Both the position numbers and the translations under genes were made by a program. Of a stretch of DNA of 64,000 nt, positions 1 to 64,000 are shown piece by piece (position 1 is the first letter of the stretch; every line of letters begins with the position of its first letter). The stretch comes from Nitrosococcus wardiae (GTDB lineage Bacteria > Pseudomonadota > Gammaproteobacteria > Nitrosococcales > Nitrosococcaceae): contig NZ_CP038033.1 of NCBI RefSeq assembly GCF_004421105.1, positions 2,933,659 to 2,997,658 on the forward strand, in the 5' to 3' direction. The notes beneath the pieces are model-generated. The model was not told the DNA's origin. It made no database searches and worked only from the letters and a program-made list of their open reading frames with translations.

Positions 1-1280
1 ATACCCACTCTCGCCTCGCTGACCAAGGAAACAGCTTCAACCGCTAAGCTGGTGATAAACAAGGCCACTGTAAAACCCATGCCCCCTAGCAGTGCTACTC
101 CGGTTATATGGGACCAGCTCACCTGGGGAGGTAAAACCGCCAACTTTAAACGAACGGCTAGCCAGCTACCCCCCAAAATACCCATAGGCTTACCGACTAT
201 CAGTGCAACCAAAATACCTAGGGCCAGCGGACTTCCCAGCGCTGCTTCAACTCCTTCTATTGACAACACAATTCCCGCATTTGCAAGAGCAAAAATAGGC
301 AGTACACAGTAGCTCACCCAGGGGCGTATCAGTCGCTCCAAACGCTCCACTGACTCTTCTGTATATCGAGTGAGTTCTTCCAATTGTCCGAGTAACATGG
401 ACGTTCGTTCGTGCTCACCTTGCTGGATAGCACCCCGAGCCTCTTCAACAAGGCGCCCCGCATAGTAAGTAAACTCTTCATATCGATAATAGCGGTGCGC
501 CGGCGTGAGAAGGCCAATAATGACTCCAACAATGGTTGGGTGGATGCCCGATTTGAGCACTGCAAGCCAAAGTAAAATAGCGATGAGGACGTAAATACCA
601 CGATTTTGTATCTCAAATCGCCGCAATCCCAACCAGAAAACAATCAGAACTAACGCCGCACCTATCGCCCATAGGGAAAGTTCCCTAGTATAGAAGAGAG
701 CAATAACAAGAACTCCTCCTATATCATCCGCAACAGCAAAGGCAAGCAGAAAAATTTTGAGTTCCCTCGGAATTCGGCTTCCCAGCAACGCCAATAATCC
801 CAAGGCAAAAGCAATGTCGGTTGCAATGGGAATACCCCACGCTGTGGCTCCTTCGCTATTCCAAGTGAAAGCCAAATAAATCAAGGTGGGAAGAATCATT
901 CCCCCCACGGCGGCAATAGCAGGCAAAGCAGCTTGACGCCAGATAGAGAGTTGGCCATGCACAAGTTCTCGTTTGATCTCCAAGCCCATAAGAAAAAAAA
1001 ATAAAACCATTAGGCCCTTATTAACCCAATGGTGGGCATCCAACGAGATTTGAAGCACATTCAGATCAATGGTGAGTACCGTCCCCCAAAGCTGATGATA
1101 AACATGAGCCCAAGGTGAATTAACCCAAATCAACGCGACCACTGTCCCAATTAGCAGCGACAAGCCACTAGCCTGCTCAGCATACATAAGCTGTTGAATG
1201 GGAATTGAATATTTACGTGTAGGCGTAGAAATCTCCGACCGCACATAGGCTTTGCCTTGTGCTCTTGGGGGGATAGGCAT
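1..1280 (-). CDS. nhaA: Na+/H+ antiporter NhaA (C-terminus cut by window edge)
   Basis: NhaA exchanges cytoplasmic Na+ for external H+ across the inner membrane. Reading leftwards from an ATG at 1280, the frame stays open for 426 codons to the window edge, so perhaps 20-40 C-terminal residues are missing. Visible family landmarks are FFFLMGLEIKRELVHGQL early on, IPIATDIAFALGLLALLG, the ion-binding pair in AFAVADDIGGVLVIALFY, KSGIHPTIVGVIIGLL, and GGMGFTVALFITSLA near the end. A hydrophilic insert of about 50 residues rich in Glu and Arg separates the two halves of the transporter. The upstream hydrogenase-protease gene ends 3 bp before this start, so the two are probably cotranscribed. Its position back-to-back with an N-ATPase-type operon fits a sodium-handling locus (inference). 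Confidence 0.95.
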   Translation of the reverse strand, partial: MPIPPRAQGKAYVRSEISTPTRKYSIPIQQLMYAEQASGLSLLIGTVVALIWVNSPWAHVYHQLWGTVLTIDLNVLQISLDAHHWVNKGLMVLFFFLMGLEIKRELVHGQLSIWRQAALPAIAAVGGMILPTLIYLAFTWNSEGATAWGIPIATDIAFALGLLALLGSRIPRELKIFLLAFAVADDIGGVLVIALFYTRELSLWAIGAALVLIVFWLGLRRFEIQNRGIYVLIAILLWLAVLKSGIHPTIVGVIIGLLTPAHRYYRYEEFTYYAGRLVEEARGAIQQGEHERTSMLLGQLEELTRYTEESVERLERLIRPWVSYCVLPIFALANAGIVLSIEGVEAALGSPLALGILVALIVGKPMGILGGSWLAVRLKLAVLPPQVSWSHITGVALLGGMGFTVALFITSLAVEAVSLVSEARVG

Positions 1281-1283
1281 AAG

Positions 1284-1793
1284 TCAACCTTTTTGTGCTT
1301 TTAAAAAGGGGCGTTGGCAAAAAACTTTTAAGGTATTTTCAATATTCGTGATTAATTTTGGCATTGCTACGGCTAGAGTTGGATTAGGAGCGATGTTTTG
1401 TAAGCTAACTGTGGGCGGCTCAATCTCGATGCCATAAATAAAGAGCTGGTGGGGCAATTCTCCCAAGGCTGCTCCTAAAGCCAATGTGGAGGCCAAATCA
1501 AATCCGTGAGTCGAATAGGGACTTTCCAGCATCGAAAGGGAGTCGAACTGGACACATTTGAGGGTGCCAGGAGTAGCGCCAGACACCATGGCATCAATAA
1601 TAATGCCTAGTTCTGCCCCCTTTAAAATTTCTAGCAATCGGGGACCAGGGCGATCACAAAGGTAAGTCATAGCCGTGCCCGCAGGCAGGACCTCTAATAC
1701 TTTAGACCGTTTTAGAGCCTCAACGGCCTGCCAACCGATCTGATCATCTCCAAAGGGAGAACCCACTCCACAAATGCGTATTGGCGTTGCCAT
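1284..1793 (-). CDS. Hydrogenase maturation protease (M52 family)
   Basis: A 169-residue protein of the HyaD/HybD/HoxW family, which trims the C-terminus of the NiFe-hydrogenase large subunit after nickel insertion. The N-terminal signature GVGSPFGDDQIG contains the acidic residue expected to bind nickel; a second conserved acid lies in IIIDAMVSGATPG and a His in YSTHGFDLA. Length is typical. No hydrogenase structural genes are in the window, so its substrate is presumably encoded to the left or elsewhere. It precedes nhaA by 3 bp on the same strand and is divergent from atpD with about 70 bp between start codons. Confidence 0.9.
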   Translation of the reverse strand: MATPIRICGVGSPFGDDQIGWQAVEALKRSKVLEVLPAGTAMTYLCDRPGPRLLEILKGAELGIIIDAMVSGATPGTLKCVQFDSLSMLESPYSTHGFDLASTLALGAALGELPHQLFIYGIEIEPPTVSLQNIAPNPTLAVAMPKLITNIENTLKVFCQRPFLKAQKG

Positions 1794-1843
1794 GACTCAA
1801 TAATTCTTCTACCCCAGTTAGATTGAAATAGACGGTTCCTTAA

Positions 1844-3720
<1,877 letters not shown>

Positions 3721-3724
3721 CCCG

Positions 3725-4045
3725 ATGGCTAAAAATCAAGAAGACCCAAAGCCGGTTACACCCGAAAACAACTTCGGCAAAAACGTAGGCCGTAAAGCAG
3801 AAAGAAAAGTCCGAGCCAAAAAGGGAAAAAACCCACCTACCTGGTTCTGGCTGGGGATGTTTGGCTTAGTTGGCTGGTCAGTCGCCATACCGACTCTGAT
3901 AGGAGTTACCCTAGGAATATGGATTGATGCGACTTGGCCCACCACAGTGTCTTGGACCCTGAACTTACTCATTGTGGGAATCATCATTGGCTGCCTAAAC
4001 GCCTGGTACTGGGTCAAACAGGAAAGCCGGCGTAATGGGGACTGA
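3725..4045 (+). CDS. atpQ: N-ATPase accessory protein AtpQ (AtpI/AtpZ-like)
   Basis: A 106-residue protein with a Lys-rich soluble N-terminus (1-38) and two membrane helices (roughly 41-64 and 75-96) separated by a short loop, the pattern of AtpI/AtpZ proteins that help assemble the c-ring or transport ions for it. Its place right after the beta and epsilon genes matches AtpQ of N-ATPase operons. AtpR and the a, c, b, alpha and gamma genes should follow, but the next frame, overlapping by 11 bp, is an unrelated antiporter fragment. AtpQ and the two F1 subunits therefore cannot make an ATPase from this locus alone. Confidence 0.85.
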   Translation: MAKNQEDPKPVTPENNFGKNVGRKAERKVRAKKGKNPPTWFWLGMFGLVGWSVAIPTLIGVTLGIWIDATWPTTVSWTLNLLIVGIIIGCLNAWYWVKQESRRNGD

Positions 4046-4505
4046 GGTCCCCCATGCGCTCTGGGTGTCTCTGGTAGGGGCTACCGTAGTCCTGGCAGCT
4101 TTAATTAAAACCCTCTTTGCCCGTATGGGCATTCCCGCTTTAGCGGGCTACCTCTTGTTAGGTTTCTTACTGCGCTTAGCTGACCTACGTTGGGGCCTGC
4201 TCACTGAACCGGTCCGCTATGCATTTGCTTTTCTTGCGGACATGGGCGTGGTGGCTTTGCTCTTCGAAGTAGGGCTGAAAAGTCATCCCGCAGCACTGGC
4301 GCAGAAATTGCCACGGGCCAGCTTTATCTGGTTAGGCGATATCACACTCTCTGCCCTGTTCGGCTACGCCGGTGCTTATTACGGATTAAGGCTTCCACTA
4401 ATTCCTTCACTGGTAGTCGCCACCGCATTAACGGCCACCAGCGTCGGCGTTTCGGTCGCTGCTTGGCAGCAAGCCATAAATTCCCCTAATGGATTAGATA
4501 ATTGA
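4035..4505 (+). pseudogene. Kef-type cation:proton antiporter, 3'-truncated
   Basis: A 156-residue N-terminal piece of a CPA2/Kef-family monovalent cation:proton antiporter, whose members normally have about 380-600 residues. ALIKTLFARMGIPALAGYLL, FLADMGVVALLFEVGLKS and TALTATSVGVSVAAWQQA are typical of the first five or so membrane helices. The similarity ends at NSPNG, just before the region where relatives continue with the functional core helix (VAELDDISG-like), and the frame closes three codons later. The stop overlaps the first possible start of the next gene. A deletion that joined this gene to the signalling cluster is the simplest reading; the product should not transport ions. Confidence 0.8.
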
Positions 4506-4519
4506 ATATACCACCTAAA

Positions 4520-5740
4520 ATGGGTTTGCTGAGTCTGGTTTCTTTAGCAGTACTGTCCATTTTGGTGTGGCTATGGTATGCCCCTTCTGAAAATCAACCC
4601 GTCATTCAAGTGGGTGTACTGCATTCACTTTCAGGCACCATGGCAGTCAGCGAAAAACCGCTGGTAAATGCGCTCCAACTAGCCATCGAAGAAGCCAATG
4701 CAACTGGCGGTATCAATGGGCAAAAGATCAAGGCAGTCGCCGTCGATTGCCGTTCCGATCCTATAGAATGCGCCTATCAAGCAGAACGCCTGATCACCCA
4801 GGAAGAAGTCCAGGCTCTGTTCGGCTGTTGGACTTCCGCTTGCCGAAAGGCTGTAAAGCCGGTGGTTGAAAAGTACCAACATCTCTTATTTTACCCAGTG
4901 CAATATGAAGGCATGGAACAGTCGCCCAATATTATTTACACGGGTGCTGCGCCCAACCAGCAGATCATTCCCGCCGTGATCTGGGCGCTGGAGAAGTTAG
5001 GTACACGCATCTATCTGGTTGGGTCCGATTATGTCTTCCCGCGCATGGCAAATATCATCATTAAAGATCTATTGGTTGCAAAAGATGCGGTGCTTGTCGG
5101 AGAACGCTATGTGCCGCTGGGAAAGAGCGCCGCGGACGAGCTGATAGCCGATATCATCAAACAGCGTCCGGATGTAGTCTTGAACACCCTCAATGGCGAC
5201 AGCAATATTAGCTTTTTCCGATCGCTGGCTAAGGCGGGCATTACCCCGGACAAGATACCGGTGCTATCGTTTAGTATTGCCGAGGTGGAGCTAAAAGCTC
5301 AGGACACCCAGATGATGGTGGGACACTTTGCGGCATGGAATTATTTCCAGAGCATTAAATCAGCGCAGAATCAGGCCTTCGTGCAGCGATTTCACGCCCG
5401 TTTTGGCCAACAAACCGTGCTCAGTGATCCGATGGAGGCCTCCTATATTGGCTTGCATCTATGGGTTCAAGCGGCACGAGAAGCCAGCTCGGCGGAGCCC
5501 GCTTCGGTACAACATACTATTCTACGGCAGAGTCTACTTGCCCCTGAAGGCGTAGTCTCTGTCGACCGAGCGACCCGCCATTTGTGGAAAATGGCACGTA
5601 TTGGCAAAGCCCGGGATAACGGGCAATTCGAGATCCTCTGGGATTCTGGGCGGCCGCTCGAACCGGCACCATTTCCGTCCTATCGCCGCCGCGATGAATG
5701 GATGCAGCTGCTGCAATCCGTAGAAGGAGTAAGCCCGTGA
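4520..5740 (+). CDS. Urea/short-chain amide-type periplasmic binding protein
   Basis: About 406 residues of the UrtA/FmdD/AmiC class (periplasmic binding protein of the branched-chain amino acid transporter superfamily). An N-terminal hydrophobic segment (about 3-20) suggests export or membrane anchoring. The hallmark VGVLHSLSGTMAVSEKPLV begins the mature domain, followed by FGCWTSACRKAV, LLFYPVQYEGMEQSPNIIY and FPRMANIIIKDLL. I chose ATG 4520; a TTG at 4502 overlapping the truncated antiporter stop is the alternative. No permease or ATPase gene follows. Instead the histidine kinase gene overlaps its stop by 4 bp (GTGA), so it probably serves as the ligand-sensing partner of that kinase (inference), with urea or amides as candidate ligands only. 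Confidence 0.85.
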   Translation: MGLLSLVSLAVLSILVWLWYAPSENQPVIQVGVLHSLSGTMAVSEKPLVNALQLAIEEANATGGINGQKIKAVAVDCRSDPIECAYQAERLITQEEVQALFGCWTSACRKAVKPVVEKYQHLLFYPVQYEGMEQSPNIIYTGAAPNQQIIPAVIWALEKLGTRIYLVGSDYVFPRMANIIIKDLLVAKDAVLVGERYVPLGKSAADELIADIIKQRPDVVLNTLNGDSNISFFRSLAKAGITPDKIPVLSFSIAEVELKAQDTQMMVGHFAAWNYFQSIKSAQNQAFVQRFHARFGQQTVLSDPMEASYIGLHLWVQAAREASSAEPASVQHTILRQSLLAPEGVVSVDRATRHLWKMARIGKARDNGQFEILWDSGRPLEPAPFPSYRRRDEWMQLLQSVEGVSP

Positions 5741-7629
5741 GGTTTACCTCTCTCACGCAACGTTTTTCAGTTTGGTTCATGGCAGTCTCGTTGCTGCCAA
5801 TACTCGTCATTGGCTATAGCCTTTTGCGGGTTTTTAAAACTGAAATGGAGACCATGGTCGCTCAGCAAGTGTCGGCCATTGCCGACAAGAAAGCCGATCA
5901 AATTGATAAAGACTTACTGGAACGGGTTTTAGACGCCAGGGCCTTGAGCAAATTGAAAACCACTCGCCAGGCCATGGTTGAATTTGCGCAAGTCTTTGCC
6001 CAAAGCGGAATGGAAGCTGCTGCTTATCACCAATTGGACGTCCACTACCATGACTACTTCCAGCGCCTCATCGATGAGGCAAACTATTGTGATCTTTTCC
6101 TGGTTTCGCCGCAGGGCGCAGTGGTGTATTCCCAGCTCCATAAATCTGATTTTGCTTCCAACCTGTTTACCGGTCCCTATTCCCATAGTGGCCTTGCCCA
6201 GGTCTCTCGGCAAGTACTCAGTACTTTGGAAAGCAGTATTTCGGATTTTGACTATTATCCGCTGTCGGGAGATGCAATTGTGGCGTTTATTGCGGCGCCA
6301 GTCATGCAACAAAATAAACTCTTAGGCATTCTAGCATTGCAAATCAATAATGTGCGCCTGTGGCAGGTGCTGACTGATAATGTCGGACTCGGGGCCAGCG
6401 GCGAGACTGTAGTTGCACGCTCTGAGAATGCCCACACCGCGCTGGTAATGGCTCCCCTAACCCATCAATCCGATGCAGCATTAAAGCGCAAGATTCCTCT
6501 CCACAACCCGCAGCTTGCCACGGCAATCGGCAATGCTATCCTCGGCCGGCGTGGCAGCGGAATAATAACGGATTACCGTGGCGTAAAAGTAGTTGCAGCC
6601 TGGCGCTATCTACCCCGGATGGGTTGGGGTATGGCTGTCAAGACGGATGTGGAAGAAGCGCTTGCTCCGGTTTATCGGGTGCGCACCTTTAGCCTGATCA
6701 TTCTTGGCCTGGCGCTTTTTGCCGCTCTTGTAGGGGCCGTGCTGCTCGGCCGCCGTATCGTTATGCCATTGCAAAACCTCAGCCACAGCGCGCAAGAGAT
6801 TGCTGCAGGCAATCTCCAACAGCGGGTCCCCCCTGCAGGGCAGGATGAGCTAGGGCAACTGGCTGTTTCATTTAACACCATGGCTGCTGAACTCTCAGAT
6901 CGAATCTCCCAGCAGAAGCAGGCCCAAAGACAACTTGAGGCTGCCAATAAAGAATTGGAATCCTTTTCTTATTCCGTTTCCCATGATCTGCGGGCCCCAT
7001 TGCGACACATCCAAGGTTATGCTGAAATGTTGACGAGGGCTAGCTCTGGCCAGCTTTCTGCTAAAGCCCAGCAGTACTTGGAGACTATCACGGACGCTAG
7101 CATGGAGATGGGGCAGCTCATTGATGACCTACTCACCTTCTCCCGTATTAGTCGGATTGAGCTGTATGAAAATCGCGTTATCTTGGATGAACTGGTGCAG
7201 GACGCGATCCGGGGGCTGGAAATAGCAATGCAGGGCCGGAATATCCTTTGGAAGATCGCTCCACTGCCACCAGCGCTCGGCGATCCTTCTTTGCTCAAGC
7301 AAGTGTTTACAAATCTCCTAGATAATGCGCTTAAATATAGTCGCCAGCGGGATTTGGCAGAAATCGAGATTGGTTGCGCCGGTGAGGAAAATGGACAAAG
7401 CATTCTGTTCGTGCGCGACAATGGCGCGGGTTTTGATATGCAGTATGCCCATAAACTCTTTGGCGTGTTCCAACGATTACACCGGGCCGATGAGTTTGAA
7501 GGCACGGGTATTGGCTTGGCCACCGTGCGGCGAATCATTGCCCGCCATGGTGGGCGCATCTGGGCAGAAGGCGCGGTGAACCACGGTGCAACCTTTTATT
7601 TCACGCTAAGATTGCCGTTGGGAGGATAA
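5737..7629 (+). CDS. Sensor histidine kinase, CACHE-HAMP-HisKA-HATPase
   Basis: A 630-residue membrane kinase. One helix near residues 13-32, a periplasmic dCACHE-like domain (about 35-300), a second helix (about 316-338), HAMP (about 338-392), a short coiled coil, then HisKA with SYSVSHDLRAPLRHIQGY (phospho-acceptor His416), the N box NLLDNALKYS, the G1 box DNGAGFD and the G2 box GTGIGLATVRRI. The start is GTG 5737, preceded by AAGGAG and overlapping the binding-protein stop; the open frame extends further upstream but without support. The kinase core resembles the phytochrome-type kinases that pair with small stand-alone receivers, and exactly such a gene follows 2 bp later. Confidence 0.93.
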   Translation: MRFTSLTQRFSVWFMAVSLLPILVIGYSLLRVFKTEMETMVAQQVSAIADKKADQIDKDLLERVLDARALSKLKTTRQAMVEFAQVFAQSGMEAAAYHQLDVHYHDYFQRLIDEANYCDLFLVSPQGAVVYSQLHKSDFASNLFTGPYSHSGLAQVSRQVLSTLESSISDFDYYPLSGDAIVAFIAAPVMQQNKLLGILALQINNVRLWQVLTDNVGLGASGETVVARSENAHTALVMAPLTHQSDAALKRKIPLHNPQLATAIGNAILGRRGSGIITDYRGVKVVAAWRYLPRMGWGMAVKTDVEEALAPVYRVRTFSLIILGLALFAALVGAVLLGRRIVMPLQNLSHSAQEIAAGNLQQRVPPAGQDELGQLAVSFNTMAAELSDRISQQKQAQRQLEAANKELESFSYSVSHDLRAPLRHIQGYAEMLTRASSGQLSAKAQQYLETITDASMEMGQLIDDLLTFSRISRIELYENRVILDELVQDAIRGLEIAMQGRNILWKIAPLPPALGDPSLLKQVFTNLLDNALKYSRQRDLAEIEIGCAGEENGQSILFVRDNGAGFDMQYAHKLFGVFQRLHRADEFEGTGIGLATVRRIIARHGGRIWAEGAVNHGATFYFTLRLPLGG

Positions 7630-7631
7630 TT

Positions 7632-8069
7632 ATGAATGGACTTAAACGCATCCTGCTTGTAGATGACAGTCCACGCGATACTGAACTGGCCCTTGACGCG
7701 CTTGAAGCTTACCGTCTATCTAATGAAATCGTCTGTCTTCAAGACGGTGCTGAAGCCCTCGATTACCTTTATCGGCGCGGTAGATTTTCTAAATGCACAG
7801 ATAGCCAGCCAGCGGTTGTCCTACTGGACTTAAAGATGCCCAAGGTGGATGGTCTAGAAGTTCTACACCAGATTAAGGGTGATCCTGCGTTAAAGGTGAT
7901 TCCCGTCGTTGTGATGACCTCTTCGCGCGAAGAGCAGGATTTGATCCGCAGCTATCAATTGGGGGTCAATGCCTTTGTGGTCAAGCCAGTGAAATTTCAG
8001 GAATTCCTTGAGGCGGTGAAGCAAGTAGGTGCGTTCTGGGCCGTCCTTAATCAGCCGCTGTCTAGCTAA
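7632..8069 (+). CDS. Stand-alone response regulator (Rcp1-like receiver)
   Basis: A 145-residue receiver domain without output domain. It has the acidic pocket ILLVDDSPRDTELALDAL, the phospho-acceptor Asp66 in VVLLDLKMPKVDGLEVL, the switch Ser/Thr in VVMTSSREEQD and the Lys in FVVKPVKFQEF. The insert YLYRRGRF after EALDYL is typical of regulators of the cyanobacterial Rcp1 type that partner phytochrome-like kinases. GGGAGG lies 7 nt before the ATG. It probably relays phosphate from the preceding kinase, perhaps to the following hybrid kinase (inference). Confidence 0.92.
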   Translation: MNGLKRILLVDDSPRDTELALDALEAYRLSNEIVCLQDGAEALDYLYRRGRFSKCTDSQPAVVLLDLKMPKVDGLEVLHQIKGDPALKVIPVVVMTSSREEQDLIRSYQLGVNAFVVKPVKFQEFLEAVKQVGAFWAVLNQPLSS

Positions 8070-8073
8070 TTTC

Positions 8074-10368
8074 ATGCCAGAGACAAAATACCCTATCCGA
8101 ATCCTACACCTGGAAGATAGTCCACGAGATGCCGAGATAATCCAAGATAAGCTAGAAACAAGCGATTTGGAGTGCAATATCCTCTCCCTGGATAGCAGGG
8201 AACATTTTGAAGCTACCGTGGCCAAGGAATCGTTCGATCTCATCCTCTGCGACTACAATTTCCCAGGTTACGATGGTTTCTCCGCCTTAAAGCTAGCGCG
8301 AGAGAAACAACCGAATACACCGGTAATTATCATTTCCGGGGTATTAGGCGAGGAAGAGGCAGTGAAATGCCTGCACCTGGGGGCAACAGACTACCTGCTC
8401 AAACAACGGCTGGAACGGCTGGTTCCCGCAATAAAACGTGCCTTGCAGGAACTCGAAGAAGGCCGAAGGCGGCGACGAGCCGAAGTGGAATTACGCCAGA
8501 GTCAGGCCCTCCTCCAGATTGCAGGCCGCATAGCGCGCTTAGGTGGATGGGTGATAGAACTGCCCAACTACCGGGTGATTTGGTCGGATGAAGTTTGTGC
8601 AATCCATGAGGAGCCGCCGGGTACCTCGCCAACAACAGAAGAAGTATTTAGCTACTATCCACCAGAGTGGCGCGAAAAAATCAAGAAAGTCTTTAATGCC
8701 TGTGCCCACGAAGGCACACCTTACGATGAGGAGCTGCAGATCGTCACCACTAAAGGCCGCCGCCTCTGGGTGCGCGCCATTGGCCAGGCAGTACGCGACA
8801 GCAGCGGAACGATCACGCGGGTCCAAGGGGCACTCCAAGACATCACAGAGCAGAAAGAGGCCGAGGCGCGCATCCGCGAGCAGGCGTCACTGCTCGACAA
8901 AGCGAAGGACGCTATTGTCGTCCGCGGCATTAACCATCAGATTCATTATTGGAACAGTAGCGCCGAGCGTCTATATGGCTGGACAGCTGCGGAAGCAATC
9001 GGCCGCTCCATGGAAAAATTATTGTACGAGGACTCTACTACGTTTCTTGAGGCGACCCACCACCTGCTGGAAACGGGCGAATGGGTGGGCCAAATTGAAC
9101 AACGGCACAAGGATGGCAGGCTATTGACAGTTGAAGCCCATTGGACTTTGGTGCGAGACGATCAAAACCAACCGCAAGCGATCTTTGCGATCAATACCGA
9201 CATTACTGAACGCCTGGCTTTAGAAGAACAGCTCCGTCAGTCCCAGCGCCTAGATGCAATTGGTCAACTTACCGGTGGTATAGCCCATGATTTTAACAAC
9301 CTGCTGACGGTTATTCTCTGTAATGCCGAGATTCTGCTCAAGCAATTGTCTGCCGACCAGCACCGACATACGGCGCTGGCAGAAATTATCCAATCGGCTG
9401 CTCTACAAGGTGCCGAGCTCATTCGTCGGCTGCTTGCCTTCGCGCGACGCCAGCCTCTGGAACCCCAGACTGTTGATGTGAATCGCCTCGTTTCCAGCAT
9501 AGATGGCTTATTGCAGCGGACGTTAACTGAAGAGATTGATATTGAGATCATTCAGGCTGAGGGACTTTGGGGAGCGTTTGTTGATCCAATCCAGCTTGAA
9601 GCTGCGCTGCTGAACCTAGCCATTAACGCCAAAGACGCCATGGAGAGGGGGGGACGATTGATCATCGAGACTGAAAATATTTGGCTTGACCAGGAGCAGG
9701 TGGGTGTGCCTCCTGGTCAATACATTATGATTACAGTGTCCGACACGGGAACAGGTATTCCAGCGGAAAACCTGGATCGAGTCTTTGAACCGTTCTTCAC
9801 CACCAAGGAAAAGGGTAAAGGAACAGGTCTGGGCCTCAGCATGATTTATGGCTTTGTCAGGCAATCTCAAGGCTATATAAAGATCTACTCAGAAGTTGGG
9901 CAGGGCACTACTGTAAAACTGTATCTGCCGAGAACCGATTGGCCAAGTGAAACCATTGCGGAAAAATTTATTTCGGCTCCTGATCCTGGGGGATCGGAAA
10001 CGGTTTTAGTAGTAGAGGACGACGATCTGGTACGGCGCCATGCGGAAAGTCAGCTTACCGAACTTGGTTATCGCGTGCTTTCGGCGCGAAATGGGCCAGA
10101 GGCAATGGAGATTGTCCAGGAAACCGCAAATATTGATCTGCTCTTTACCGATGTGATTATGCCTGGCGGAATGAACGGTCGCCAGTTGGTGGAAGCAGCA
10201 ACGAGGCTTCAACCCCAGTTAAGAGTCCTCTATACCTCTGGCTTTTCGGAGAAAATTTTCGTTCACCATAGCTGCACGAATAAGGATTTTCCCCTGCTGC
10301 AGAAACCCTATCGGCGAACAGATCTCGCGCAAAAGGTCCGGGAAGTGCTGTCGAAAACCCAGGGCTGA
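8074..10368 (+). CDS. Hybrid kinase: REC-PAS-PAS-HisKA-HATPase-REC
   Basis: A 764-residue protein without membrane segments. Domains in order: receiver (1-125, Asp in [12 protein letters not shown]), a charged linker, PAS (about 160-270), PAS/PAC (about 275-390, ending in the PAC-type [15 protein letters not shown]), HisKA with [17 protein letters not shown] (His405), HATPase with [17 protein letters not shown] and [15 protein letters not shown], and a C-terminal receiver (Asp693 in [11 protein letters not shown]). The start ATG 8074 opens [19 protein letters not shown]; no clear ribosome site. The end receiver and AHDFNN motif are typical of cytosolic hybrid kinases. With the preceding three genes it forms a phosphorelay-like set. 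Confidence 0.92.
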
Positions 10369-10426
10369 AAAATTTTGGAAGACAAGATCGAGCAGACAAT
10401 AAATTTCATACCAATAGACCTGTACA

Positions 10427-10894
10427 CTAACGAAAAAAAACATGCTTACCAATAAGCGCTGTTTTCTTACGCTTCTTCAACCAGGGAGGCGTTTTAGTCG
10501 AAGTATGGTGATACCAAAGTGCCCCCCGAGTTGGATCAGGCGGCGGATGAGTCAACAATAATTGGGCAACTTTCTGGGCCTTTTTCCAAGCTTTCTTTTC
10601 CCGTGGGCGGTCACTGCGGCCATCGCACCACCAGTTCCATTCGCAAGGCGGGCTTTCTCCCCCTTGATGTATAATAGAGCAAACCTTAGCCGGAAAGCGA
10701 CTGTCATCCATTCGGTTTAGCACTATCCAGCCTACGGCAATCATTCCCTCGCGGCCTTCCGATCTAGCCTCCCAATAGAGATTGAGAGCCAAACAGCGAA
10801 CTTCTTTCTCATTAAGGTTTGTCGCTTGGGATGGCTTTACCCACCCTAAGGATAAAACAAGCGTGATCAAAACCGCCATTCTCAAAACAATCAT
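10427..10894 (-). CDS. Cell wall hydrolase, SleB-like
   Basis: A 155-residue secreted protein with an N-terminal signal peptide (about 1-24, ending near PSQA). The rest matches the Hydrolase_2/SleB domain, a lytic transglycosylase-like peptidoglycan hydrolase: CLALNLYWEARSEGREGM contains the catalytic Glu, then VGWIVLNRM, RFPAKVCSIIHQ and ALWYHHTSTKTPPW. In non-sporulating proteobacteria such proteins are thought to remodel peptidoglycan; the specific role is unknown. The gene converges with the hybrid kinase gene (about 58 bp between them). Confidence 0.88.
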   Translation of the reverse strand: MIVLRMAVLITLVLSLGWVKPSQATNLNEKEVRCLALNLYWEARSEGREGMIAVGWIVLNRMDDSRFPAKVCSIIHQGGESPPCEWNWWCDGRSDRPREKKAWKKAQKVAQLLLTHPPPDPTRGALWYHHTSTKTPPWLKKRKKTALIGKHVFFR

Positions 10895-10966
10895 ACTGAT
10901 TTTTTAAATCCTTAATTATCATCTATCTATACTAACATATAAGGAGAATTTGAAGAATTACAACAT

Positions 10967-10981
10967 TTGTAAAATTTACAA
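10967..10981. promoter_or_regulatory. 15-bp palindrome between divergent genes
   Basis: TTGTAAA-A-TTTACAA is a perfect inverted repeat with 7-bp arms in the 293-bp gap between the SleB-like gene and the PRC-barrel gene. It could be an operator for either; nothing else in the gap is recognisable. Such AT-rich palindromes also arise by chance. Confidence 0.3.
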
Positions 10982-11187
10982 CAAGACGAAGCACTATTTT
11001 AAACGTTCCAATGCCCATGAAAGAGTGTCCTACGAAAAGATTTCAAGAGTAGTCTGGGAACAAAAAATTGTGGCGCGTTTTTTGCCTTTATGCATGTAAG
11101 CGACAAGTTATCCGAGTGTTGTCGTGAACACAATGTAGAACGCTAATCTATCTAACAGAAGCTTTAGATTAGGAATGGAGGCATGTG

Positions 11188-11808
11188 ATGAATACAGTCA
11201 AATGGAAAACCAGTTTTATCAGTGCAGTTTTGATGGCTCTCATTGCAGGACCTGTATGGAGTGTTGGCACTGAGGGGCAAGGAGGCCAAGGAATGGAAAG
11301 AGAAAGGAGCACTGAGCAGACGGGTAGAGAAGGATGGGCCAGCCAAAGACAAGAGGTGGGGCAAGGCGCTGCCATGTCCTCGGAGCTATATAACAAGACT
11401 GCCGACGAGATTATCGGGATGGAGGTCATCGGTACGCAGGATGAGCAAATCGGCGAGGTGGACAATCTGGTCCAGAACAGGGATACGAATAATGTGGAAG
11501 CCGTAATTGCCACAGGCCAAATCCTTGGCATGGGCGGTAAGAAAGTAACCGTTCCGTTGAATGAACTGCAACTGCAAGAGGACAAACTAAAAACAGCTTT
11601 GACGCAGGAGCAACTAGAGCAGAGACCGGAATACAAGGAAGAAGCGGTTCGATATTCGGAAATCACGCAAAAGGACCGGCCCATCAGCGACTTTGCCGCC
11701 TTTGAACAAGAAAGCGAGCAACAGAGATCCCGCCAATTCGAAGAGCCAGCCGAAAGGGGTGAACAATCTCCACAAAGGGAAGAAGAGAGAGAATCTCCCC
11801 AATATTAA
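11188..11808 (+). CDS. Exported PRC-barrel domain protein
   Basis: A 206-residue protein. A signal peptide covers about residues 1-26 (hydrophobic core FISAVLMALIAGPVWS). A Gly/Glu/Gln-rich stretch follows, then a PRC-barrel-type domain (about 65-130: TADEIIGMEVIGTQDEQIGE, VEAVIATGQILGMGGKKVTV), and a very hydrophilic tail of Glu, Gln, Arg and Ser. Start ATG 11188 is preceded at 6 nt by GGAGG; a GTG just upstream is too close to that site. Exported PRC-barrel proteins of this size are common in proteobacteria and often stress-linked, but the function is not established. Confidence 0.85.
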   Translation: MNTVKWKTSFISAVLMALIAGPVWSVGTEGQGGQGMERERSTEQTGREGWASQRQEVGQGAAMSSELYNKTADEIIGMEVIGTQDEQIGEVDNLVQNRDTNNVEAVIATGQILGMGGKKVTVPLNELQLQEDKLKTALTQEQLEQRPEYKEEAVRYSEITQKDRPISDFAAFEQESEQQRSRQFEEPAERGEQSPQREEERESPQY

Positions 11809-11833
11809 TTCCTGATTAAAAACTTTAGAACAC

Positions 11834-11866
11834 AGCTGGATCAGCGGGAAGCCCGCTGATCCAGCT
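11834..11866 (+). terminator. Rho-independent terminator after PRC-barrel gene
   Basis: A perfect 15-bp stem (AGCTGGATCAGCGGG and its complement) with a 3-nt loop (AAG) is followed by TTTAT, 25 bp after the PRC-barrel stop codon. Confidence 0.85.
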
Positions 11867-11880
11867 TTATACTTCATAGC

Positions 11881-12448
11881 AGCTCACTCCCCTTGCCTTG
11901 GAAAGCGCATCGAAAAGCCTCAAGGAAGCTCTTCAGCCTAACTTTTGCTCCCATTTCCTTCCCGGTGCTCCAGATAAAGAGAACAGGACTTACGCATTGT
12001 GCTCCTTCTATCACCGGGAGAAGAAATAAGCCCCTTTTGCGACACCCTCCAGAGGGAGAAGGAACTATGGATCCTTTGGCGTAGTCTTGAGCATAAATTA
12101 TGAATTATCCTGATGGCGCCAATCCAGGGCCATATTCTGCCCCGCATCGGTGCGATAGCCGTTGGCGGTGAGAATATTGCCCAAGCGGGCTTTCAAGCGA
12201 CTGCCGATTGGGGCGGAGAGGGTCATCGGATGCACTCCAATTCCTTGGTCGAGCCTGTTGTTTGCGGGTTGGTTGCGTCTAATATGGGCCTGTCCGCAAC
12301 TAAAGTGGACCTGAGGGTCGACTTATTTGCAGATAATGGGGTTTCAAAACCGGAGTTGTTTGCGGGTCGAATCTTATCTTTTTGCAGGCCGCTACACCTA
12401 GTGTCCGGATAATCACAACAAAGCTGATTGCATTTGCTCCCTAGCTCA
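11881..12448. other. Gene-poor stretch with phage fragment
   Basis: No intact gene is supported. It holds a 42-codon phage-like fragment on the minus strand (listed separately) and two copies of the 13-mer GTTGTTTGCGGGT, at 12257-12269 and 12355-12367, 98 bp apart in direct orientation. The sequence looks like old, eroded accessory DNA lying downstream of the porin gene. Confidence 0.5.
12098..12226 (-). pseudogene. Fragment of phage tail-associated protein gene
   Basis: A 42-codon frame starting MTLSAPIGSRLKARLGNI and continuing LTANGYRTDAGQNMALDWRH. The pattern of a short helix, then L..I...NGY.TDAG, then W/R-rich residues resembles the first 40 residues of small phage tail-completion/terminator proteins, normally 130 residues or more. 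The frame stops just after the match, with no phage genes nearby, so I read it as a remnant. The assignment rests on pattern memory only. Confidence 0.4.
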
Positions 12449-13552
12449 TCAGAATCGAAGTGCAATAGAGCCGATTAGCAACACATTATTGTGGGACATG
12501 GTGGTATTCTTTGCAAAAATGGCGTTACTACTCTTCAACCAGCGGATTTCAAGGCGGCAGAAGACGTTTTTGTGAGCATTATAATCGATGTTGGCGGAGA
12601 AGCCGGCGGTTTCAAATCCCTCCATCTGCTCAGTAGTCACTATCACTTCAGTGTTGTCCCTATAATATTCGCCCCGCACTGCCATGGCCCATGTTTTAGA
12701 AAAAGCATAACGCGCGATCAGCACAGTGCCGAACCAGACATCATGGTCGGAGCGGCCTTTAGCGGTTTGCTGGAAACCCACATCTATCCCGGCAATCAGG
12801 CCTATTTTTTCGGTAAGTTGAAATTGGCCATAGCTGTTGCTGAAGTAGCGCATCCGCCGTGTTTTATCCGGATCATCCGTACCTATGAAGGTACTCCAAT
12901 TCAGGCGCGCGTTTTCGCTAAAGGTATAAGTGGTCTGGGTACCAAAGCTCGGTAAAGTGCTGCCAGAAACCCGCTGGATGCGCTGCCAGCCATTGACCAT
13001 TAACGCCGCTAGTTGCCACTGTGTGCTTGGATTCCAGGTAAGTTTAGCGCCGGCTAAATAATAGGGGGAATTTTCCGCCACGAGCGAGCGGGTCAAGGTC
13101 CAATTGTCGGCAGAAAGTGCACTTTCAAATCCAATATGGGACTCGAAAATCCCCACATCGAGCCATAGGCGATCGTCTTGAATAAGGGCAATGCCGACAT
13201 TGGCGGCAAAGATATTTCTTAGCCATTCTGGCTCATGGGCCAGGTTTTGCTGCGGATAAGTGCCCACCATTAACCCGAGATTGGCCTGGTATTTACCGCC
13301 ATCTACATGGGCTTGGAGGAGCCCGAGATTGATATCGACTGCATTATGCCGATGATGGTTGAAAAGAAAGTCCGGTCTGTGACTGTCTGGCGGTTGATTA
13401 AAGTCAAAGCCATAATACACATCTAAAAAACCGCTGAACGCTATCGTCGGTTTCTGGAAATAGGCTGCTTTCTCTTGAGCGCTGGCCGAAGGACTCAAGC
13501 AGCTTAGACCAAACACTATCAAACCAAATAATATCTTCACGATAGTTTGCAT
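12449..13552 (-). CDS. Outer-membrane beta-barrel porin (BBP2/OmpL-like)
   Basis: A 367-residue outer-membrane protein with a signal peptide (about 1-25, ending SASA-QEK). The mature part alternates amphipathic beta strands rich in aromatics and ends with IGSIALRF, a typical barrel C-terminus with terminal Phe. SGFLDVYYGFDFNQP, FNHHRHNAVDINLGLLQAHV and DVGIFESHIGFESA are characteristic of the putative beta-barrel porin-2 family. Substrate unknown. It stands alone. Confidence 0.88.
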   Translation of the reverse strand: MQTIVKILFGLIVFGLSCLSPSASAQEKAAYFQKPTIAFSGFLDVYYGFDFNQPPDSHRPDFLFNHHRHNAVDINLGLLQAHVDGGKYQANLGLMVGTYPQQNLAHEPEWLRNIFAANVGIALIQDDRLWLDVGIFESHIGFESALSADNWTLTRSLVAENSPYYLAGAKLTWNPSTQWQLAALMVNGWQRIQRVSGSTLPSFGTQTTYTFSENARLNWSTFIGTDDPDKTRRMRYFSNSYGQFQLTEKIGLIAGIDVGFQQTAKGRSDHDVWFGTVLIARYAFSKTWAMAVRGEYYRDNTEVIVTTEQMEGFETAGFSANIDYNAHKNVFCRLEIRWLKSSNAIFAKNTTMSHNNVLLIGSIALRF

Positions 13553-13590
13553 ACAAAAAGGCTATCTGGGACAAAGACTACATATGCTAA

Positions 13591-13780
13591 CTTCTCCAAG
13601 CCAAAGAATTACGCTCATTGCTGAAAAGTCTCGGTTTTGAAGAGCGTATTCGTGGCAGTCATCACATTTATCGCCGCGCCGATGTGGAAGAGCGCTTACA
13701 TCTTCAGCGTGAAGGTGCTAAAGCCAAACCCTATCAAATTCGTCAAGTGCGTGCCGTGATTCTGAAATACCGGCTAGGAG
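13591..13780 (+). pseudogene. HicA-type toxin remnant, N-terminus lost
   Basis: The frame LLQAKELRSLLKSLGFEER continues into IRGSHHIYRRADVEERLHLQ and GAKAKPYQIRQVRAVILKYR, the conserved core of HicA toxins (small RNA-binding mRNA interferases with a catalytic His in GSHHIY). The usual first 15-20 residues are missing: a stop codon lies directly upstream at 13588. The 3' end runs into the transposase fragment. No HicB antitoxin gene follows, so this is a broken toxin-antitoxin locus. Confidence 0.75.
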
Positions 13781-14199
13781 TCGATGACGATGCATATGGT
13801 GGAGCGGGCTTTGGAGGCTGAGCTGACTGAACACTTAGGGTACGCTCCCCATGCTCGGGGAGATTGGGGCAGTGGCAACAGCCGCAACGGCAAGAGCAAG
13901 AAGCGAGTTCAAAGTGAGGCGGAAGCGTTTGAAATTGAGGTACTGCGGGGCCGCAACAGGAATTTTGAGCCGCGCAGAGAGTGAAGAAACATCAGCGGCA
14001 GCTGGAGGGCTTTGATGAGAAGGTGCTGGCGCTGTATGCTCGGGGGCTCTCGACCCGAGAGATTAAAGCGCAGCTGGAGGAGCGCTATGGCGTGGAGGCC
14101 TCCCTGACATTGATTTCCAACGTGACCGATGCGGTGTTAGAGGAGGTGCGGGTCTGGCAAAGCCGGCCCCTATCGGCCGTCTACCCCATTTTGTATGTT
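13781..14199 (+). pseudogene. IS256-family transposase fragment, frameshifted
   Basis: Two adjacent frames together give the N-terminal part of a Mutator-type (IS256 family) transposase. The first (to 13984) has LEAELTEHLGYAPHARG and GSGNSRNGKSKKRVQSEA; the second (from 13981) has [40 protein letters not shown] and [18 protein letters not shown] frameshift at about 13980 separates them. The match ends at VYPILYV, just before the first catalytic Asp of the DDE domain, so roughly two thirds of the gene is gone. Terminal inverted repeats are not evident. Confidence 0.85.
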
Positions 14200-14334
14200 G
14201 TTGGGGTCTTTCTTGGGTCTCAGAATATCAAAAAAGACCAAAAAACAACTCTACTCTACTTAGTAAACAGTGATTGATATTAAGAGTAGGATTTAAAAAA
14301 AATCCCCCTTAAAAAAGTGGGTTTTTGATATACT

Positions 14335-14410
14335 TGGTGCCGGGAACAGGAGTCGAACCTGCGACCTTGGCATTACGAATGCCCTGCTCTACCAACTGAG
14401 CTATCCCGGC
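14335..14410 (-). tRNA. tRNA-Thr (anticodon CGU)
   Basis: The minus strand folds as a complete tRNA: acceptor GCCGGGA/TCCCGGC, D-arm GCTC...GAGC, anticodon loop TTCGTAA with anticodon CGT, T-arm GCAGG-TTCGACT-CCTGT, and an encoded CCA. Base pair 27:43 is a G:A mismatch. A short GC stretch followed by a run of eight T lies downstream on the same strand (about 14290-14330) and may terminate it. Confidence 0.95.
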
Positions 14411-14537
14411 AAATTGCCTTATCTAATAAGGTACTAGGCCAGCTCGGGCTTAGTATAAAGAAATTCCCCCCCTCCTGTCACGATGGCATCCACCCCTGCA
14501 ACAAATGTTTCAGAATTTATACCCCATAACGACTTTT

Positions 14538-14570
14538 GGGCCTTTCCTTTGTCATTTGAAGGAAAGGCCC
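14538..14570. terminator. Strong hairpin downstream of hppA
   Basis: Perfect 12-bp stem GGGCCTTTCCTT/AAGGAAAGGCCC with a 9-nt loop, 13 bp beyond the hppA stop. The T-rich tract (TGTGTCTTTTTC) is on the plus-strand side, so the hairpin would be a better terminator for rightward transcription; for hppA it may mainly protect the mRNA end. Confidence 0.6.
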
Positions 14571-14582
14571 TGTGTCTTTTTC

Positions 14583-16589
14583 TTACAGCAAGGGGGCGAT
14601 GGTCAAACTCACGATAGCCATCACATTGATAAGAATATTCATAGAAGGTCCTGAGGTGTCTTTGAAGGGATCTCCGACAGTATCCCCCACTACACAGGCT
14701 TTATGAACATCGGAGCCTTTACCGCCTAGATTTCCTTTCTCCACATATTTTTTGGCATTATCCCAAGCCCCTCCCGCGTTGGCCATCGTCAGAGCCAGAA
14801 GTACACAGCCTAAAAGGGCCCCACCTAGCATCCCCCCTAAGGACTCCGGCCCCAGTCCAAAGCCCACAATAACGGGGGTAAACACTGCAATCACGCCAGG
14901 AATGATCATCCGCCTCAGAGCCGCCGTAGTGGCAATATCCACACAGCGGGCCGTATCCGGTTTTCCGGTGCCTTCCAAAAGGCCAGGTATCTCCTTAAAT
15001 TGGCGCCGGATTTCTTTGATCATATCAAAGGCTGCATCGCCTACTGCAGTCATGGTAATAGACCCTATGAGAAAGGGAATAACTCCCCCAATCAGCAGCC
15101 CTATCAGTACTTGGGGGCTGTTAAGGTTGAGCAGAAATCCTGGGTTATTATGGCCCACGGTTTGAACATAGGCGGTAATAATGGTTAAGGCCGCCAGTGC
15201 CGCCGCACCAATAGCAAACCCTTTTCCAATAGCCGCGGTGGTATTCCCCAGCTCATCCAGAGAGTCGGTAATTTTTCGGGTATCCGGTCCTAGCTCCGCC
15301 ATTTCCGCAATACCACCGGCATTATCGGCGACCGGTCCATAGGCATCAATCGCCATGGTGATCCCCACCGTGGCCAGCATACCTACTGCGGCGATTCCCA
15401 CGCCATAGAGCCCGGCAATCTCACTGGCAAAAAAGATAATTGCTGCGATAGTCAACAAGGGCACGACAACCGACTGCATACCGACAGACAGGCCCGAGAT
15501 CATTACCGTAGCGGCACCCGTCTCACCAGAATCAGCAATTTTACGGATGGGGGCTCCCCCTGTGTAATATTCGGTAATCAATCCAATAATGATTCCGCCC
15601 ACAGCCCCGGTAATGACGGCACCCCATACTTGGGTATTCACTCCCGCGCTGAGAATCACCACATAGGCAACGAGGATAAACAACACCGAAGCCCCAATGG
15701 TCCCTAGGCGTAAGGCCACATCCGGAGATTTATCGGAGAAACGCCGGACCAGAGCAATCCCCCCAATAGAGCAAAGCAACCCGGCTGAGGAAAGGGCTAG
15801 GGGTAAAAACATTAGCCCCCCTTGATCTCCCCCCAATGATTCAATTTCGCCCAAGGTTAAAGTTGCGGCAATGGCGATAGTGGCAATCATAGCACCGCAG
15901 TAGGATTCGAAAATATCGGAACCCATGCCGGCCACGTCCCCCACATTATCCCCTACGTTATCCGCAATCACTCCCGGGTTGCGAGGATCATCTTCGGGAA
16001 TCCCCGCCTCGACTTTACCTACCAAATCAGCCCCCACATCGGCACTTTTGGTATAGATACCTCCGCCCACACGGGAGAATAAAGCGACCGAAGAAGCCCC
16101 TACGCCAAACCCGTGGATGGCATGGGCAGTCTCCGGATCGCCCCCGAAGAACAAATAGAGAATACCAAGACCCAGAAGCCCCATGGAAGCCACCGTAAGC
16201 CCCATGACGGAACCGCCAAAGAAGGCGACCGTCAAAGCAGCAGCGGCCCCCTCCTTGTTAGCCGCCACGGTGGTCCGGACATTGGCCCGCGTCGCCGCGT
16301 ACATTCCCGCATAACCCGCCACCGATGAGCTCAATGCGCCGACGAGAAAGGCAAAAGCTGTGCCTACCCCTAAGTAAATATAAAGCAGCACTAAGACCAC
16401 CGCGGAAAAAATCCCTAGGGTCATATACTCCCGCTTCAGGAACACCATGGCGCCAAGCTGGATCTGCTCAGCAATTTCGGTAACCCGCCCTTCACCAGAG
16501 GGCCGTTCCATGATCATCCCATACAAGCGATAAGCGGCATAAAGTCCCAACCCACCCAGTAAAGGTGGAATTAGATATGCAACCGACAT
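14583..16589 (-). CDS. hppA: Membrane-bound ion-pumping pyrophosphatase
   Basis: A 668-residue integral membrane protein of about 16 helices that couples hydrolysis of pyrophosphate to export of H+ (or Na+ in some members). The catalytic loop is complete: [39 protein letters not shown] and, near the end, [15 protein letters not shown]. The motif [14 protein letters not shown] has Ala at the position that is Lys in K+-independent enzymes, so this belongs to the K+-dependent class. Whether it pumps H+ or Na+ cannot be told by eye. GGAGG precedes the ATG. The gene stands alone between tRNA-Thr and the divergent Smr gene. Confidence 0.97.
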
Positions 16590-16762
16590 TAACTCCTCCC
16601 CGAATTTGTACTCGAATTTGACGGCACGTGATTTATTTAAGAGGACTAAATAGATAAGTTATCTGCCGTCGGCGCATGGTACAGGGCTACCGCTGGGCCT
16701 GCAAGCACAAACCCATGTATGGTTCGTTAAAATGGCCCTATTCGGAACTTGGGCATTCATTC

Positions 16763-17311
16763 ATGAGCCGCAAAAAGAAATCGATTTCCATTCACGATAG
16801 AGAACTTTTCCGGGAGGCGATGAAAGATGTATTGCCGTTAAATCAGGATAAGGTGATGCCCTTTCAACACCATCTCCCCCCCATACCCCAACAGCGGGAA
16901 CGGGACGAAGCCCTCGTGATTCAGGATATGATGTCCGAGACTTTTGAGGCGGCTGAGTTGGAAACCGGCGAGGAGTTACTCTATCTCCGACCAGGAGTGC
17001 CAAAGCGGCTGCTCCGCCAATTGCGGCAGGGAAAGTATAGTATTGGCGCCGAGCTTGACCTCCATGGAATGAATGTTCCCATGGCCCGCCAGGCGCTCGC
17101 CAGTTTCCTGAGAGAATGTGAGAGAAACGACATTCGTAGCCTTCGCATCATTCACGGCAAAGGGCGGGGCTCCTACCAAAAGGAACCTATTCTTAAGGGG
17201 AAAGTAAACGCCTGGCTACAACAAAAAGACCAAGTGCTGGCCTTTTGCTCAGCCCGCTCCGCGGATGGAGGTACAGGGGCGATTTATGTGCTCCTCAAAC
17301 GGCGCCGATAA
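16763..17311 (+). CDS. Smr-domain protein
   Basis: A 182-residue protein with a charged N-terminal half and a C-terminal Smr domain (about 88-178). The domain shows GAELDLHGMNVPMARQAL (the DLHG motif) and SLRIIHGKGRGS (the HGKG motif), the pair expected to bind or cut nucleic acid. Members of this SmrA/SmrB-like group act as endonucleases; SmrB cleaves mRNA on collided ribosomes in E. coli, but orthology is not claimed here. I chose ATG 16763 (MSRKKKS); the frame is open 29 codons further up. It converges with purL. Confidence 0.88.
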   Translation: MSRKKKSISIHDRELFREAMKDVLPLNQDKVMPFQHHLPPIPQQRERDEALVIQDMMSETFEAAELETGEELLYLRPGVPKRLLRQLRQGKYSIGAELDLHGMNVPMARQALASFLRECERNDIRSLRIIHGKGRGSYQKEPILKGKVNAWLQQKDQVLAFCSARSADGGTGAIYVLLKRRR

Positions 17312-17318
17312 TTCCCCT

Positions 17319-20300
17319 TTAACCTACCCACCGGCGGGCATTTCGGAACATTCGCAACCAGGGGCCTTCCTCCCCCCATGCTAAGGGATGCCAGGAATAC
17401 TGCACGCTCAGGAAAACCCGCTCGGGATGGGGCATCATGATGGTAAAGCGCCCATCCTCACTCGTCAGGCCGGTCATTCCCCCCGGCGAACCATTGGGAT
17501 TGGCAGGATAGCGCTCAGTAAGTTGGCCATAATTGTCAACAAAACGCAATCCTGCAATGCGGGCAGTGAAGGCTTCTTCGGCCGTGCCGGTCTCCCCAAA
17601 ATAAGCCCGTCCTTCCCCATGAGCCACCGTAATAGGAAGACGGGAACCTGCCATTCCTTGCCAGAACAAAGAAGGGGACTCTAGCACTTCCACTGTCACC
17701 AAGCGGGCTTCAAACTGCTCCGATTGATTGCGCAAAAACTTTGGCCACAAAGTAGTTCCAGGAATCAGTTCCCTTAAGTGGGAAAACATCTGGCAACCAT
17801 TACACACCCCAAGGGCAAAACTGTCCTGGCGAGCAAAAAAGTCGGCAAACTCATCCCGGGCACGGGGGTTCATCAGCACCGTGCTCGCCCAGCCGCGCCC
17901 TGCCCCCAGCACATCCCCATAGGAAAAACCGCCACAGGCCACTAAGCCCTTGACCTCAGCCAAACTCACCCGTCCCGCTAAAATATCGCTCATGTGGACA
18001 TCCACGGCGGCAAAACCAGCCCGTTCAAAGGCCGCGGCCATTTCCACTTGACCATTCACCCCCTGCTCTCTCAAAATCGCCACCGGAGGACGGACCCCAA
18101 TGGCAATATAAGGGGCAGCAATATCTTCCGCAGGGTCAAAGGTTAAGGAGGAATTAAGGCCGGGATCGGCCTTATCCAGCAAGGCTTCAAATTCCTGCTG
18201 GGCACACTCAGGATTGTCCCGCAACGACTGCAGCCGATAGCTGGTCTCTGACCACAGCCGTTGATAGTCGGTTCGGCTTTCCGCCAACAGTTCCTGACCC
18301 TGAAACAAGACCCGGATCTGATCTTGGGAGTCCACCCCCCCAAGGGCATGGCAGTAGCGGCCTAATCCAGCTTTTTGGAAGCAGGCCAAAACTTGTTCCT
18401 GGTCTTGACGCCGGATCTGAATTACCGCCCCCAGCTCTTCGTTAAACAAGGCGGCGAGGGGATCGGCGCCCAAGGCATCTAAATGCACCTGGATTCCGCA
18501 ATGGCCCGCAAAAGCCATCTCGCAAAGAGTCACCCACAATCCCCCATCGGAACGATCATGATAGGCCAGTAAGAGGCCGTCGGCATTCAACCCTTGAATC
18601 GCCGTGAAAAAACGAACCAAGGCCTCCGGGTCATCCAAATCGGGAGGGTAGTGGCCCAGCTGCTGATAAACCTGAGCTAAAGCCGTTCCCCCCAGGCGAT
18701 TTTTGCCTTTTCCCAGGTCGATCAAAATCAAGATGGTCTCACCTACATCGGTGCGCAGCTGAGGAGTCAAGGAGCGGCGAACATCCAGCACGGGGGCAAA
18801 GGCGCTGACGATCAAAGAAAGGGGAGCCGTCATCACCCGCTCTTCGTCCCCTTCCTGCCAGACGGTCTTCATGGACAGAGAATCCTTCCCCACCGGGATG
18901 GCGATCCCCAGCCGGGGGCAAAGTTCCATGGCCACGGCCTTGACCGTATCAAATAAAGCCGCATCTTCACCGGGATGACCACAAGCAGCCATCCAATTCG
19001 CCGACAGTTTCACCTCCCCCAGGGATTGAATAGGGGCACTGGCAATATTGGTAATCGCCTCTCCCACCGCCATGCGTCCGGAAGCCACCGGGTGGATGAG
19101 CGCCAAGGGTGGGCGTTCTCCCATGGCCATGGCCTCGCCCTCATAGGAACGATAGCCAGAAAAAGTTACGGCACAGTCGGCCACCGGGACCTGCCATGGA
19201 CCGACCATCTGGTCACGGGCAACCAGCCCCGTAATAGAGCGATCCCCAATGGTAATCAAAAAATTCTTACTGGCCACTGCCGGCAAACCCAATACCCGCT
19301 CGGCGGCCTGAGGCAGAGTCATCCCCTTACAGTCCAAATCCGGTTTATGAAAAGGCTGATGATGGACCTCCTTGAGTAGCTTTGGCGGTTTGCCAAAGAG
19401 GAGTTCCATGGAGATGTCCACAGGCAGGTTATCGAAATAGCCGTCCCCGACGATCAGCTGCCCCTCCTCCGCGGCTTCCCCCACCACTGCCCAGGGACAG
19501 CGCTCCCGCTCGCAGAGGGCTTGGAAGAGCGACAATCGCTGGGGAGCAACGGCCAACACGTAGCGTTCCTGGGCCTCATTGGACCAGATCTCCATGGGGG
19601 AAAGTCCTGGCTCGTCGCTGGGAATGACCCGCAACTCAAACCGGCCACCGCAGCCGCTATCGTGGACCAGCTCGGGTAGGGCATTAGAAAGCCCCCCCGC
19701 GCCCACATCATGAATAGAAAGGATGGGGCTACCCTCCCCCAAGGCGATACAACGGTCAATGACCTCTTGGCAGCGCCGCTGCATCTCCGGATTACCCCGC
19801 TGCACCGAGGCAAAATCTAGCGCCTCCTCACTCTCCCCTGAGGCCACACTAGAAGCAGCTCCTCCTCCTAAACCAATGAGCATGGCAGGGCCGCCGATCA
19901 CCAATAGCGGTGTTCTTGGTGCTAAAAAGGTCTTTTTAACCTGACCAGGGCGGATATTGCCCAGACCTCCCGCAATCATGATGGGCTTATGGTAACCCCG
20001 CAACTCCCCACCCCTAGGCCCCGGCACCCGGGCTTCATAAGTGCGGAAATAGCCGCACAAATTAGGCCGTCCAAATTCATTGTTGAAAGCAGCGGCACCA
20101 ATCGGCCCCTCCACCATGATCTCCAAGGCCGAGGCTATCCGTCCGGGTTTGCCATGATCCTGTTCCCAAGGCTGCTCAAATCCCGGAATCCGCAGGTTAG
20201 AAACGCTAAATCCAACTAACCCGGCTTTGGGTTTCCCTCCCCGTCCGGTAGCCCCTTCATCTCGGATCTCTCCCCCCGCCCCAGTCGCTGCTCCTGGAAA

Positions 20301-21221
20301 GGGAGAAATGGCAGTGGGATGATTATGGGTTTCCACCTTCATCAGTAGGTGGCGTTCATCTTCCCAATAATCATAACCCGGATCACCCCCGACCCCGGTC
20401 ATGAAATGAGCCACCCGAGGACCCGCAATGACCGCCGCATTATCCCGATAAGCAGACAAAATACCCGCCGGGTGACTTTCGTAAGTATGACGGATCATGG
20501 CAAACAAACTGCGGTCTTGAGCCGCGCCATCAATGATCCAGCTAGCATTGAAGATCTTATGACGGCAATGCTCGGAGTTGGCCTGGGCAAACATCATCAA
20601 TTCCACATCCGTGGGATTACGGCCCAAGGCCAGGAAATTCTCTACCAAGTAGCTGATTTCGTCCTCCGCCAAAGCCAGCCCCATTTGGCTATTGGCCAGC
20701 TCCAAGGCTACTTGCCCCCCGCCTAAGATATCTACTGTGGTTAAGGGAGTCGGTTCCTGGTGGTAAAAGAGAGCCTCCGCTTCCTCTAGACGCTCGAAAG
20801 TTTTTTCTGTCATCCGGTCATAAACCCAGGGCAAAAGACGCTGGCGCTCGGCGGCCGAAAAAGAATCACCATTGCGCTTGCGGACCCAATAGCCCACGCC
20901 GCGTTCCACCCGCTTAATCTTTTTCAGACCACAGAGATGAGCAATATCGGTCGCCTTGCTTGACCAGGGAGAAATGGTGCCAGGACGAGGCACCACTAAT
21001 AATAAATTGTCCTCAGGAATCTGCCTGGAGGTAAAATATTCAGCTTCCAAGAGATGGGCTAAGGAACGGGATTCTTCCGGGGTAAGGGATTGACTTAAAT
21101 CCACGAAATAAAAATTATCCGCCTCCACGGAGGCCACTTCCGCCACCACCCCTTGTAATCTGGCAAGCAATCTTTTAAGCCGAAAAGAAGATAAAGCCGA
21201 CTGGCCACGTAACTGCAACAT
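17319..21221 (-). CDS. purL: Phosphoribosylformylglycinamidine synthase
   Basis: The 1300-residue single-chain PurL (FGAM synthetase) of gammaproteobacteria, fourth step of purine synthesis: FGAR, glutamine and ATP to FGAM. It has an N-terminal PurS-like domain, a linker, two AIRS-type ATP-binding halves (for example [60 protein letters not shown]) and a C-terminal glutaminase with nucleophile Cys in [13 protein letters not shown] and the His/Glu of MMPHPERVF. Length and domain order are standard. A single gene, convergent with the Smr gene. Confidence 0.97.
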
Positions 21222-21269
21222 CTTTACTATACGTTTTCCTTAAATCAATAGGCATGATACTTCACCCAC

Positions 21270-21719
21270 ATGAAAGCCACCAGCCATCACTTACCGTCTA
21301 CACCAGGGTTACTCCGTCGCTTAGGAGCCATTTTCTACGACAGCTTATTACTTATGGCCACCTGGTTTTTACTGACTATTTTTACCTTGCCGCTCACCGC
21401 TGGCCAAGCCATTCCCGCAGGCAACGCCATCTATCGCTTTTATCTCCTACTAATAGCTATAGCTTTTTTTGGAGGCTTTTGGACCCATGGCGGACAAACG
21501 CTGGGAATGCGTGCCTGGCGCATCAAAGTCCAACAACTCAATGGCCAAACCATCACCTGGCGCCAAGCGCTGCTTCGCTTCGGATTCGCTTTAGTTTCGT
21601 GGCTTCCTCTTGGCGCAGGCTTTTGGTGGGCGCTCATCGACAAAGAAAGCAAGACCTGGCACGACCGCTTTTCAGAAACCGAACTCGTCCTGATGCCCAA
21701 AAAACTCAAGAATCTCTGA
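21270..21719 (+). CDS. RDD-family membrane protein
   Basis: A 149-residue inner-membrane protein with three hydrophobic segments (about 25-45, 56-75, 107-125). LLRRLGAIFYDSLLLMA holds the R-x-x-A...D of the RDD family, GGQTLGMRAWRIKV is the conserved middle motif and KTWHDRFSETELVLM the usual end. Function is not well established; some members are linked to ion homeostasis. An overlapping frame from 21254 is a shadow. Its stop codon lies inside a terminator hairpin shared with lptG. Confidence 0.88.
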   Translation: MKATSHHLPSTPGLLRRLGAIFYDSLLLMATWFLLTIFTLPLTAGQAIPAGNAIYRFYLLLIAIAFFGGFWTHGGQTLGMRAWRIKVQQLNGQTITWRQALLRFGFALVSWLPLGAGFWWALIDKESKTWHDRFSETELVLMPKKLKNL

Positions 21720-21737
21720 TGGAATTCATCAGAGATT
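21711..21737. terminator. Bidirectional terminator between RDD gene and lptG
   Basis: Perfect 11-bp stem AATCTCTGATG/CATCAGAGATT with a 5-nt loop. It includes the stop codon of the plus-strand gene and lies 2 bp beyond the lptG stop. On the minus strand it is followed after a few bases by GAGTTTTTT. Confidence 0.75.
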
Positions 21738-21739
21738 CC

Positions 21740-22804
21740 TCAATAAATCCGGCGCATCATAACCATACCCAAACCAAGGAACAGGAGCGAGGGAAAAGCC
21801 GCACTTACCCAGGAGGGAAACTCAAAGACCAATCCTAACTGATTAAAAAGGCGATTAAAAAGAAAAAAACCAATTCCCACCAAGGCACCGACTAAGATTC
21901 GCTGCCCCATGCTAACCGAGCGCAGCGGACCAAAGATAAAAGGAATGGCTAAAAACATCATGATTAAGGTATTGAAAGGAGCAAATACCTTACTCCAAAA
22001 GGCCAGTTGGTATTGTTCCGTGGCTTGTTTATTCTCCTGCAAATACTCGATGTAGCGGTATAACCCCCAAGCAGAAAGTTGCTGGGGGTCCACAAGGACC
22101 ACATCCAACATTTCCGGGCTCAAGCCTGACTCCCAAAGGGCCTCGGACAATCTGCGGGTGGTGATGCCCTTGCTACTGATAATCCGCTGGGTAATATCGC
22201 TCAAGTGCCAACCATCCTCATGATAGGTGGCGCGGGCAGCTTGGCTGACGATCCGAAGGCGATGTTGTTCATCAAATTCAAAGATTTCAATGTCTTGGTA
22301 TTGCCCATTGGGCAGAACTCGGCCGATGCGGTTAAAATTGTTCTCATTTCTGGTCCAGAAACCTCGCTCTGCTTGGTCACTCAAACGACCCGTTTTAGCC
22401 AGAGAGCGAAGTGTATTGGCCGCTTGCTTTGCGGGCGGTGCCAAAACTTCCCCCATGAGAACCGTCACTACCACAAAGATCATGCCCGTTGCTAAGGCGG
22501 AACGGGTAATACGACTCACGGAGAAACCGGCGGCTCGCATGGCCACCAACTCACTTTGACCGGCCAAGGAACCCAACCCCAATACACTCCCTAGTAAGGC
22601 AGCCACGGGCAATAAATCATAAATATATTGAGGGATGGAATAGGCAGTATACCGCAGTGCATCCAAGACCCCGTAATCCCCTTCCCCCACTTCCTCCAGC
22701 TCAGTGATAAACTCCACAAAGGTATAAAGCGCAATTAATACTAGCAGAACCAGCAAGGTATAGCTGATCACCGCTTTGGCCACATAACGGTCTAAAATTT
22801 TCAT
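21740..22804 (-). CDS. lptG: LPS export ABC transporter permease LptG
   Basis: A 354-residue permease that with LptF and the ATPase LptB extracts lipopolysaccharide from the inner membrane and passes it to LptC/A. It begins MKILDRYVAKAVISYTLLVL and has the two groups of three helices around a periplasmic beta-jellyroll (about 130-265) typical of the family; YDLLPVAALLGSVLGLGSLA is a conserved stretch. The true start ATG 22804 overlaps the lptF stop by 4 bp (ATGA); the longer open frame upstream is inside lptF. Confidence 0.95.
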   Translation of the reverse strand: MKILDRYVAKAVISYTLLVLLVLIALYTFVEFITELEEVGEGDYGVLDALRYTAYSIPQYIYDLLPVAALLGSVLGLGSLAGQSELVAMRAAGFSVSRITRSALATGMIFVVVTVLMGEVLAPPAKQAANTLRSLAKTGRLSDQAERGFWTRNENNFNRIGRVLPNGQYQDIEIFEFDEQHRLRIVSQAARATYHEDGWHLSDITQRIISSKGITTRRLSEALWESGLSPEMLDVVLVDPQQLSAWGLYRYIEYLQENKQATEQYQLAFWSKVFAPFNTLIMMFLAIPFIFGPLRSVSMGQRILVGALVGIGFFLFNRLFNQLGLVFEFPSWVSAAFPSLLFLGLGMVMMRRIY

Positions 22805-23925
22805 CGCCTCATCCAGGCAAGGAACCGGCGCAGTTGGTGTAACAGCCGCCACAAAGGCTGAGGCCAGAGCAATATCAACACCACCAAGAGCATCTGCCCA
22901 TGGACCCACCATAGCCCAAGAGAGGCAGGGATGACTTCATGCTCCACCCAGTTACGGGATATCCCGAGCATGTTGCTATAAATCACATACACCAAGACGG
23001 CGGGCACCAACCCTGCATAGCGCCCTTGCCGGGGGCCTAAGCGCGCGAGGGGGGCCGCCAATATTACTAACAGGAGGGTCGCAATAGGCATGGAAACCCG
23101 CCACTGCACTTCTGCAATATCCTTGGGAGCCCCCATTTCCCAGAGGGTCAAAGTGGGAAGGGTTTGATGACGAATGCGGAATTCTTGCGCTCCCCCCTTC
23201 TTTACCAGAATACCATGGCGCTCAAAGCGAGAGATCCGTACCCCCACGCCATCACCGGCCAGGTCGTAGCGGTAACCTTCCTCCAGTATCAAGTGTTTGT
23301 CACCGGTGCTCCCATCTGTTTGAAGGCGGCCTCTTGCAGCCCGGAAAAGGATTTTCTGAGTAGGTTCTCGTACCTGGATAAAGACGTTTCTCATTCCCAA
23401 CCGATCTTCTGTTAAGCTCTCGGCATAAAATACCCATTGTCCCCCCTTGATTTTCTTAAAATTGCCAGCCACCAAACCACTGGTCTCAGCGGCAAGTATG
23501 GCCTGTTGCTTGAGACGGTAGCCCTCTGCCGAGGCTAGCGGCCCGAGATACAAAGAAATGCAACCTACACCTATGGCCAGCACTAATCCAAAAGTCAACA
23601 CCACCCGCAGCAAATGGCCCCGACTTATACCGCAGGCAAATAAGACAACAATTTCACTGTCATTAGCCATCCGGCCTAATACTAGAATCACCGCCAGGAA
23701 AGCGGCTAACGGCAGCAGCAATACCAAAGCCCCTATGGCCTCGTACGCGGAAAGCGCTAAAATGGTCTCCCCTGGAACCTTCCCTTCCGTTGCCTGGCCT
23801 AAAAAACGGATGAAGCGAATCCCGCCGAAGATAAGCAACAAAACTAGAGTGACCGCCGTCACATTGAGGCTCAATTCCTTGAGAATGTAACGATCCACAA
23901 TACGAAATTTGAACATCCCTTCCAT
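22801..23925 (-). CDS. lptF: LPS export ABC transporter permease LptF
   Basis: A 374-residue partner permease of LptG. It opens with FRIVDRYILKELSLNVTAVT, has the conserved LLLPLAAFLAVILVLGRMAN helix and a periplasmic domain (about 130-270) with LVAGNFKKIKGGQWVFYAES. It is the first gene of lptF-lptG and is divergent from pepA, the usual gammaproteobacterial arrangement. MFKFRIVDRY at codon 4 is an alternative start. Confidence 0.95.
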   Translation of the reverse strand: MEGMFKFRIVDRYILKELSLNVTAVTLVLLLIFGGIRFIRFLGQATEGKVPGETILALSAYEAIGALVLLLPLAAFLAVILVLGRMANDSEIVVLFACGISRGHLLRVVLTFGLVLAIGVGCISLYLGPLASAEGYRLKQQAILAAETSGLVAGNFKKIKGGQWVFYAESLTEDRLGMRNVFIQVREPTQKILFRAARGRLQTDGSTGDKHLILEEGYRYDLAGDGVGVRISRFERHGILVKKGGAQEFRIRHQTLPTLTLWEMGAPKDIAEVQWRVSMPIATLLLVILAAPLARLGPRQGRYAGLVPAVLVYVIYSNMLGISRNWVEHEVIPASLGLWWVHGQMLLVVLILLWPQPLWRLLHQLRRFLAWMRR

Positions 23926-24256
23926 TATCTATCCGGATAAATTACGAGATCACCACAAGGGCACGAAGGATACAAAAAAATTACATTTTAAAGGGTATCG
24001 CAAAAGCTTGGGATGTAGCGCGAGTGAGCGGAACGTCATCTGAGAAAATCCGTAGATTAAGGAGTAACTCCTTCAGCCTTGATAATGGCAGCCCATGAAA
24101 GGGAATATCCTGTTGGCAACAGAACTATTATTATCATAAAATCGAATCCCCCATTATTGAACTATTGGTCGTCAATTCCTTTAAAATGTCTTACCATTTT
24201 TAGCTTTTATTTTGTGAAGATAAAACACCAACGATAATCCCTCTTCAGGAGCAGCT
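23926..24256. other. Divergent promoter region lptF / pepA
   Basis: A 331-bp gap with no coding frame that I trust. It must hold the promoters of both divergent operons; the right half (24120-24240) is AT-rich. No operator is recognised. Confidence 0.5.
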
Positions 24257-25765
24257 ATGAATTACACCGTCGCCAGCGGCACCCCGGAAAAACAACGCAC
24301 CGGTGCCCTTGTGGTGGGCATCTACGAGGGCGGGAAACTGTCCCCTTCCGCCCAACGAATTGACAAAGCTAGTGAAGGTTACTTGTCTAAGCTCATCAAG
24401 CAAGGCGATTTTTCCGGTAAAAAAGGACAAACCCTCCTGCTCTTTGCTCTTCCAGGAGTCAAAGCCGAGCGAGTCCTACTGATGGGGTGTGGCCAGAAAG
24501 ACAAGCTGGAGGCTAAACATCTGCGCCAGAACTGGTCGAGTGCCGTTAAGGTATTACAAGAGTGCGGCACTACCGATGCAGTGGCCTGCCTGCTGGATCT
24601 TAAGGTCAAGGAGGATGAGGATATCGCCCAGCGGGCGCGACTCCTGGTAGAGGCCGCTGAACAGGCCTCCTATCGCTATGACCAAACCAAAAGCAAAAAA
24701 GAACCGCCCCCACAGCCTCTCAAGAAGCTCACCCTGCTGCTAGAGCAACGCTCCCAACAGCCGGCGGCAGAACAGGGAACTTGCTGGGGCCAGGCCATAG
24801 CCAAAGGAGTGAGTCTAGCTCGAAATCTGGGCAACCTACCTGGAAACATTTGCACGCCCACCTACTTGGCCGATGAGGCCCGCAAGTTAGCCAAGGAATA
24901 TAAATCCCTAAAGGTAAAAATCCTGGAGCAGGAGGACATGGAAAAATTGGGGATGGGGGCGCTGCTTGCTGTGGCCCGGGGCAGCCGGCAACCACCTAAA
25001 CTCATCACCCTGGAGTATAAAGGGGCTTCCAACAAACAAAAACCCATCGTCCTGGTGGGGAAAGGGCTGACTTTCGATTCCGGCGGCATTTCAATCAAAC
25101 CTGCTGAGCGCATGGATGAAATGAAGTACGACATGTGCGGTGGGGCAGGTGTTCTCGGAACCATGAAAGCTTGCGCCGAATTGGAATTGCCCCTCAATGT
25201 GGTTGCCGTCGTGCCCAGTTCTGAGAATCTCCCTGATGGCGCCGCCAACAAACCAGGAGACGTCATCACCAGCTTATCGGGCCAAACCATTGAGGTTCTG
25301 AATACGGATGCGGAAGGTCGATTGATTCTTTGTGATGCCCTCACCTACAGCAAACGCTACAGTCCAGAAGTGGTCATTGATGTGGCGACCCTGACAGGGG
25401 CCTGTGTGATCGCCTTAGGCGCCCAAGCCAGTGGCCTGTTAAGTAATGATCAAACCCTGGCGGAGAGCTTACTTGCCGCCGGACAAATCAGCGGTGACCG
25501 GGCTTGGCAACTCCCCCTATGGGAAGAGTACCAGCAGCAACTGGACAGCAATTTTGCGGACATGGCCAACATTGGCGGGCGGGAAGCCGGTACCATTACC
25601 GGCGCTTGTTTCCTGGCGCGCTTTACGGAAGAGTTTTCCTGGACCCACTTGGACATTGCCGGCACTGCCTGGCTCAGCGGTAAGGAGAAAGGAGCCACCG
25701 GGCGCCCCGTGCCCCTGCTCACCCAATACCTAATTCAGCGCGCCGAGGAAACAAAGAGTTTATAA
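24257..25765 (+). CDS. pepA: Leucyl aminopeptidase PepA
   Basis: A 502-residue M17 aminopeptidase with two metal ions. The N-terminal macro-like domain (1-165) is followed by the catalytic domain: VGKGLTFDSGGISIKPAERM with the metal-binding Lys/Asp, KYDMCGGAGVLGTM, and the signature NTDAEGRLILCDAL. In E. coli PepA also acts as a DNA-binding protein in pyrimidine regulation and Xer recombination. It starts the pepA-holC unit, opposite lptF. Confidence 0.96.
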   Translation: MNYTVASGTPEKQRTGALVVGIYEGGKLSPSAQRIDKASEGYLSKLIKQGDFSGKKGQTLLLFALPGVKAERVLLMGCGQKDKLEAKHLRQNWSSAVKVLQECGTTDAVACLLDLKVKEDEDIAQRARLLVEAAEQASYRYDQTKSKKEPPPQPLKKLTLLLEQRSQQPAAEQGTCWGQAIAKGVSLARNLGNLPGNICTPTYLADEARKLAKEYKSLKVKILEQEDMEKLGMGALLAVARGSRQPPKLITLEYKGASNKQKPIVLVGKGLTFDSGGISIKPAERMDEMKYDMCGGAGVLGTMKACAELELPLNVVAVVPSSENLPDGAANKPGDVITSLSGQTIEVLNTDAEGRLILCDALTYSKRYSPEVVIDVATLTGACVIALGAQASGLLSNDQTLAESLLAAGQISGDRAWQLPLWEEYQQQLDSNFADMANIGGREAGTITGACFLARFTEEFSWTHLDIAGTAWLSGKEKGATGRPVPLLTQYLIQRAEETKSL

Positions 25766-25778
25766 TAACTCATAACCC

Positions 25779-26210
25779 ATGACCAAGGTCGATTTCTATT
25801 TGCTCACGAGTCATCAGCCTCAAATTCGGGAGCGATTTGCCTGTAAATTAACGGAAAAGGCCTACCGACTCGGCCATCGGGTCCATATCCAGGTGGAAGA
25901 TCAGAGCCAAGCACAAAAAATGGACGATCTCCTATGGACTTTCCGCCAAGGTAGTTTTGTCCCTCATGCCCTGATGGATACCGAGGGAGCGGCCGAAACC
26001 CCGGTGCTCATTGGCTATGAAGGCGAACCGGGAGCCGGGATGGAACTCTTGATTAATCTCTGCAGGGAAGTCCCTCAGTTTTTTTCTCATTTTCCGCGGG
26101 TGGCGGAAATTATCGACCAGGATGAGAACAATCGCCATGCCGGACGACAGCGTTATCGTGACTACCGCGACCAAGGCTGTTCACTGGAAACTCACCAGTT
26201 AAGCATTTGA
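25779..26210 (+). CDS. holC: DNA polymerase III chi subunit
   Basis: A 143-residue chi subunit that ties the clamp loader (through psi) to SSB. It opens MTKVDFYLLTSHQ and contains DLLWTFRQGSFVPHALMD and PVLIGYEGEPGAG, both characteristic. It lies 13 bp after pepA as in many gammaproteobacteria; the valS gene that often follows is not here. Confidence 0.92.
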   Translation: MTKVDFYLLTSHQPQIRERFACKLTEKAYRLGHRVHIQVEDQSQAQKMDDLLWTFRQGSFVPHALMDTEGAAETPVLIGYEGEPGAGMELLINLCREVPQFFSHFPRVAEIIDQDENNRHAGRQRYRDYRDQGCSLETHQLSI

Positions 26211-26242
26211 GGCACTGAGATCAATAGGAGGCTTATTGTTAG

Positions 26243-26268
26243 GGGGGAAATAGCCATCTATTTCCCCC
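26243..26268. terminator. Hairpin between convergent holC and DUF2780 gene
   Basis: Perfect 11-bp stem GGGGGAAATAG/CTATTTCCCCC with a CCAT loop, in the gap between the converging genes. No clear T-run follows on either strand, so termination is probable rather than shown. Confidence 0.55.
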
Positions 26269-26300
26269 TGCCTGCTCATTTGCAGGGTAATTATCGAGAC

Positions 26301-26879
26301 TCAAGGTGCCCTTAAAGCCGACTGTAATAAATTAGCCATCGCTTGCCCGCTCGTATTCCTCACATAAGTCGTTACTACAGGAATAAATTGGCCAACCATA
26401 TCGGGAGAAAGATTCAATTGTTTAAAAGAAGCAGCCAATGAAGCCATGCTTCCCAGTGCATTGTTCGCATCTCCCATCATGGAGGAAATACTACCGGTCA
26501 CATTAGACATATTAGGCGCTACGCTCAGCATCTCATTCATCCCTGGTACCGATTGAGACAACGTTGTGAACGCTTGGGGGTCCATATTAGTTTTCGCCGC
26601 TTGAAAAATGGCGCCGGCACCCCCTAAAGCTTGCCGCTGAGAAACGCCTAATTGATTCATCAAAATATCCGTCAAACCCGTTTGGCTGGTTCCCATATTA
26701 TTAGCGGCAGTCGTCCCTGTTTCAATCGCTTGCCTTCCGCTTCGCGCTGTTTGCTCAACCGTTGCTAAGCCGCTATCCACAGAACCCACGACATTTCCAC
26801 TTCCCCCGTTGGTGGCACATCCCACACCGGACAGGGTCAATATCAAAGTACCTATTTTTATGTAATTTATTTTTTTCAT
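26301..26879 (-). CDS. DUF2780 lipoprotein (VcgC/VcgE family)
   Basis: A 192-residue protein with a lipoprotein signal (TLILTLSGVGC, Cys at about 21). The rest is Ala/Gly/Ser/Met-rich and helical: LTDILMNQLGVSQRQALGGA, VPGMNEMLSVAPN and LSPDMVGQFIPVVTTYV match the DUF2780 pattern of Vibrio VcgC/VcgE. Function unknown. ATG 26879 is 6 nt after a GAGG site; a TTG two codons earlier is too close to it. Confidence 0.8.
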   Translation of the reverse strand: MKKINYIKIGTLILTLSGVGCATNGGSGNVVGSVDSGLATVEQTARSGRQAIETGTTAANNMGTSQTGLTDILMNQLGVSQRQALGGAGAIFQAAKTNMDPQAFTTLSQSVPGMNEMLSVAPNMSNVTGSISSMMGDANNALGSMASLAASFKQLNLSPDMVGQFIPVVTTYVRNTSGQAMANLLQSALRAP

Positions 26880-27325
26880 CTGCAACCTCTATGCGTAAAA
26901 GGGAGCTATTGGGTAAGCCCTTTGCAGTATACTTACCCCGATGCAATCCCAAACACCCGATTAAAGCTTAGACTAGTGGCAAACTCTATTCATCAACACA
27001 AAAACGTGGCCGGCCCCCGGCTTAGCAAAGCCCCCCAGGCCCATGCCTACGCCTATAAGTGTGTTACCCACTTGCTGCGACAACAAAGCACTCAAGCTGA
27101 TGTTCCACAGAGGCTTGGTTGAACCCTGTCCTAGACTGTGATCTGGCATAAAATATTTCTGGGGGGAGAGCTGGTTTGCCCCCTTATCAGGGGCTTGCTC
27201 TCCCCCACAGCGCTATCCGAATCAGTGCCATGCCCTTACGAAATCGTATCTTCCACCCTCCTCTCTGCAATGGGATTGAGCCGCAGTTCCAAGCAGCTAT
27301 TATTCCCAATTGGGTGGCAATCTCT
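26880..27325. other. Gene-poor region
   Basis: No gene is supported. A 58-codon minus-strand frame at 26973-27149 (start MPDHSLGQGSTKPLW) reads smoothly but has no ribosome site and no family that I recognise. The region separates the DUF2780 gene from the 3' end of the methyltransferase gene. Confidence 0.4.
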
Positions 27326-28288
27326 CTACAAGGAGATTTCAACATGGGCATGGCAGGCATCGCAGATGGCTTCCACATGCCGGTGATCGGTGCCGCAGCA
27401 ACCACCGAGCACAGTCAAGCACGGCAGCAAATCACGTAGCCTACGGTACTGTTCGCCCAGTTTCTGGGGATTGCCGATATCCAGATCTGCGCTTTCATCC
27501 AGTTCTGCATGGCTGCGTTTGGAGGCGTTAGCGCGCAGGCCACGAATGCGCTTGCGCCAGTGGCCATCTTCCTGCAATGCCTGTTCGAAGTGCGTGGGAT
27601 GGGCGCAGTTAATCAGGTAATAGGCAACATAGCCGTTAGTTTCCTGCTCGGTGCGTTGGATGGCTTCAGCCAGTCGGTCGCCAGAAGGCAGGTGTCCATC
27701 AGTCTCCACTGTGAAGGAAATTGCCACCGGCATAGCGGCATCCCGAGCCGCCTGGACGATACCAATTGCTTCCTCCACATAGTTCAGGGTCAACGCCGAA
27801 ACCATGTCGGCATCGGTCTGTGCAAAGGTCTCGATCTGTGGCCTATGGTACTCCCATGCTACGTCTATACTCATTTGGGAATCAGCGCGATAGCCATCAC
27901 CCCGTGGACCCAGATTGCCACTGATAACTATCGGCGTCTCCAATGTCTCATAAGCCGCGCGGATCTCGAGCAACAGGCCGATGGCCTTACGATTAGCGTC
28001 GGCGAGAGTTACGGCATCGTAACCCAGCTTCGCCCCCCAGTCTGGATTTGCGCGCCAAGTGGGAGCCTCCAGCACAATGCCAAATCCCCACCGGCGCGCG
28101 ATTTTGACATAGCGGGTAAAATAGTGAAACAACGTATCAAACCCGGTATCGTCCTTAAGGAGATGGAAAGCGGCAAAATAAGGCAGGGCAATGCCCTCGT
28201 GAAAGATCAACGTAGTTTCGAGGCCGCCATCGGTAATGAACAGATCGTCCCGGAGTTGCGGCAATCGATTACGGTATTGTCTCATCAT
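27326..28288 (-). CDS. Homocysteine S-methyltransferase family protein
   Basis: A 320-residue (beta/alpha)8 enzyme that moves a methyl group (from S-methylmethionine, betaine or a similar donor) to homocysteine, making methionine. It starts with ITDGGLETTLIFHEGI, has VISGNLGPRGDGY, and carries the zinc ligands: one Cys in YLINCAHPTHFEQ and two in LTVLGGCCGTDHRHV. AAGGAG lies close upstream, so the second ATG (28285) may be the real start. It is divergent from a GlxA-type regulator, with 188 bp between start codons, which may control it (inference). The donor cannot be decided from sequence. Confidence 0.9.
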   Translation of the reverse strand: MMRQYRNRLPQLRDDLFITDGGLETTLIFHEGIALPYFAAFHLLKDDTGFDTLFHYFTRYVKIARRWGFGIVLEAPTWRANPDWGAKLGYDAVTLADANRKAIGLLLEIRAAYETLETPIVISGNLGPRGDGYRADSQMSIDVAWEYHRPQIETFAQTDADMVSALTLNYVEEAIGIVQAARDAAMPVAISFTVETDGHLPSGDRLAEAIQRTEQETNGYVAYYLINCAHPTHFEQALQEDGHWRKRIRGLRANASKRSHAELDESADLDIGNPQKLGEQYRRLRDLLPCLTVLGGCCGTDHRHVEAICDACHAHVEISL

Positions 28289-28476
28289 ATACTCCTTGGT
28301 GTTGCGTGTTCATGATTAGCTTCCAGATTGCCAGGTGAGTTGGGCGTCGCCATGGCTGGGCTTATCTGTTAGGATGCCTATCTCAGCTACAATCATTTAA
28401 AATGACGTACAAAAAGTTACTCCCAGTCTGCTCTCTTCACTAAAGCCGTTTGTGCAAAAAACCGGACAGATCGGCC

Positions 28477-29502
28477 ATGTCTACGGCGCCCGTCAACATC
28501 GCAATCCTGGTATTCCCCGAGACTACTGGCTCGGTGGTTTACGGCATGTACGACTTGTTCCTATCGGCTGGGCGGGATTGGAGTATCGTCACGGAGGGCC
28601 GCCCTAGCCCAGAACTAATTCGACCGCTACTGGTTGCCAAGCAACAGGAACCCTTCGCTGCGGGCAATGGGGTGCATATGGCGCCCCATACCACAATGGC
28701 CCAGTGCCCGGAGAATGCGCTCATCTGCGTGCCGGAAGTCAACCTACCACCAGGCGCCTCCCTTGCCAGCCGTTATCATGAGGAGATCAGCTGGCTCAAA
28801 CAGCGTTACGCGGAAGGTGCCGTACTCGCCTCGGCCTGCTCAGGGGCGATGCTGTTTGCCGAGGCAGGACTGTTGGATGGCTGCGAAGCCACCACCCATT
28901 GGGCCTGGTGCGACGTGATGCGCCATCGTTTCCCGAAAACCAAGGTGCATCCCCAACGCGCCCTCGTGGTCTCCGGTGAAGGCCAGCGCTTGGTTATGGC
29001 GGGGGGCGGCACCTCCTGGCTAGATCTAGCGCTCTATCTCATCGCCCGCACCGTGGGTCTAGAGCCCGCCATGCAGGTCGCCCGTGTGAACCTTATTGAC
29101 TGGCATAACATCGGCCAGCAGCCCTTTGCCCGCCTTGCCCGTACGCGACAAGTGGAGGACGCGGTCATCGCCCATTGTCAGATCTGGATCGCTGAACACT
29201 ACCAGGAGCACAATCCCGTCAACGCGATGGTGCGACTGTCCGGCCTTGCCGAACGCACCTTCAAACGCCGCTTTCAACAGGCAACCGGTATGTCGCCGCT
29301 CGAATATGTGCACGCGCTGAGACTTGAAGAAGCTAAGCAGATGCTCGAAGCGAGCGATCTGCCCATCGAAAACATTGCTAACGAGGTAGGTTATGAAGAC
29401 GCAGCCTTTTTCAGTCGGCTGTTTCGGCGCAAAGTGAACCTCACTCCAGCCCAGTACCGCAAACGTTTTGGCGCACTACGTAAATCTCTCTCGTCCACCT
29501 AA
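28477..29502 (+). CDS. GlxA-type transcriptional regulator (DJ-1/PfpI + AraC)
   Basis: A 341-residue regulator. Residues about 5-185 form a DJ-1/PfpI (class I amidotransferase-like) sensor domain, with Cys in the nucleophile-elbow position of GAVLASACSGAMLFAEAGLL. The C-terminal 110 residues are two AraC helix-turn-helices (LSGLAERTFKRRFQQATGMS and IANEVGYEDAAFFSRLFRRK). Relatives such as GbdR and CdhR control catabolism of methylated amines, which fits the divergent methyltransferase (inference). ATG 28477 is chosen; the frame extends 9 codons up to a TTG. Confidence 0.9.
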   Translation: MSTAPVNIAILVFPETTGSVVYGMYDLFLSAGRDWSIVTEGRPSPELIRPLLVAKQQEPFAAGNGVHMAPHTTMAQCPENALICVPEVNLPPGASLASRYHEEISWLKQRYAEGAVLASACSGAMLFAEAGLLDGCEATTHWAWCDVMRHRFPKTKVHPQRALVVSGEGQRLVMAGGGTSWLDLALYLIARTVGLEPAMQVARVNLIDWHNIGQQPFARLARTRQVEDAVIAHCQIWIAEHYQEHNPVNAMVRLSGLAERTFKRRFQQATGMSPLEYVHALRLEEAKQMLEASDLPIENIANEVGYEDAAFFSRLFRRKVNLTPAQYRKRFGALRKSLSST

Positions 29503-29595
29503 AGAATATCATCGCCTCTGGATCTGTTCGGGACTAACAAGGAACCTCACTGTCCCCTTGCACTCGGTGCTGATCCCTATTTTTTGAAGGTAAAG

Positions 29596-30159
29596 TCAAT
29601 GAGGGCTAGAGGTTCGTTTTGAGATGTATTTTTCAAGTTTACTGGAAGCTTCTGCATAGTTGGCGGCAGTCTCAGCGTCTAAGGCATATTCCGGAAGAAA
29701 TTTAACTTTATCCTTTACCTCTTTAAGATCCGTAAAGAGCTTGAGCTGCTCTTCATCAATCACTCCAGCATCCTTCAAAGCGATACCAATATCAAGATCT
29801 GGTCCCTTACCTCCGGTAGCCGCTGATGCTGATGTCTTTAAACTTTCCCAAGAATCGATCAATGCAGTCTTGGGCCTTGTTCGTGCCTTCCGCAGCAGGC
29901 TACTCACCGCTTCCTCGACTTCCTCTTTTGAAAGTGTTGGCAGACTTTGGGCCTTTTTTCTAGCATCTATCGCTTTTTCCCTCACTTCTACTGCATCAAA
30001 GTCCAGTTGCTTATCTCCCCACTTTGCGTGCAGTGCTCGCCTTACCAGCGAGGCTATTAATTCGGAGAGTTCCAGCTTAAAGAGAATTACAAACACAATG
30101 AAGGCGAGCGGCCATGCAATTGTCTTTACAATCTCCGCAACAAATTCTAACCAACCCAT
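29596..30159 (-). CDS. Hypothetical protein, one membrane helix
   Basis: 187 residues; not recognised. A hydrophobic segment (about 8-30: IVKTIAWPLAFIVFVILFKL) is followed by a basic stretch and a long, charged helical region containing KAQSLPTLSKEEVEEAVSSL, then a region rich in Asp, Leu and Lys. It looks like a protein anchored by its N-terminus with a cytoplasmic helical tail. It is transcribed alone. Confidence 0.7.
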   Translation of the reverse strand: MGWLEFVAEIVKTIAWPLAFIVFVILFKLELSELIASLVRRALHAKWGDKQLDFDAVEVREKAIDARKKAQSLPTLSKEEVEEAVSSLLRKARTRPKTALIDSWESLKTSASAATGGKGPDLDIGIALKDAGVIDEEQLKLFTDLKEVKDKVKFLPEYALDAETAANYAEASSKLEKYISKRTSSPH

Positions 30160-30532
30160 AAAGATATCTCGTTAAAGCGAGTTTGAAGATTCATCCAAAA
30201 TGGCATCTAAAACAAGAATTCTTTGACCAGCCTTTAATCTATGATTAAATTCCTACTATTTCTATAATGTATGTTGATACAGGCAGAAAATAGCTCAGGG
30301 GCCAGGTCAACCCCATATGCGCAAGTACTTGTTTTGCTATAAATTAATATTAAAATCATAACATTATGACTATACGACAGTTTAGATACAAGGTTTTCAC
30401 GTTGCTTGCTCTATTATTAACCAAGCATTTGAATAATCTTGAAAATACTGTGGCTAGAAAAGATTCTTCGCCCTTTTAGCCCTCTCCCCTATTCCCATCC
30501 CCGAAAATCAGCTTAAAATAATTAAAACCCCA
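30160..30532. other. AT-rich intergenic region
   Basis: 373 bp between divergent genes; no frame or RNA is recognised. It should carry the promoters of the hypothetical gene and of the GGDEF-EAL gene. Confidence 0.4.
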
Positions 30533-33379
30533 ATGATAAATAAAAAAGTGGAGGTTTCGCATCGCTATGATGTGCTCCTAGAGATGATGGCGCATGCCGC
30601 CGAGCAACTTTTATATTCTCCCCATTGGGAAAAAAACATTCACAATGTTCTAGAGCGACTAGGTAAAACCGTAGGAGCCTGCCGAACCTTTGTTTTCGAA
30701 AACCACCGCGACAAAGAGGGTCAACTCTTAACTAGTCAACGTTATGAATGGGCAGCCCCCGGAGTCCAACCCCAAATCAATAACCCCGAGCTGCAAAATT
30801 TCTCCTATGAGGCAGGCGGATTCCAGCGTTGGATAACATTACTTAGCAAAGACCACGTGATCCATGGTCGAAGTCGTGATTTTCCTTCTCCTGAAAGCGC
30901 AATTCTACTGCGCCATGGCATCCAATCAACTGCTGTAGTCCCCATTTTCGTACGGGACGGCTGGTGGGGTTTTATTGGCTTTGATAATACCCGTCATGAG
31001 CGGCTATTTTCCCTAGCAGAGGAAAATGCTCTTAAAACTTTAGCAAGTATCTTTGGTGCCGCCATTAGTTGGGAGAGTATCACCCGAGATCAGGAAAAAA
31101 ATCGACACCAACTAGAACGTCTCCTCTCCAAGGAACGCTCCCACCATCAACTTTTTGATGCGATTGGTCGGATTCAATCGCTTTTTATCCAGGATGCAAA
31201 CCCTTCCGTGCTATTTGGCAATGTCCTGCAAGAGGCGCTTGCGCTTTCAGAAAGCCAGCTCGGCTTTCTCAGCGAAGTTCGTTATAAAAAAACCGGTACC
31301 TCCTACCTTAGAACCCTGGCTATCGGCAACACCACTTGCGATAATGGCCAATGTTATCTCCAGGCGACGTGTTCACTAAGCGGTGCAGAACTTGCCAAGC
31401 TAAAGACACTTTTTTGTGATGCCATTACCAATGGTAAAGCTGTCATTGCTAATAATGTCCCTAACGATCCTCAAATAAGTGGAGTACTGAGTAGTGATTC
31501 TCAAATAAAACGCTTTCTGGGTCTTCCCTTTTATCATCATGGCTCTCTGCTTGGCATCGTCGGGGTCGCTAATCGTCATAAACCCTATGATAAGCGATTA
31601 ATTGAATATCTCGATCCTCTGCTTTCCACCTGTGGAAGTATTCTTGATGCTTACCATAACGACCAGCGCCGAAGAGATGCAGAAAGCCGTCTCCGGCTTA
31701 CCGCTAAGGTGTTTGAAAGCACTATTGAAGGAGTCATTATTACCGACGCCAGAGCCTACATTCTAGATGTCAATAAAGCCTTTACTCACATCACTGGTGT
31801 TGTAAGGCGGGAAATCATTGGCCAACACCTCAGTGTCCTCCGTACCAAACAAGAAGAGCCGATCTCTTTTCAAAAAATATGGCGTTCCATTAAAAGCACT
31901 GGTCAATGGCAAGGCGAGCTATGGAGTCAACGTCAAAATGGAGAGACTTTCCCTGCTTGGATGACAGTCAGTGCGGTCAGAAATTCAAAGGAAGAAATTA
32001 CCCATTATGTTGCCGTTTTTTCCGATATCACAATACGCAAACAGACCGAACAACGACTCTATTATCTAGCTCATCATGATACTTTAACAGGATTACCTAA
32101 CCGCACCTTATTTCTCGATCGTCTTAAGCATGCCATTAGTCAGGCCCATCGTCGTAACCATCGGGTTGCCGTTTTATTTATCGATCTTGATCGTTTTAAA
32201 TTTATTAACGACACCCTGGGTCATCGCATTGGTGATATTTTGTTAAAACAAGTCGCCAAACGCATGCAGGCGAATATTCGTACTGAAGATACCATTGCCA
32301 GATTAGGAGGCGATGAATTTACGGTGATTATCGAAAGCTTTACTGATACTTCGGTAATCCCTCTGATTGCTCGAAAAATTATTAATGCATGCGAGAAACC
32401 GTTCAACATCAATGGTAAGGAGTTGTTTGTCTCTGCCAGTATTGGGATTAGCCTTTATCCAGAGGATGGTTATGATGCGGGTATGCTCCTACAGCATGCC
32501 GATGCGGCCATGTATCGTGCCAAAGAAAAAGGTAAAAATAGCTATCAATTTTTTACTCCTGAAATCAATGCTGCTGCCGCGGAGCATCTTGCCCTTGAGA
32601 ACCGTCTCCGAAAGGCAATTGCCCAAGAGGAATTTCAGCTGTATTATCAACCCATTATGGATATGGAAAGTGGCGCTATTGTCTCAGTGGAAGCCTTAAT
32701 CCGATGGATTAATCCTGAATTAGGATTAATCCATCCCGATAAATTCATTCCTTTAGCGGAGGAAACTGGACTGATTATCCCTATCGGAGAATGGGTATTA
32801 CAAACAGCCTGCGCCCAAGCTAAAATATGGAATCAAGAAAATACATATCCTTTACGGATAGCCATTAATCTATCCGCTCGCCAATTCCAACAAATTGACT
32901 TTTTAGAAAGAATGCTTGATATCCTTAAAAAAACGGAGCTTCTCCCCAATCGCCTGGAACTAGAGCTGACGGAAAGCATGATTATGGACAATATGGATGC
33001 TAGCCTGGAAACCCTCAATGCATTAAAAAAAATGGGCTGCCAAATATCATTGGATGATTTTGGAACAGGGTATTCTTCCCTGGCCTATCTGAAACGCTTT
33101 CCCATAGACACTGTTAAAATTGATCATTCCTTTGTTCGGGATATTAGCATTGATCCAGATGATGCGGCCATCACCACAGCAGTGACCACTATGGCGCACA
33201 GTTTGAGGCGTAAGGTAGTGGCAGAAGGTGTAGAAACACAGGAGCAGTTAGAGTTTTTGGATAATATCGGCGTTAATGGGGTACAAGGTTATTTTATCAG
33301 TTACCCAGCCCCTGCTGAGAACCTTACCCAGCTGTTACAGGAAAAACACTATATCAATCATGACCTCCTACGACTTTGA
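30533..33379 (+). CDS. GAF-GAF-PAS-GGDEF-EAL cyclic-di-GMP protein
   Basis: A 948-residue cytosolic signalling protein. Two GAF-like domains (about 15-175 and 195-375), a PAS/PAC (about 383-500), a GGDEF domain (about 510-665) with intact GGDEF at 592-596 and the inhibitory RxxD site (RTED) five residues before it, and an EAL domain (about 685-935) with EAL at 720-722, LDDFGTGYSSLAYLKRFPID and VAEGVET. Both active sites look complete, so it may make and break c-di-GMP, switched by the sensory domains. Its last 20 bp overlap the gor start. Confidence 0.94.
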   Translation: MINKKVEVSHRYDVLLEMMAHAAEQLLYSPHWEKNIHNVLERLGKTVGACRTFVFENHRDKEGQLLTSQRYEWAAPGVQPQINNPELQNFSYEAGGFQRWITLLSKDHVIHGRSRDFPSPESAILLRHGIQSTAVVPIFVRDGWWGFIGFDNTRHERLFSLAEENALKTLASIFGAAISWESITRDQEKNRHQLERLLSKERSHHQLFDAIGRIQSLFIQDANPSVLFGNVLQEALALSESQLGFLSEVRYKKTGTSYLRTLAIGNTTCDNGQCYLQATCSLSGAELAKLKTLFCDAITNGKAVIANNVPNDPQISGVLSSDSQIKRFLGLPFYHHGSLLGIVGVANRHKPYDKRLIEYLDPLLSTCGSILDAYHNDQRRRDAESRLRLTAKVFESTIEGVIITDARAYILDVNKAFTHITGVVRREIIGQHLSVLRTKQEEPISFQKIWRSIKSTGQWQGELWSQRQNGETFPAWMTVSAVRNSKEEITHYVAVFSDITIRKQTEQRLYYLAHHDTLTGLPNRTLFLDRLKHAISQAHRRNHRVAVLFIDLDRFKFINDTLGHRIGDILLKQVAKRMQANIRTEDTIARLGGDEFTVIIESFTDTSVIPLIARKIINACEKPFNINGKELFVSASIGISLYPEDGYDAGMLLQHADAAMYRAKEKGKNSYQFFTPEINAAAAEHLALENRLRKAIAQEEFQLYYQPIMDMESGAIVSVEALIRWINPELGLIHPDKFIPLAEETGLIIPIGEWVLQTACAQAKIWNQENTYPLRIAINLSARQFQQIDFLERMLDILKKTELLPNRLELELTESMIMDNMDASLETLNALKKMGCQISLDDFGTGYSSLAYLKRFPIDTVKIDHSFVRDISIDPDDAAITTAVTTMAHSLRRKVVAEGVETQEQLEFLDNIGVNGVQGYFISYPAPAENLTQLLQEKHYINHDLLRL

Positions 33380-34718
33380 TCTATTTGTGATTGGTGCTGG
33401 CTCCGGGGGGGTGCGGGCCGCCCGCATGTCGGCAAGTTTTGGCGCCCGGGTTGCTATCGCCGAGGAACGGCACCTAGGTGGCACCTGTGTCAATGTGGGC
33501 TGCGTCCCTAAAAAATTGCTCCTTTACGGAGCTCATTTTTCCGAAGATTTTGAGGACGCAGCAGGTTTTGGCTGGACGGTGGGACAACACCAGTTCGATT
33601 GGTCCACACTGATTCAAAACAAGAATGCAGAAATTCAACGTCTCAACCAAATTTATGAAAATTTATTAAGAAAAGCAGGGGTCACTCTCATCAATGGCCG
33701 CGCCTGCCTGGAAACACCCCATACCGTTCTTGTCAAAGGTCAACGTTATACGGCAGAACGCATTTTGATTGCTACCGGCAGTTGGCCCGCTATTCCTGAG
33801 TTTCCCGGGCGGGAGCATGTCATTACCTCGAATGAGGCGTTCTTCCTTGATAACTTTCCAGGGCAGGTTGCCATTGTTGGCGGGGGCTATATCGCTGTAG
33901 AATTTGCCAGTATCTTTAATGGACTAGGCAGCAATACCACCTTACTCTATCGTGGTCCTCTCTTCCTTCGTGGTTTTGATGAAGACCTACGAGAGGGTTT
34001 AGCCCAGGAAATGACTAAACGAAATATTAAACTTCGTTTCAATACTGAAGTGGAAGCTGTAGAGAAGGAGCAACAGGGGTTTGTCATTAAACTTCATCAT
34101 GGAGAAGCACTCAAAGTGGATACTGTCATGTATGCCACTGGTCGCACCCCAAATACTGCGGGGCTAGGGCTAGAAGAGTTGGGTGTAGAACTTAGTTGGA
34201 ACGGGGCCATCGTCGTCAATGGGGATTACCAAAGCGCTATTCCTTCTATCTATGGGATCGGAGATGTCACTCACCGGATTAATCTCACCCCGGTAGCCCT
34301 AGCGGAAGCAATGGTTTTAGCCCGCAACCTCTACGGAGGCCAATATTCCCAACTCGATTATGGCAATATCCCGGCCTGTGTTTTTAGCCAGCCGAATGTG
34401 GCCACGGTCGGGCTCACCGAAGAACAGGCCCGGGAGCACTGTGGTGAGATTAACGTTTATCGCTCTGCCTTTCGCCCCTTAAAACACACCCTAAGCGGCA
34501 GAGATGAGCGCATGATGGTAAAACTTATCGTGGAAAAAGCCACTGATCGGGTGGTAGGGGCGCACATGTTAGGGCCCGATGCAGGTGAAATTATCCAAGG
34601 CATTGCTATTGCTATCAAGGCAGGGGCAACAAAAACAGTATTCGACAACACCCTAGGAATTCATCCTACTGCCGCCGAGGAGTTTGTGACCTTGCGTCAA
34701 CCTGTCCAAGAATTATAG
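33360..34718 (+). CDS. gor: Glutathione reductase
   Basis: A 452-residue flavoprotein reducing GSSG with NADPH. FAD-binding VIGAGSGGVRAARMSASFGA, redox disulfide in GGTCVNVGCVPKKLLLYGAH, second nucleotide fold VGGGYIAVEFASIFNGLG, and the C-terminal LGIHPTAAEEFVTLR with catalytic His and Glu. Arg shortly after the NADP fold (TTLLYRG) supports NADPH. The start ATG 33360 (MTSYDFDLFV) lies inside the end of the GGDEF-EAL gene in another frame. gshA, for glutathione synthesis, is 1.1 kb downstream. Confidence 0.94.
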   Translation: MTSYDFDLFVIGAGSGGVRAARMSASFGARVAIAEERHLGGTCVNVGCVPKKLLLYGAHFSEDFEDAAGFGWTVGQHQFDWSTLIQNKNAEIQRLNQIYENLLRKAGVTLINGRACLETPHTVLVKGQRYTAERILIATGSWPAIPEFPGREHVITSNEAFFLDNFPGQVAIVGGGYIAVEFASIFNGLGSNTTLLYRGPLFLRGFDEDLREGLAQEMTKRNIKLRFNTEVEAVEKEQQGFVIKLHHGEALKVDTVMYATGRTPNTAGLGLEELGVELSWNGAIVVNGDYQSAIPSIYGIGDVTHRINLTPVALAEAMVLARNLYGGQYSQLDYGNIPACVFSQPNVATVGLTEEQAREHCGEINVYRSAFRPLKHTLSGRDERMMVKLIVEKATDRVVGAHMLGPDAGEIIQGIAIAIKAGATKTVFDNTLGIHPTAAEEFVTLRQPVQEL

Positions 34719-34793
34719 TATTCCCTCTTAAAAGGGATATTATCAAAGCAGCTTTCCGAAACACATCTACATCTTAGCGATAAAGAACAGGTC

Positions 34794-35114
34794 ATGAAGT
34801 TCATTAAATATGTTGGGCCAATGCGCATTGCGCTGGCGTTATTTACTTTTATTCTCATTGGAATGGCTCCCTTTGCCAGCGAGGCTAGCTTCTCTGGCTG
34901 GGGCGCGATAGTAGGGACTGTCGCCCCGTCGCTGACGGTCATTATGCTATTTGTCCTCCCCCTTGATATGATGATGAGCCGTATCTTTATGACCGATACC
35001 GAAGGCGCCCAACGTCTCCGCTACCGGCGTATCCTCTGGTTAGAATTCTTTTTGTTCTTCGCCTTGTTACTGGCTTGGGGACCTTTTATCGCTAATCTAC
35101 TGCGGCAGCTTTAA
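34794..35114 (+). CDS. Hypothetical membrane protein, three helices
   Basis: 106 residues, not recognised. Helices at about 10-30, 38-58 and 82-104, with a short cytoplasmic loop of RxRYRRILWLEF type between the last two. It follows gor by 75 bp and could be cotranscribed. It resembles conserved small membrane proteins of purple sulfur bacteria and their relatives, but no function can be given. Confidence 0.7.
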   Translation: MKFIKYVGPMRIALALFTFILIGMAPFASEASFSGWGAIVGTVAPSLTVIMLFVLPLDMMMSRIFMTDTEGAQRLRYRRILWLEFFLFFALLLAWGPFIANLLRQL

Positions 35115-35173
35115 GCAAGATCTCACCGGAATTTTCCATTATCTACTGTGTATCCTTTCTATTCTTACCCTCA

Positions 35174-35683
35174 TCACTGGGAAGCAGAGGATTTATCTGC
35201 CTGCTCTTGCTCCAGTATCGCAACCACATCGCGGAACTGCTCCTTGTTCTGCTCATTGAGACTCATCAGTGTCCGATGAGCTTTCAAAAGCGTGTCCGAC
35301 ATAGCAGCGCTGTCGACTTCTTCTACAGCTAATGCTTCCCCTTCAGGAGGTTCGATATCGCCATGCTCAACAATATTAAAGACCTTATCAAAGCCCAGGC
35401 AAGTCAGCACTTCATTAATTTCCTTCCGGTTGGAGATAATTGTGACCCTAGGCCTACCAAATCGCTGCATGAACTTGGCAATACGGACTAATAGCCCTAA
35501 GTTGGTGCTATCAATGCTTCGGGTTTCCGTTAAGTCAATCACAAAGCCCTGGGGCGTCACTTCGGCAAATAGATTTTGCAAAAAATGATCCAATGATGGA
35601 CTTAAGGGATAACGCACATCACCCAAAAAGCGCAACACATGGACCCCATCATAAGTGGCATGCAAAATTTTACCTTCAGCCAT
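35174..35683 (-). CDS. STAS-domain protein
   Basis: 169 residues. The first 100 form a STAS domain (anti-sigma-factor antagonist fold): FVIDLTETRSIDSTNLGLLV holds the Ser of the usual phosphorylation site, followed by PRVTIISNRKEINEVLTCLG. The remaining 65 residues are acidic and helical, an extension seen in STAS proteins that work in partner-switching or c-di-GMP/exopolysaccharide systems. No partner kinase or phosphatase gene is adjacent. Confidence 0.85.
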   Translation of the reverse strand: MAEGKILHATYDGVHVLRFLGDVRYPLSPSLDHFLQNLFAEVTPQGFVIDLTETRSIDSTNLGLLVRIAKFMQRFGRPRVTIISNRKEINEVLTCLGFDKVFNIVEHGDIEPPEGEALAVEEVDSAAMSDTLLKAHRTLMSLNEQNKEQFRDVVAILEQEQADKSSASQ

Positions 35684-35865
35684 GGTTGCGTCAGACCAGT
35701 ATCAATATGCTGTTGCTTTCAGAAAGTGGATAACACATATCCACACCAAGCTCCGCCGTTAAATCAATAATAGATTCAAATTGTAGTCGTTAGCGGCTAG
35801 CCTTACTACCGCTTCAAGCATTTTGTTAATCTCAACTAGCAGTCAACCAAAAGGAAAATCAAGCC

Positions 35866-37434
35866 TTGGATAAGCTCTTGCAATACCGCCTGCAGCGGCT
35901 CATTAGCACTTCCCCAGGAGGATTACTTAAAGGGGGCAAAAAAGGCATAGAAAAAGAAAGTCTACGGATTAATCTTGAGGGGAAATTAGCCCAAACTGCC
36001 CATCCAAGCAAACTAGGGTCTGCGCTCACCCATCCCTATATCACTACCGATTATTCCGAGGCCTTATTGGAGTTTATCACACCTCCCTATTCAGAGGTAC
36101 AAGAAACCTTAGCGTTTTTATCCCTTATCCATCAATTTGTCTACCATCACCTGGATCAGGAAATTCTCTGGGCGACAAGTATGCCCTGCGCTGTGAGAGA
36201 TGACCACAGTGTTCCTATTGCCCGCTATGGTCGCTCTAACGTGGGGAAGATGAAGCATATTTACCGACAAGGACTAGGTCACCGCTATGGACGAATCATG
36301 CAAACTATCGCCGGAGTCCATTTTAACTATTCCTTGCCTGAAACCTTCTGGCCGGTATTCCAAGAGCTAGAAAATGATACTCGGCCTTTACGTGAATTCA
36401 TTGATGATCGCTACTTTTGTCTGATTCGTAATTTCCAGCGTCTCGGTTGGTTAATTCCGTATCTGTTTGGCGCTTCTCCAGCAGTTTGCAAATCTTTTCT
36501 AAAAGAAAGACCAGCGGGGTTTGCAAAGTTCGACCGGGGAACCTATTTTTTGCCTTATGCGACTTCGTTGCGCATGAGCGACATCGGCTATAAAAATAAA
36601 AATCAGGCCAACCTGGGTATTTCCTATAATAGCCTTTCGGAATATATTGACGGCCTTACGCAAGCCATTGAAACGCCCTATCCCCCCTATGAAAAAATTG
36701 GCGTGGTAGTCAACGGTAAATATCGTCAACTTAATACCAATATCCTCCAAATTGAAAACGAATATTACAGTTTCATACGTCCTAAGCAGATCACCCAATC
36801 GGGAGAAAAACCCACCCTCGCCCTGCAACGCCGAGGAGTACAATACGTAGAAGTTAGAGCCTTGGACGTTAGCGCTTACGATCCTTTAGGAGTCAATGAA
36901 CCCCAACTGCGTTTCCTGGAAGCCTTACTTATTCTGTGCTTGCTTAAAGAAAGTCCCCCTATGGATACCGATCAACAGCAAGCCGCTGACCATAATCAGC
37001 AGCTTGCTGCATGCTGCGGACGGGACCCCCATCTTAAGCTGAAACAAAATGGACGAACTCGGCTCCTCCTGCATTGGGCCCACGAAATCTGCGATGAAAT
37101 GGCAGGGATATGTGAATTATTAGATCAAGGAGAAGCACACCGACCTTACACCAAAGCCCTTGAACAACAAATGGAAGTTCTTCCCCATGGAGAGAGGACT
37201 CCTTCTGCCCGGATACTAGCGGAGATGGCCCACAGGCAAGAACCTTTTAATGATTTTGCAACGCGCTTGTCCACAATTCATGCTGAATATTTCAAAAAAT
37301 TGCCCTTAAAGGAAGACCAATATCAGTATCTTACTGAATTAGCCCAGGAATCTTGGCAACAACAACACGCTATTGAGGCAGCCGACAATATGTCCTTCCA
37401 AGAATATCTTGCACGCTACTTCGCCCAGCACTAA
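35866..37434 (+). CDS. gshA: Glutamate-cysteine ligase
   Basis: A 522-residue proteobacterial (GshA type 1) enzyme joining glutamate and cysteine, the first step of glutathione synthesis. GKKGIEKESLRINLEGKLA, DYSEALLEFITPPYSEVQET and AGVHFNYSLPETFW are characteristic, as is YVEVRALDVSAYDPLGVNE. The start is TTG 35866 after an AAAAGGA site. Together with gor this is a small glutathione region. Confidence 0.95.
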   Translation: MDKLLQYRLQRLISTSPGGLLKGGKKGIEKESLRINLEGKLAQTAHPSKLGSALTHPYITTDYSEALLEFITPPYSEVQETLAFLSLIHQFVYHHLDQEILWATSMPCAVRDDHSVPIARYGRSNVGKMKHIYRQGLGHRYGRIMQTIAGVHFNYSLPETFWPVFQELENDTRPLREFIDDRYFCLIRNFQRLGWLIPYLFGASPAVCKSFLKERPAGFAKFDRGTYFLPYATSLRMSDIGYKNKNQANLGISYNSLSEYIDGLTQAIETPYPPYEKIGVVVNGKYRQLNTNILQIENEYYSFIRPKQITQSGEKPTLALQRRGVQYVEVRALDVSAYDPLGVNEPQLRFLEALLILCLLKESPPMDTDQQQAADHNQQLAACCGRDPHLKLKQNGRTRLLLHWAHEICDEMAGICELLDQGEAHRPYTKALEQQMEVLPHGERTPSARILAEMAHRQEPFNDFATRLSTIHAEYFKKLPLKEDQYQYLTELAQESWQQQHAIEAADNMSFQEYLARYFAQH

Positions 37435-37475
37435 GGGAGTCATTCAGCCCCTGGTAACAGAAAAAAGCCACTCCA

Positions 37476-38393
37476 TCAGCCACTACATCGCGCCAACAAA
37501 TCTAGCGCCAGGTTTTCCAGGAGGGCTCTATTTTCCAACTTGCCCCGCCAATAGGCCGGGATAGCCTCCACCCCAAGGAAGGCGCCACACACTGCCCCTG
37601 CCATCGTTCCTAAAGTATCCCGGTCGCCGCCATTTAGAATCGCACACCATAAACAATCTTCAAAATGGCAGGGATAGCGCAAAAAAGCATAGAGAGCAAA
37701 AGGCAAGGATTCGTCAACCCGGACGCTACGCCCAAGGATGCGGGCTGCTTCCTGAGCAGATACTTTCCGGGCCAGCAAAGCTTCCACCATCTTTAATTTT
37801 TCTCTTAATTCTGGAACCAGCCCAGGGAACATTATCTGCTGTAAAAAAATCGGAAAATCAGGGGCTTGCCCAGGAGCTAGAGACAAGGCTCGCGCTATGG
37901 CTAACGTCTGGATAGCCGCACCATCCATGCCTATTGGATGGACATGGGTGACAGTGGCACTCAAACGGGCTTTCTCCACCAAATCAGCGCTGCGGTAAAA
38001 GAAAAGCCCTAGCGGCGCGATTCGCATAGCCGCGCCATTGCCTAAGGAACCATTACCATATAAATAGTGAGCTGCCTCCCGGTAGGAAAACCCTTCCTGC
38101 TCTACCGCGGCAAAGATGGTAGGCGGCCCTGGTCCATAACCACGCCAAGGCTCCTGCCGGTAATGACGACGAAAAGTTTCTCCCAAATGCTGCTCATCCA
38201 CATCACCAACCATAAGCAGGGATTCTCCCAAGGCCAAAGCCATTGCTGTATCATCGGTATAGGACAACTCAGGGGCATCGCCGAGGGCACTTAGCAAAGC
38301 TTCTCGTTCAGGAAAGGAGAAAGCCATTTCTCCAATGGCATCTCCAATGGCACTGCCTACTAGACATCCAATAAAGCGCGACTCCAAACTCAT
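37476..38393 (-). CDS. ADP-ribosylglycohydrolase family protein
   Basis: A 305-residue all-helical enzyme of the DraG/ARH family, which removes ADP-ribose from proteins or cleaves related bonds using two Mg ions. GCLVGSAIGDAIGEMAF and YTDDTAMALALGESLL supply the N-terminal metal ligands; GNGAAMRIAPLGLFF and GGDRDTLGTMAGAVCGAFLG the conserved later motifs. The substrate is unknown. It is followed by the PEBP gene's converse neighbour and separated from it by 41 bp on the same strand, the PEBP gene being upstream. Confidence 0.9.
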   Translation of the reverse strand: MSLESRFIGCLVGSAIGDAIGEMAFSFPEREALLSALGDAPELSYTDDTAMALALGESLLMVGDVDEQHLGETFRRHYRQEPWRGYGPGPPTIFAAVEQEGFSYREAAHYLYGNGSLGNGAAMRIAPLGLFFYRSADLVEKARLSATVTHVHPIGMDGAAIQTLAIARALSLAPGQAPDFPIFLQQIMFPGLVPELREKLKMVEALLARKVSAQEAARILGRSVRVDESLPFALYAFLRYPCHFEDCLWCAILNGGDRDTLGTMAGAVCGAFLGVEAIPAYWRGKLENRALLENLALDLLARCSG

Positions 38394-38434
38394 GAAGAGT
38401 ATCCCTCCTAGAAGCTATTTTAAAAAGCAACCGC

Positions 38435-38998
38435 TTACTTTGTTCGTTGATAGATACCTATAAGCTCTGCCTCCGCGAGTATGTGGCCAACCATCGCTTC
38501 CTCTAGGGCCTCTTTAGTCGGCCTTTTCAGATCCGGTAACGCCACATCTAACGCATAAAGTTTATGGAAATAACGGTGTCGACCTATGGGAGGGCAAGGT
38601 CCACCATAGCCGGTGCGGTTCCAGTCATTCAGACCTTCCTGTGTTCCAGCGGGCAGCTCTGTTGAGGCCACTCCCCGGGGAAGACCTGTCGCCGATGGGG
38701 GGATGTTATAAAGCACCCAATGGACCCATGTCATTTTTGGTGCCGCAGGATCAGGCGCATCTGGATCATCGATGATTAAAGCCAAACTCTGGGTTCCCTC
38801 AGGGATGTTTGACCAGGACAACTCAGGGGAAATATCTTGATCATCACAAGTATATTCAGGGGGAATTTCTCCCTGATGATTGAAAGCTGGAGAGGTAAGC
38901 GTAAGGTTCATCAAAGTATCTCCTCTGGCAACAGTGAGGGTACTCGCGACTAGGGACATCAGCAGAATACCCAAAAAGTCTTTATATAAAATGTCCAT
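38435..38998 (-). CDS. YbhB/YbcL-type PEBP protein, exported
   Basis: A 187-residue phosphatidylethanolamine-binding-like (Raf kinase inhibitor-like) protein with a probable signal peptide (about 1-26). PEYTCDDQDISPELSWSNIP, LIIDDPDAPDPAAPKMTWVH and GYGGPCPPIGRHRYFHKLYA are the family signatures around the anion-binding pocket. If translation started at the internal MNLTLTSPAF the protein would be cytosolic. Role in bacteria unclear. Confidence 0.9.
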   Translation of the reverse strand: MDILYKDFLGILLMSLVASTLTVARGDTLMNLTLTSPAFNHQGEIPPEYTCDDQDISPELSWSNIPEGTQSLALIIDDPDAPDPAAPKMTWVHWVLYNIPPSATGLPRGVASTELPAGTQEGLNDWNRTGYGGPCPPIGRHRYFHKLYALDVALPDLKRPTKEALEEAMVGHILAEAELIGIYQRTK

Positions 38999-39444
38999 TA
39001 CCGTAAAATTAGGAAAGTTGATTGGAGCAGAACAACTTTAAGCTGAGCATTTATACTTTAGGAGAGAGCACACTATTTCTATCTGTACTGCCCATTACGG
39101 GCCTCCTGCAGAGTTCTAAACACAGCGATTGGAAGCAAAAATAGATAATTTAAACACCCCCTGCATCTTAATCAAAAATCCCCTGCCACACCGCAGGATC
39201 AGTACTGACACTGATAAAGCCTAGCCAGGAAATAGACAAAGTTCAGCTTAGAAGTGATAAAGTTGTATAATTTAGTCCTTTTGTTGGTTATTACTGGGGT
39301 AAACTTACTTAGCAAGACAGGAAAGAATGACGGAGCTGGGTCCTGGAGCACTATAACCTCCTGAGACGAGCTTCGATGCCCCATTCAAATCTCCTGTTGT
39401 CCTACCCCACCGGTTGGGATCCAAGAAATTGAAAGAGGTTGGAT
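38999..39444. other. Upstream region of gltB
   Basis: 446 bp between the divergent PEBP and gltB genes. No frame is credible and no known riboswitch is seen. GAAAGAGG at 39431-39438 is the gltB ribosome site. Confidence 0.45.
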
Positions 39445-42400
39445 ATGCGTGACGAGGCCCTACCACTTAAGCAGGGTCTATACGACCCTCAGAATGAACA
39501 CGACTCTTGTGGTGTTGGTTTTGTCGCCAATGTCAAAGGTCACAAGAGCCATGACCTTATCCGACAGGGTCTGCGGATTCTGGAAAACCTAACTCATCGC
39601 GGTGCTGTGGGCGCAGATCCGCTGGCCGGAGATGGCGCGGGAATCCTGATTCAGATGCCTGACCGGTTCCTCCGTGAGGAATGCGCAACCCAAGGAATAA
39701 AGCTGCCGCCCGTGGGCGAGTATGGCGTCGGCATGCTTTTTCTCCCCCAAGGGACTGATAGCCGGGTTGCCTGTGAGGAACAGATTAACCATTACATCAA
39801 AGCCGAAGGTCAGACCCTGCTTGGTTGGCGAGATGTACCCACCGATAACACCAAGCTAGGGGAAAGTGTTAAGGCGGTAGAACCGGTAGTCCGGCAAGTC
39901 TTTATTGGCCGTGGCGAAAATAGCCCTTCAGGTGATTCCTTTGAGCGCAAGCTGTTTGTAATCCGTAAACAGATAGAAAACGCCGTACATAACTTAGATG
40001 CGGCCTTTAGCATTCCCTCCATGTCCTCTCGGATCTTGGTGTACAAAGGCATGCTCCTGGCCAATCAAGTGGCTTCCTTTTTTCTGGATCTGAAAGACGA
40101 GCGCATGACTACCGCTCTGTCCCTGGTCCATCAACGCTTTTCTACCAATACTTTCCCCTCTTGGGATCTAGCCCAGCCCTTTCGGATGATCGCCCACAAT
40201 GGGGAAATAAATACCTTGCGGGGGAATATCAACTGGATGGCTGCGCGACGCCATTCTATGACTTCCGAACTACTAGGCGATGATCTTAAAAAACTTTGGC
40301 CTCTGATTGCGGAAGGACAATCCGACTCCGCCTGCTTTGACAATGCCCTCGAGCTCCTAGTCACTGGCGGCTATCCTCTTGCCCACGCAATGATGCTGCT
40401 CATCCCCGAAGCCTGGGCCGGCAATCCCCTAATGGATGAGAAGCAGCGTGCCTTCTATGAATATCATGCGGCCCTGATGGAACCCTGGGATGGTCCAGCG
40501 GCAATGGCCTTTACCGATGGGCGCATGATTGGGGCCACCCTGGACCGTAATGGCTTGCGCCCTGCCCGTTACCTGGTGACCAAGGATGATCTCGTGGTCA
40601 TGGCATCAGAAATGGGGGTTCTGGATATCCCCGAGGAGCGGATTGTCAAAAAATGGCGACTACAACCTGGCAAGATGCTGCTCATCGACCTGGAAGAGGG
40701 GCGCATCATCGATGATGACGAGCTGAAAAGAAAGCTGGCGGATGCCGAACCCTATCAAGAATGGCTGGATCGGACTCAAATCCAGATTGAACAGCTACCT
40801 GCCGAGACGGGACCCATGCCCCCTGCTCCAGAGACTCTCTTGGACCGCCAACAGGCCTTTGGCTATACTCAAGAAGACCTTAAGTTTCTCATGACTCCCA
40901 TGGCTGTTACGGGCCAGGAAGCGGTTGGTTCCATGGGCGCTGATGAACCCCTGGCGGTGCTTTCCAACCGGGCCATCCCCTTATCCAATTATTTCAAGCA
41001 GCGCTTTGCCCAGGTGACCAATCCACCGATTGATCCCATCCGGGAAGAATTGGTGATGTCCTTGGTCTCCCTGATTGGGCCACGGCCTAATCTGTTGGGA
41101 CACGCCCAAGCTGGAACCCATAAGCGGCTGGAAGTAAGCCAACCCGTCCTCACCAATACCGACCTAGAGCGGATACGGCGTATTGAAGACCATACAGGCG
41201 GGGCCTTTCGTACCCATACCTTGAATATTTGTTACCCGGTAACAGAAGGTGCTGGCGGCATGAAAGCGGCTCTACAAAACCTCTGCCAAAAGGCCGAGCA
41301 AGCTGTCCATAAAGGGTTCAATATTCTGATCCTTTCAGATCGCAGCATAGACATTGACCATATCGCCATTCCAGCACTACTCGCCACCTCGGCCGTGCAC
41401 CATCACCTGGTGCAGACAGGGTTGCGGACCGAGACGGGCTTAGTGGTAGAAACAGGGGCTGCCCGCGAAGTGCATCATTTTGCCGTATTAGCAGGCTATG
41501 GGGCTGAGGCCATTAACCCTTACCTGGCTTTTGAAACCCTCTCAGCCCTACGCACCAAGTTCCCTGAGGTGGTCAGCGAAGAAGAAGTCCAAAAGCGCTA
41601 CATTAAAGCAGTGGGTAAAGGCTTATTGAAAATCATGTCTAAGATGGGCATTTCCACCTATCAGTCCTATTGCGGCGCTCAGATCTTCGACGCAGTGGGG
41701 CTCTCCAGTGATTTTATAGAAAAGTACTTTACCGGTACGGCTTCTACTATCGAAGGTGCAGGGCTTAACGAAATTGCTGAAGAAGCATTTCGCTGGCACC
41801 GGGACGCCTATAGCAATGCGCCCATCTACCGCCATGAATTGGATGTGGGGGGTTACTACGCCTACCGCCTGCGCGGCGAAGACCATATGTGGACCTTTGA
41901 AACCATCTCCAAACTCCAGCATGCCACCCGCGCCAATGAAGCCAAGACTTATCAAGAGTATGCCCAGTTGGTGAACGAGCAAAATAAACGGTTGCTCACC
42001 TTGCGGGGCTTATTCGAGTTCCGTTTTGCCGAGAAATCCATCCCGTTGGAGGAAGTGGAGCCGGCCAGCGAGATTGTCAAGCGCTTTGCCACGGGAGCCA
42101 TGTCCTTTGGGGCTATTTCCCATGAGGCCCACACCACGCTTGCCATCGCCATGAACCGCATTGGCGGCAAATCCAATACGGGTGAAGGGGGTGAAGAACC
42201 CGAGCGCTTTAAGCCCCTACCCAATGGGGACTCCATGCGTTCAGCAATCAAGCAAGTGGCCTCCGGTCGCTTTGGTGTCACGACTGAGTATCTGGTCAAT
42301 GCGGATGACATCCAGATTAAAATGGCTCAAGGGGCTAAACCTGGCGAAGGGGGGCAACTTCCAGGACATAAGGTAGATGCCGTTATTGCTCAGGTGCGTC

Positions 42401-44085
42401 ACTCGACCCCTGGCGTGGGACTCATTTCTCCCCCACCCCATCACGACATCTACTCCATTGAAGATCTGGCACAACTCATCTTTGATCTTAAGAATGTTAA
42501 TCCCCGGGCAAGAATCAGCGTCAAATTGGTCTCCGAGGTTGGGGTGGGCACAGTAGCTGCTGGTGTATCCAAAGCCCACGCGGACCATGTCACCATTGCC
42601 GGACATGATGGCGGGACAGGCGCCAGCCCCCTGACCTCTATCAAGCATGCCGGCTTACCTTGGGAAATTGGCCTTGCTGAGACCCAACAAACTTTGGTAC
42701 TGAATCAGCTTCGTGGTCGCATCTCCGTCCAAGTGGACGGGGGCCTGCGTACCGGGCGCGATGTCGTCATCGGGGCCCTTCTTGGAGCGGATGAATTTGG
42801 CTTCTCTACCGCGCCACTCATTGTGGAAGGTTGTATCATGATGCGCAAATGCCATTTAAATACCTGCCCGGTAGGAGTAGCCACCCAAGATCCAGAATTG
42901 CGCAAACGTTTTGTCGGCAAACCTGACTACGTGGTCAATTACTTCTTCTTCGTTGCCGAAGAGGTCAGGCAGTTGATGGCCAAGTTAGGTTTTCGTCGCT
43001 TTGATGAAATGATCGGACGCTTAGATGTCCTGGATACGCGGCGGGCCATCGAGCATTGGAAAGCCAAGGGATTAGATTTCTCCCGAATCCTTTACCAGCC
43101 CGCCGTAAACCCGAAGGTGGCTATCTATAATAGAGAAACTCAGGATCATGGGTTGGATAAGATCGTGGATCGACAGCTCATTATCCAAGCCCAAGCGGCC
43201 CTAGAGCGCCAGGAGCCGGTGCAAATTGAGATTCCGGTGCGCAATACCCACCGGACAGTCGGCGCCATGCTTTCCGGGGAAGTCGCCCAACGTTATGGCC
43301 ATAAAGGCCTCCCAGAGAATACCATCCAGATCAGGGCTCGAGGGACGGCCGGACAGAGCTTTGGCGCTTTCCTCGCCCATGGCATTTCCATGGAACTTAT
43401 CGGTGAAGCGAATGACTATGTAGGAAAAGGACTCTCTGGCGGCCGTTTGATAATCAGCCCCCCTCCTGAATGTCCCATTGTACCGGAGGAGAATATTATC
43501 ATTGGCAACACGGTACTCTATGGCGCCATCAGCGGCGAGTGTTACTTCCGCGGAGTAGCTGGTGAACGTTTCGCCGTGCGGAACTCGGGGGTCACTGCCG
43601 TGGTGGAAGGCGTGGGGGACCATGGCTGTGAATATATGACAGGCGGTATAGTGGCGGTGCTAGGTAAAACTGGACGCAATTTTGCTGCTGGCATGAGTGG
43701 CGGCATTGCTTACGTATTGGATGAGAGCGGAGATTTTGAGCAGCGTTGTAATCTAGCTATGGTGGAATTGGAACCCATTGCCGAAGAGGATGAGGCTTTA
43801 GAGCACCTAGAGCACCAAGGCGGTGATCTAGAAACCCATGGTCGAGTGGATATCAGCCACCATATTAGCCGCTTCGATGCTCAACGCCTCAGAGGTCTTA
43901 TTGAGAAGCATCAGCAGTACACCAGCAGCAAGCGGGCCCGCCAAATCCTAGAAAACTGGAGCGATTATTTGCCCAAATTTGTAAAAGTCATGCCAGTGGA
44001 TTACCGGCGCGCCTTGCAGGAAATGGAACGGGCACAAGCTGCCCGAAAAACCGTCCATGCCATGAAAAAGGAGGCTCTAGGTTAA
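39445..44085 (+). CDS. gltB: Glutamate synthase (NADPH) large subunit
   Basis: A 1546-residue large subunit of NADPH-GOGAT, which converts 2-oxoglutarate and glutamine to two glutamates. A short propeptide precedes the nucleophile Cys in [13 protein letters not shown]. The class II glutaminase domain follows ([20 protein letters not shown]), then the central and FMN domains ([37 protein letters not shown]), the 3Fe-4S cysteines in [12 protein letters not shown], and the C-terminal beta-helix (GGYMTGG-like repeats). ATG 39445 is 6 nt after GAAAGAGG; a TTG two codons upstream is too close. gltD overlaps its stop (TAATG). Confidence 0.97.
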
Positions 44086-45527
44086 TGGGTAAACCTACTG
44101 GATTTATGGAGATTCCGCGCCGGGACCGGACCGATGCTCCGGTGGCAGACCGGACTCAGCATTTTCGGGAGTTTGTCATTCCCTTAAGCGAGGGCGAACT
44201 CAGAGAGCAAGGGGCACGTTGCATGGATTGCGGTATTCCCTTTTGCCATCCCGCTTGCCCCGTCAATAACATCATCCCCGACTGGAACGATTTGGTGTAC
44301 CGGGATGACTGGCGTCAAGCCCTAGAGGTCCTCCACTCTACCAACAATTTCCCGGAATTCACCGGACGTATCTGTCCCGCTCCTTGCGAAGCCTCATGCA
44401 CCCTGAATCTGACCGATGAACCGGTCACCATTAAAACTATCGAATGTGCTATCGTCGATAAAGGCTGGGAAGAAGGCTGGATTACACCAGACGTACCTGC
44501 CCACAAGACAGGAAAGCGGGTGGCCATCGTGGGTTCAGGTCCAGCGGGATTAGCGTGTGCCCAACAACTGGCTAGGGCGGGACATCAGGTCGAGGTATTT
44601 GAAAAAAACAATCGGATTGGTGGTCTGCTTCGCTATGGGATTCCGGACTTCAAGATGAGTAAATCCCTCATCGACCAGCGTATGGCCCAGATGCAAGCAG
44701 AGGGCGTGCAATTCCACCCAGATACGCACATTGGGAGAGACATTCCTGCACGCCAACTGGTTGAGACATACGATGCAGTGGTCCTCACTGGAGGTGCGGA
44801 ACATCCCCGGGACCTTCCCATCCCCGGGCGGGAGTTCATGGGAATTCATTTTGCAATGGATTTTCTAATCCAGCAAAACCGCCGAGTGGCCGGAGATACC
44901 CTTCCCGAACAAGAGAGCATCTGCGCCAAGGATAAACATGTGGTTGTCATTGGCGGCGGTGATACAGGCTCAGACTGTATTGGGACTTCTTTCCGCCAGG
45001 GTGCCCTCTCTGTCACCCAATTGGAAATTATGCCTCAACCCCCGGAAAAAGAGGATAAGCTTCTCAGCTGGCCTAACTGGCCTTATAAACTCCGCACTTC
45101 CAGTTCCCAAGCAGAAGGCGCCTCACGGGATTGGGCAGTAGCGACCAAGACCTTTCTAGGCGAAAACGGCCAGGTCACGGCCCTCCAGGTGGTGCACCTT
45201 GAATGGCGTCAGAACCAAGAAGGACATTGGAAAATGCAGGAGATCCCCAATACCGAATTTGAGCTTCCTGCCGATTTAGTCTTACTGGCGATGGGTTTTA
45301 TTCATCCCGTGCACGAAGGCGTGCTGCAGGAGCTTGGCACTGCCCTAGATGGACGCGGCAACGTGCAAGCAGATACTGAAAGCTACCAAACTTCAATCCC
45401 GAAGATCTTTGCTGCTGGCGATATGCGCCGCGGTCAATCCCTCGTGGTTTGGGCCATTCGTGAAGGTCGCCAGGCCGCCCGAGCCGTGGATGAATTTCTC
45501 ATGGGCCACTCGAGCTTGCCTCGCTAA
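44085..45527 (+). CDS. gltD: Glutamate synthase (NADPH) small subunit
   Basis: A 480-residue small subunit that takes electrons from NADPH to FAD and on to GltB. Two N-terminal Cys-rich motifs ([17 protein letters not shown] and [16 protein letters not shown]) hold 4Fe-4S clusters; [20 protein letters not shown] binds FAD and [20 protein letters not shown] binds NADPH. The C-terminal [20 protein letters not shown] is typical. Start overlaps the gltB stop by 1 bp. Confidence 0.97.
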
Positions 45528-45666
45528 CGACCTCTCACCTGCTAAACACTCCGGCTAACTGTGGGGATATGCCCCAGTGGGCTGCAGTGCAGCGCTGGGA
45601 GATTAGGGAAAAACCCTTGGCTAGGGTTTAAAGGGTTAAGTACCTATGAATAAAATATGAGGTGTT

Positions 45667-45780
45667 TTAGGAGCGAGCTGGTGGTGTTCCGCAAACCCGT
45701 TTTTCCTCCCTGAAAAAAGGGTTTGCGGGGACTTCCCTGTCCCCTGGCTCCACACCACCGGCTCGCCCCAGGAATACTTC
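45667..45780. repeat. Nested inverted-repeat (MITE-like) element
   Basis: Outer arms GAGCTGGTGGTGT (45675-45687) and ACACCACCGGCTC (45752-45764) pair over 13 bp with one G:T; inner arms CCGCAAACCC (45689-45698) and GGGTTTGCGG (45719-45728) pair perfectly; GGGGAC/GTCCCC makes a further small hairpin at 45726-45744. Imperfect similarity continues outwards on both sides. The folded unit of about 110 bp lies between gltD and the aldo/keto reductase gene and looks like a miniature mobile or REP-like element. No second copy is in the window. Confidence 0.55.
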
Positions 45781-45823
45781 AAAACTTTTACTAAGATACT
45801 TAAGTTGTCTTGGAGAGGATTCC

Positions 45824-46627
45824 ATGAACGCACAATCAACTGTCCAGCTTCACAGTGGAAATGCCATGCCGATTCTTGGTTTGGGTACTTGGCAATTAAC
45901 AATTGATACTGCAGACACCGTCGCCTACGCCTTAGAGCTCGGATACCGGATGATTGACACCTCCAGCGATTACGGTACGCAGCCAGGCATTGGTGAAGCA
46001 ATAAAAAGAAGCCACATCAGCCGCGATAGCCTCTATATCGTAACGAAAGTAGAGGAAACCGACGATGCTTACCAAGCCACCAAAGAATATTTGAATGAAA
46101 TGGATTTGGAATATGCCGATCTGATGCTTATTCATCGTCCACCCGCCAGAGGCGCTGGTGAGGAGCTATGGGACGGTTTAATTCGCGCTAAAAAAGAGGG
46201 CCTTACAAAGGATATTGGGGTAAGCAACTACTCGGCTGAACTCAGTCAGAAACTGATCGATGCCAGTAACGAAGTCCCTACTGTGAACCAAATTGAATGG
46301 AGTCCGTTCGGCCATAGTAGAGATTTCAAGAATTTTTGCATTAGGAATAACATCATTATTCAAGCATACAGCCCCCTGACCCGTGGTAACAGGCTTGATA
46401 ATAAGACGCTTAATCAAATAGCCAGCAAGTACCATAAAACACCCGCGCAAATGATGCTTCGCTGGAATATCCAGCTCGGTACAGTTCCTTTACCGAAAGC
46501 TAATCAGAAAAGACATTTAGAAGAAAATCTTGGCTTTTTTGATTTCGAAATAAGCACTCAAGACATGGAAATTCTCAGCAATCTGAACGAAGAATATTCA
46601 TCACTAGGATCTTTGCCTTATATCTAA
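45824..46627 (+). CDS. Aldo/keto reductase
   Basis: A 267-residue NADPH-dependent reductase of the AKR superfamily ((beta/alpha)8). The catalytic tetrad is visible: Asp and Tyr in MIDTSSDYGTQPGIGEAI, Lys in YIVTKVEETDD, His in DLMLIHRPPARG. KDIGVSNYSAELSQKLID and the C-terminal PLPKANQKRHLEENLGFFDF (cofactor binding) are standard. Substrate unknown. GGAGAGG lies before the ATG. Confidence 0.92.
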   Translation: MNAQSTVQLHSGNAMPILGLGTWQLTIDTADTVAYALELGYRMIDTSSDYGTQPGIGEAIKRSHISRDSLYIVTKVEETDDAYQATKEYLNEMDLEYADLMLIHRPPARGAGEELWDGLIRAKKEGLTKDIGVSNYSAELSQKLIDASNEVPTVNQIEWSPFGHSRDFKNFCIRNNIIIQAYSPLTRGNRLDNKTLNQIASKYHKTPAQMMLRWNIQLGTVPLPKANQKRHLEENLGFFDFEISTQDMEILSNLNEEYSSLGSLPYI

Positions 46628-46750
46628 TGGCAACATTCCAGCTTTGCCAACTATTTTCCCAGACTGTTTCAGAAAAATGCCAGCAAGCAAAGATAATTTC
46701 GATAGGTTGCGGCAATATATAATAGGCTAAGTAATTAAATAATAAAGATC

Positions 46751-47020
46751 CTATTCTTGCTTTCGTCGAGACATTAATTCCATTAAGGCGTCGATTAGAT
46801 CTGCTCTGTTCATCTTCTCATGATTAGGAATACTGAGGCTTTGTGCAAGAGCATGCAATTCCTCCTCTGTCCACCGCTCATACTCCGGCAAATCATATCC
46901 TCTTCCACCCGGCATTTGCTGTGAGGGCTATTCTCGATTCTTTTCCTGCTCACTGCTTAGTTTTACATACTCTTCATGCTTTTTGAGCAGCGGATCAGGC
47001 ATTTTAGGGGTCTTAGCCAT
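46751..47020 (-). pseudogene. Small Rho-N-like protein gene with internal stop
   Basis: From ATG 47020, 8 nt after an AGGAG site, the frame reads MAKTPKMPDPLLKKHEEYVK... for 30 codons and meets TAG at 46928-46930. The same frame then stays open for another 58 codons, through MPGGRGYDLPEYERWTEEEL and LAQSLSIPNHEKMNRADLID, to TAG at 46751-46753. The second part resembles the small helical Rho N-terminal/SAP-like module. The frame agreement suggests one 89-codon gene cut by a nonsense mutation; two separate genes, the second starting at MPGGRGYD without a ribosome site, is the alternative. Confidence 0.6.
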
Positions 47021-47089
47021 AGAATAATCTCCTGAATAACTCAAAGAGGTAAGTACAGAAATAGAGTCAGCAACTTTCCGAAGTAATTT

Positions 47090-47887
47090 TTAATAGCCAC
47101 CTGTCCTAATCCGAAACTTTTCATCCTCCTGCCAGATCGTATAATGATCCCCCTTATTCGGTTGCACAGTAGTACTTTCTTGCTTGTCCGGCCAATGAAA
47201 AACCAATTCTTCCGACCGGCACAGCTGATGGCTTCGTGTGTACCGTGGGGGAAGCGGGAACGTTCGGTTGCCGAATTCATACTGAATGGTAGTAACTGAG
47301 TTATTTGTGACTTGAAACTCAATGCTCAGGGACTTTGGTCGGCCGAACATCTGCACGGCGTAGTAATAGCCACTCTGTTCACTTTTCGCTACTGCTACTC
47401 CAATCTCCGTAATACCGGGATCGAGTATGTTCTTGCGGTGGCCTGGTGAGGACTTCCAACCTTGGAAGAAACCTTGGACCAATTCCTCGGTGATAAAGCC
47501 TGCCGTGTTAAACCGAGAGGCGATATTCTCAGAGACAATGCAATAGTTATAACCCTGCTCTTTCGCGCGCTCCGCTGGTCGATTACCATCTGCGTAGTGG
47601 CCGTATTGGTCAGTACGAGCCATGAATTCTGCGAAATACTGGGCGGTTTCCATGAGCTTGGGGTTCACTTTCAACTTTGGGCGTCCTTTCTCTCGCCGGA
47701 AGTGGTTTGTGCGACTGATAATTTCTTTCACCACCTTGGTTAAGGGGGGAGACTTTTCTCCTTGGGTGAGTTTGCCTCCAAAGGTCTCAATGGATTCGAG
47801 CTCGTCCTCCTCTATGACTTGACCATAAGTGAACCCAGGAAGAAGACACCAAGCGAAAACAAAAACCAGGAAAATTTGTCGGTACAT
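47090..47887 (-). CDS. Secreted CAP-domain protein
   Basis: A 265-residue protein with a signal peptide (about 1-22, ending TYG-Q). Residues about 55-190 are a CAP (SCP/PR1-like) domain: TNHFRREKGRPKLKVNPKLM, the His in YGHYADGNRP, IVSENIASRF with conserved Glu, and GWKSSPGHRKNILDP with the second His. The C-terminal 75 residues form a separate basic region with no match I know. Function of bacterial CAP proteins is mostly unknown. Confidence 0.88.
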   Translation of the reverse strand: MYRQIFLVFVFAWCLLPGFTYGQVIEEDELESIETFGGKLTQGEKSPPLTKVVKEIISRTNHFRREKGRPKLKVNPKLMETAQYFAEFMARTDQYGHYADGNRPAERAKEQGYNYCIVSENIASRFNTAGFITEELVQGFFQGWKSSPGHRKNILDPGITEIGVAVAKSEQSGYYYAVQMFGRPKSLSIEFQVTNNSVTTIQYEFGNRTFPLPPRYTRSHQLCRSEELVFHWPDKQESTTVQPNKGDHYTIWQEDEKFRIRTGGY

Positions 47888-48260
47888 CCGTTTTTATCTC
47901 TCAGCTAACTGGCAGGTGATATGTTTGTCTCGAATAGGCCTAATCCCATAGGCGCTTCCACCGCGCTGGTAGAGCTTGGCCGTCTTGTAAGTTTAGCAAA
48001 ATCGCCATAAACCCTCGCTCAATGGGGGTGGGGAAATAAGGCGAAAGGCTCGCAGGGCATTCACTATTAGATACGCTTTTAAAATGAAGAGCATGATTGA
48101 CACCTCACCGGGCCTTTACTACATTTATTTACCAAATAAATCGGAAAAATTATTTATATTTCCATTCCCGCCGACTGCCAGGCCACGATACGCAGGTTGC
48201 GCTTGGCCGTAAGCTGTGGCGTGGCATCGGTCTGCTGCAAACCAAAAAGGAGCCCCTAAC
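47888..48260. other. Upstream region of the encapsulin operon
   Basis: 373 bp with no convincing gene. AAGGAG at about 48247-48252 is the ribosome site of the ferritin-like gene. A putative iron-responsive site was looked for and not found by eye. Confidence 0.4.
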
Positions 48261-48626
48261 ATGGCCAGTGAGATGTTCCACGAACCGGTGGAGCGCATGA
48301 GTGAGGCGACTCTGGACAAGCACCGCGCCATCATTTCGTTGATGGAAGAGATGGAAGCGATCGATTGGTATCAACAGCGGATCGATAGCACTCAGGATTC
48401 GGAATTGGCAAATATCCTCCAGCATAATGCCAACGAGGAAAAGGAACACGCAGCGATGGTGCTCGAGTGGTTGCGCCGTTGTGATCCAGTACTTGACGCC
48501 AAGCTACGGCAGTATCTGTTTACTACCGAGACAATTTCTGAGCACGAAGAAGAGGAAGGCACCGACGACGAGTCTATGATGAGCGACGGCTCGCTCAATA
48601 TTGGCAGCCTACATGGAGAAAAATGA
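48261..48626 (+). CDS. Encapsulated ferritin-like cargo protein (EncFtn)
   Basis: A 121-residue ferroxidase of the encapsulated-ferritin family. Two helices carry the metal site: ISLMEEMEAIDWYQQRID and NANEEKEHAAMVLEWLRR (Glu...Glu-x-x-His). After an acidic linker comes DGSLNIGSLHGEK, the hydrophobic C-terminal tag that docks cargo inside encapsulin shells. These proteins form ring decamers that oxidise Fe(II) and pass it into the shell. ATG 48261 has AAGGAG upstream; the frame extends 15 codons further without support. The encapsulin start follows 1 bp after its stop. Confidence 0.93.
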   Translation: MASEMFHEPVERMSEATLDKHRAIISLMEEMEAIDWYQQRIDSTQDSELANILQHNANEEKEHAAMVLEWLRRCDPVLDAKLRQYLFTTETISEHEEEEGTDDESMMSDGSLNIGSLHGEK

Positions 48627-48627
48627 A

Positions 48628-49449
48628 ATGGCTGGCGATCTGAATCGCGACTTCGCCCCCATCTCGGAGAAGGCTTGGGAAGAAATTACCGGCGACGCCA
48701 CTCGCACCCTCAAGGCATCTTTGGCCGCTCGCAAGCTGGTGGATTTCAGCGGTCCGCACGGCTGGACGAAGTCGGCGGTCCCGATGGGCCGCGTTGATTT
48801 GTTGCCTGATATTGGTGGCCAGGGCGTGCGTGCACTGATCCGCCAGGTGCAGCCCTTAGTCGAGCTGCGGGCCTCGTTTACACTAAAACGCGATGAGATC
48901 GATGCCATCGGCCGCGGCGCGGAGGACGCCAATCTAGAGCCGCTAATTGAGGCAGCACAGCATCTGGCGCATACCGAAGACCGACTAATCTTCTATGGTC
49001 ACGAGAACGCCGGCATTCGCGGAATTTACACCCACGCGAAGCACAGGCCACTGACACTCACCAATGATTACAATGCTTACCCGGAGGTAGTCGCGCATGC
49101 ACTGGCAATCCTCACCGAAGCCGCCATCGAGGGCCCCTATGCCATCGCCCTCGGTACGCGCTGCTTTATCGGCCTCAACCGGACTACTGGCGTGGGCGGC
49201 TACCCAGTGATTAAACATGTCGAACGGCTACTCGATGGGCCTATTGTGCGCGCTCCGTCAATCAATGGTGCACTCGTGCTCAGCATGCGGGGTAACGACT
49301 TCAAGATGGTGGTTGGCCGTGATATTTCAATCGGTTACGCCTCTCACAACGCCACTACCGTCGATCTATATCTAGAGGAGAGCCTCACATTCCGGCTCCT
49401 ATCACCGGAGGCGGCAGTACCGTTGGTTTATGAGGAAAGCTCCCCCTGA
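48628..49449 (+). CDS. Encapsulin nanocompartment shell protein
   Basis: A 273-residue family 1 encapsulin with the HK97 phage-capsid fold that self-assembles into a protein cage. LNRDFAPISEKAWEEITGDA, KLVDFSGPHGWTKSAVPMGR, and near the end VGRDISIGYASHNATTVDLY and LTFRLLSPEAAVPLV are characteristic. GGAG 8 nt upstream supports ATG 48628; earlier starts lie within the cargo gene. With the preceding gene it forms a two-gene iron-storage and peroxide-defence operon, useful in an ammonia oxidiser-like cell rich in iron proteins (inference). Confidence 0.95.
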   Translation: MAGDLNRDFAPISEKAWEEITGDATRTLKASLAARKLVDFSGPHGWTKSAVPMGRVDLLPDIGGQGVRALIRQVQPLVELRASFTLKRDEIDAIGRGAEDANLEPLIEAAQHLAHTEDRLIFYGHENAGIRGIYTHAKHRPLTLTNDYNAYPEVVAHALAILTEAAIEGPYAIALGTRCFIGLNRTTGVGGYPVIKHVERLLDGPIVRAPSINGALVLSMRGNDFKMVVGRDISIGYASHNATTVDLYLEESLTFRLLSPEAAVPLVYEESSP

Positions 49450-49543
49450 TAGTTTAAGCGTTTAGCCCAGAAGGAGTGGTTTGTCCAGAGGCAGTACAGC
49501 GGGGTATCCTGAGAAAATGGACACTCCGGACCCAGGAGGTTTC

Positions 49544-50092
49544 TCACTGAGGGATCAGGGAATATCCTTGTCTTTGATAGGCAGGTAGTACCGTCAACGC
49601 GGCCAGAGCCAATGTGATATCGCCATTGATCCAATCAAGCGGGTAGTGATATTGGGCCAGGGCTTGACCACAGACATACAAGGTAACCCCGGCCTCCGCC
49701 AATTGAGTAATGAGCTGGGCATTGGGGTTCACGATCCCGAATTGTTTTCGGTAATAGGTCTTATCCAAAACGGCGGGCGTGGCCGAACCGTGTACTACCA
49801 ATACCACCTTGATTCTATCCTCCGGCACTTTAGCCAGAGCAAATAGGTTGAGCAAGCGCGCTACATGCTCGAACCCCGGATTGATCTGCCCTGGCGCATC
49901 TGCTGCTTTGGTAATATCGAAGAGGATTTTGTAGTCTCCGGATGCTTCTGGATAAACAGCAGTATCGGAGTAAGGGCGAACCTTGCCATACCCTGTTATC
50001 CGCGGTGTCTGCCATTCCTCGGCGAATACCGAATTCAATGCACCGACAAAGACTAACCCCGTGAGCGCCAGGTACCCCAAGACTTTCATCAT
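49544..50092 (-). CDS. Exported DsrE-family protein
   Basis: A 182-residue protein with a signal peptide (about 1-24) and a DsrE/DsrF-like domain: YKILFDITKAADAPGQINPG, RIKVVLVVHGSATPAVLDK and LAEAGVTLYVCGQALAQYH, with the single conserved Cys in VCGQ that in cytosolic relatives carries sulfur. Periplasmic DsrE-like proteins occur in sulfur and nitrogen oxidisers; their role is undefined. Start overlaps the stop of the metallophosphatase gene by 4 bp (ATGA). Confidence 0.85.
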   Translation of the reverse strand: MMKVLGYLALTGLVFVGALNSVFAEEWQTPRITGYGKVRPYSDTAVYPEASGDYKILFDITKAADAPGQINPGFEHVARLLNLFALAKVPEDRIKVVLVVHGSATPAVLDKTYYRKQFGIVNPNAQLITQLAEAGVTLYVCGQALAQYHYPLDWINGDITLALAALTVLPAYQRQGYSLIPQ

Positions 50093-51735
50093 TTTGCACT
50101 CCCTCTGTCTTTACTGATCAATCGGATCTGTCCCCCAGGAGGGGCCTTAACCTGCCCTTGACGCCCCATCCAAGCCTCCACGATATCCACCACCAGGCGA
50201 TCATAACGGTGGATTTCTGTACCCTGTCCAATGGCCTCATAGCGATGGAGCCCCTCCAGCATCCCCGTGTGGGTCACCACGCTATAGGAGCGCATGGGTT
50301 CCAGAGAGGCCTCCCCTATCCGTACATTTTGAATCCGTTGCCCCCTGGGGCGATCCAAATCCACGGTCCATGACATCCCACTGGTTTGGATAAGACCGCC
50401 TACGAGCTCCAGGGGATGTCTAGGATTAAGGTTGATGGCGCTCTGCTCCAGGATGTCTAAAATCTGCCGACCTATCAGTTTCGCCCTGACCATTCTGACC
50501 GGATGAGGAAGCAGAGTATAGAGCTGCTCCCGGGTGATAGGCCCTGGGGTCAACGAGACACCATACCCTACGCCAGGCAACAACGCGATCTCGGCCCCGG
50601 TCTCTTCCCGCAGAATATCCCCCACCAAAGTATCGAAGGGACTCTGGGACTTATACTGGCGATCAATGCGCTCGATGGCAGTAGCAATGACCGCTTCCAG
50701 GTAGGGGCGGTGAAGCTGGCGCCATTTCTTTATTAAATCGACCAATGCCGGGTCTGCTGCGATCTTATCGTTCCAAAGGGGGTAATTGTGGGCTTCTACC
50801 TGAGGTTCGTGGCCCTCTTCGCTCTCCAATACCAACTCACCCACTAGGGTGCCATCCGAGAGGGCCTGGACTAGATAGGTCCCCCCGATTTGATGGGGCG
50901 GGGCAATCCAATCATGGGAGTGGCCGCCAATGATAACATCGATTCCAGGCACTTGCCGGGCCAGGACTTGGTCCACTGCCATCCCTTGGTGGGAGACTAC
51001 AATTACTAAATCAGCACGCTGGCGCAACACCTGGACATAGGGACGTGCCGCTTCAATACCGCTGGTAAAAGACAATCCACGAATAAGCTCGCGGCTGGTG
51101 GTTAAAGGAGTATTATGATAGCCTAAGGCTAAAAGACCTACCTTCAGGTCAGCGATCTCCATAACTTTAACGGGAGCACCCAACACAGGCTGCCCGGTCG
51201 CTTCCACCAAGATGTTGGCGGCACGCATAGGAAAATCCGCTAGGGCTTGTAGCTGCTGGGTCCGTTCTAGGCCGTAGTCAAAGTCGTGGTTACCCAAAGC
51301 CATAAAGTCGTAACCCAAGGCGTTCATCAGTTGGATAACCACCTCACCTCGGGTAAGGTTGCCTAGCAGATCATCACTGAAAGTATCGCCTCCATGCACC
51401 AACAATAAGGGGCCATGAGCTTGCCGCTCCTGGACCAAGGTGCTCAGGTAGGCAAAACCTCCAATCTTCCCGGTACGGTCGAAACTAATGGCTCTTCCTC
51501 CGGGATCGCCGGTCTGGGAGGTGGCGCTGCCAGGAGCTACTTCAATAGGAATATAGCGACCGTGAAAATCATTGGTATAGAGAATCGTCAGTCGCGTTGA
51601 CAGCGTCTTCGGAGAGAACAGCACCAAGGACATCACCAACACGACACAGCCACCTATAGGAATAGATGCAACTTTAAGTTTCTCTAGAGCCTTGATGCAA
51701 ATAACGTTCCAAAACATTTTCCCCTTCTTAGACAT
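50089..51735 (-). CDS. 5'-nucleotidase/metallophosphatase family protein
   Basis: A 548-residue protein with an N-terminal membrane segment (about 16-42). The metallophosphoesterase domain has all ligands: ILYTNDFHGRY, LLLVHGGDTFSDD, MALGNHDFDYG, VIVVSHQGM and VIIGGHSHDW. The C-terminal domain (about 350-525) is the nucleotidase C domain (SPFDTLVGDILREETGAEIA). SoxB thiosulfohydrolase belongs to the same superfamily, but its hallmark motifs are absent. It probably hydrolyses nucleotides or another phosphate/sulfate ester in the periplasm. It is the upstream partner of the DsrE gene. Confidence 0.88.
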   Translation of the reverse strand: MSKKGKMFWNVICIKALEKLKVASIPIGGCVVLVMSLVLFSPKTLSTRLTILYTNDFHGRYIPIEVAPGSATSQTGDPGGRAISFDRTGKIGGFAYLSTLVQERQAHGPLLLVHGGDTFSDDLLGNLTRGEVVIQLMNALGYDFMALGNHDFDYGLERTQQLQALADFPMRAANILVEATGQPVLGAPVKVMEIADLKVGLLALGYHNTPLTTSRELIRGLSFTSGIEAARPYVQVLRQRADLVIVVSHQGMAVDQVLARQVPGIDVIIGGHSHDWIAPPHQIGGTYLVQALSDGTLVGELVLESEEGHEPQVEAHNYPLWNDKIAADPALVDLIKKWRQLHRPYLEAVIATAIERIDRQYKSQSPFDTLVGDILREETGAEIALLPGVGYGVSLTPGPITREQLYTLLPHPVRMVRAKLIGRQILDILEQSAINLNPRHPLELVGGLIQTSGMSWTVDLDRPRGQRIQNVRIGEASLEPMRSYSVVTHTGMLEGLHRYEAIGQGTEIHRYDRLVVDIVEAWMGRQGQVKAPPGGQIRLISKDRGSAK

Positions 51736-51866
51736 TCAACATGGGCGGCCTTCAACCTATTTGCTCTTCAGTATCGTGGTTATAGACGACATCTCCTATA
51801 ACCTCAATACGGACTTGCCGAAACTCTATACTCGAAATACAGTCCTAAAAGACAAGGAGGAAAAGC

Positions 51867-52508
51867 ATGATAAAAAAAAATGTGGTGAAGGGGCTGGGTC
51901 CTACAAGTGGTTTGCTTAGTCTGGTTATTAGCTTGCTAGCTATCGCCAATGTTTCTACAGCGTTAGCAACAGATGAAAAAAACTTAGCAAAAGCCACTTT
52001 TGCTGGTGGCTGCTTTTGGTGCATGGAACCGCCTTTTGACAAACTAGAGGGTGTTATTTCAACCACTTCTGGTTATATGGGCGGTCAGCTGAAGAATCCA
52101 ACCTACGAAGAGGTCTCTGCTGGAAAAACCGGTCATGCGGAAGCGGTCCAGATCCTCTATAACCCCAGGAAAGTAAGCTATGCTAAATTACTGGAAGTTT
52201 TTTGGCATAACATTGATCCCCTCACTGCGGATCGACAATTTTGTGATCAAGGCAATCAATACCGGTCCGCCATTTTCTACCACGACAAAGCACAGCAGCG
52301 CTTGGCCGAAGAATTCAAAGATCAACTCGGGCAATCTAGCCGCTTCAATAAACCTATCGTCACTGAAATCAAACCAGCGACTACATTTTACGCTGCAGAA
52401 GATTATCATCAGAATTACTATCAGAAAAACCCAATCCGCTACAAACTATATCGATTTGCTTGTGGTCGGGATCAGCGGCTCCAGGAACTTTGGGGGGAAT
52501 CCAATTAA
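51867..52508 (+). CDS. msrA: Peptide methionine-S-sulfoxide reductase, exported
   Basis: 213 residues: a signal peptide or anchor (about 12-34) and a full MsrA domain. KATFAGGCFWCMEPPFDKLE carries the catalytic Cys, GYMGGQLKNPTYEEVSAGKT and GHAEAVQILYNP follow, then DRQFCDQGNQYRSAIFYHD and YAAEDYHQNYY. The protein repairs oxidised methionine in the periplasm. A Cys near the end (FACGRD) may act as resolving residue. AAGGAGG precedes the ATG. Confidence 0.95.
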   Translation: MIKKNVVKGLGPTSGLLSLVISLLAIANVSTALATDEKNLAKATFAGGCFWCMEPPFDKLEGVISTTSGYMGGQLKNPTYEEVSAGKTGHAEAVQILYNPRKVSYAKLLEVFWHNIDPLTADRQFCDQGNQYRSAIFYHDKAQQRLAEEFKDQLGQSSRFNKPIVTEIKPATTFYAAEDYHQNYYQKNPIRYKLYRFACGRDQRLQELWGESN

Positions 52509-52537
52509 GGGAGACAAAATAAATATGGGTAAAGTTA

Positions 52538-54469
52538 TTAAAGATTTTCAATAGCAATGGGTTCAATCTCATCGGCCAAATCAAACCCAAAAACCCGAGA
52601 ATAAAAATAAAGTTCCGCACTCAGCGCCCGTTTGATATTCTCCCCTCGCCGGAAGCCATGTTGCTCGCCTTCAAAGGGAACATAGGCCACGGGCAACCCC
52701 TTCCTACGCAGCGCCTCTACCATCTGTTCGGCTTGCTCAGGGGGCACAATCTTATCTTCCAGACCCTGAAAAAAAATAACCGGGCAAGAGAGTTTCTCCA
52801 CGGCGTGAATGGGTGAGCGGGCCACGTAAAGATCAGCCCGTTCCGGATAGGGCCCGATCAGGTAGTCCAGGTAACGGGACTCAAATTTATGGGTCTCCTT
52901 TGCTAGTGCCTCCAAGTCACTTACGCCATAGTAGCTCGCACCAGCCTTGAACACCTCATGAAAGGCTAATGCCGCCAATGTGGTAAAGCCACCCGCACTG
53001 CCCCCCCGAATAGCGAGACGCTCTGGATCCACGTCCCCTCGCTGTACCAGAGACAAGGCACCGTTGACACAATCAGCCACATCGGCAAGCCCCCACTGTC
53101 CCTCCAGTTGCTGGCGATATTCTCGCCCATAATAGCTGCTGCCGCGATAATTCACATCAAGCACGGCAATCCCCCGGCTGGTCCAATATTGAACCTTTAA
53201 ATCCAAGGTATTATCGGTGGCCGCAGTGGGGCCGCCATGGCTCACCACCAACAAAGGTGGCCGCTCATCCGGCAGCCCGATAAAATCCTTATTTTTCGGC
53301 GGATAAAAGAAAGCATGGGATAAGGCTCCCCCCTCTGTCGGAAACTGGATGGCCTTGGCAATAGAAAAATAATCGGGATCAATAGTTATCTCGCTCGCGC
53401 GCCGCAGCACTTCCAAACCCCCGCTGCTCAGATCCAATTGAACGACGGCAGGAAATTCCGTGGGTGAAGCCGCAATAAATACCGCACGCCCAGCCTGAGC
53501 GTGTAAAAATCCTATCTCCGTGCAGGGAAGATCAAATTCTTCCAGGGCAGAGGTGGTCGTATCAATGCTGACCAGATGGCCCACACCCTCGCTGCTATAG
53601 GTGCAGATAACGCGATCCGCCGATTCAAAGGCATACGTGGATAAACCAAACACCCACTGGGGCAAGCCTAATTCGGCCTTCATCTGAGTGGCTGCTTCCA
53701 CTTGCCCTTCGCACCACCGATACAGATTCCACCATCCAGTCCGGTCAGAGATAAAATACAAGGTGCCTTCAGGCGACCACTCAGGCTGAAAAATGGACTC
53801 ACTGCTTGCGCCCGCTATGTGCTCTGCCTCTCCTAAGGAGCCCGCTCCATCTACCTGAGCTACCCAGAGTTCAGTCCCATCCCAAGGCATATGGGGATGA
53901 TTCCAGGTCAGCCAGGCCAGGCGATTTCCATCGGGGCTGAGGCGAGGTGAGGAGTAAAAATCTGCCCCCGAAGCAAGCACTGAAACCTGACCACTGCCGT
54001 TGAGAGGAATACTCACAAGGGTATTGACCGCCTCCTGGGTCTTATCAGTGTGGTCTTCACGGACACAGATAAGACGATCCCGAACTCCATCAAAAATAGC
54101 ATCGGCGTAACGATAATCACCTTCCGGGGTAATCGGCTGAATCGCCATCCCCTCCTGGTGTCGGTATAGTCTTTGATCCTCAAAATTTGCGAAAAATACC
54201 GAATCCCCGGCCACTAAATAGGCACCACCACCATATTCATGCACCCGCGTTCTAGCATTATAGGGGGGAGGAGTCATCTCTTTAATTTTTCCATCCCGGG
54301 TCCAGCGCAAAATCACACTTCGGCCCCCTTCCGTGGGACGCATTTCCATCCAATAAACTGCGCCTTCAGAAAGCGCTACCTGGCCTAGACCCACAGTTTC
54401 CGAAACAATCAGGTCGGTAGTGATGGGTGATTTCCACGAACCGTAAGGTTTTTCTATGGGTGCGAGCAC
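52538..54469 (-). CDS. S9 family peptidase (prolyl oligopeptidase type)
   Basis: A 643-residue protein without signal peptide: an N-terminal beta-propeller (about 20-370, repeats such as [20 protein letters not shown] and [20 protein letters not shown]) and a C-terminal alpha/beta hydrolase. The triad is visible: Ser in [14 protein letters not shown], Asp in [14 protein letters not shown], His in [13 protein letters not shown]. It acts as a cytosolic peptidase of the acylaminoacyl-/dipeptidyl-peptidase type; substrate unknown. Convergent with msrA. Confidence 0.92.
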
Positions 54470-54524
54470 GTTTCCTCCCTAGCCAATTATAATTATTGTA
54501 TCTGCATAGCCCGCGTCACGCCGA

Positions 54525-54950
54525 TTAGGGCCAAAGGACGCGTACTTCTTCAGGTAATTGATTTCTTACCTCTTCGATTTCGCCTCCCGTCACATGCCGA
54601 GATAAAACTTTAAATACGGCGCTTACCGCCCTCTCTTGCTCAGATCCCTCAAGACCTTGATACTTTTCCGTGACATAATTCAAAAATTCTTCTTTATGCC
54701 GATATTTAAGGGGCTTACCGGTCGGTCGCCAACCTTCATAGTAAAATCCCCTTACTAACATGGGTAACTGAGCGCCTAGATCCACTACCTCATCTACTAT
54801 GAGGCGATCCCGGAGCACATGCAATACTGCCCGCAGGGTCGAATAAGCCTTGTGCCGATCTTTCCACCCCATCTCCGTCATGAGGTCATTCAACCATAGA
54901 GATGTCTTTTGCAAAGTTGAGTCAAAAACTTCAAGCCCGGTAGCACTCAT
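54525..54950 (-). CDS. DUF2267 protein
   Basis: A 141-residue helical protein. STLQKTSLWLNDLMTEMGW, KAYSTLRAVLHVLRDRL, LGAQLPMLVRGFYYEGWRP and AVFKVLSRHVTGGEIEEVRN follow the DUF2267 pattern of two repeated helical halves. Function unknown, often found beside stress genes. ATG 54950 has GAGGAGG upstream. Confidence 0.88.
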   Translation of the reverse strand: MSATGLEVFDSTLQKTSLWLNDLMTEMGWKDRHKAYSTLRAVLHVLRDRLIVDEVVDLGAQLPMLVRGFYYEGWRPTGKPLKYRHKEEFLNYVTEKYQGLEGSEQERAVSAVFKVLSRHVTGGEIEEVRNQLPEEVRVLWP

Positions 54951-55074
54951 GGGATACCTCCTCTCCATAAGCTCCTAAAGTTCGTTAATTACACTCCCCT
55001 TAGCACCTCAGTATAGGTAACCCCAACCAATATTCAATTGGGTATCATGGCCATTTCCCGAACCACCTTTAGGG

Positions 55075-55788
55075 CTATTTGATCAGGGTAATCAGGTTCT
55101 GCTGATCATCAATGGTCATCAGATAACGGCCCAGCACATTCATCCCCAACAATCCATTGCGACCGAGGAGGCTATCATCAATAAAGGCCGTATCCACGTT
55201 ATAGACAACCTCCGTGCCAATCTCGATAGCATGTAGCTGCCCTACTTTCGCTTTTACAGGACCATTGGCCGTTTGCACTTCCTGATCCTCAAGATCGTCT
55301 GCGTTAAAACCAAGCTCAGGGAGAATTGAAGCAGGAAGCACCACCAGCGATGCTCCCGTATCCACTAATAGTGAAACGTCAATAGCCATTGAGCGGGAGC
55401 CCATAACCGTCGCCCGAACAACATGATGATTACCCTTTCGCTCCGTCGCCAAAACAATTTGCTCAGGAACATCAGGTGTAGCCTCTTTAGGGTGCAAAAT
55501 GAGTACCCGCTCAATCCCCTTATCGGGCGCTTGAATCATGACATAATTAAAATCAGCAAGGAGCTTTTGGAGCTGCTGCCGTAAGGAGCCTTGGGTTGAA
55601 CGTGCCGGGATGGTTCTAGTTTTTTCAAGACCTTTAATTACAATACCGTGTACGGCGGATAACCTCTTTAGCTCTTCATTTAGCGTCCGCTTTAATTTAG
55701 CTGAAGGCTCCTGGGCTGTCCCATAGGCAGGACTTAGAATAACAAGTATAACGATCAAATAAAGGGGGATGCGAATATCTCCTATCAT
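55075..55788 (-). CDS. Retropepsin-like aspartic protease, exported
   Basis: 237 residues with a signal peptide (about 1-25). The C-terminal half is a single-domain aspartic protease: SLLVDTGASLVVLPASIL with the catalytic DTG, then VQTANGPVKAKVG flap region and LLGRNGLLGMNVLGRY, the second hydrophobic-hydrophobic-G motif. It would act as a dimer in the periplasm. The N-terminal 100 residues are unrecognised. Substrate unknown. Confidence 0.85.
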   Translation of the reverse strand: MIGDIRIPLYLIVILVILSPAYGTAQEPSAKLKRTLNEELKRLSAVHGIVIKGLEKTRTIPARSTQGSLRQQLQKLLADFNYVMIQAPDKGIERVLILHPKEATPDVPEQIVLATERKGNHHVVRATVMGSRSMAIDVSLLVDTGASLVVLPASILPELGFNADDLEDQEVQTANGPVKAKVGQLHAIEIGTEVVYNVDTAFIDDSLLGRNGLLGMNVLGRYLMTIDDQQNLITLIK

Positions 55789-55922
55789 AGTATGGGGTAG
55801 TCTTAAACCCTAAAGTGAAATGGATCTCAATTGAATATTAGCAAAATAATTTCCCATTGCTTTCTTAGTGTTCTTCCTGCCTTTGGGAGGAGTTCAGTAA
55901 ACTATCCAGGGAGAAACCCAAG

Positions 55923-56570
55923 CTAGATGGCATTGGAAGTATTCAACAAATGAACAACAGCGTCAGCTAACTGCCGATAACCTTCCTGGTTAAGGTGAAT
56001 TTGATCCGATTTAAGGGCAGGATCCTTTTCCAAGCGCAAAAGCGTTTCGCTATCAATGGGGATTTGATATTCCCGAGCAATTCCAGCGTAAAAATCAGCA
56101 GCATCCATGAAAAACACCGCGGGCCTCGGTACCGCCAATAGAATGACCTCAATGCCCCGATCTTGAATAAGCTCTATCATCCCCCGGAGGTTAGCCGCAA
56201 TCTGGGCATCATCCTGTTTTCGCAGGAGATCATTACCCCCATGACATAACACCACAAGATGAGGCTGATACTGATCTAATACTTCAGGTAAACGGGCTAG
56301 TCCCTGATGGCTTAACTCTCCAGGCACCCCGGCGTTAATGACTTGGCGATTAACCCTTTCCTCAAGAATGCTGGGATAACTATATTGGGAACCCCCTGCC
56401 CCCGTACCATAAGTAAGACTATCCCCAAAAGCCAAAATGACTCCATCAGCGGGAAGCTTCGATAATCGGGGAGAGTCGCTCAAAGAACAAGCAGCAGCAA
56501 TGACTATCGTTCCCCACAAGAGGCCAAACCCAGCCAGCCTCCCGATCCGGTGTAAGTGTATAGTGTTCAT
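55923..56570 (-). CDS. SGNH/GDSL esterase (TesA-like), lipoprotein
   Basis: About 215 residues. After a hydrophobic segment with a possible lipobox (IVIAAAC), the SGNH blocks appear in order: ILAFGDSLTYGTGAG (Ser), VINAGVPGELS (Gly), VLCHGGNDLLRK (Asn) and the final DQIHLNQEGYRQLADAV (Asp, His). This matches arylesterase/lysophospholipase TesA. Start MNTIHLHRIGRL at 56570 is preferred; MGKQIET at 56591 and an earlier ATG at 56654 are open. Confidence 0.88.
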   Translation of the reverse strand: MNTIHLHRIGRLAGFGLLWGTIVIAAACSLSDSPRLSKLPADGVILAFGDSLTYGTGAGGSQYSYPSILEERVNRQVINAGVPGELSHQGLARLPEVLDQYQPHLVVLCHGGNDLLRKQDDAQIAANLRGMIELIQDRGIEVILLAVPRPAVFFMDAADFYAGIAREYQIPIDSETLLRLEKDPALKSDQIHLNQEGYRQLADAVVHLLNTSNAI

Positions 56571-56811
56571 TGTCTCAATCTGTTTCCCCATCTTACTCTT
56601 TAGTGTGAGGGTTACTTCGTCACCTACCCAAAAAACTATAGGATTCAGCAACACTTGCCTGAGTTCGTTATAATCCTTATTTCTATCAGATTATTTGATG
56701 TAATCCTGCTCAGGACTTACAAGGAAGTTTAAAGATTAGAAAGGAAGGGGTTACAAAGAGGGGCTCGCTTGAGAAGATTTGGAAAAAGCCTCTCGGTAAA
56801 CTAATGATTTT
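56571..56811. other. Region before the tRNA-Gly fragment
   Basis: About 240 bp of backbone-like sequence with no gene. It ends at the 3' tip of the partial tRNA-Gly, where a normal tRNA gene would have its downstream flank. Confidence 0.4.
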
Positions 56812-56858
56812 TGGAGCGGGTGATGGGAATCGAACCCACGTCATCAGCTTGGGAAGCT
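56812..56858 (-). other. 3' part of tRNA-Gly(CCC): probable attachment site
   Basis: On the minus strand this reads AGCTTCCCAAGCTGATGACG, then GTGGGTTCGATTCCCATCAC, then CCGCTCCA: the anticodon loop (CCC at 56851-56853), variable region, complete T-arm, acceptor 3' strand and CCA of a bacterial tRNA-Gly. The 5' half (acceptor 5' strand, D-arm, anticodon stem start) is absent; beyond 56858 the sequence is AT-rich and does not fold. This is the pattern of an att site left where an element has integrated into the 3' half of a tRNA gene. Confidence 0.8.
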
Positions 56859-57333
56859 CATTTACCCCTGATTCTCACCAGTATAATCAATGAATTACAG
56901 TAATTCAAGAGGGGATTTTTGAGGCTTCAGTGTGACAGAATTGTGACAAGAAAATGTGCTTCATGTGATTGATTAATCTATTTTTTTCTGCCTGATTGGT
57001 AATTTTTATACCCCCCTGGGGGGCAAAATCTGAATGAAAATGATCAGGGGGGGAGCTTGCGTATACCGATTTATCATATTTTTCAGAATTTTCATTTTCT
57101 CTGAAAATGCATGTATCTCTCGATTGCGAATTTCGATTTTTCCCAAAAATGTATGCACCTTATGGCTTCAGCTTTAAGCAGCGATAGCTGCGCTGCAAGT
57201 AGCTATGCTACATACGCCTACGGCGTTAAATCGCAACTACGTTGCTCAAGAGCAGAAGAAATATGCCGATAAAGTATTGGGATATATAAAAATTTTGAGA
57301 TAGAAATATTATCTCTAGGTGAGATCTAGCTCA
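56859..57333. other. Non-coding left end of the element
   Basis: 475 bp without a gene. It holds the palindrome CCCCCCTGGGGGG (about 57011-57023), the inverted pair TTTTCAGA/TCTGAAAA near 57080-57110, and the cluster of small hairpins at 57173-57245. The region could contain an excision/integration control site; nothing further is recognised. Confidence 0.45.
57173..57245 (+). repeat. Paired-hairpin element cluster (copy 1)
   Basis: Three hairpins in a row: GCAGC-GATA-GCTGC (57178-57191); the two-hairpin unit GTAGC-TAT-GCTAC, spacer ATA, CGCC-TAC-GGCG, tail TTAAA (57199-57230); and GCAAC-TAC-GTTGC (57233-57245). The middle unit has the same architecture and spacer as copy 4 at 60563. Confidence 0.75.
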
Positions 57334-58146
57334 ATGAGTCGAGGATATATTTATATACTAACCAATTCTTCTTATGAGAAAAACTTACTTAAGATTGGTA
57401 GAACTTCTCGTTCGCCAGAAGCAAGGGCTAAAGAAATATATAGAAATGCTACTGGTATTCCTACCCCATTTAAAGTTTCTTTCAAGAGAAAAGTTTTAAA
57501 TTGCAAAGAAGCTGAAAGACTTATACACAAGCGTTTAAACAGCTATAGATCTCATAATTCCAGGGAGTTTTTTAAATTACCTATAAATGAAGCCATAAAT
57601 ATCATAAATCATGTTTGTGAAGAGATAGATCGCTTAAATACTCCAAATCAAGAAAGCGAGAAGTATAAACAAAATCTAATCACGCAGTTTTCATTTTCAG
57701 TACCCCAACGAATTCCTGGCTATTTCTATCTTTATGACAATTTTGGTAAATTGAAATATGGACTTACAGTTAACAATCCTTTTGGGGATAGAAATTTAAA
57801 CATATTGATTTGTTATAAAGTTTATGATTGCGAGGCTGTATCAGCAGTCCTAAATAAGAAAAATCGTAATATCGAAAAACAAGGAGGCAGTTGGATACTA
57901 TCTTTTAGAGAAATTATTTCTGTGTCTGGATCAGACTATAGTATTCTAAAAGAGCAAGAACCTGATATTCCTGCTCAAAACCCAAACCTTGAAAGGAAAG
58001 AACCTAAGCCTAGCTGGTCTCAACGGGTAATGTCTTATATAAAGTGGGTACTAATTATGGCGCTAGCAAAAGCTATTATATTTGGCGCTAGCAAAATTTC
58101 TATGACAAGTAATACATATGGCCAGGGCAGCTACGGTGTTTGGTAA
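57334..58146 (+). CDS. T5orf172/GIY-YIG-like protein with C-terminal helix
   Basis: A 270-residue protein. The N-terminal 90 residues match the T5orf172 (MUG113-like) domain, a relative of GIY-YIG nucleases found in phages and plasmids: GYIYILTNSSYEKNLLKIGR, then RSPEARAKEIYRNATGIPTP, CKEAERLIHKRLNSYR and SREFFKLP. The middle is unrecognised; a hydrophobic helix (about 240-260, YIKWVLIMALAKAIIFGA) near the end suggests membrane association, which is unusual for this family. ATG 57334 (MSRGYIY) is the likely start. Codon use is AT-rich, unlike the backbone. Confidence 0.78.
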   Translation: MSRGYIYILTNSSYEKNLLKIGRTSRSPEARAKEIYRNATGIPTPFKVSFKRKVLNCKEAERLIHKRLNSYRSHNSREFFKLPINEAINIINHVCEEIDRLNTPNQESEKYKQNLITQFSFSVPQRIPGYFYLYDNFGKLKYGLTVNNPFGDRNLNILICYKVYDCEAVSAVLNKKNRNIEKQGGSWILSFREIISVSGSDYSILKEQEPDIPAQNPNLERKEPKPSWSQRVMSYIKWVLIMALAKAIIFGASKISMTSNTYGQGSYGVW

Positions 58147-58244
58147 ATGAAAAAAACCTTACATGAAAAAAATTCTAGGACCACGAAAAATTGTTGACCT
58201 ACACCAAGTACTTCCTGGCAATAGATTTCCTTCTCCAGTCCATA

Positions 58245-58907
58245 TTATCTTTTCTTCATAGTCCATTTGTAAAACAAAAAATATCCTGTTGTTATGACTA
58301 TGGGAGGAAATACTGTAACCTTTATTGCTTTCATTAGCTCTGTATCATTAAGGCTAGAACCAAAAGGCTCAAATACAAAAATAAATGCTATTGCTAAAAG
58401 TATCCAGAAAACACTGCCTGCTATAACAAACCTTTCAGCCAGCCCTAGATTAGATATCCGGTTCATGAAGACTTCTTTATGACGACGAACAAAGCGCATA
58501 GATAATACTGCAAGAAATATAAGCAGAAATATTATTGGATCAGTAAGATTTCCTACAAATTCCGCCGTATCCCCTATCACTCCTCCTATTGGCTTTTCAC
58601 ATGGTAACAAACTCTTGGGACATTCTAGCATTTGTGCTTGATAGGCTTCAGGGTGTGCTTTTATCAGTGCTTTTTTATTGTCTAGTCTATTAGTTAAGTT
58701 AGCTAAAGGAGCAGTATCAATATTATCTATTATTTTATTCGTAAGATTATTCTGGAAGCCTTTATGGTATCTATATTGAATAATGTCTACGGTAGTAGGA
58801 GGTGGCGTATTTTCTGTTATTACAGGTTCTACGCCTTGTGGATTAGCCTTTTCGACTAACTCCTCCATTCCAATAGGTGGACCTAATCCTTCAAATAAGT
58901 TTGCCAT
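58245..58907 (-). CDS. Hypothetical membrane protein of the element
   Basis: 220 residues, not recognised. The N-terminal 100 are hydrophilic with a Pro-rich stretch; CPKSLLPC contains two Cys. Three hydrophobic helices follow (about 117-137, 152-177, 192-212), with the basic loop RFVRRHKEVFMNR between the first two. It ends KWTMKKR. It converges with the T5orf172 gene, about 100 bp apart. Confidence 0.65.
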   Translation of the reverse strand: MANLFEGLGPPIGMEELVEKANPQGVEPVITENTPPPTTVDIIQYRYHKGFQNNLTNKIIDNIDTAPLANLTNRLDNKKALIKAHPEAYQAQMLECPKSLLPCEKPIGGVIGDTAEFVGNLTDPIIFLLIFLAVLSMRFVRRHKEVFMNRISNLGLAERFVIAGSVFWILLAIAFIFVFEPFGSSLNDTELMKAIKVTVFPPIVITTGYFLFYKWTMKKR

Positions 58908-59000
58908 AATTTATCACGCCAAGATTTATGATTAAAATTGTTTTTTTTACCGTACTAAGTCCATTATCGTTAGGCAATGTAGAATCTTTAATTTGCCTTA

Positions 59001-59028
59001 AGCTACGCTTAACGTAGCGCTGCTACTG
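59001..59028. repeat. Degenerate hairpin element (copy 2)
   Basis: Overlapping hairpins GCTACG-CTTAA-CGTAGC and GTAGC-GCT-GCTAC with no clear second unit. It lies immediately before the KilA-N frame. Confidence 0.5.
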
Positions 59029-59037
59029 CATACGAAG

Positions 59038-59268
59038 TTGGGATTACTTAATGGTAAGGCTTTCGTGTTCCGCAAGGACGGGTACTTTAATATGACTAAG
59101 GCTGCTAAGGCATTTGGGAAAGAGGCAAAGGAATGGACACGACTACCTAAAACTACTGGGTATATCAAGGAGTTAGAAAAGGTGGGATTTTCACGCCTTT
59201 TAGATATTACCAAAGGTAGGCAAGGAGGGACTTGGGCACACCCTAAACTAGCTGTATTCTCAAAGTAG
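59038..59268 (+). pseudogene. KilA-N domain fragment, cut by a hairpin element
   Basis: The frame reads LNGKAFVFRKDGYFNMTKAA, KAFGKEAKEWTRLPKTTGYI and DITKGRQGGTWAHPKLAV: the core of the KilA-N DNA-binding domain of phages and large DNA viruses. Normally HPKLA is followed by FARWLSP-like sequence, but here the frame runs into paired-hairpin copy 3 and stops within it. Sequence resembling the continuation (VARWLE) lies after the element in another frame. The 5' end is also bounded by copy 2, and the only start is TTG without ribosome site. I read it as an interrupted, inactive gene. Confidence 0.7.
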
Positions 59269-59292
59269 CTTTGCTACGTTGCCATTTCATGG
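59265..59292 (+). repeat. Paired-hairpin element (copy 3)
   Basis: GTAGC-TTT-GCTAC, spacer GTT, then CCAT-TTC-ATGG. It begins at the point where the KilA-N homology breaks off. Confidence 0.7.
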
Positions 59293-59480
59293 AGTTGCTC
59301 GCTGGCTAGAGCTAACGAGTATATTCAGGCACTTGCTGAAATTTTAAATCTTAATAAGGGTGTAACGATTCGTTACGTCTAGATCCCAAAACTAATATGC
59401 TCCAAGAGAGGGACTTAGATAATCACTCGGATTAGAGGTATTTAAAATCTTAATACGGGAAAATTCCGGGATAAGAAAAG

Positions 59481-59588
59481 GAGGGAAAATTCCACCTTCT
59501 AGAAATAACCAAAGGTAAGAATGGAAGGGTCACATTTGAAATGGCACCCTTTGCTCCAGTTGGAGGAATACAGCACAGATCCGCGTAG
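59481..59588 (+). pseudogene. Second, weaker KilA-N-like remnant
   Basis: The frame EGKFHLLEITKGKNGRVTFE resembles the segment F-x-x-LLDITKGRQGG of the fragment 250 bp upstream over about a dozen residues, then diverges. There is no start codon in a useful place. A decayed tandem copy is the likely explanation; support is modest. Confidence 0.35.
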
Positions 59589-59895
59589 TTAAATCTCAAA
59601 GGTGGCAATTTGCCATATAAGGAAATACCTTCGCTATTCATTAGCGCCTTTGGTGCTATACGTGAGTTCCTATCCCTTCTGTATTGGTACTATAATAACC
59701 ATACAATTATCATGGCTATATAGCACCAATAATACATGCTCATGCTTGTGTCGTATTCTTATGTATGAGTATTCCCATACATTAATAATGGGTATTAGAG
59801 GCTTTGTATGGCTCTCTAAGCAACGCTACGTATATAGGTAATGGTTAACTACTGTTTACCCCATAAAATAGCAAAAATCAATTATAAGGCACCTA
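59589..59895. other. Gap without recognised gene
   Basis: An open frame at 59602-59841 is Tyr/Cys/Ile-rich, lacks a ribosome site and resembles nothing I know; I do not count it. The region is AT-rich. Confidence 0.4.
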
Positions 59896-59930
59896 AAAAG
59901 CCCGTAGGGCAACGCAACATAGTTGCTTTA
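59896..59930 (-). repeat. Paired-hairpin element (inverted copy), terminator-like
   Basis: On the minus strand: TAAA, GCAAC-TAT-GTTGC, spacer GTT, GCCC-TAC-GGGC, then TTTTTAGG. It lies 44 bp beyond the stop of the winged-helix gene on the same strand, and the second hairpin with its T-run has the form of a Rho-independent terminator. Confidence 0.75.
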
Positions 59931-59973
59931 GGGCTCATGAGAGATTTTACTCCTTTAGCTCTCTAGGCAAAAA

Positions 59974-60303
59974 TTATAATAATATCTTCAATAACTTGGT
60001 TCTTAATGCTATACCTTTCCATGTCAGTTTAATAGTCTTTTGTCTCCTTCCTATTGGATTGTCAAATAATTCTACCAAGCCCAGTTCAACCTGACTGGAT
60101 ATATCCCTGCTGACATTAGCCTCTGTAACACCCACCAAGTCTGCTAAATCCGTTTGATATAGTTCCTCATGTAAAGCCACATACAAAAAACACAGCATTG
60201 CATGTGGTGACATTTCTGCATGGTGTTCCCTGAGCAGATCAATGAAATTAATAGCTTTTTGTAAAGGGAACTTGATTCCTTTGTGCAAAGGATTCCTATT
60301 CAT
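59974..60303 (-). CDS. Winged-helix (MarR-like) regulator
   Basis: A 109-residue DNA-binding protein. AMLCFLYVALHEELYQTDLA, DLVGVTEANVSRDISSQVEL and GLVELFDNPIGRRQKTIKLT form a helix-turn-helix plus wing of the MarR type. A perfect palindrome overlaps its likely promoter (60370-60388), suggesting autoregulation. It may be the element's main repressor (inference). No ribosome site is evident before the ATG. Confidence 0.8.
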   Translation of the reverse strand: MNRNPLHKGIKFPLQKAINFIDLLREHHAEMSPHAMLCFLYVALHEELYQTDLADLVGVTEANVSRDISSQVELGLVELFDNPIGRRQKTIKLTWKGIALRTKLLKILL

Positions 60304-60369
60304 TGGGTTTGATTGTAAAGCATGTCATACCGCTCTCCCTCTGCTGTCAATAATCTTCCATATTATACC

Positions 60370-60388
60370 CTTGAGTATAATACTCAAG
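60370..60388 (-). promoter_or_regulatory. Operator-like palindrome in promoter of regulator gene
   Basis: CTTGAGTAT-A-ATACTCAAG is a perfect 19-bp palindrome 67 bp upstream of the regulator start. On the minus strand TATAAT (60362-60367) lies just downstream of it, so the palindrome occupies the -35/spacer region of a probable promoter. Palindromes of this size are what MarR-type dimers bind. Confidence 0.6.
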
Positions 60389-60562
60389 TAAAAAAACTCT
60401 CAATTGTCTATAGTGGAATCTACTTATTGATTTGTTAGTTAGTTGTTTAAGGTTTCTGTATTCCCAATTCGTCAATTACTTATGCAATCCTATTCTCTGC
60501 TTAAAGCACTTCGTGCGTCTTCAACATTTTTTATTATCGTTAGAGGAGTGAATATCTTTAGC

Positions 60563-60594
60563 GTAGCAAAGCTACATACGCCGTAGGCGTTAAA
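60563..60594 (+). repeat. Paired-hairpin element (copy 4)
   Basis: GTAGC-AAA-GCTAC, spacer ATA, CGCC-GTA-GGCG, tail TTAAA. It shares the ATA spacer and CGCC stem with the middle unit of copy 1 but differs in both loops. Confidence 0.75.
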
Positions 60595-60620
60595 GAGTGA
60601 ACCTTCAGGCAAGATTTGAG

Positions 60621-60665
60621 CAAATCGCTAACAAATCGCTAATGTGATTAAATGCGATTAAGCAC
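60621..60665. repeat. Iteron-like block shared in inverse orientation with 63425
   Basis: Two AAATCGCTAA repeats, then AATGTGATTAAATGC (60641-60655) and GATTAAGC. The reverse complement GCATTTAATCACATT occurs exactly at 63425-63439, followed in both places after 2-3 differing bases by GATTTGTT. The two blocks flank the polymerase and nuclease genes as inverted repeats. Confidence 0.6.
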
Positions 60666-60925
60666 AAAAATATCGTATCAAAAATATAAGCTATTGATTT
60701 ATTGGGATTAAATCTTTAAAAACGTGGGGAGTAATGAGAGAGAAGATACATATTGTATATATACCCTCCCCATAAGAGGGAGGATTATGAAATCATGTAT
60801 ATATCAATCCAATATATCTAGTAATAATATTCAATCTTATGAACAATTGTTATATCTGTTTTTTTTATGACCCAGCTTATAGACTGAATATCAAATCGCT
60901 CTAGCGATTTAGTTGTATATATCCG

Positions 60926-62431
60926 CTATGACCCTCTCTTACCTGGTTTATAGGCTATTTGCTGCTCAGTATCTTCTTCACTCCACTTAGTGTGTATCTC
61001 TGGTTTCCATTTCCAATCCTCTTGTGATTCTATCTGCTCGATTAGCATATTCCTTCTAGCTGCTGCTTCTGGATTCTCATTTAAATCAATTCTGCTTATA
61101 CTACTTGCTCTTACTTGATAATCACCTTTATCAATAAAGGTATCCTCTTTCATTAGTTGTATGCTCCTTTTAATTTGTGCTTCAATTGTTGGATATAGTT
61201 CATTAAATATAATCTCCATGCATTTCTGTAGCCTAGCTTCACTTCCTGATTTAACGATAAAACTGTCATGGACTGGTAGAGTTGGGGAATCGTAATGACC
61301 ATACATGTACAGCATTACCTTCTCTGCAATGACACTGTCCCAATACTGTAGCTTTATTCCAATTCCTGTATGAAAATATCTTTTAATTGCTTCATGCTTC
61401 TGGAATATCTTTTCTAGTAATATTGCATAATCTATATCTGGATAATCTTTCCTAATAGCGCCCTTGGCTGATTGTAAGCTTTCAGCATTCAGCAAAGTAT
61501 TGGTAATCTTCTTGATTATATCCCTGGGTGCTTCTGGTATTCCTATATCATAAGAATCTTTTGGTGGCTCTAATCCTTCAATGCCATACAGCATTCTTAA
61601 GTGCATACCACCATAATCTAGCTCTACTGTCTTACTATCATTAATGGTAATGAACTTCCTGTACTCTCTTGGAATTTCTTGCCACCAACCATGATAGAAT
61701 CTCCCTCCTTCTTCAAAAGACCCATTATTGAATACTCTCCTTAATCTCTTTCTGCTGAAATCTAAAGTACCCCTATCTGGATCTTTTCTGAACCTCTTTA
61801 CTAATTCTTTAAGTTCACTATCTGAAATATCCAAGTCTATTAAACTTCTCTCTAACCGTTGATTAATTGCCTCAAGCTGTATTCTCATACGCATGGTGTT
61901 ATCATTATCTTGGTAATCAATCAAGTTTCCTTCACTGTCTTTAAGTAAAATCACCTCTTCTGTGTTCGTTCTCTTAGTCATGTATTGCCGTATGTTATAC
62001 CTATCCTTGATTAGATTTATCAGTTTCTTTTTAGCTCTCATTCTGGACTGAAATCCAATTCCTGTTCTTCTATCATTAAATCCTTTTTTATGCTCTATAT
62101 AACCACTATCCGCAAGACTATCTATCACTTGGATTAATGCTCTGTATCCAATATGAAGCTTGTTATACCTGCTATCTACTTGATAATCATGGTGATCTCT
62201 GGAATACCCTATCCATAATTCAGGATCACTTAGCCATGCTACATACAAATCCAGAATAACTACCTTCAGGTGTTTCTTCTGCTTATCTGTTACTTTCTTT
62301 ATCGGATTCGTTGCTACAAGCTCTCTTCTGATTGCTTCTACTGCTTTATTTACCTCTGGATAATCACTCCACCTATGTACGTCAAATGGCCTTGAATACT
62401 TGGCTTCTTTGTTTTCTTGTGCTCTGGCCAT
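60926..62431 (-). CDS. Short family-A-like DNA polymerase (putative)
   Basis: 501 residues. Three motifs fall in the order and style of family A polymerases. Motif A: TVELDYGGMHLRMLYG (compare DYSQIELR). Motif B: RDIIKKITNTLLNA (compare RRxxKxxNFGxxYG), about 50 residues later. Motif C: PTLPVHDSFIV (compare xVHDEhxx), about 80 residues after that. The 230 residues before motif A are basic and helical with no exonuclease motifs, so this would be a minimal polymerase without proofreading domain. AAGGAATAAATTT precedes the ATG. It is probably the element's replication enzyme (inference). A non-polymerase relative is possible because the motifs are divergent. Confidence 0.6.
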   Translation of the reverse strand: MARAQENKEAKYSRPFDVHRWSDYPEVNKAVEAIRRELVATNPIKKVTDKQKKHLKVVILDLYVAWLSDPELWIGYSRDHHDYQVDSRYNKLHIGYRALIQVIDSLADSGYIEHKKGFNDRRTGIGFQSRMRAKKKLINLIKDRYNIRQYMTKRTNTEEVILLKDSEGNLIDYQDNDNTMRMRIQLEAINQRLERSLIDLDISDSELKELVKRFRKDPDRGTLDFSRKRLRRVFNNGSFEEGGRFYHGWWQEIPREYRKFITINDSKTVELDYGGMHLRMLYGIEGLEPPKDSYDIGIPEAPRDIIKKITNTLLNAESLQSAKGAIRKDYPDIDYAILLEKIFQKHEAIKRYFHTGIGIKLQYWDSVIAEKVMLYMYGHYDSPTLPVHDSFIVKSGSEARLQKCMEIIFNELYPTIEAQIKRSIQLMKEDTFIDKGDYQVRASSISRIDLNENPEAAARRNMLIEQIESQEDWKWKPEIHTKWSEEDTEQQIAYKPGKRGS

Positions 62432-62443
62432 AAATTTATTCCT

Positions 62444-62472
62444 TAAAGCGCGTAGCGCGTTGCCTATAGGGC
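62444..62472 (+). repeat. Paired-hairpin element (copy 5) at polymerase ribosome site
   Basis: GCGC-GTA-GCGC, spacer GTT, then GCC...GGC. The flanking CCTTAAA supplies, on the minus strand, the TTAAGGA that acts as ribosome site of the polymerase-like gene starting at 62431. Confidence 0.65.
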
Positions 62473-62542
62473 TCTTTCTTTATAATACTCATATATCAGT
62501 CTCCTATGATTTTATTAGCAAATCACGTAAGCGATTAGGTGT

Positions 62543-62645
62543 TTTTGTCTCCTTGGTTGATTGTTTAAAAGAAATAGGTGCCAGGATTAACTGGAGACAA
62601 AAGCAGCCCTTTCACTCATACTGATCAGTATGAGCTAGGCACCTA
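62543..62645. other. Interleaved inverted repeats (possible origin or structured RNA)
   Basis: Three perfect inverted repeats: A, TTTTGTCTCC (62543-62552) with GGAGACAAAA (62593-62602); B, TAGGTGCC (62575-62582) with GGCACCTA (62638-62645); C, the 20-bp palindrome CTCATACTGATCAGTATGAG (62615-62634), nested inside B. The left arm of B lies in the loop of A and its right arm outside, so A and B cross like a pseudoknot. It lies in the gap between the nuclease-like and polymerase-like genes. Confidence 0.55.
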
Positions 62646-62662
62646 AATTGTTACTGTTGAAT

Positions 62663-62738
62663 AAGTTGCCCTTTTGGGCTTAATGGTGTAGCTGTGCTTC
62701 TTTCATGAGCTACGTCAAGTAGCGTTGCTACTCATGAA
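62663..62738. repeat. Partial hairpin elements (copies 6a and 6b)
   Basis: GTT then GCCC-TTTT-GGGC then TTAA (62665-62682) is the second half of the paired-hairpin unit. TTCATGAG (62702-62709) and CTCATGAA (62731-62738) enclose GTAGC-GTT-GCTAC, the first half. The latter forms the last codons of the nuclease-like gene (MSSNAT). Confidence 0.55.
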
Positions 62739-63275
62739 CTCGATAATATCTGTAATATCACTAGCCGGAATTTGCAGGCAATAGGTATATCCCCAACCAT
62801 TCCATGATCTAGAACTTTTGTATTCGCCTTGTGCTTCATTAACTGTAAGATACCACCAGAACTGCCTTAGCTCTTGCCAATTCCAATAGTACGTAATTCC
62901 TGTAATTTCTTTATGATATGCAAATATATCCGTCTGTTTGCTATCGTCTGCTATCCAACCTGGAGTTATCTTTCCATTCTCCGCTATCTGTTTGTATTCT
63001 ATATGTACAATATCGTCTTCATACTCTGTATTTAAATGCTCCTTATGTTCTATTCGGTAACTTTTCCCCAATTTGGGGGAATATACAAGCATATCTATTC
63101 CTTGGTCATTTCCTGTAGCTTCTCTGCTATCACCAAGCCTTATCAAATTTTTATCATTAAAATACTCCTTGTGTCGTTCCAACCACACACGATCAATCCC
63201 CTCGCGGTTTGAATGTGCTAGATCATTATCAAAATTTCGTACATAGACTTGCCTCCTTGTTTGGCTTTGGTCCAT
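62715..63275 (-). CDS. PD-(D/E)XK-like nuclease candidate
   Basis: 186 residues, no firm family. GNDQGIDMLVYSPKLGKSYR followed by IEHKEHL gives an Asp and, about 14 residues on, a Glu-x-Lys in the spacing of PD-(D/E)XK nucleases (ID...EHK). PGWIADDSKQTDIFAYH is a phrase common in phage and restriction nucleases of that fold. The C-terminal third is Trp/Tyr-rich. It lies upstream of the polymerase-like gene on the same strand. The last codons come from a hairpin element. Confidence 0.5.
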   Translation of the reverse strand: MDQSQTRRQVYVRNFDNDLAHSNREGIDRVWLERHKEYFNDKNLIRLGDSREATGNDQGIDMLVYSPKLGKSYRIEHKEHLNTEYEDDIVHIEYKQIAENGKITPGWIADDSKQTDIFAYHKEITGITYYWNWQELRQFWWYLTVNEAQGEYKSSRSWNGWGYTYCLQIPASDITDIIEFMSSNAT

Positions 63276-63330
63276 TTTTATATTCCATTATAAAGCTCCT
63301 TAGCCTCTTGGCCCTTTATCTTCCCTTACA

Positions 63331-63358
63331 GTAGTCTCGCTACGTTGCCCTTCGGGCT
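63331..63358 (+). repeat. Paired-hairpin element (copy 7)
   Basis: GTAGT-CTC-GCTAC (one G:T pair), spacer GTT, GCCC-TTC-GGGC. It lies 56 bp upstream of the nuclease-like gene. Confidence 0.75.
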
Positions 63359-63424
63359 TGATTGCCTCTTGGCGATTGGTCTATGTCTAATCTTTGTTTT
63401 AGAGCTTCACTGTTGCACTTTATT

Positions 63425-63480
63425 GCATTTAATCACATTGTGATTTGTTTAATCGCATTTTTAGCGCACTTAATCGCACA
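63425..63480. repeat. Iteron-like TTAATCGCA block
   Basis: Contains GCATTTAATCACATT (identical, inverted, to 60641-60655), GATTTGTT, and two TTAATCGCA repeats (63450-63458, 63470-63478). It could be a binding site for a replication or regulatory protein. Confidence 0.5.
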
Positions 63481-63491
63481 CTTCCTTTGCT

Positions 63492-63773
63492 TTATCTCAA
63501 TCCATACTGTTTCAGCAACTTCTTTACTCTTCCCTTCTTTATATTCCTTCTAATCTCTAAGCTGTATAGCTCTGCTATCTTCTTGTAATCCTGGGGATAT
63601 TTCTCATATAATTCTGTCAGTATTTTCTTCTTTTTATCTTCTCTTTGTGCTACTTGCCTTAAAGCAGCTTCGCTGCGTTGCCTTTTCAGGCTTAAAGCTT
63701 TTTCTCCTTTCTGGTTAAAAGGATTGTAATCTGGTAATAGTCCTAATTCATACGCTCGTTCTCTCCAGTCCAT
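63492..63773 (-). CDS. Small protein carrying an in-frame hairpin element
   Basis: 93 residues from ATG 63773 (MDWRERAYELGLLPDY), which has GGAGG 8 nt or so upstream. Residues about 26-45 (ALSLKRQRSEAALRQ) are encoded by paired-hairpin copy 8, which is inserted without breaking the frame. The rest is basic and helical; the end VKKLLKQYGL matches the end of the next gene (LGELLKKYGL), so the two are probably paralogues. No family is recognised. Confidence 0.65.
   Translation of the reverse strand: MDWRERAYELGLLPDYNPFNQKGEKALSLKRQRSEAALRQVAQREDKKKKILTELYEKYPQDYKKIAELYSLEIRRNIKKGRVKKLLKQYGLR
63661..63697 (+). repeat. Paired-hairpin element (copy 8), inside a gene
   Basis: GCAGC-TTC-GCTGC, spacer GTT, GCCT-TTTC-AGGC, tail TTAAAG. 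It lies wholly inside the reading frame of the small protein gene and is read through on the minus strand as KRQRSEAAL. Confidence 0.8.
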
Positions 63774-63797
63774 ATAGATACACCTCCTGTTATCCAA

Positions 63798-64000
63798 TTA
63801 ACATAATCCATACTTTTTGAGTAATTCCCCTAGTTGTATTACTGATACCCTTTTCCCAGTTTCCTTACTGAATGCTCTAGCTACTTGGATAGGATTGAGG
63901 GATCTATCATTGATTAATTCCTCCAGTAGCTTCTTCTGTTTTCTCATTAAAGCAGCTTCGTTGCGTTGCGCGTAGCGCCTTCTTGCTATATCTGCTGCTA
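63798..64000 (-). CDS. Small protein with in-frame hairpin element (N-terminus outside)
   Basis: The minus-strand frame enters from the right edge as AADIARRRYAQRNEAALMRK and ends SVIQLGELLKKYGLC before TAA at 63798-63800. Copy 9 of the paired-hairpin element encodes YAQRNEAAL, in the same frame as copy 8 in the neighbouring gene. The C-terminal region (ARAFSKETGKRVSVIQLGEL) looks like a small helical DNA-binding module. The next gene starts 24 bp downstream. Confidence 0.65.
   Translation of the reverse strand, partial: AADIARRRYAQRNEAALMRKQKKLLEELINDRSLNPIQVARAFSKETGKRVSVIQLGELLKKYGLC
63948..63981 (+). repeat. Paired-hairpin element (copy 9), inside a gene
   Basis: GCAGC-TTC-GTTGC (one G:T pair), spacer GTT, GCGC-GTA-GCGC, then CTT. 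The first hairpin is nearly that of copy 8, the second is like the first hairpin of copy 5. Confidence 0.75.

Follow-up and report, generated by a model that had tools for sequence, protein, structure and literature searches.

Half a tRNA-Gly(CCC) gene at the far border of an integrative element encoding a putative TV-Pol-type polymerase in Nitrosococcus wardiae

Why does the 3' half of a glycine tRNA gene stand without its 5' half exactly where the Nitrosococcus wardiae chromosome turns AT-rich? We addressed this question in a stretch of 64,000 nucleotides (the window; G000:C1:2933659-2997658) of the genome, which is a single contig of 4,022,640 bp, and in locus L004, which holds both the element described here and an intact tRNA gene and whose positions plus 55000 give window positions. 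The initial annotation had read the fragment as one end of an integrated element that would extend rightwards to an intact tRNA-Gly(CCC) next to an integrase gene.

The tRNA repeat, the borders and the unoccupied sites

On the minus strand, positions 56811-56858 carry the CCC anticodon with a partial stem, the T arm, the 3' strand of the acceptor and TCCA, while ARAGORN called no tRNA there (its sole call in the window is a tRNA-Thr at 14335-14410), so that a half tRNA-Gly(CCC) lacking its 5' half is indeed present. A search of the 4.02-Mb genome with the 47-bp query returned two exact copies, 8,995 bp apart, and a third match with 3 mismatches inside a tRNA-Gly(TCC) elsewhere; a control pattern gave zero matches. 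The exact repeat measures 48 bp, being made of 47 tRNA bases and one base past the tRNA 3' end, and the fragment therefore ends at 56858: its initial placement at the border was correct, and the right end first given, 56860, was not. The following features define the borders:

56811-56858, minus strand: distal attachment site, a 48-bp copy of the 3' part of tRNA-Gly(CCC), recognised by the exact repeat and the unoccupied sites in G001-G003
56859-64000, no strand: in-window part of the integrative element, with the out-of-window remainder at 64025-65880 on the window scale
L004:10806-10853 (65806-65853 on the window scale, outside the window): the other repeat copy, in the intact tRNA-Gly(CCC)
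L004:10807-10880 (65807-65880 on the window scale, outside the window), minus strand: intact tRNA-Gly(CCC)

Both borders of the element, which is 8,995 bp long, thus carry a direct repeat from the tRNA 3' end, and the tRNA itself is intact. The predicted partner lies to the right, well within the roughly 100 kb in which a second copy was expected, and the integrase gene expected beside it was found 84 bp inside the element, on the same strand as the tRNA. The proposed change from backbone to AT-rich DNA is real as well, since the element has a G+C content of 37.1%, lower than that of both its flanks (45.9% over 1.8 kb on the left and 47.5% over 9.1 kb beyond the intact tRNA). Elsewhere in the window, the backbone shows G+C dips (about 0.42 to 0.45) at 30000-33000 and 46000-47000.

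We compared the corresponding site in three same-genus genomes (G001, G002 and G003), all of which have an intact tRNA-Gly(CCC) there and lack the element; in none of them does the intact gene stand together with the same island genes. In G001, the match to the left flank runs up to 3275689 and that to the right flank starts from 3275642, the 48-bp overlap being the tRNA 3' part, and the two flanks joined at the repeat align as a single match of 1,271 columns (83.7%) that is seamless through the junction. In G002 and G003, a single match spans the tRNA and the right flank, and the left flank resumes past the tRNA after about 155 and 67 unmatched bases, respectively (about 300 and 170 in the query); the left flank has diverged in these two genomes, yet such short unmatched stretches leave no room for the element. 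Moreover, the element interior had no BLASTN match in the six loci around the sites of G001-G003, nor did the 501-aa protein described below have a match in these genomes. Since the relatives show unoccupied, intact tRNA sites and no match to the element, we conclude that the island was gained by site-specific insertion. As judged from these alignments, which show insertion at the tRNA 3' part with the integrase gene at the tRNA-proximal end, the reading of the half tRNA as the footprint of an 8,995-bp element inserted site-specifically into tRNA-Gly(CCC) is supported.

Gene content, the 501-aa protein and the double hairpins

Inward from the tRNA, the ten ORFs of the element follow in the order integrase (322 aa), 87, 75, 101, 186, 501 and 109 aa, KilA-N fragment, 220 and 275 aa:

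L004:9755-10723 (outside the window), minus strand: 322-aa tyrosine integrase (PF00589, 7.6e-29), 84 bp from the tRNA and on its strand
Outside the window (region 64025-65880 on the window scale): 87-aa small ORF with a serine-recombinase-like HTH stretch
63798-64000 (whole in L004:8798-9025), minus strand: putative 75-aa small ORF, with a hairpin repeat read in frame
63492-63797, minus strand: putative 101-aa small ORF, with a hairpin repeat read in frame
62715-63275, minus strand: 186-aa protein with a GID...EHKEH stretch
60926-62431, minus strand: 501-aa family-A-type polymerase, a TV-Pol / divPolA2 relative by motifs and predicted fold (phrog_4756, 2.5e-60)
59974-60303, minus strand: 109-aa winged-helix (MarR-like) regulator candidate (phrog_9665, 2e-14)
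59038-59268, plus strand: 76-aa KilA-N domain ORF (PF04383, 3e-13; profile positions 8-83 of 107)
58245-58907, minus strand: 220-aa protein without informative family match
57319-58146, plus strand: 275-aa T5orf172 (GIY-YIG-type) protein (PF10544, 8e-21; PADLOC candidate-defence PDC-S57, 3.7e-28)

By eye, the GID...EHKEH stretch of the 186-aa protein presumably resembles PD-(D/E)XK nucleases, and the structure model of this protein (pLDDT 45) is too poor to judge that reading. The KilA-N ORF ends early in its domain and looks truncated; therefore, this copy of the element may be partly decayed. Among the ten ORFs we recognised no virion structural or packaging gene (PHROGs, E 0.1), no relaxase and no family B polymerase (Pfam), and Pfam likewise revealed neither a helicase nor AlpA in the element. 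A prophage remnant was rejected on the ground that none of the ten ORFs was recognised as a structural gene. A defence island was also rejected as the main identity, the T5orf172 protein being the sole strong candidate-defence match among the eight proteins scanned.

The largest gene of the element encodes the 501-aa protein. Searches against Pfam, NCBIfam and PDB sequences gave no informative match, and no solved relative was found in PDB with either the single protein or its profile; the PHROGs family that it matches, phrog_4756, is of unknown function. We aligned it first within 15 relatives and then within 67 sequences, and found R244, D272, K307 and D389 invariant in both alignments, H388 invariant (67/67) in the larger one only and R303 conserved there in 66 of 67 sequences. 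These residues are laid out as a beta-hairpin arginine (R244), motif A (D272), motif B (R303xxxK307) and motif C (H388-D389). In the AlphaFold model built from the 67 sequences (pLDDT 88.5, pTM 0.85), R244 is carried by a beta-hairpin strand at 242-246, a helix at 303-315 starts at R303, and the hairpin and palm are preceded by helices 177-195 and 204-216, which are at most candidates for a thumb. The best Foldseek matches of the model were PolA-type DNA polymerases, with E 4.4e-5 to the apicoplast polymerase and TM-scores to PolA entries that are low (0.27-0.35 by query length, among the top 15). VIA gave a Z of 12.5 for the best family-A match, at an rmsd of 4.0 over 245 residues.

The features of TV-Pols given by Iyer, Abhiman and Aravind in 2008 are palm aspartates, a beta-hairpin arginine before the palm, RxxxK in the fingers and a thumb of two antiparallel helices (excerpts of PMC2579912), and the first three of these four are found here. 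Based on these features and on context, with published TV-Pol sequences compared by description only, the motifs and the predicted fold support the assignment of the 501-aa protein as a TV-Pol, that is, a pared-down family-A polymerase. The modelled structure further indicates that the protein is homologous to the divPolA2 proteins of phages, as its BFVD structural match to Barba31A of Rheinheimera phage Barba (E 1.4e-19) agrees with tblastn matches in Rheinheimera phages. Host PolA was rejected as the source of the gene: the genome has a separate normal polA, and a profile comparison of the 501-aa family with host PolA as a single sequence returned nothing.

In addition, the element holds eight copies of a double hairpin, in which a first hairpin (5-bp stem, 3-base loop) is joined through GTT or ATA to a second one with a 4-bp stem:

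57199-57225, plus strand: copy 1
59000-59026, minus strand: copy 2
59265-59291, plus strand: copy 3, second stem shifted by one base
59900-59926, minus strand: copy 4
60563-60589, plus strand: copy 5
63331-63357, plus strand: copy 6
63664-63691, plus strand: copy 7, four-base loop in the second hairpin
63952-63978, plus strand: copy 8

A simple pattern of the first part of the repeat matched 7 times in 20 kb against 0.08 expected, and two of the copies are those read in frame inside the 101-aa and 75-aa ORFs. Standard pairs fill 90.3% of the pair cells (74.2% in shuffled alignments), helix 1 being paired at 100% and helix 2 at 78%. Pair cells changed on both sides number 12 (4.5 shuffled) and the covariation score is 0.484 (0.222 shuffled), values that none of 500 shuffles reached, with the structure chosen from the same eight copies, which favours it. 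Two weaker measures, 5 pairs with change on both sides and 9 further pair types, were reached by 30 and 181 of 500 shuffles, respectively. For long or strong hairpins in general (stems of at least 6), there was no clear excess, 6 being found against 2.3 in shuffles (maximum 6).

The covariance model built on the repeat recovered just these eight copies from the own genome at E <= 0.1 (150 of 213 candidates scored) and had no match at that threshold in the three relatives; over 43 of 212 loci, it added three weak matches, one of them a ninth copy directly upstream of the polymerase gene (L004:7440-7482; E 0.03) and the other two lying elsewhere. An origin of the hairpins in another host was rejected, as strict filters with at most 22 candidates scored per genome left a single marginal match (E 9.7e-4) when 273 further genomes of the class were searched. 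The same applies to a source in IMG/VR, where two contigs gave a single weak match each and their ORFs of at least 90 aa showed, by eye, nothing polymerase-like. The double hairpins may be priming or origin sites, sites of a regulator or a private palindromic repeat.

Relatives of the polymerase and the elements that carry it

By tblastn, the polymerase was matched in 252 of 50,697 phage records (115 of Rheinheimera, 113 of Vibrio, 14 of Aeromonas, 5 of Pseudoalteromonas and 5 of Shewanella), always below 60% identity and never over 80% of the query, and in 3 of 72,556 plasmid records; a first scan of viral contigs for close relatives with the single 501-aa protein gave nothing. The same polymerase core is present in ORF100 of ICP1 (L200:2520-4187), a conserved hypothetical protein of this cholera phage, to which a profile of six bacterial and element sequences aligns over 180 columns (E 4e-19). 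Of 287 stretches matched in the GTDB contig collection, 261 encode relatives; the best 80 of these, which were kept, are by their titles mostly from Alphaproteobacteria, and also from beta-, gamma- and deltaproteobacteria and from MAGs of other phyla. Since the gene is present in just 3 of 59 near genomes (E <= 0.001) and 4 of 369 genomes of the class (E <= 1e-10), the own genome being counted each time, it is scattered as mobile genes are.

A polymerase tree of 91 rows, made by a quick method, with 26 of its 88 inner branches weak and several branches long, places 16 large-phage rows (11 phage records and 5 IMG/VR contigs, one of 36 kb) on one side of a branch with an SH-aLRT of 93. Seven of the eight small contigs cluster with further viral contigs (90). 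The window element belongs to a group of 60 rows (98) made up of the bacterial rows and three viral contigs.

We then considered the surroundings of these genes, leaving L124 and L125 out of the neighbour counts and dropping L080, whose gene lies outside the ORF cluster. An integrase profile built from the neighbours matches 59 of the 102 loci in all, among them 52 of the 79 from GTDB and 1 of the 15 from viral contigs, many of the contigs being short; for scale, 16 Phage_integrase matches, 15 of them above the cut-off, occur in the 4.02 Mb of the own genome, the one genome counted, or about 0.08 per 21 kb. Direct repeats of at least 17 bp derived from tRNA 3' ends bracket the polymerase gene in 33 of 80 loci (79 from GTDB and the window element), and no such bracketing repeat was found in the other 47 with exact repeats sought over 10 kb per side, on contigs that are in part short. 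Only 1 of 36 tRNA repeat pairs fails to bracket the gene, and random gene placement in the same loci gives 15.1 bracketed loci against the 33 observed, a control that is approximate, as each locus has its gene at the centre. With the threshold lowered to 14 bp, an earlier pass over all 102 loci had yielded 37, with at least one false pair of unlike tRNAs (L041).

The delimited spans have a median of 9,043 bp (range 2.5-15.1 kb) and use tRNAs for Gly, Val, Leu, Lys, Met, Glu, Gln, Asn, Thr, Cys, Arg and Ser. An integrase lies within the span or 150 bp of it in 31 of the 33 delimited loci. It is found at most 500 bp from the tRNA 3' end in 19, in all 19 on the strand of the tRNA as in the window element; it is far from the tRNA in 10, and in 4 none was found on the tRNA 3' side. 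We read these sequences as a common anatomy with variants.

For the cargo, 193 ORFs of at least 100 aa were listed from 31 delimited loci, with integrase and polymerase set aside, and 117 of them, none from the window element, were selected for scanning. Among the 25 commonest families (PADLOC, Pfam) are R-M systems, Cas9, one Cas1 match, ABC-3C parts and eight resolvases, together with many further families without a link to defence. Named defence homologues are Cas9 in L055, a type IIG R-M system in L062, a type I R-M system in L094 and LmuB in L097, with weaker partial defence matches in L104 and L106; 4 of the 10 proteins had no match at E 1e-10. The Cas9 gene, at L055:11767-14940, is located inside a 12.2-kb TV-Pol element at a tRNA-Leu.

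The polymerase is also carried by five small IMG/VR contigs (L153, L159, L160, L163 and L164), two of which end in direct terminal repeats, of 127 bp in L153 (9,932 bp) and of 99 bp in L164 (13,249 bp). These two are small, complete-looking contigs and possibly represent capsid-forming satellites or very small phages. Families of major head protein, terminase, head protease and portal occur among the 47 of 76 listed ORFs pooled from the five contigs, as judged from the 25 listed of 63 families. A further IMG/VR contig (3300037296_000253; L180, 1-13069) consists of tandem units that hold a short integrase and the polymerase, with starts 4,659, 3,347 and 3,756 bp apart and a last copy 67% alike, and resembles a concatemer or a misassembly.

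Replication, movement and relation to known systems

Considering these results, we think it probable that a tRNA-Gly(CCC) integrative element inserts site-specifically, that its 501-aa TV-Pol copies the excised circle, and that it is moved by a helper, most likely a phage. The integrase, to judge from the place of its gene, would have recombined a circular form with the tRNA 3' part; the incoming copy of this part would have restored the tRNA, and the displaced 48 bp would have become the far border. The same enzyme may later excise the circle. By analogy with CCPol of SCCmec, from which we infer a replication role, TV-Pol would prime and/or copy this circle, probably assisted by a small partner protein and by the helicase and fork proteins of the host or of a helper phage, and the small proteins of the element may regulate the switch. 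The element, which has no recognised gene for a capsid, packaging or a relaxase, would depend for its movement on some other element, most likely a phage.

A stronger form of this reading, quite possible and held by us tentatively, is that the element is a phage satellite, which would stay silent up to the entry of a helper phage and then be excised, copied by TV-Pol and packaged in helper particles. Its size and its set of genes for an integrase, regulators, a polymerase and a T5orf172 protein are like those of satellites, and PICMI likewise combines an integrase, a regulator and a replication protein (excerpts of PMC10803314). The defence homologues in L055, L062, L094 and L097, the five small contigs with head, portal and terminase families among their 47 pooled ORFs, and the occurrence of the polymerase family in phage records point in the same direction. 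However, Pfam recognised no AlpA in the window element, the contigs with head genes form a separate branch of the polymerase tree, and no helper is known.

It is rather doubtful that the element is instead plasmid-like, excising and replicating by its own polymerase and spreading by conjugation helpers or natural uptake rather than by phages. The absence of capsid, terminase and portal genes among the ten ORFs and the encoding of its own polymerase would fit such a life, but the Pfam scan of these ORFs found no relaxase.

The 501-aa protein might also be an RNA polymerase, or a repair polymerase, and not a replication enzyme, which we regard as unlikely. T7 RNA polymerase and yeast mitochondrial RNA polymerase share its fold (Z 10.8 and 10.7 in VIA), yet Foldseek puts DNA polymerases first. 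Going by spacing, two positions of the alignment correspond to the steric-gate Glu and motif-B Tyr of PolA: the first, five residues after the motif-A Asp, holds His in 58 of 67 sequences, and the second holds Asn in 64 of them. Because these positions are His and Asn, sugar selectivity is not readable from the sequence. A repair or RNA polymerase is left possible for divPolA2 (excerpts of PMC11348598), whereas the TV-Pol of SCCmec strongly prefers dNTPs over NTPs (excerpts of PMC7581432). Finally, a chance or duplicated tRNA pseudogene unlinked to the element is wholly improbable, since, although the tRNA-Gly(TCC) elsewhere in the genome matches with 3 mismatches, the exact 48-bp identity to the integrase-adjoining tRNA and the unoccupied sites in three relatives rule it out.

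We now return to the probable reading of a helper-moved element copied by its own TV-Pol and compare it with known systems. TV-Pols were described as polymerases of mobile elements, proposed to be replicative transposons, a subset being linked to D5 helicases (excerpts of PMC2579912). The likeness extends to a polymerase of 400-600 aa with the beta-hairpin arginine, two palm aspartates and RxxxK, and to published neighbourhoods with lambda-type integrase, gamma-delta resolvase and R-M operons and, in Brucella, a Bro-N/KilA-C protein (same excerpts). In contrast, the elements described here are site-specific at tRNA genes, and the window element, whose site is unoccupied in relatives, has no recognised helicase. 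Since three of the four published features are found, TV-Pol sequences being compared by description only, we file the window element with the known TV-Pol elements.

CCPol of SCCmec is the TV-Pol of an integrative element and acts as a DNA primase-polymerase with a partner, MP, the two making DNA primers de novo from dNTPs; MP is mostly beta and has no recognised homologues (excerpts of PMC7581432). By that description, the 109-aa winged-helix protein is not an MP homologue; we identified none in the window element, and the excerpts of PMC7581432 report that its authors found none either. SCCmec differs in its resolvase-family recombinase (excerpts of PMC2579912) and its helicase Cch2, as well as in MP, no homologue of which was recognised here. 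According to the same 2020 paper, no other TV-Pol had, to its authors' knowledge, been biochemically characterised (excerpts of PMC7581432).

The divPolA2 proteins of Caudoviricetes, such as barbaviruses that also have a regular PolB (Yutin et al. 2024), share a homologous core with the 501-aa protein, with a palm, no known thumb, no exonuclease and an N-terminal domain of its own, but were described in phages, whereas the present protein is encoded by a chromosomal element (excerpts of PMC11348598). A term search of the text available from PMC11348598 found TV-Pol mentioned only as background, and neither 'satellite' nor 'bacterial genomes'. PICMI is likewise a small integrative element with an integrase, a regulator and a replication gene; it differs by a putative primase, by integration adjoining fis and by a helper dependence that has been shown (excerpts of PMC10803314), while the window element, known from sequence, lies in tRNA-Gly(CCC) and not next to fis. 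Pipolins, too, are integrative elements encoding their own DNA polymerase, of family B (excerpts of PMC7385651), as opposed to the family-A fold and motifs found here. Overlap of the TV-Pol elements with VEIMEs and tycheposons is possible. The latter two integrate at tRNA genes. They are marine chromosomal islands that are transduced (as cited in excerpts of PMC10803314 and PMC11389934).

In the open-licence literature, no paper was found that joins a family A DNA polymerase with phage satellites or tRNA integrative elements, and open-licence papers gave no earlier account of the tRNA-site nature, the divPolA2/ORF100 link or the hairpins, the VEIME and tycheposon literature outside that scope being the likeliest earlier place. 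The tRNA-site integrative nature, the link of element polymerases to divPolA2 and ICP1 ORF100, and the private hairpins appear to be new here. As a speculation that we consider rather unlikely in its entirety, the TV-Pols of tRNA elements and the divPolA2 proteins of virulent phages, including ICP1 ORF100, could be one exchanged replication module. The small elements would then be widespread defence-carrying phage satellites with a primer-independent family-A polymerase, and the private covarying double hairpins would be sites of polymerase priming or regulation.

Altogether, the window element is a well-supported further TV-Pol mobile element, of a kind that is poorly studied but widespread, and offers a clean case, its attachment sites being defined, its polymerase gene intact and its insertion site empty in relatives. 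Our comparison points to many TV-Pol elements being about 9 kb long and integrated site-specifically at tRNA genes, some of them with homologues of anti-phage genes. Moreover, the unexplained divPolA2 of virulent phages and ORF100 of ICP1 are tied to these elements, whereby their function becomes testable.
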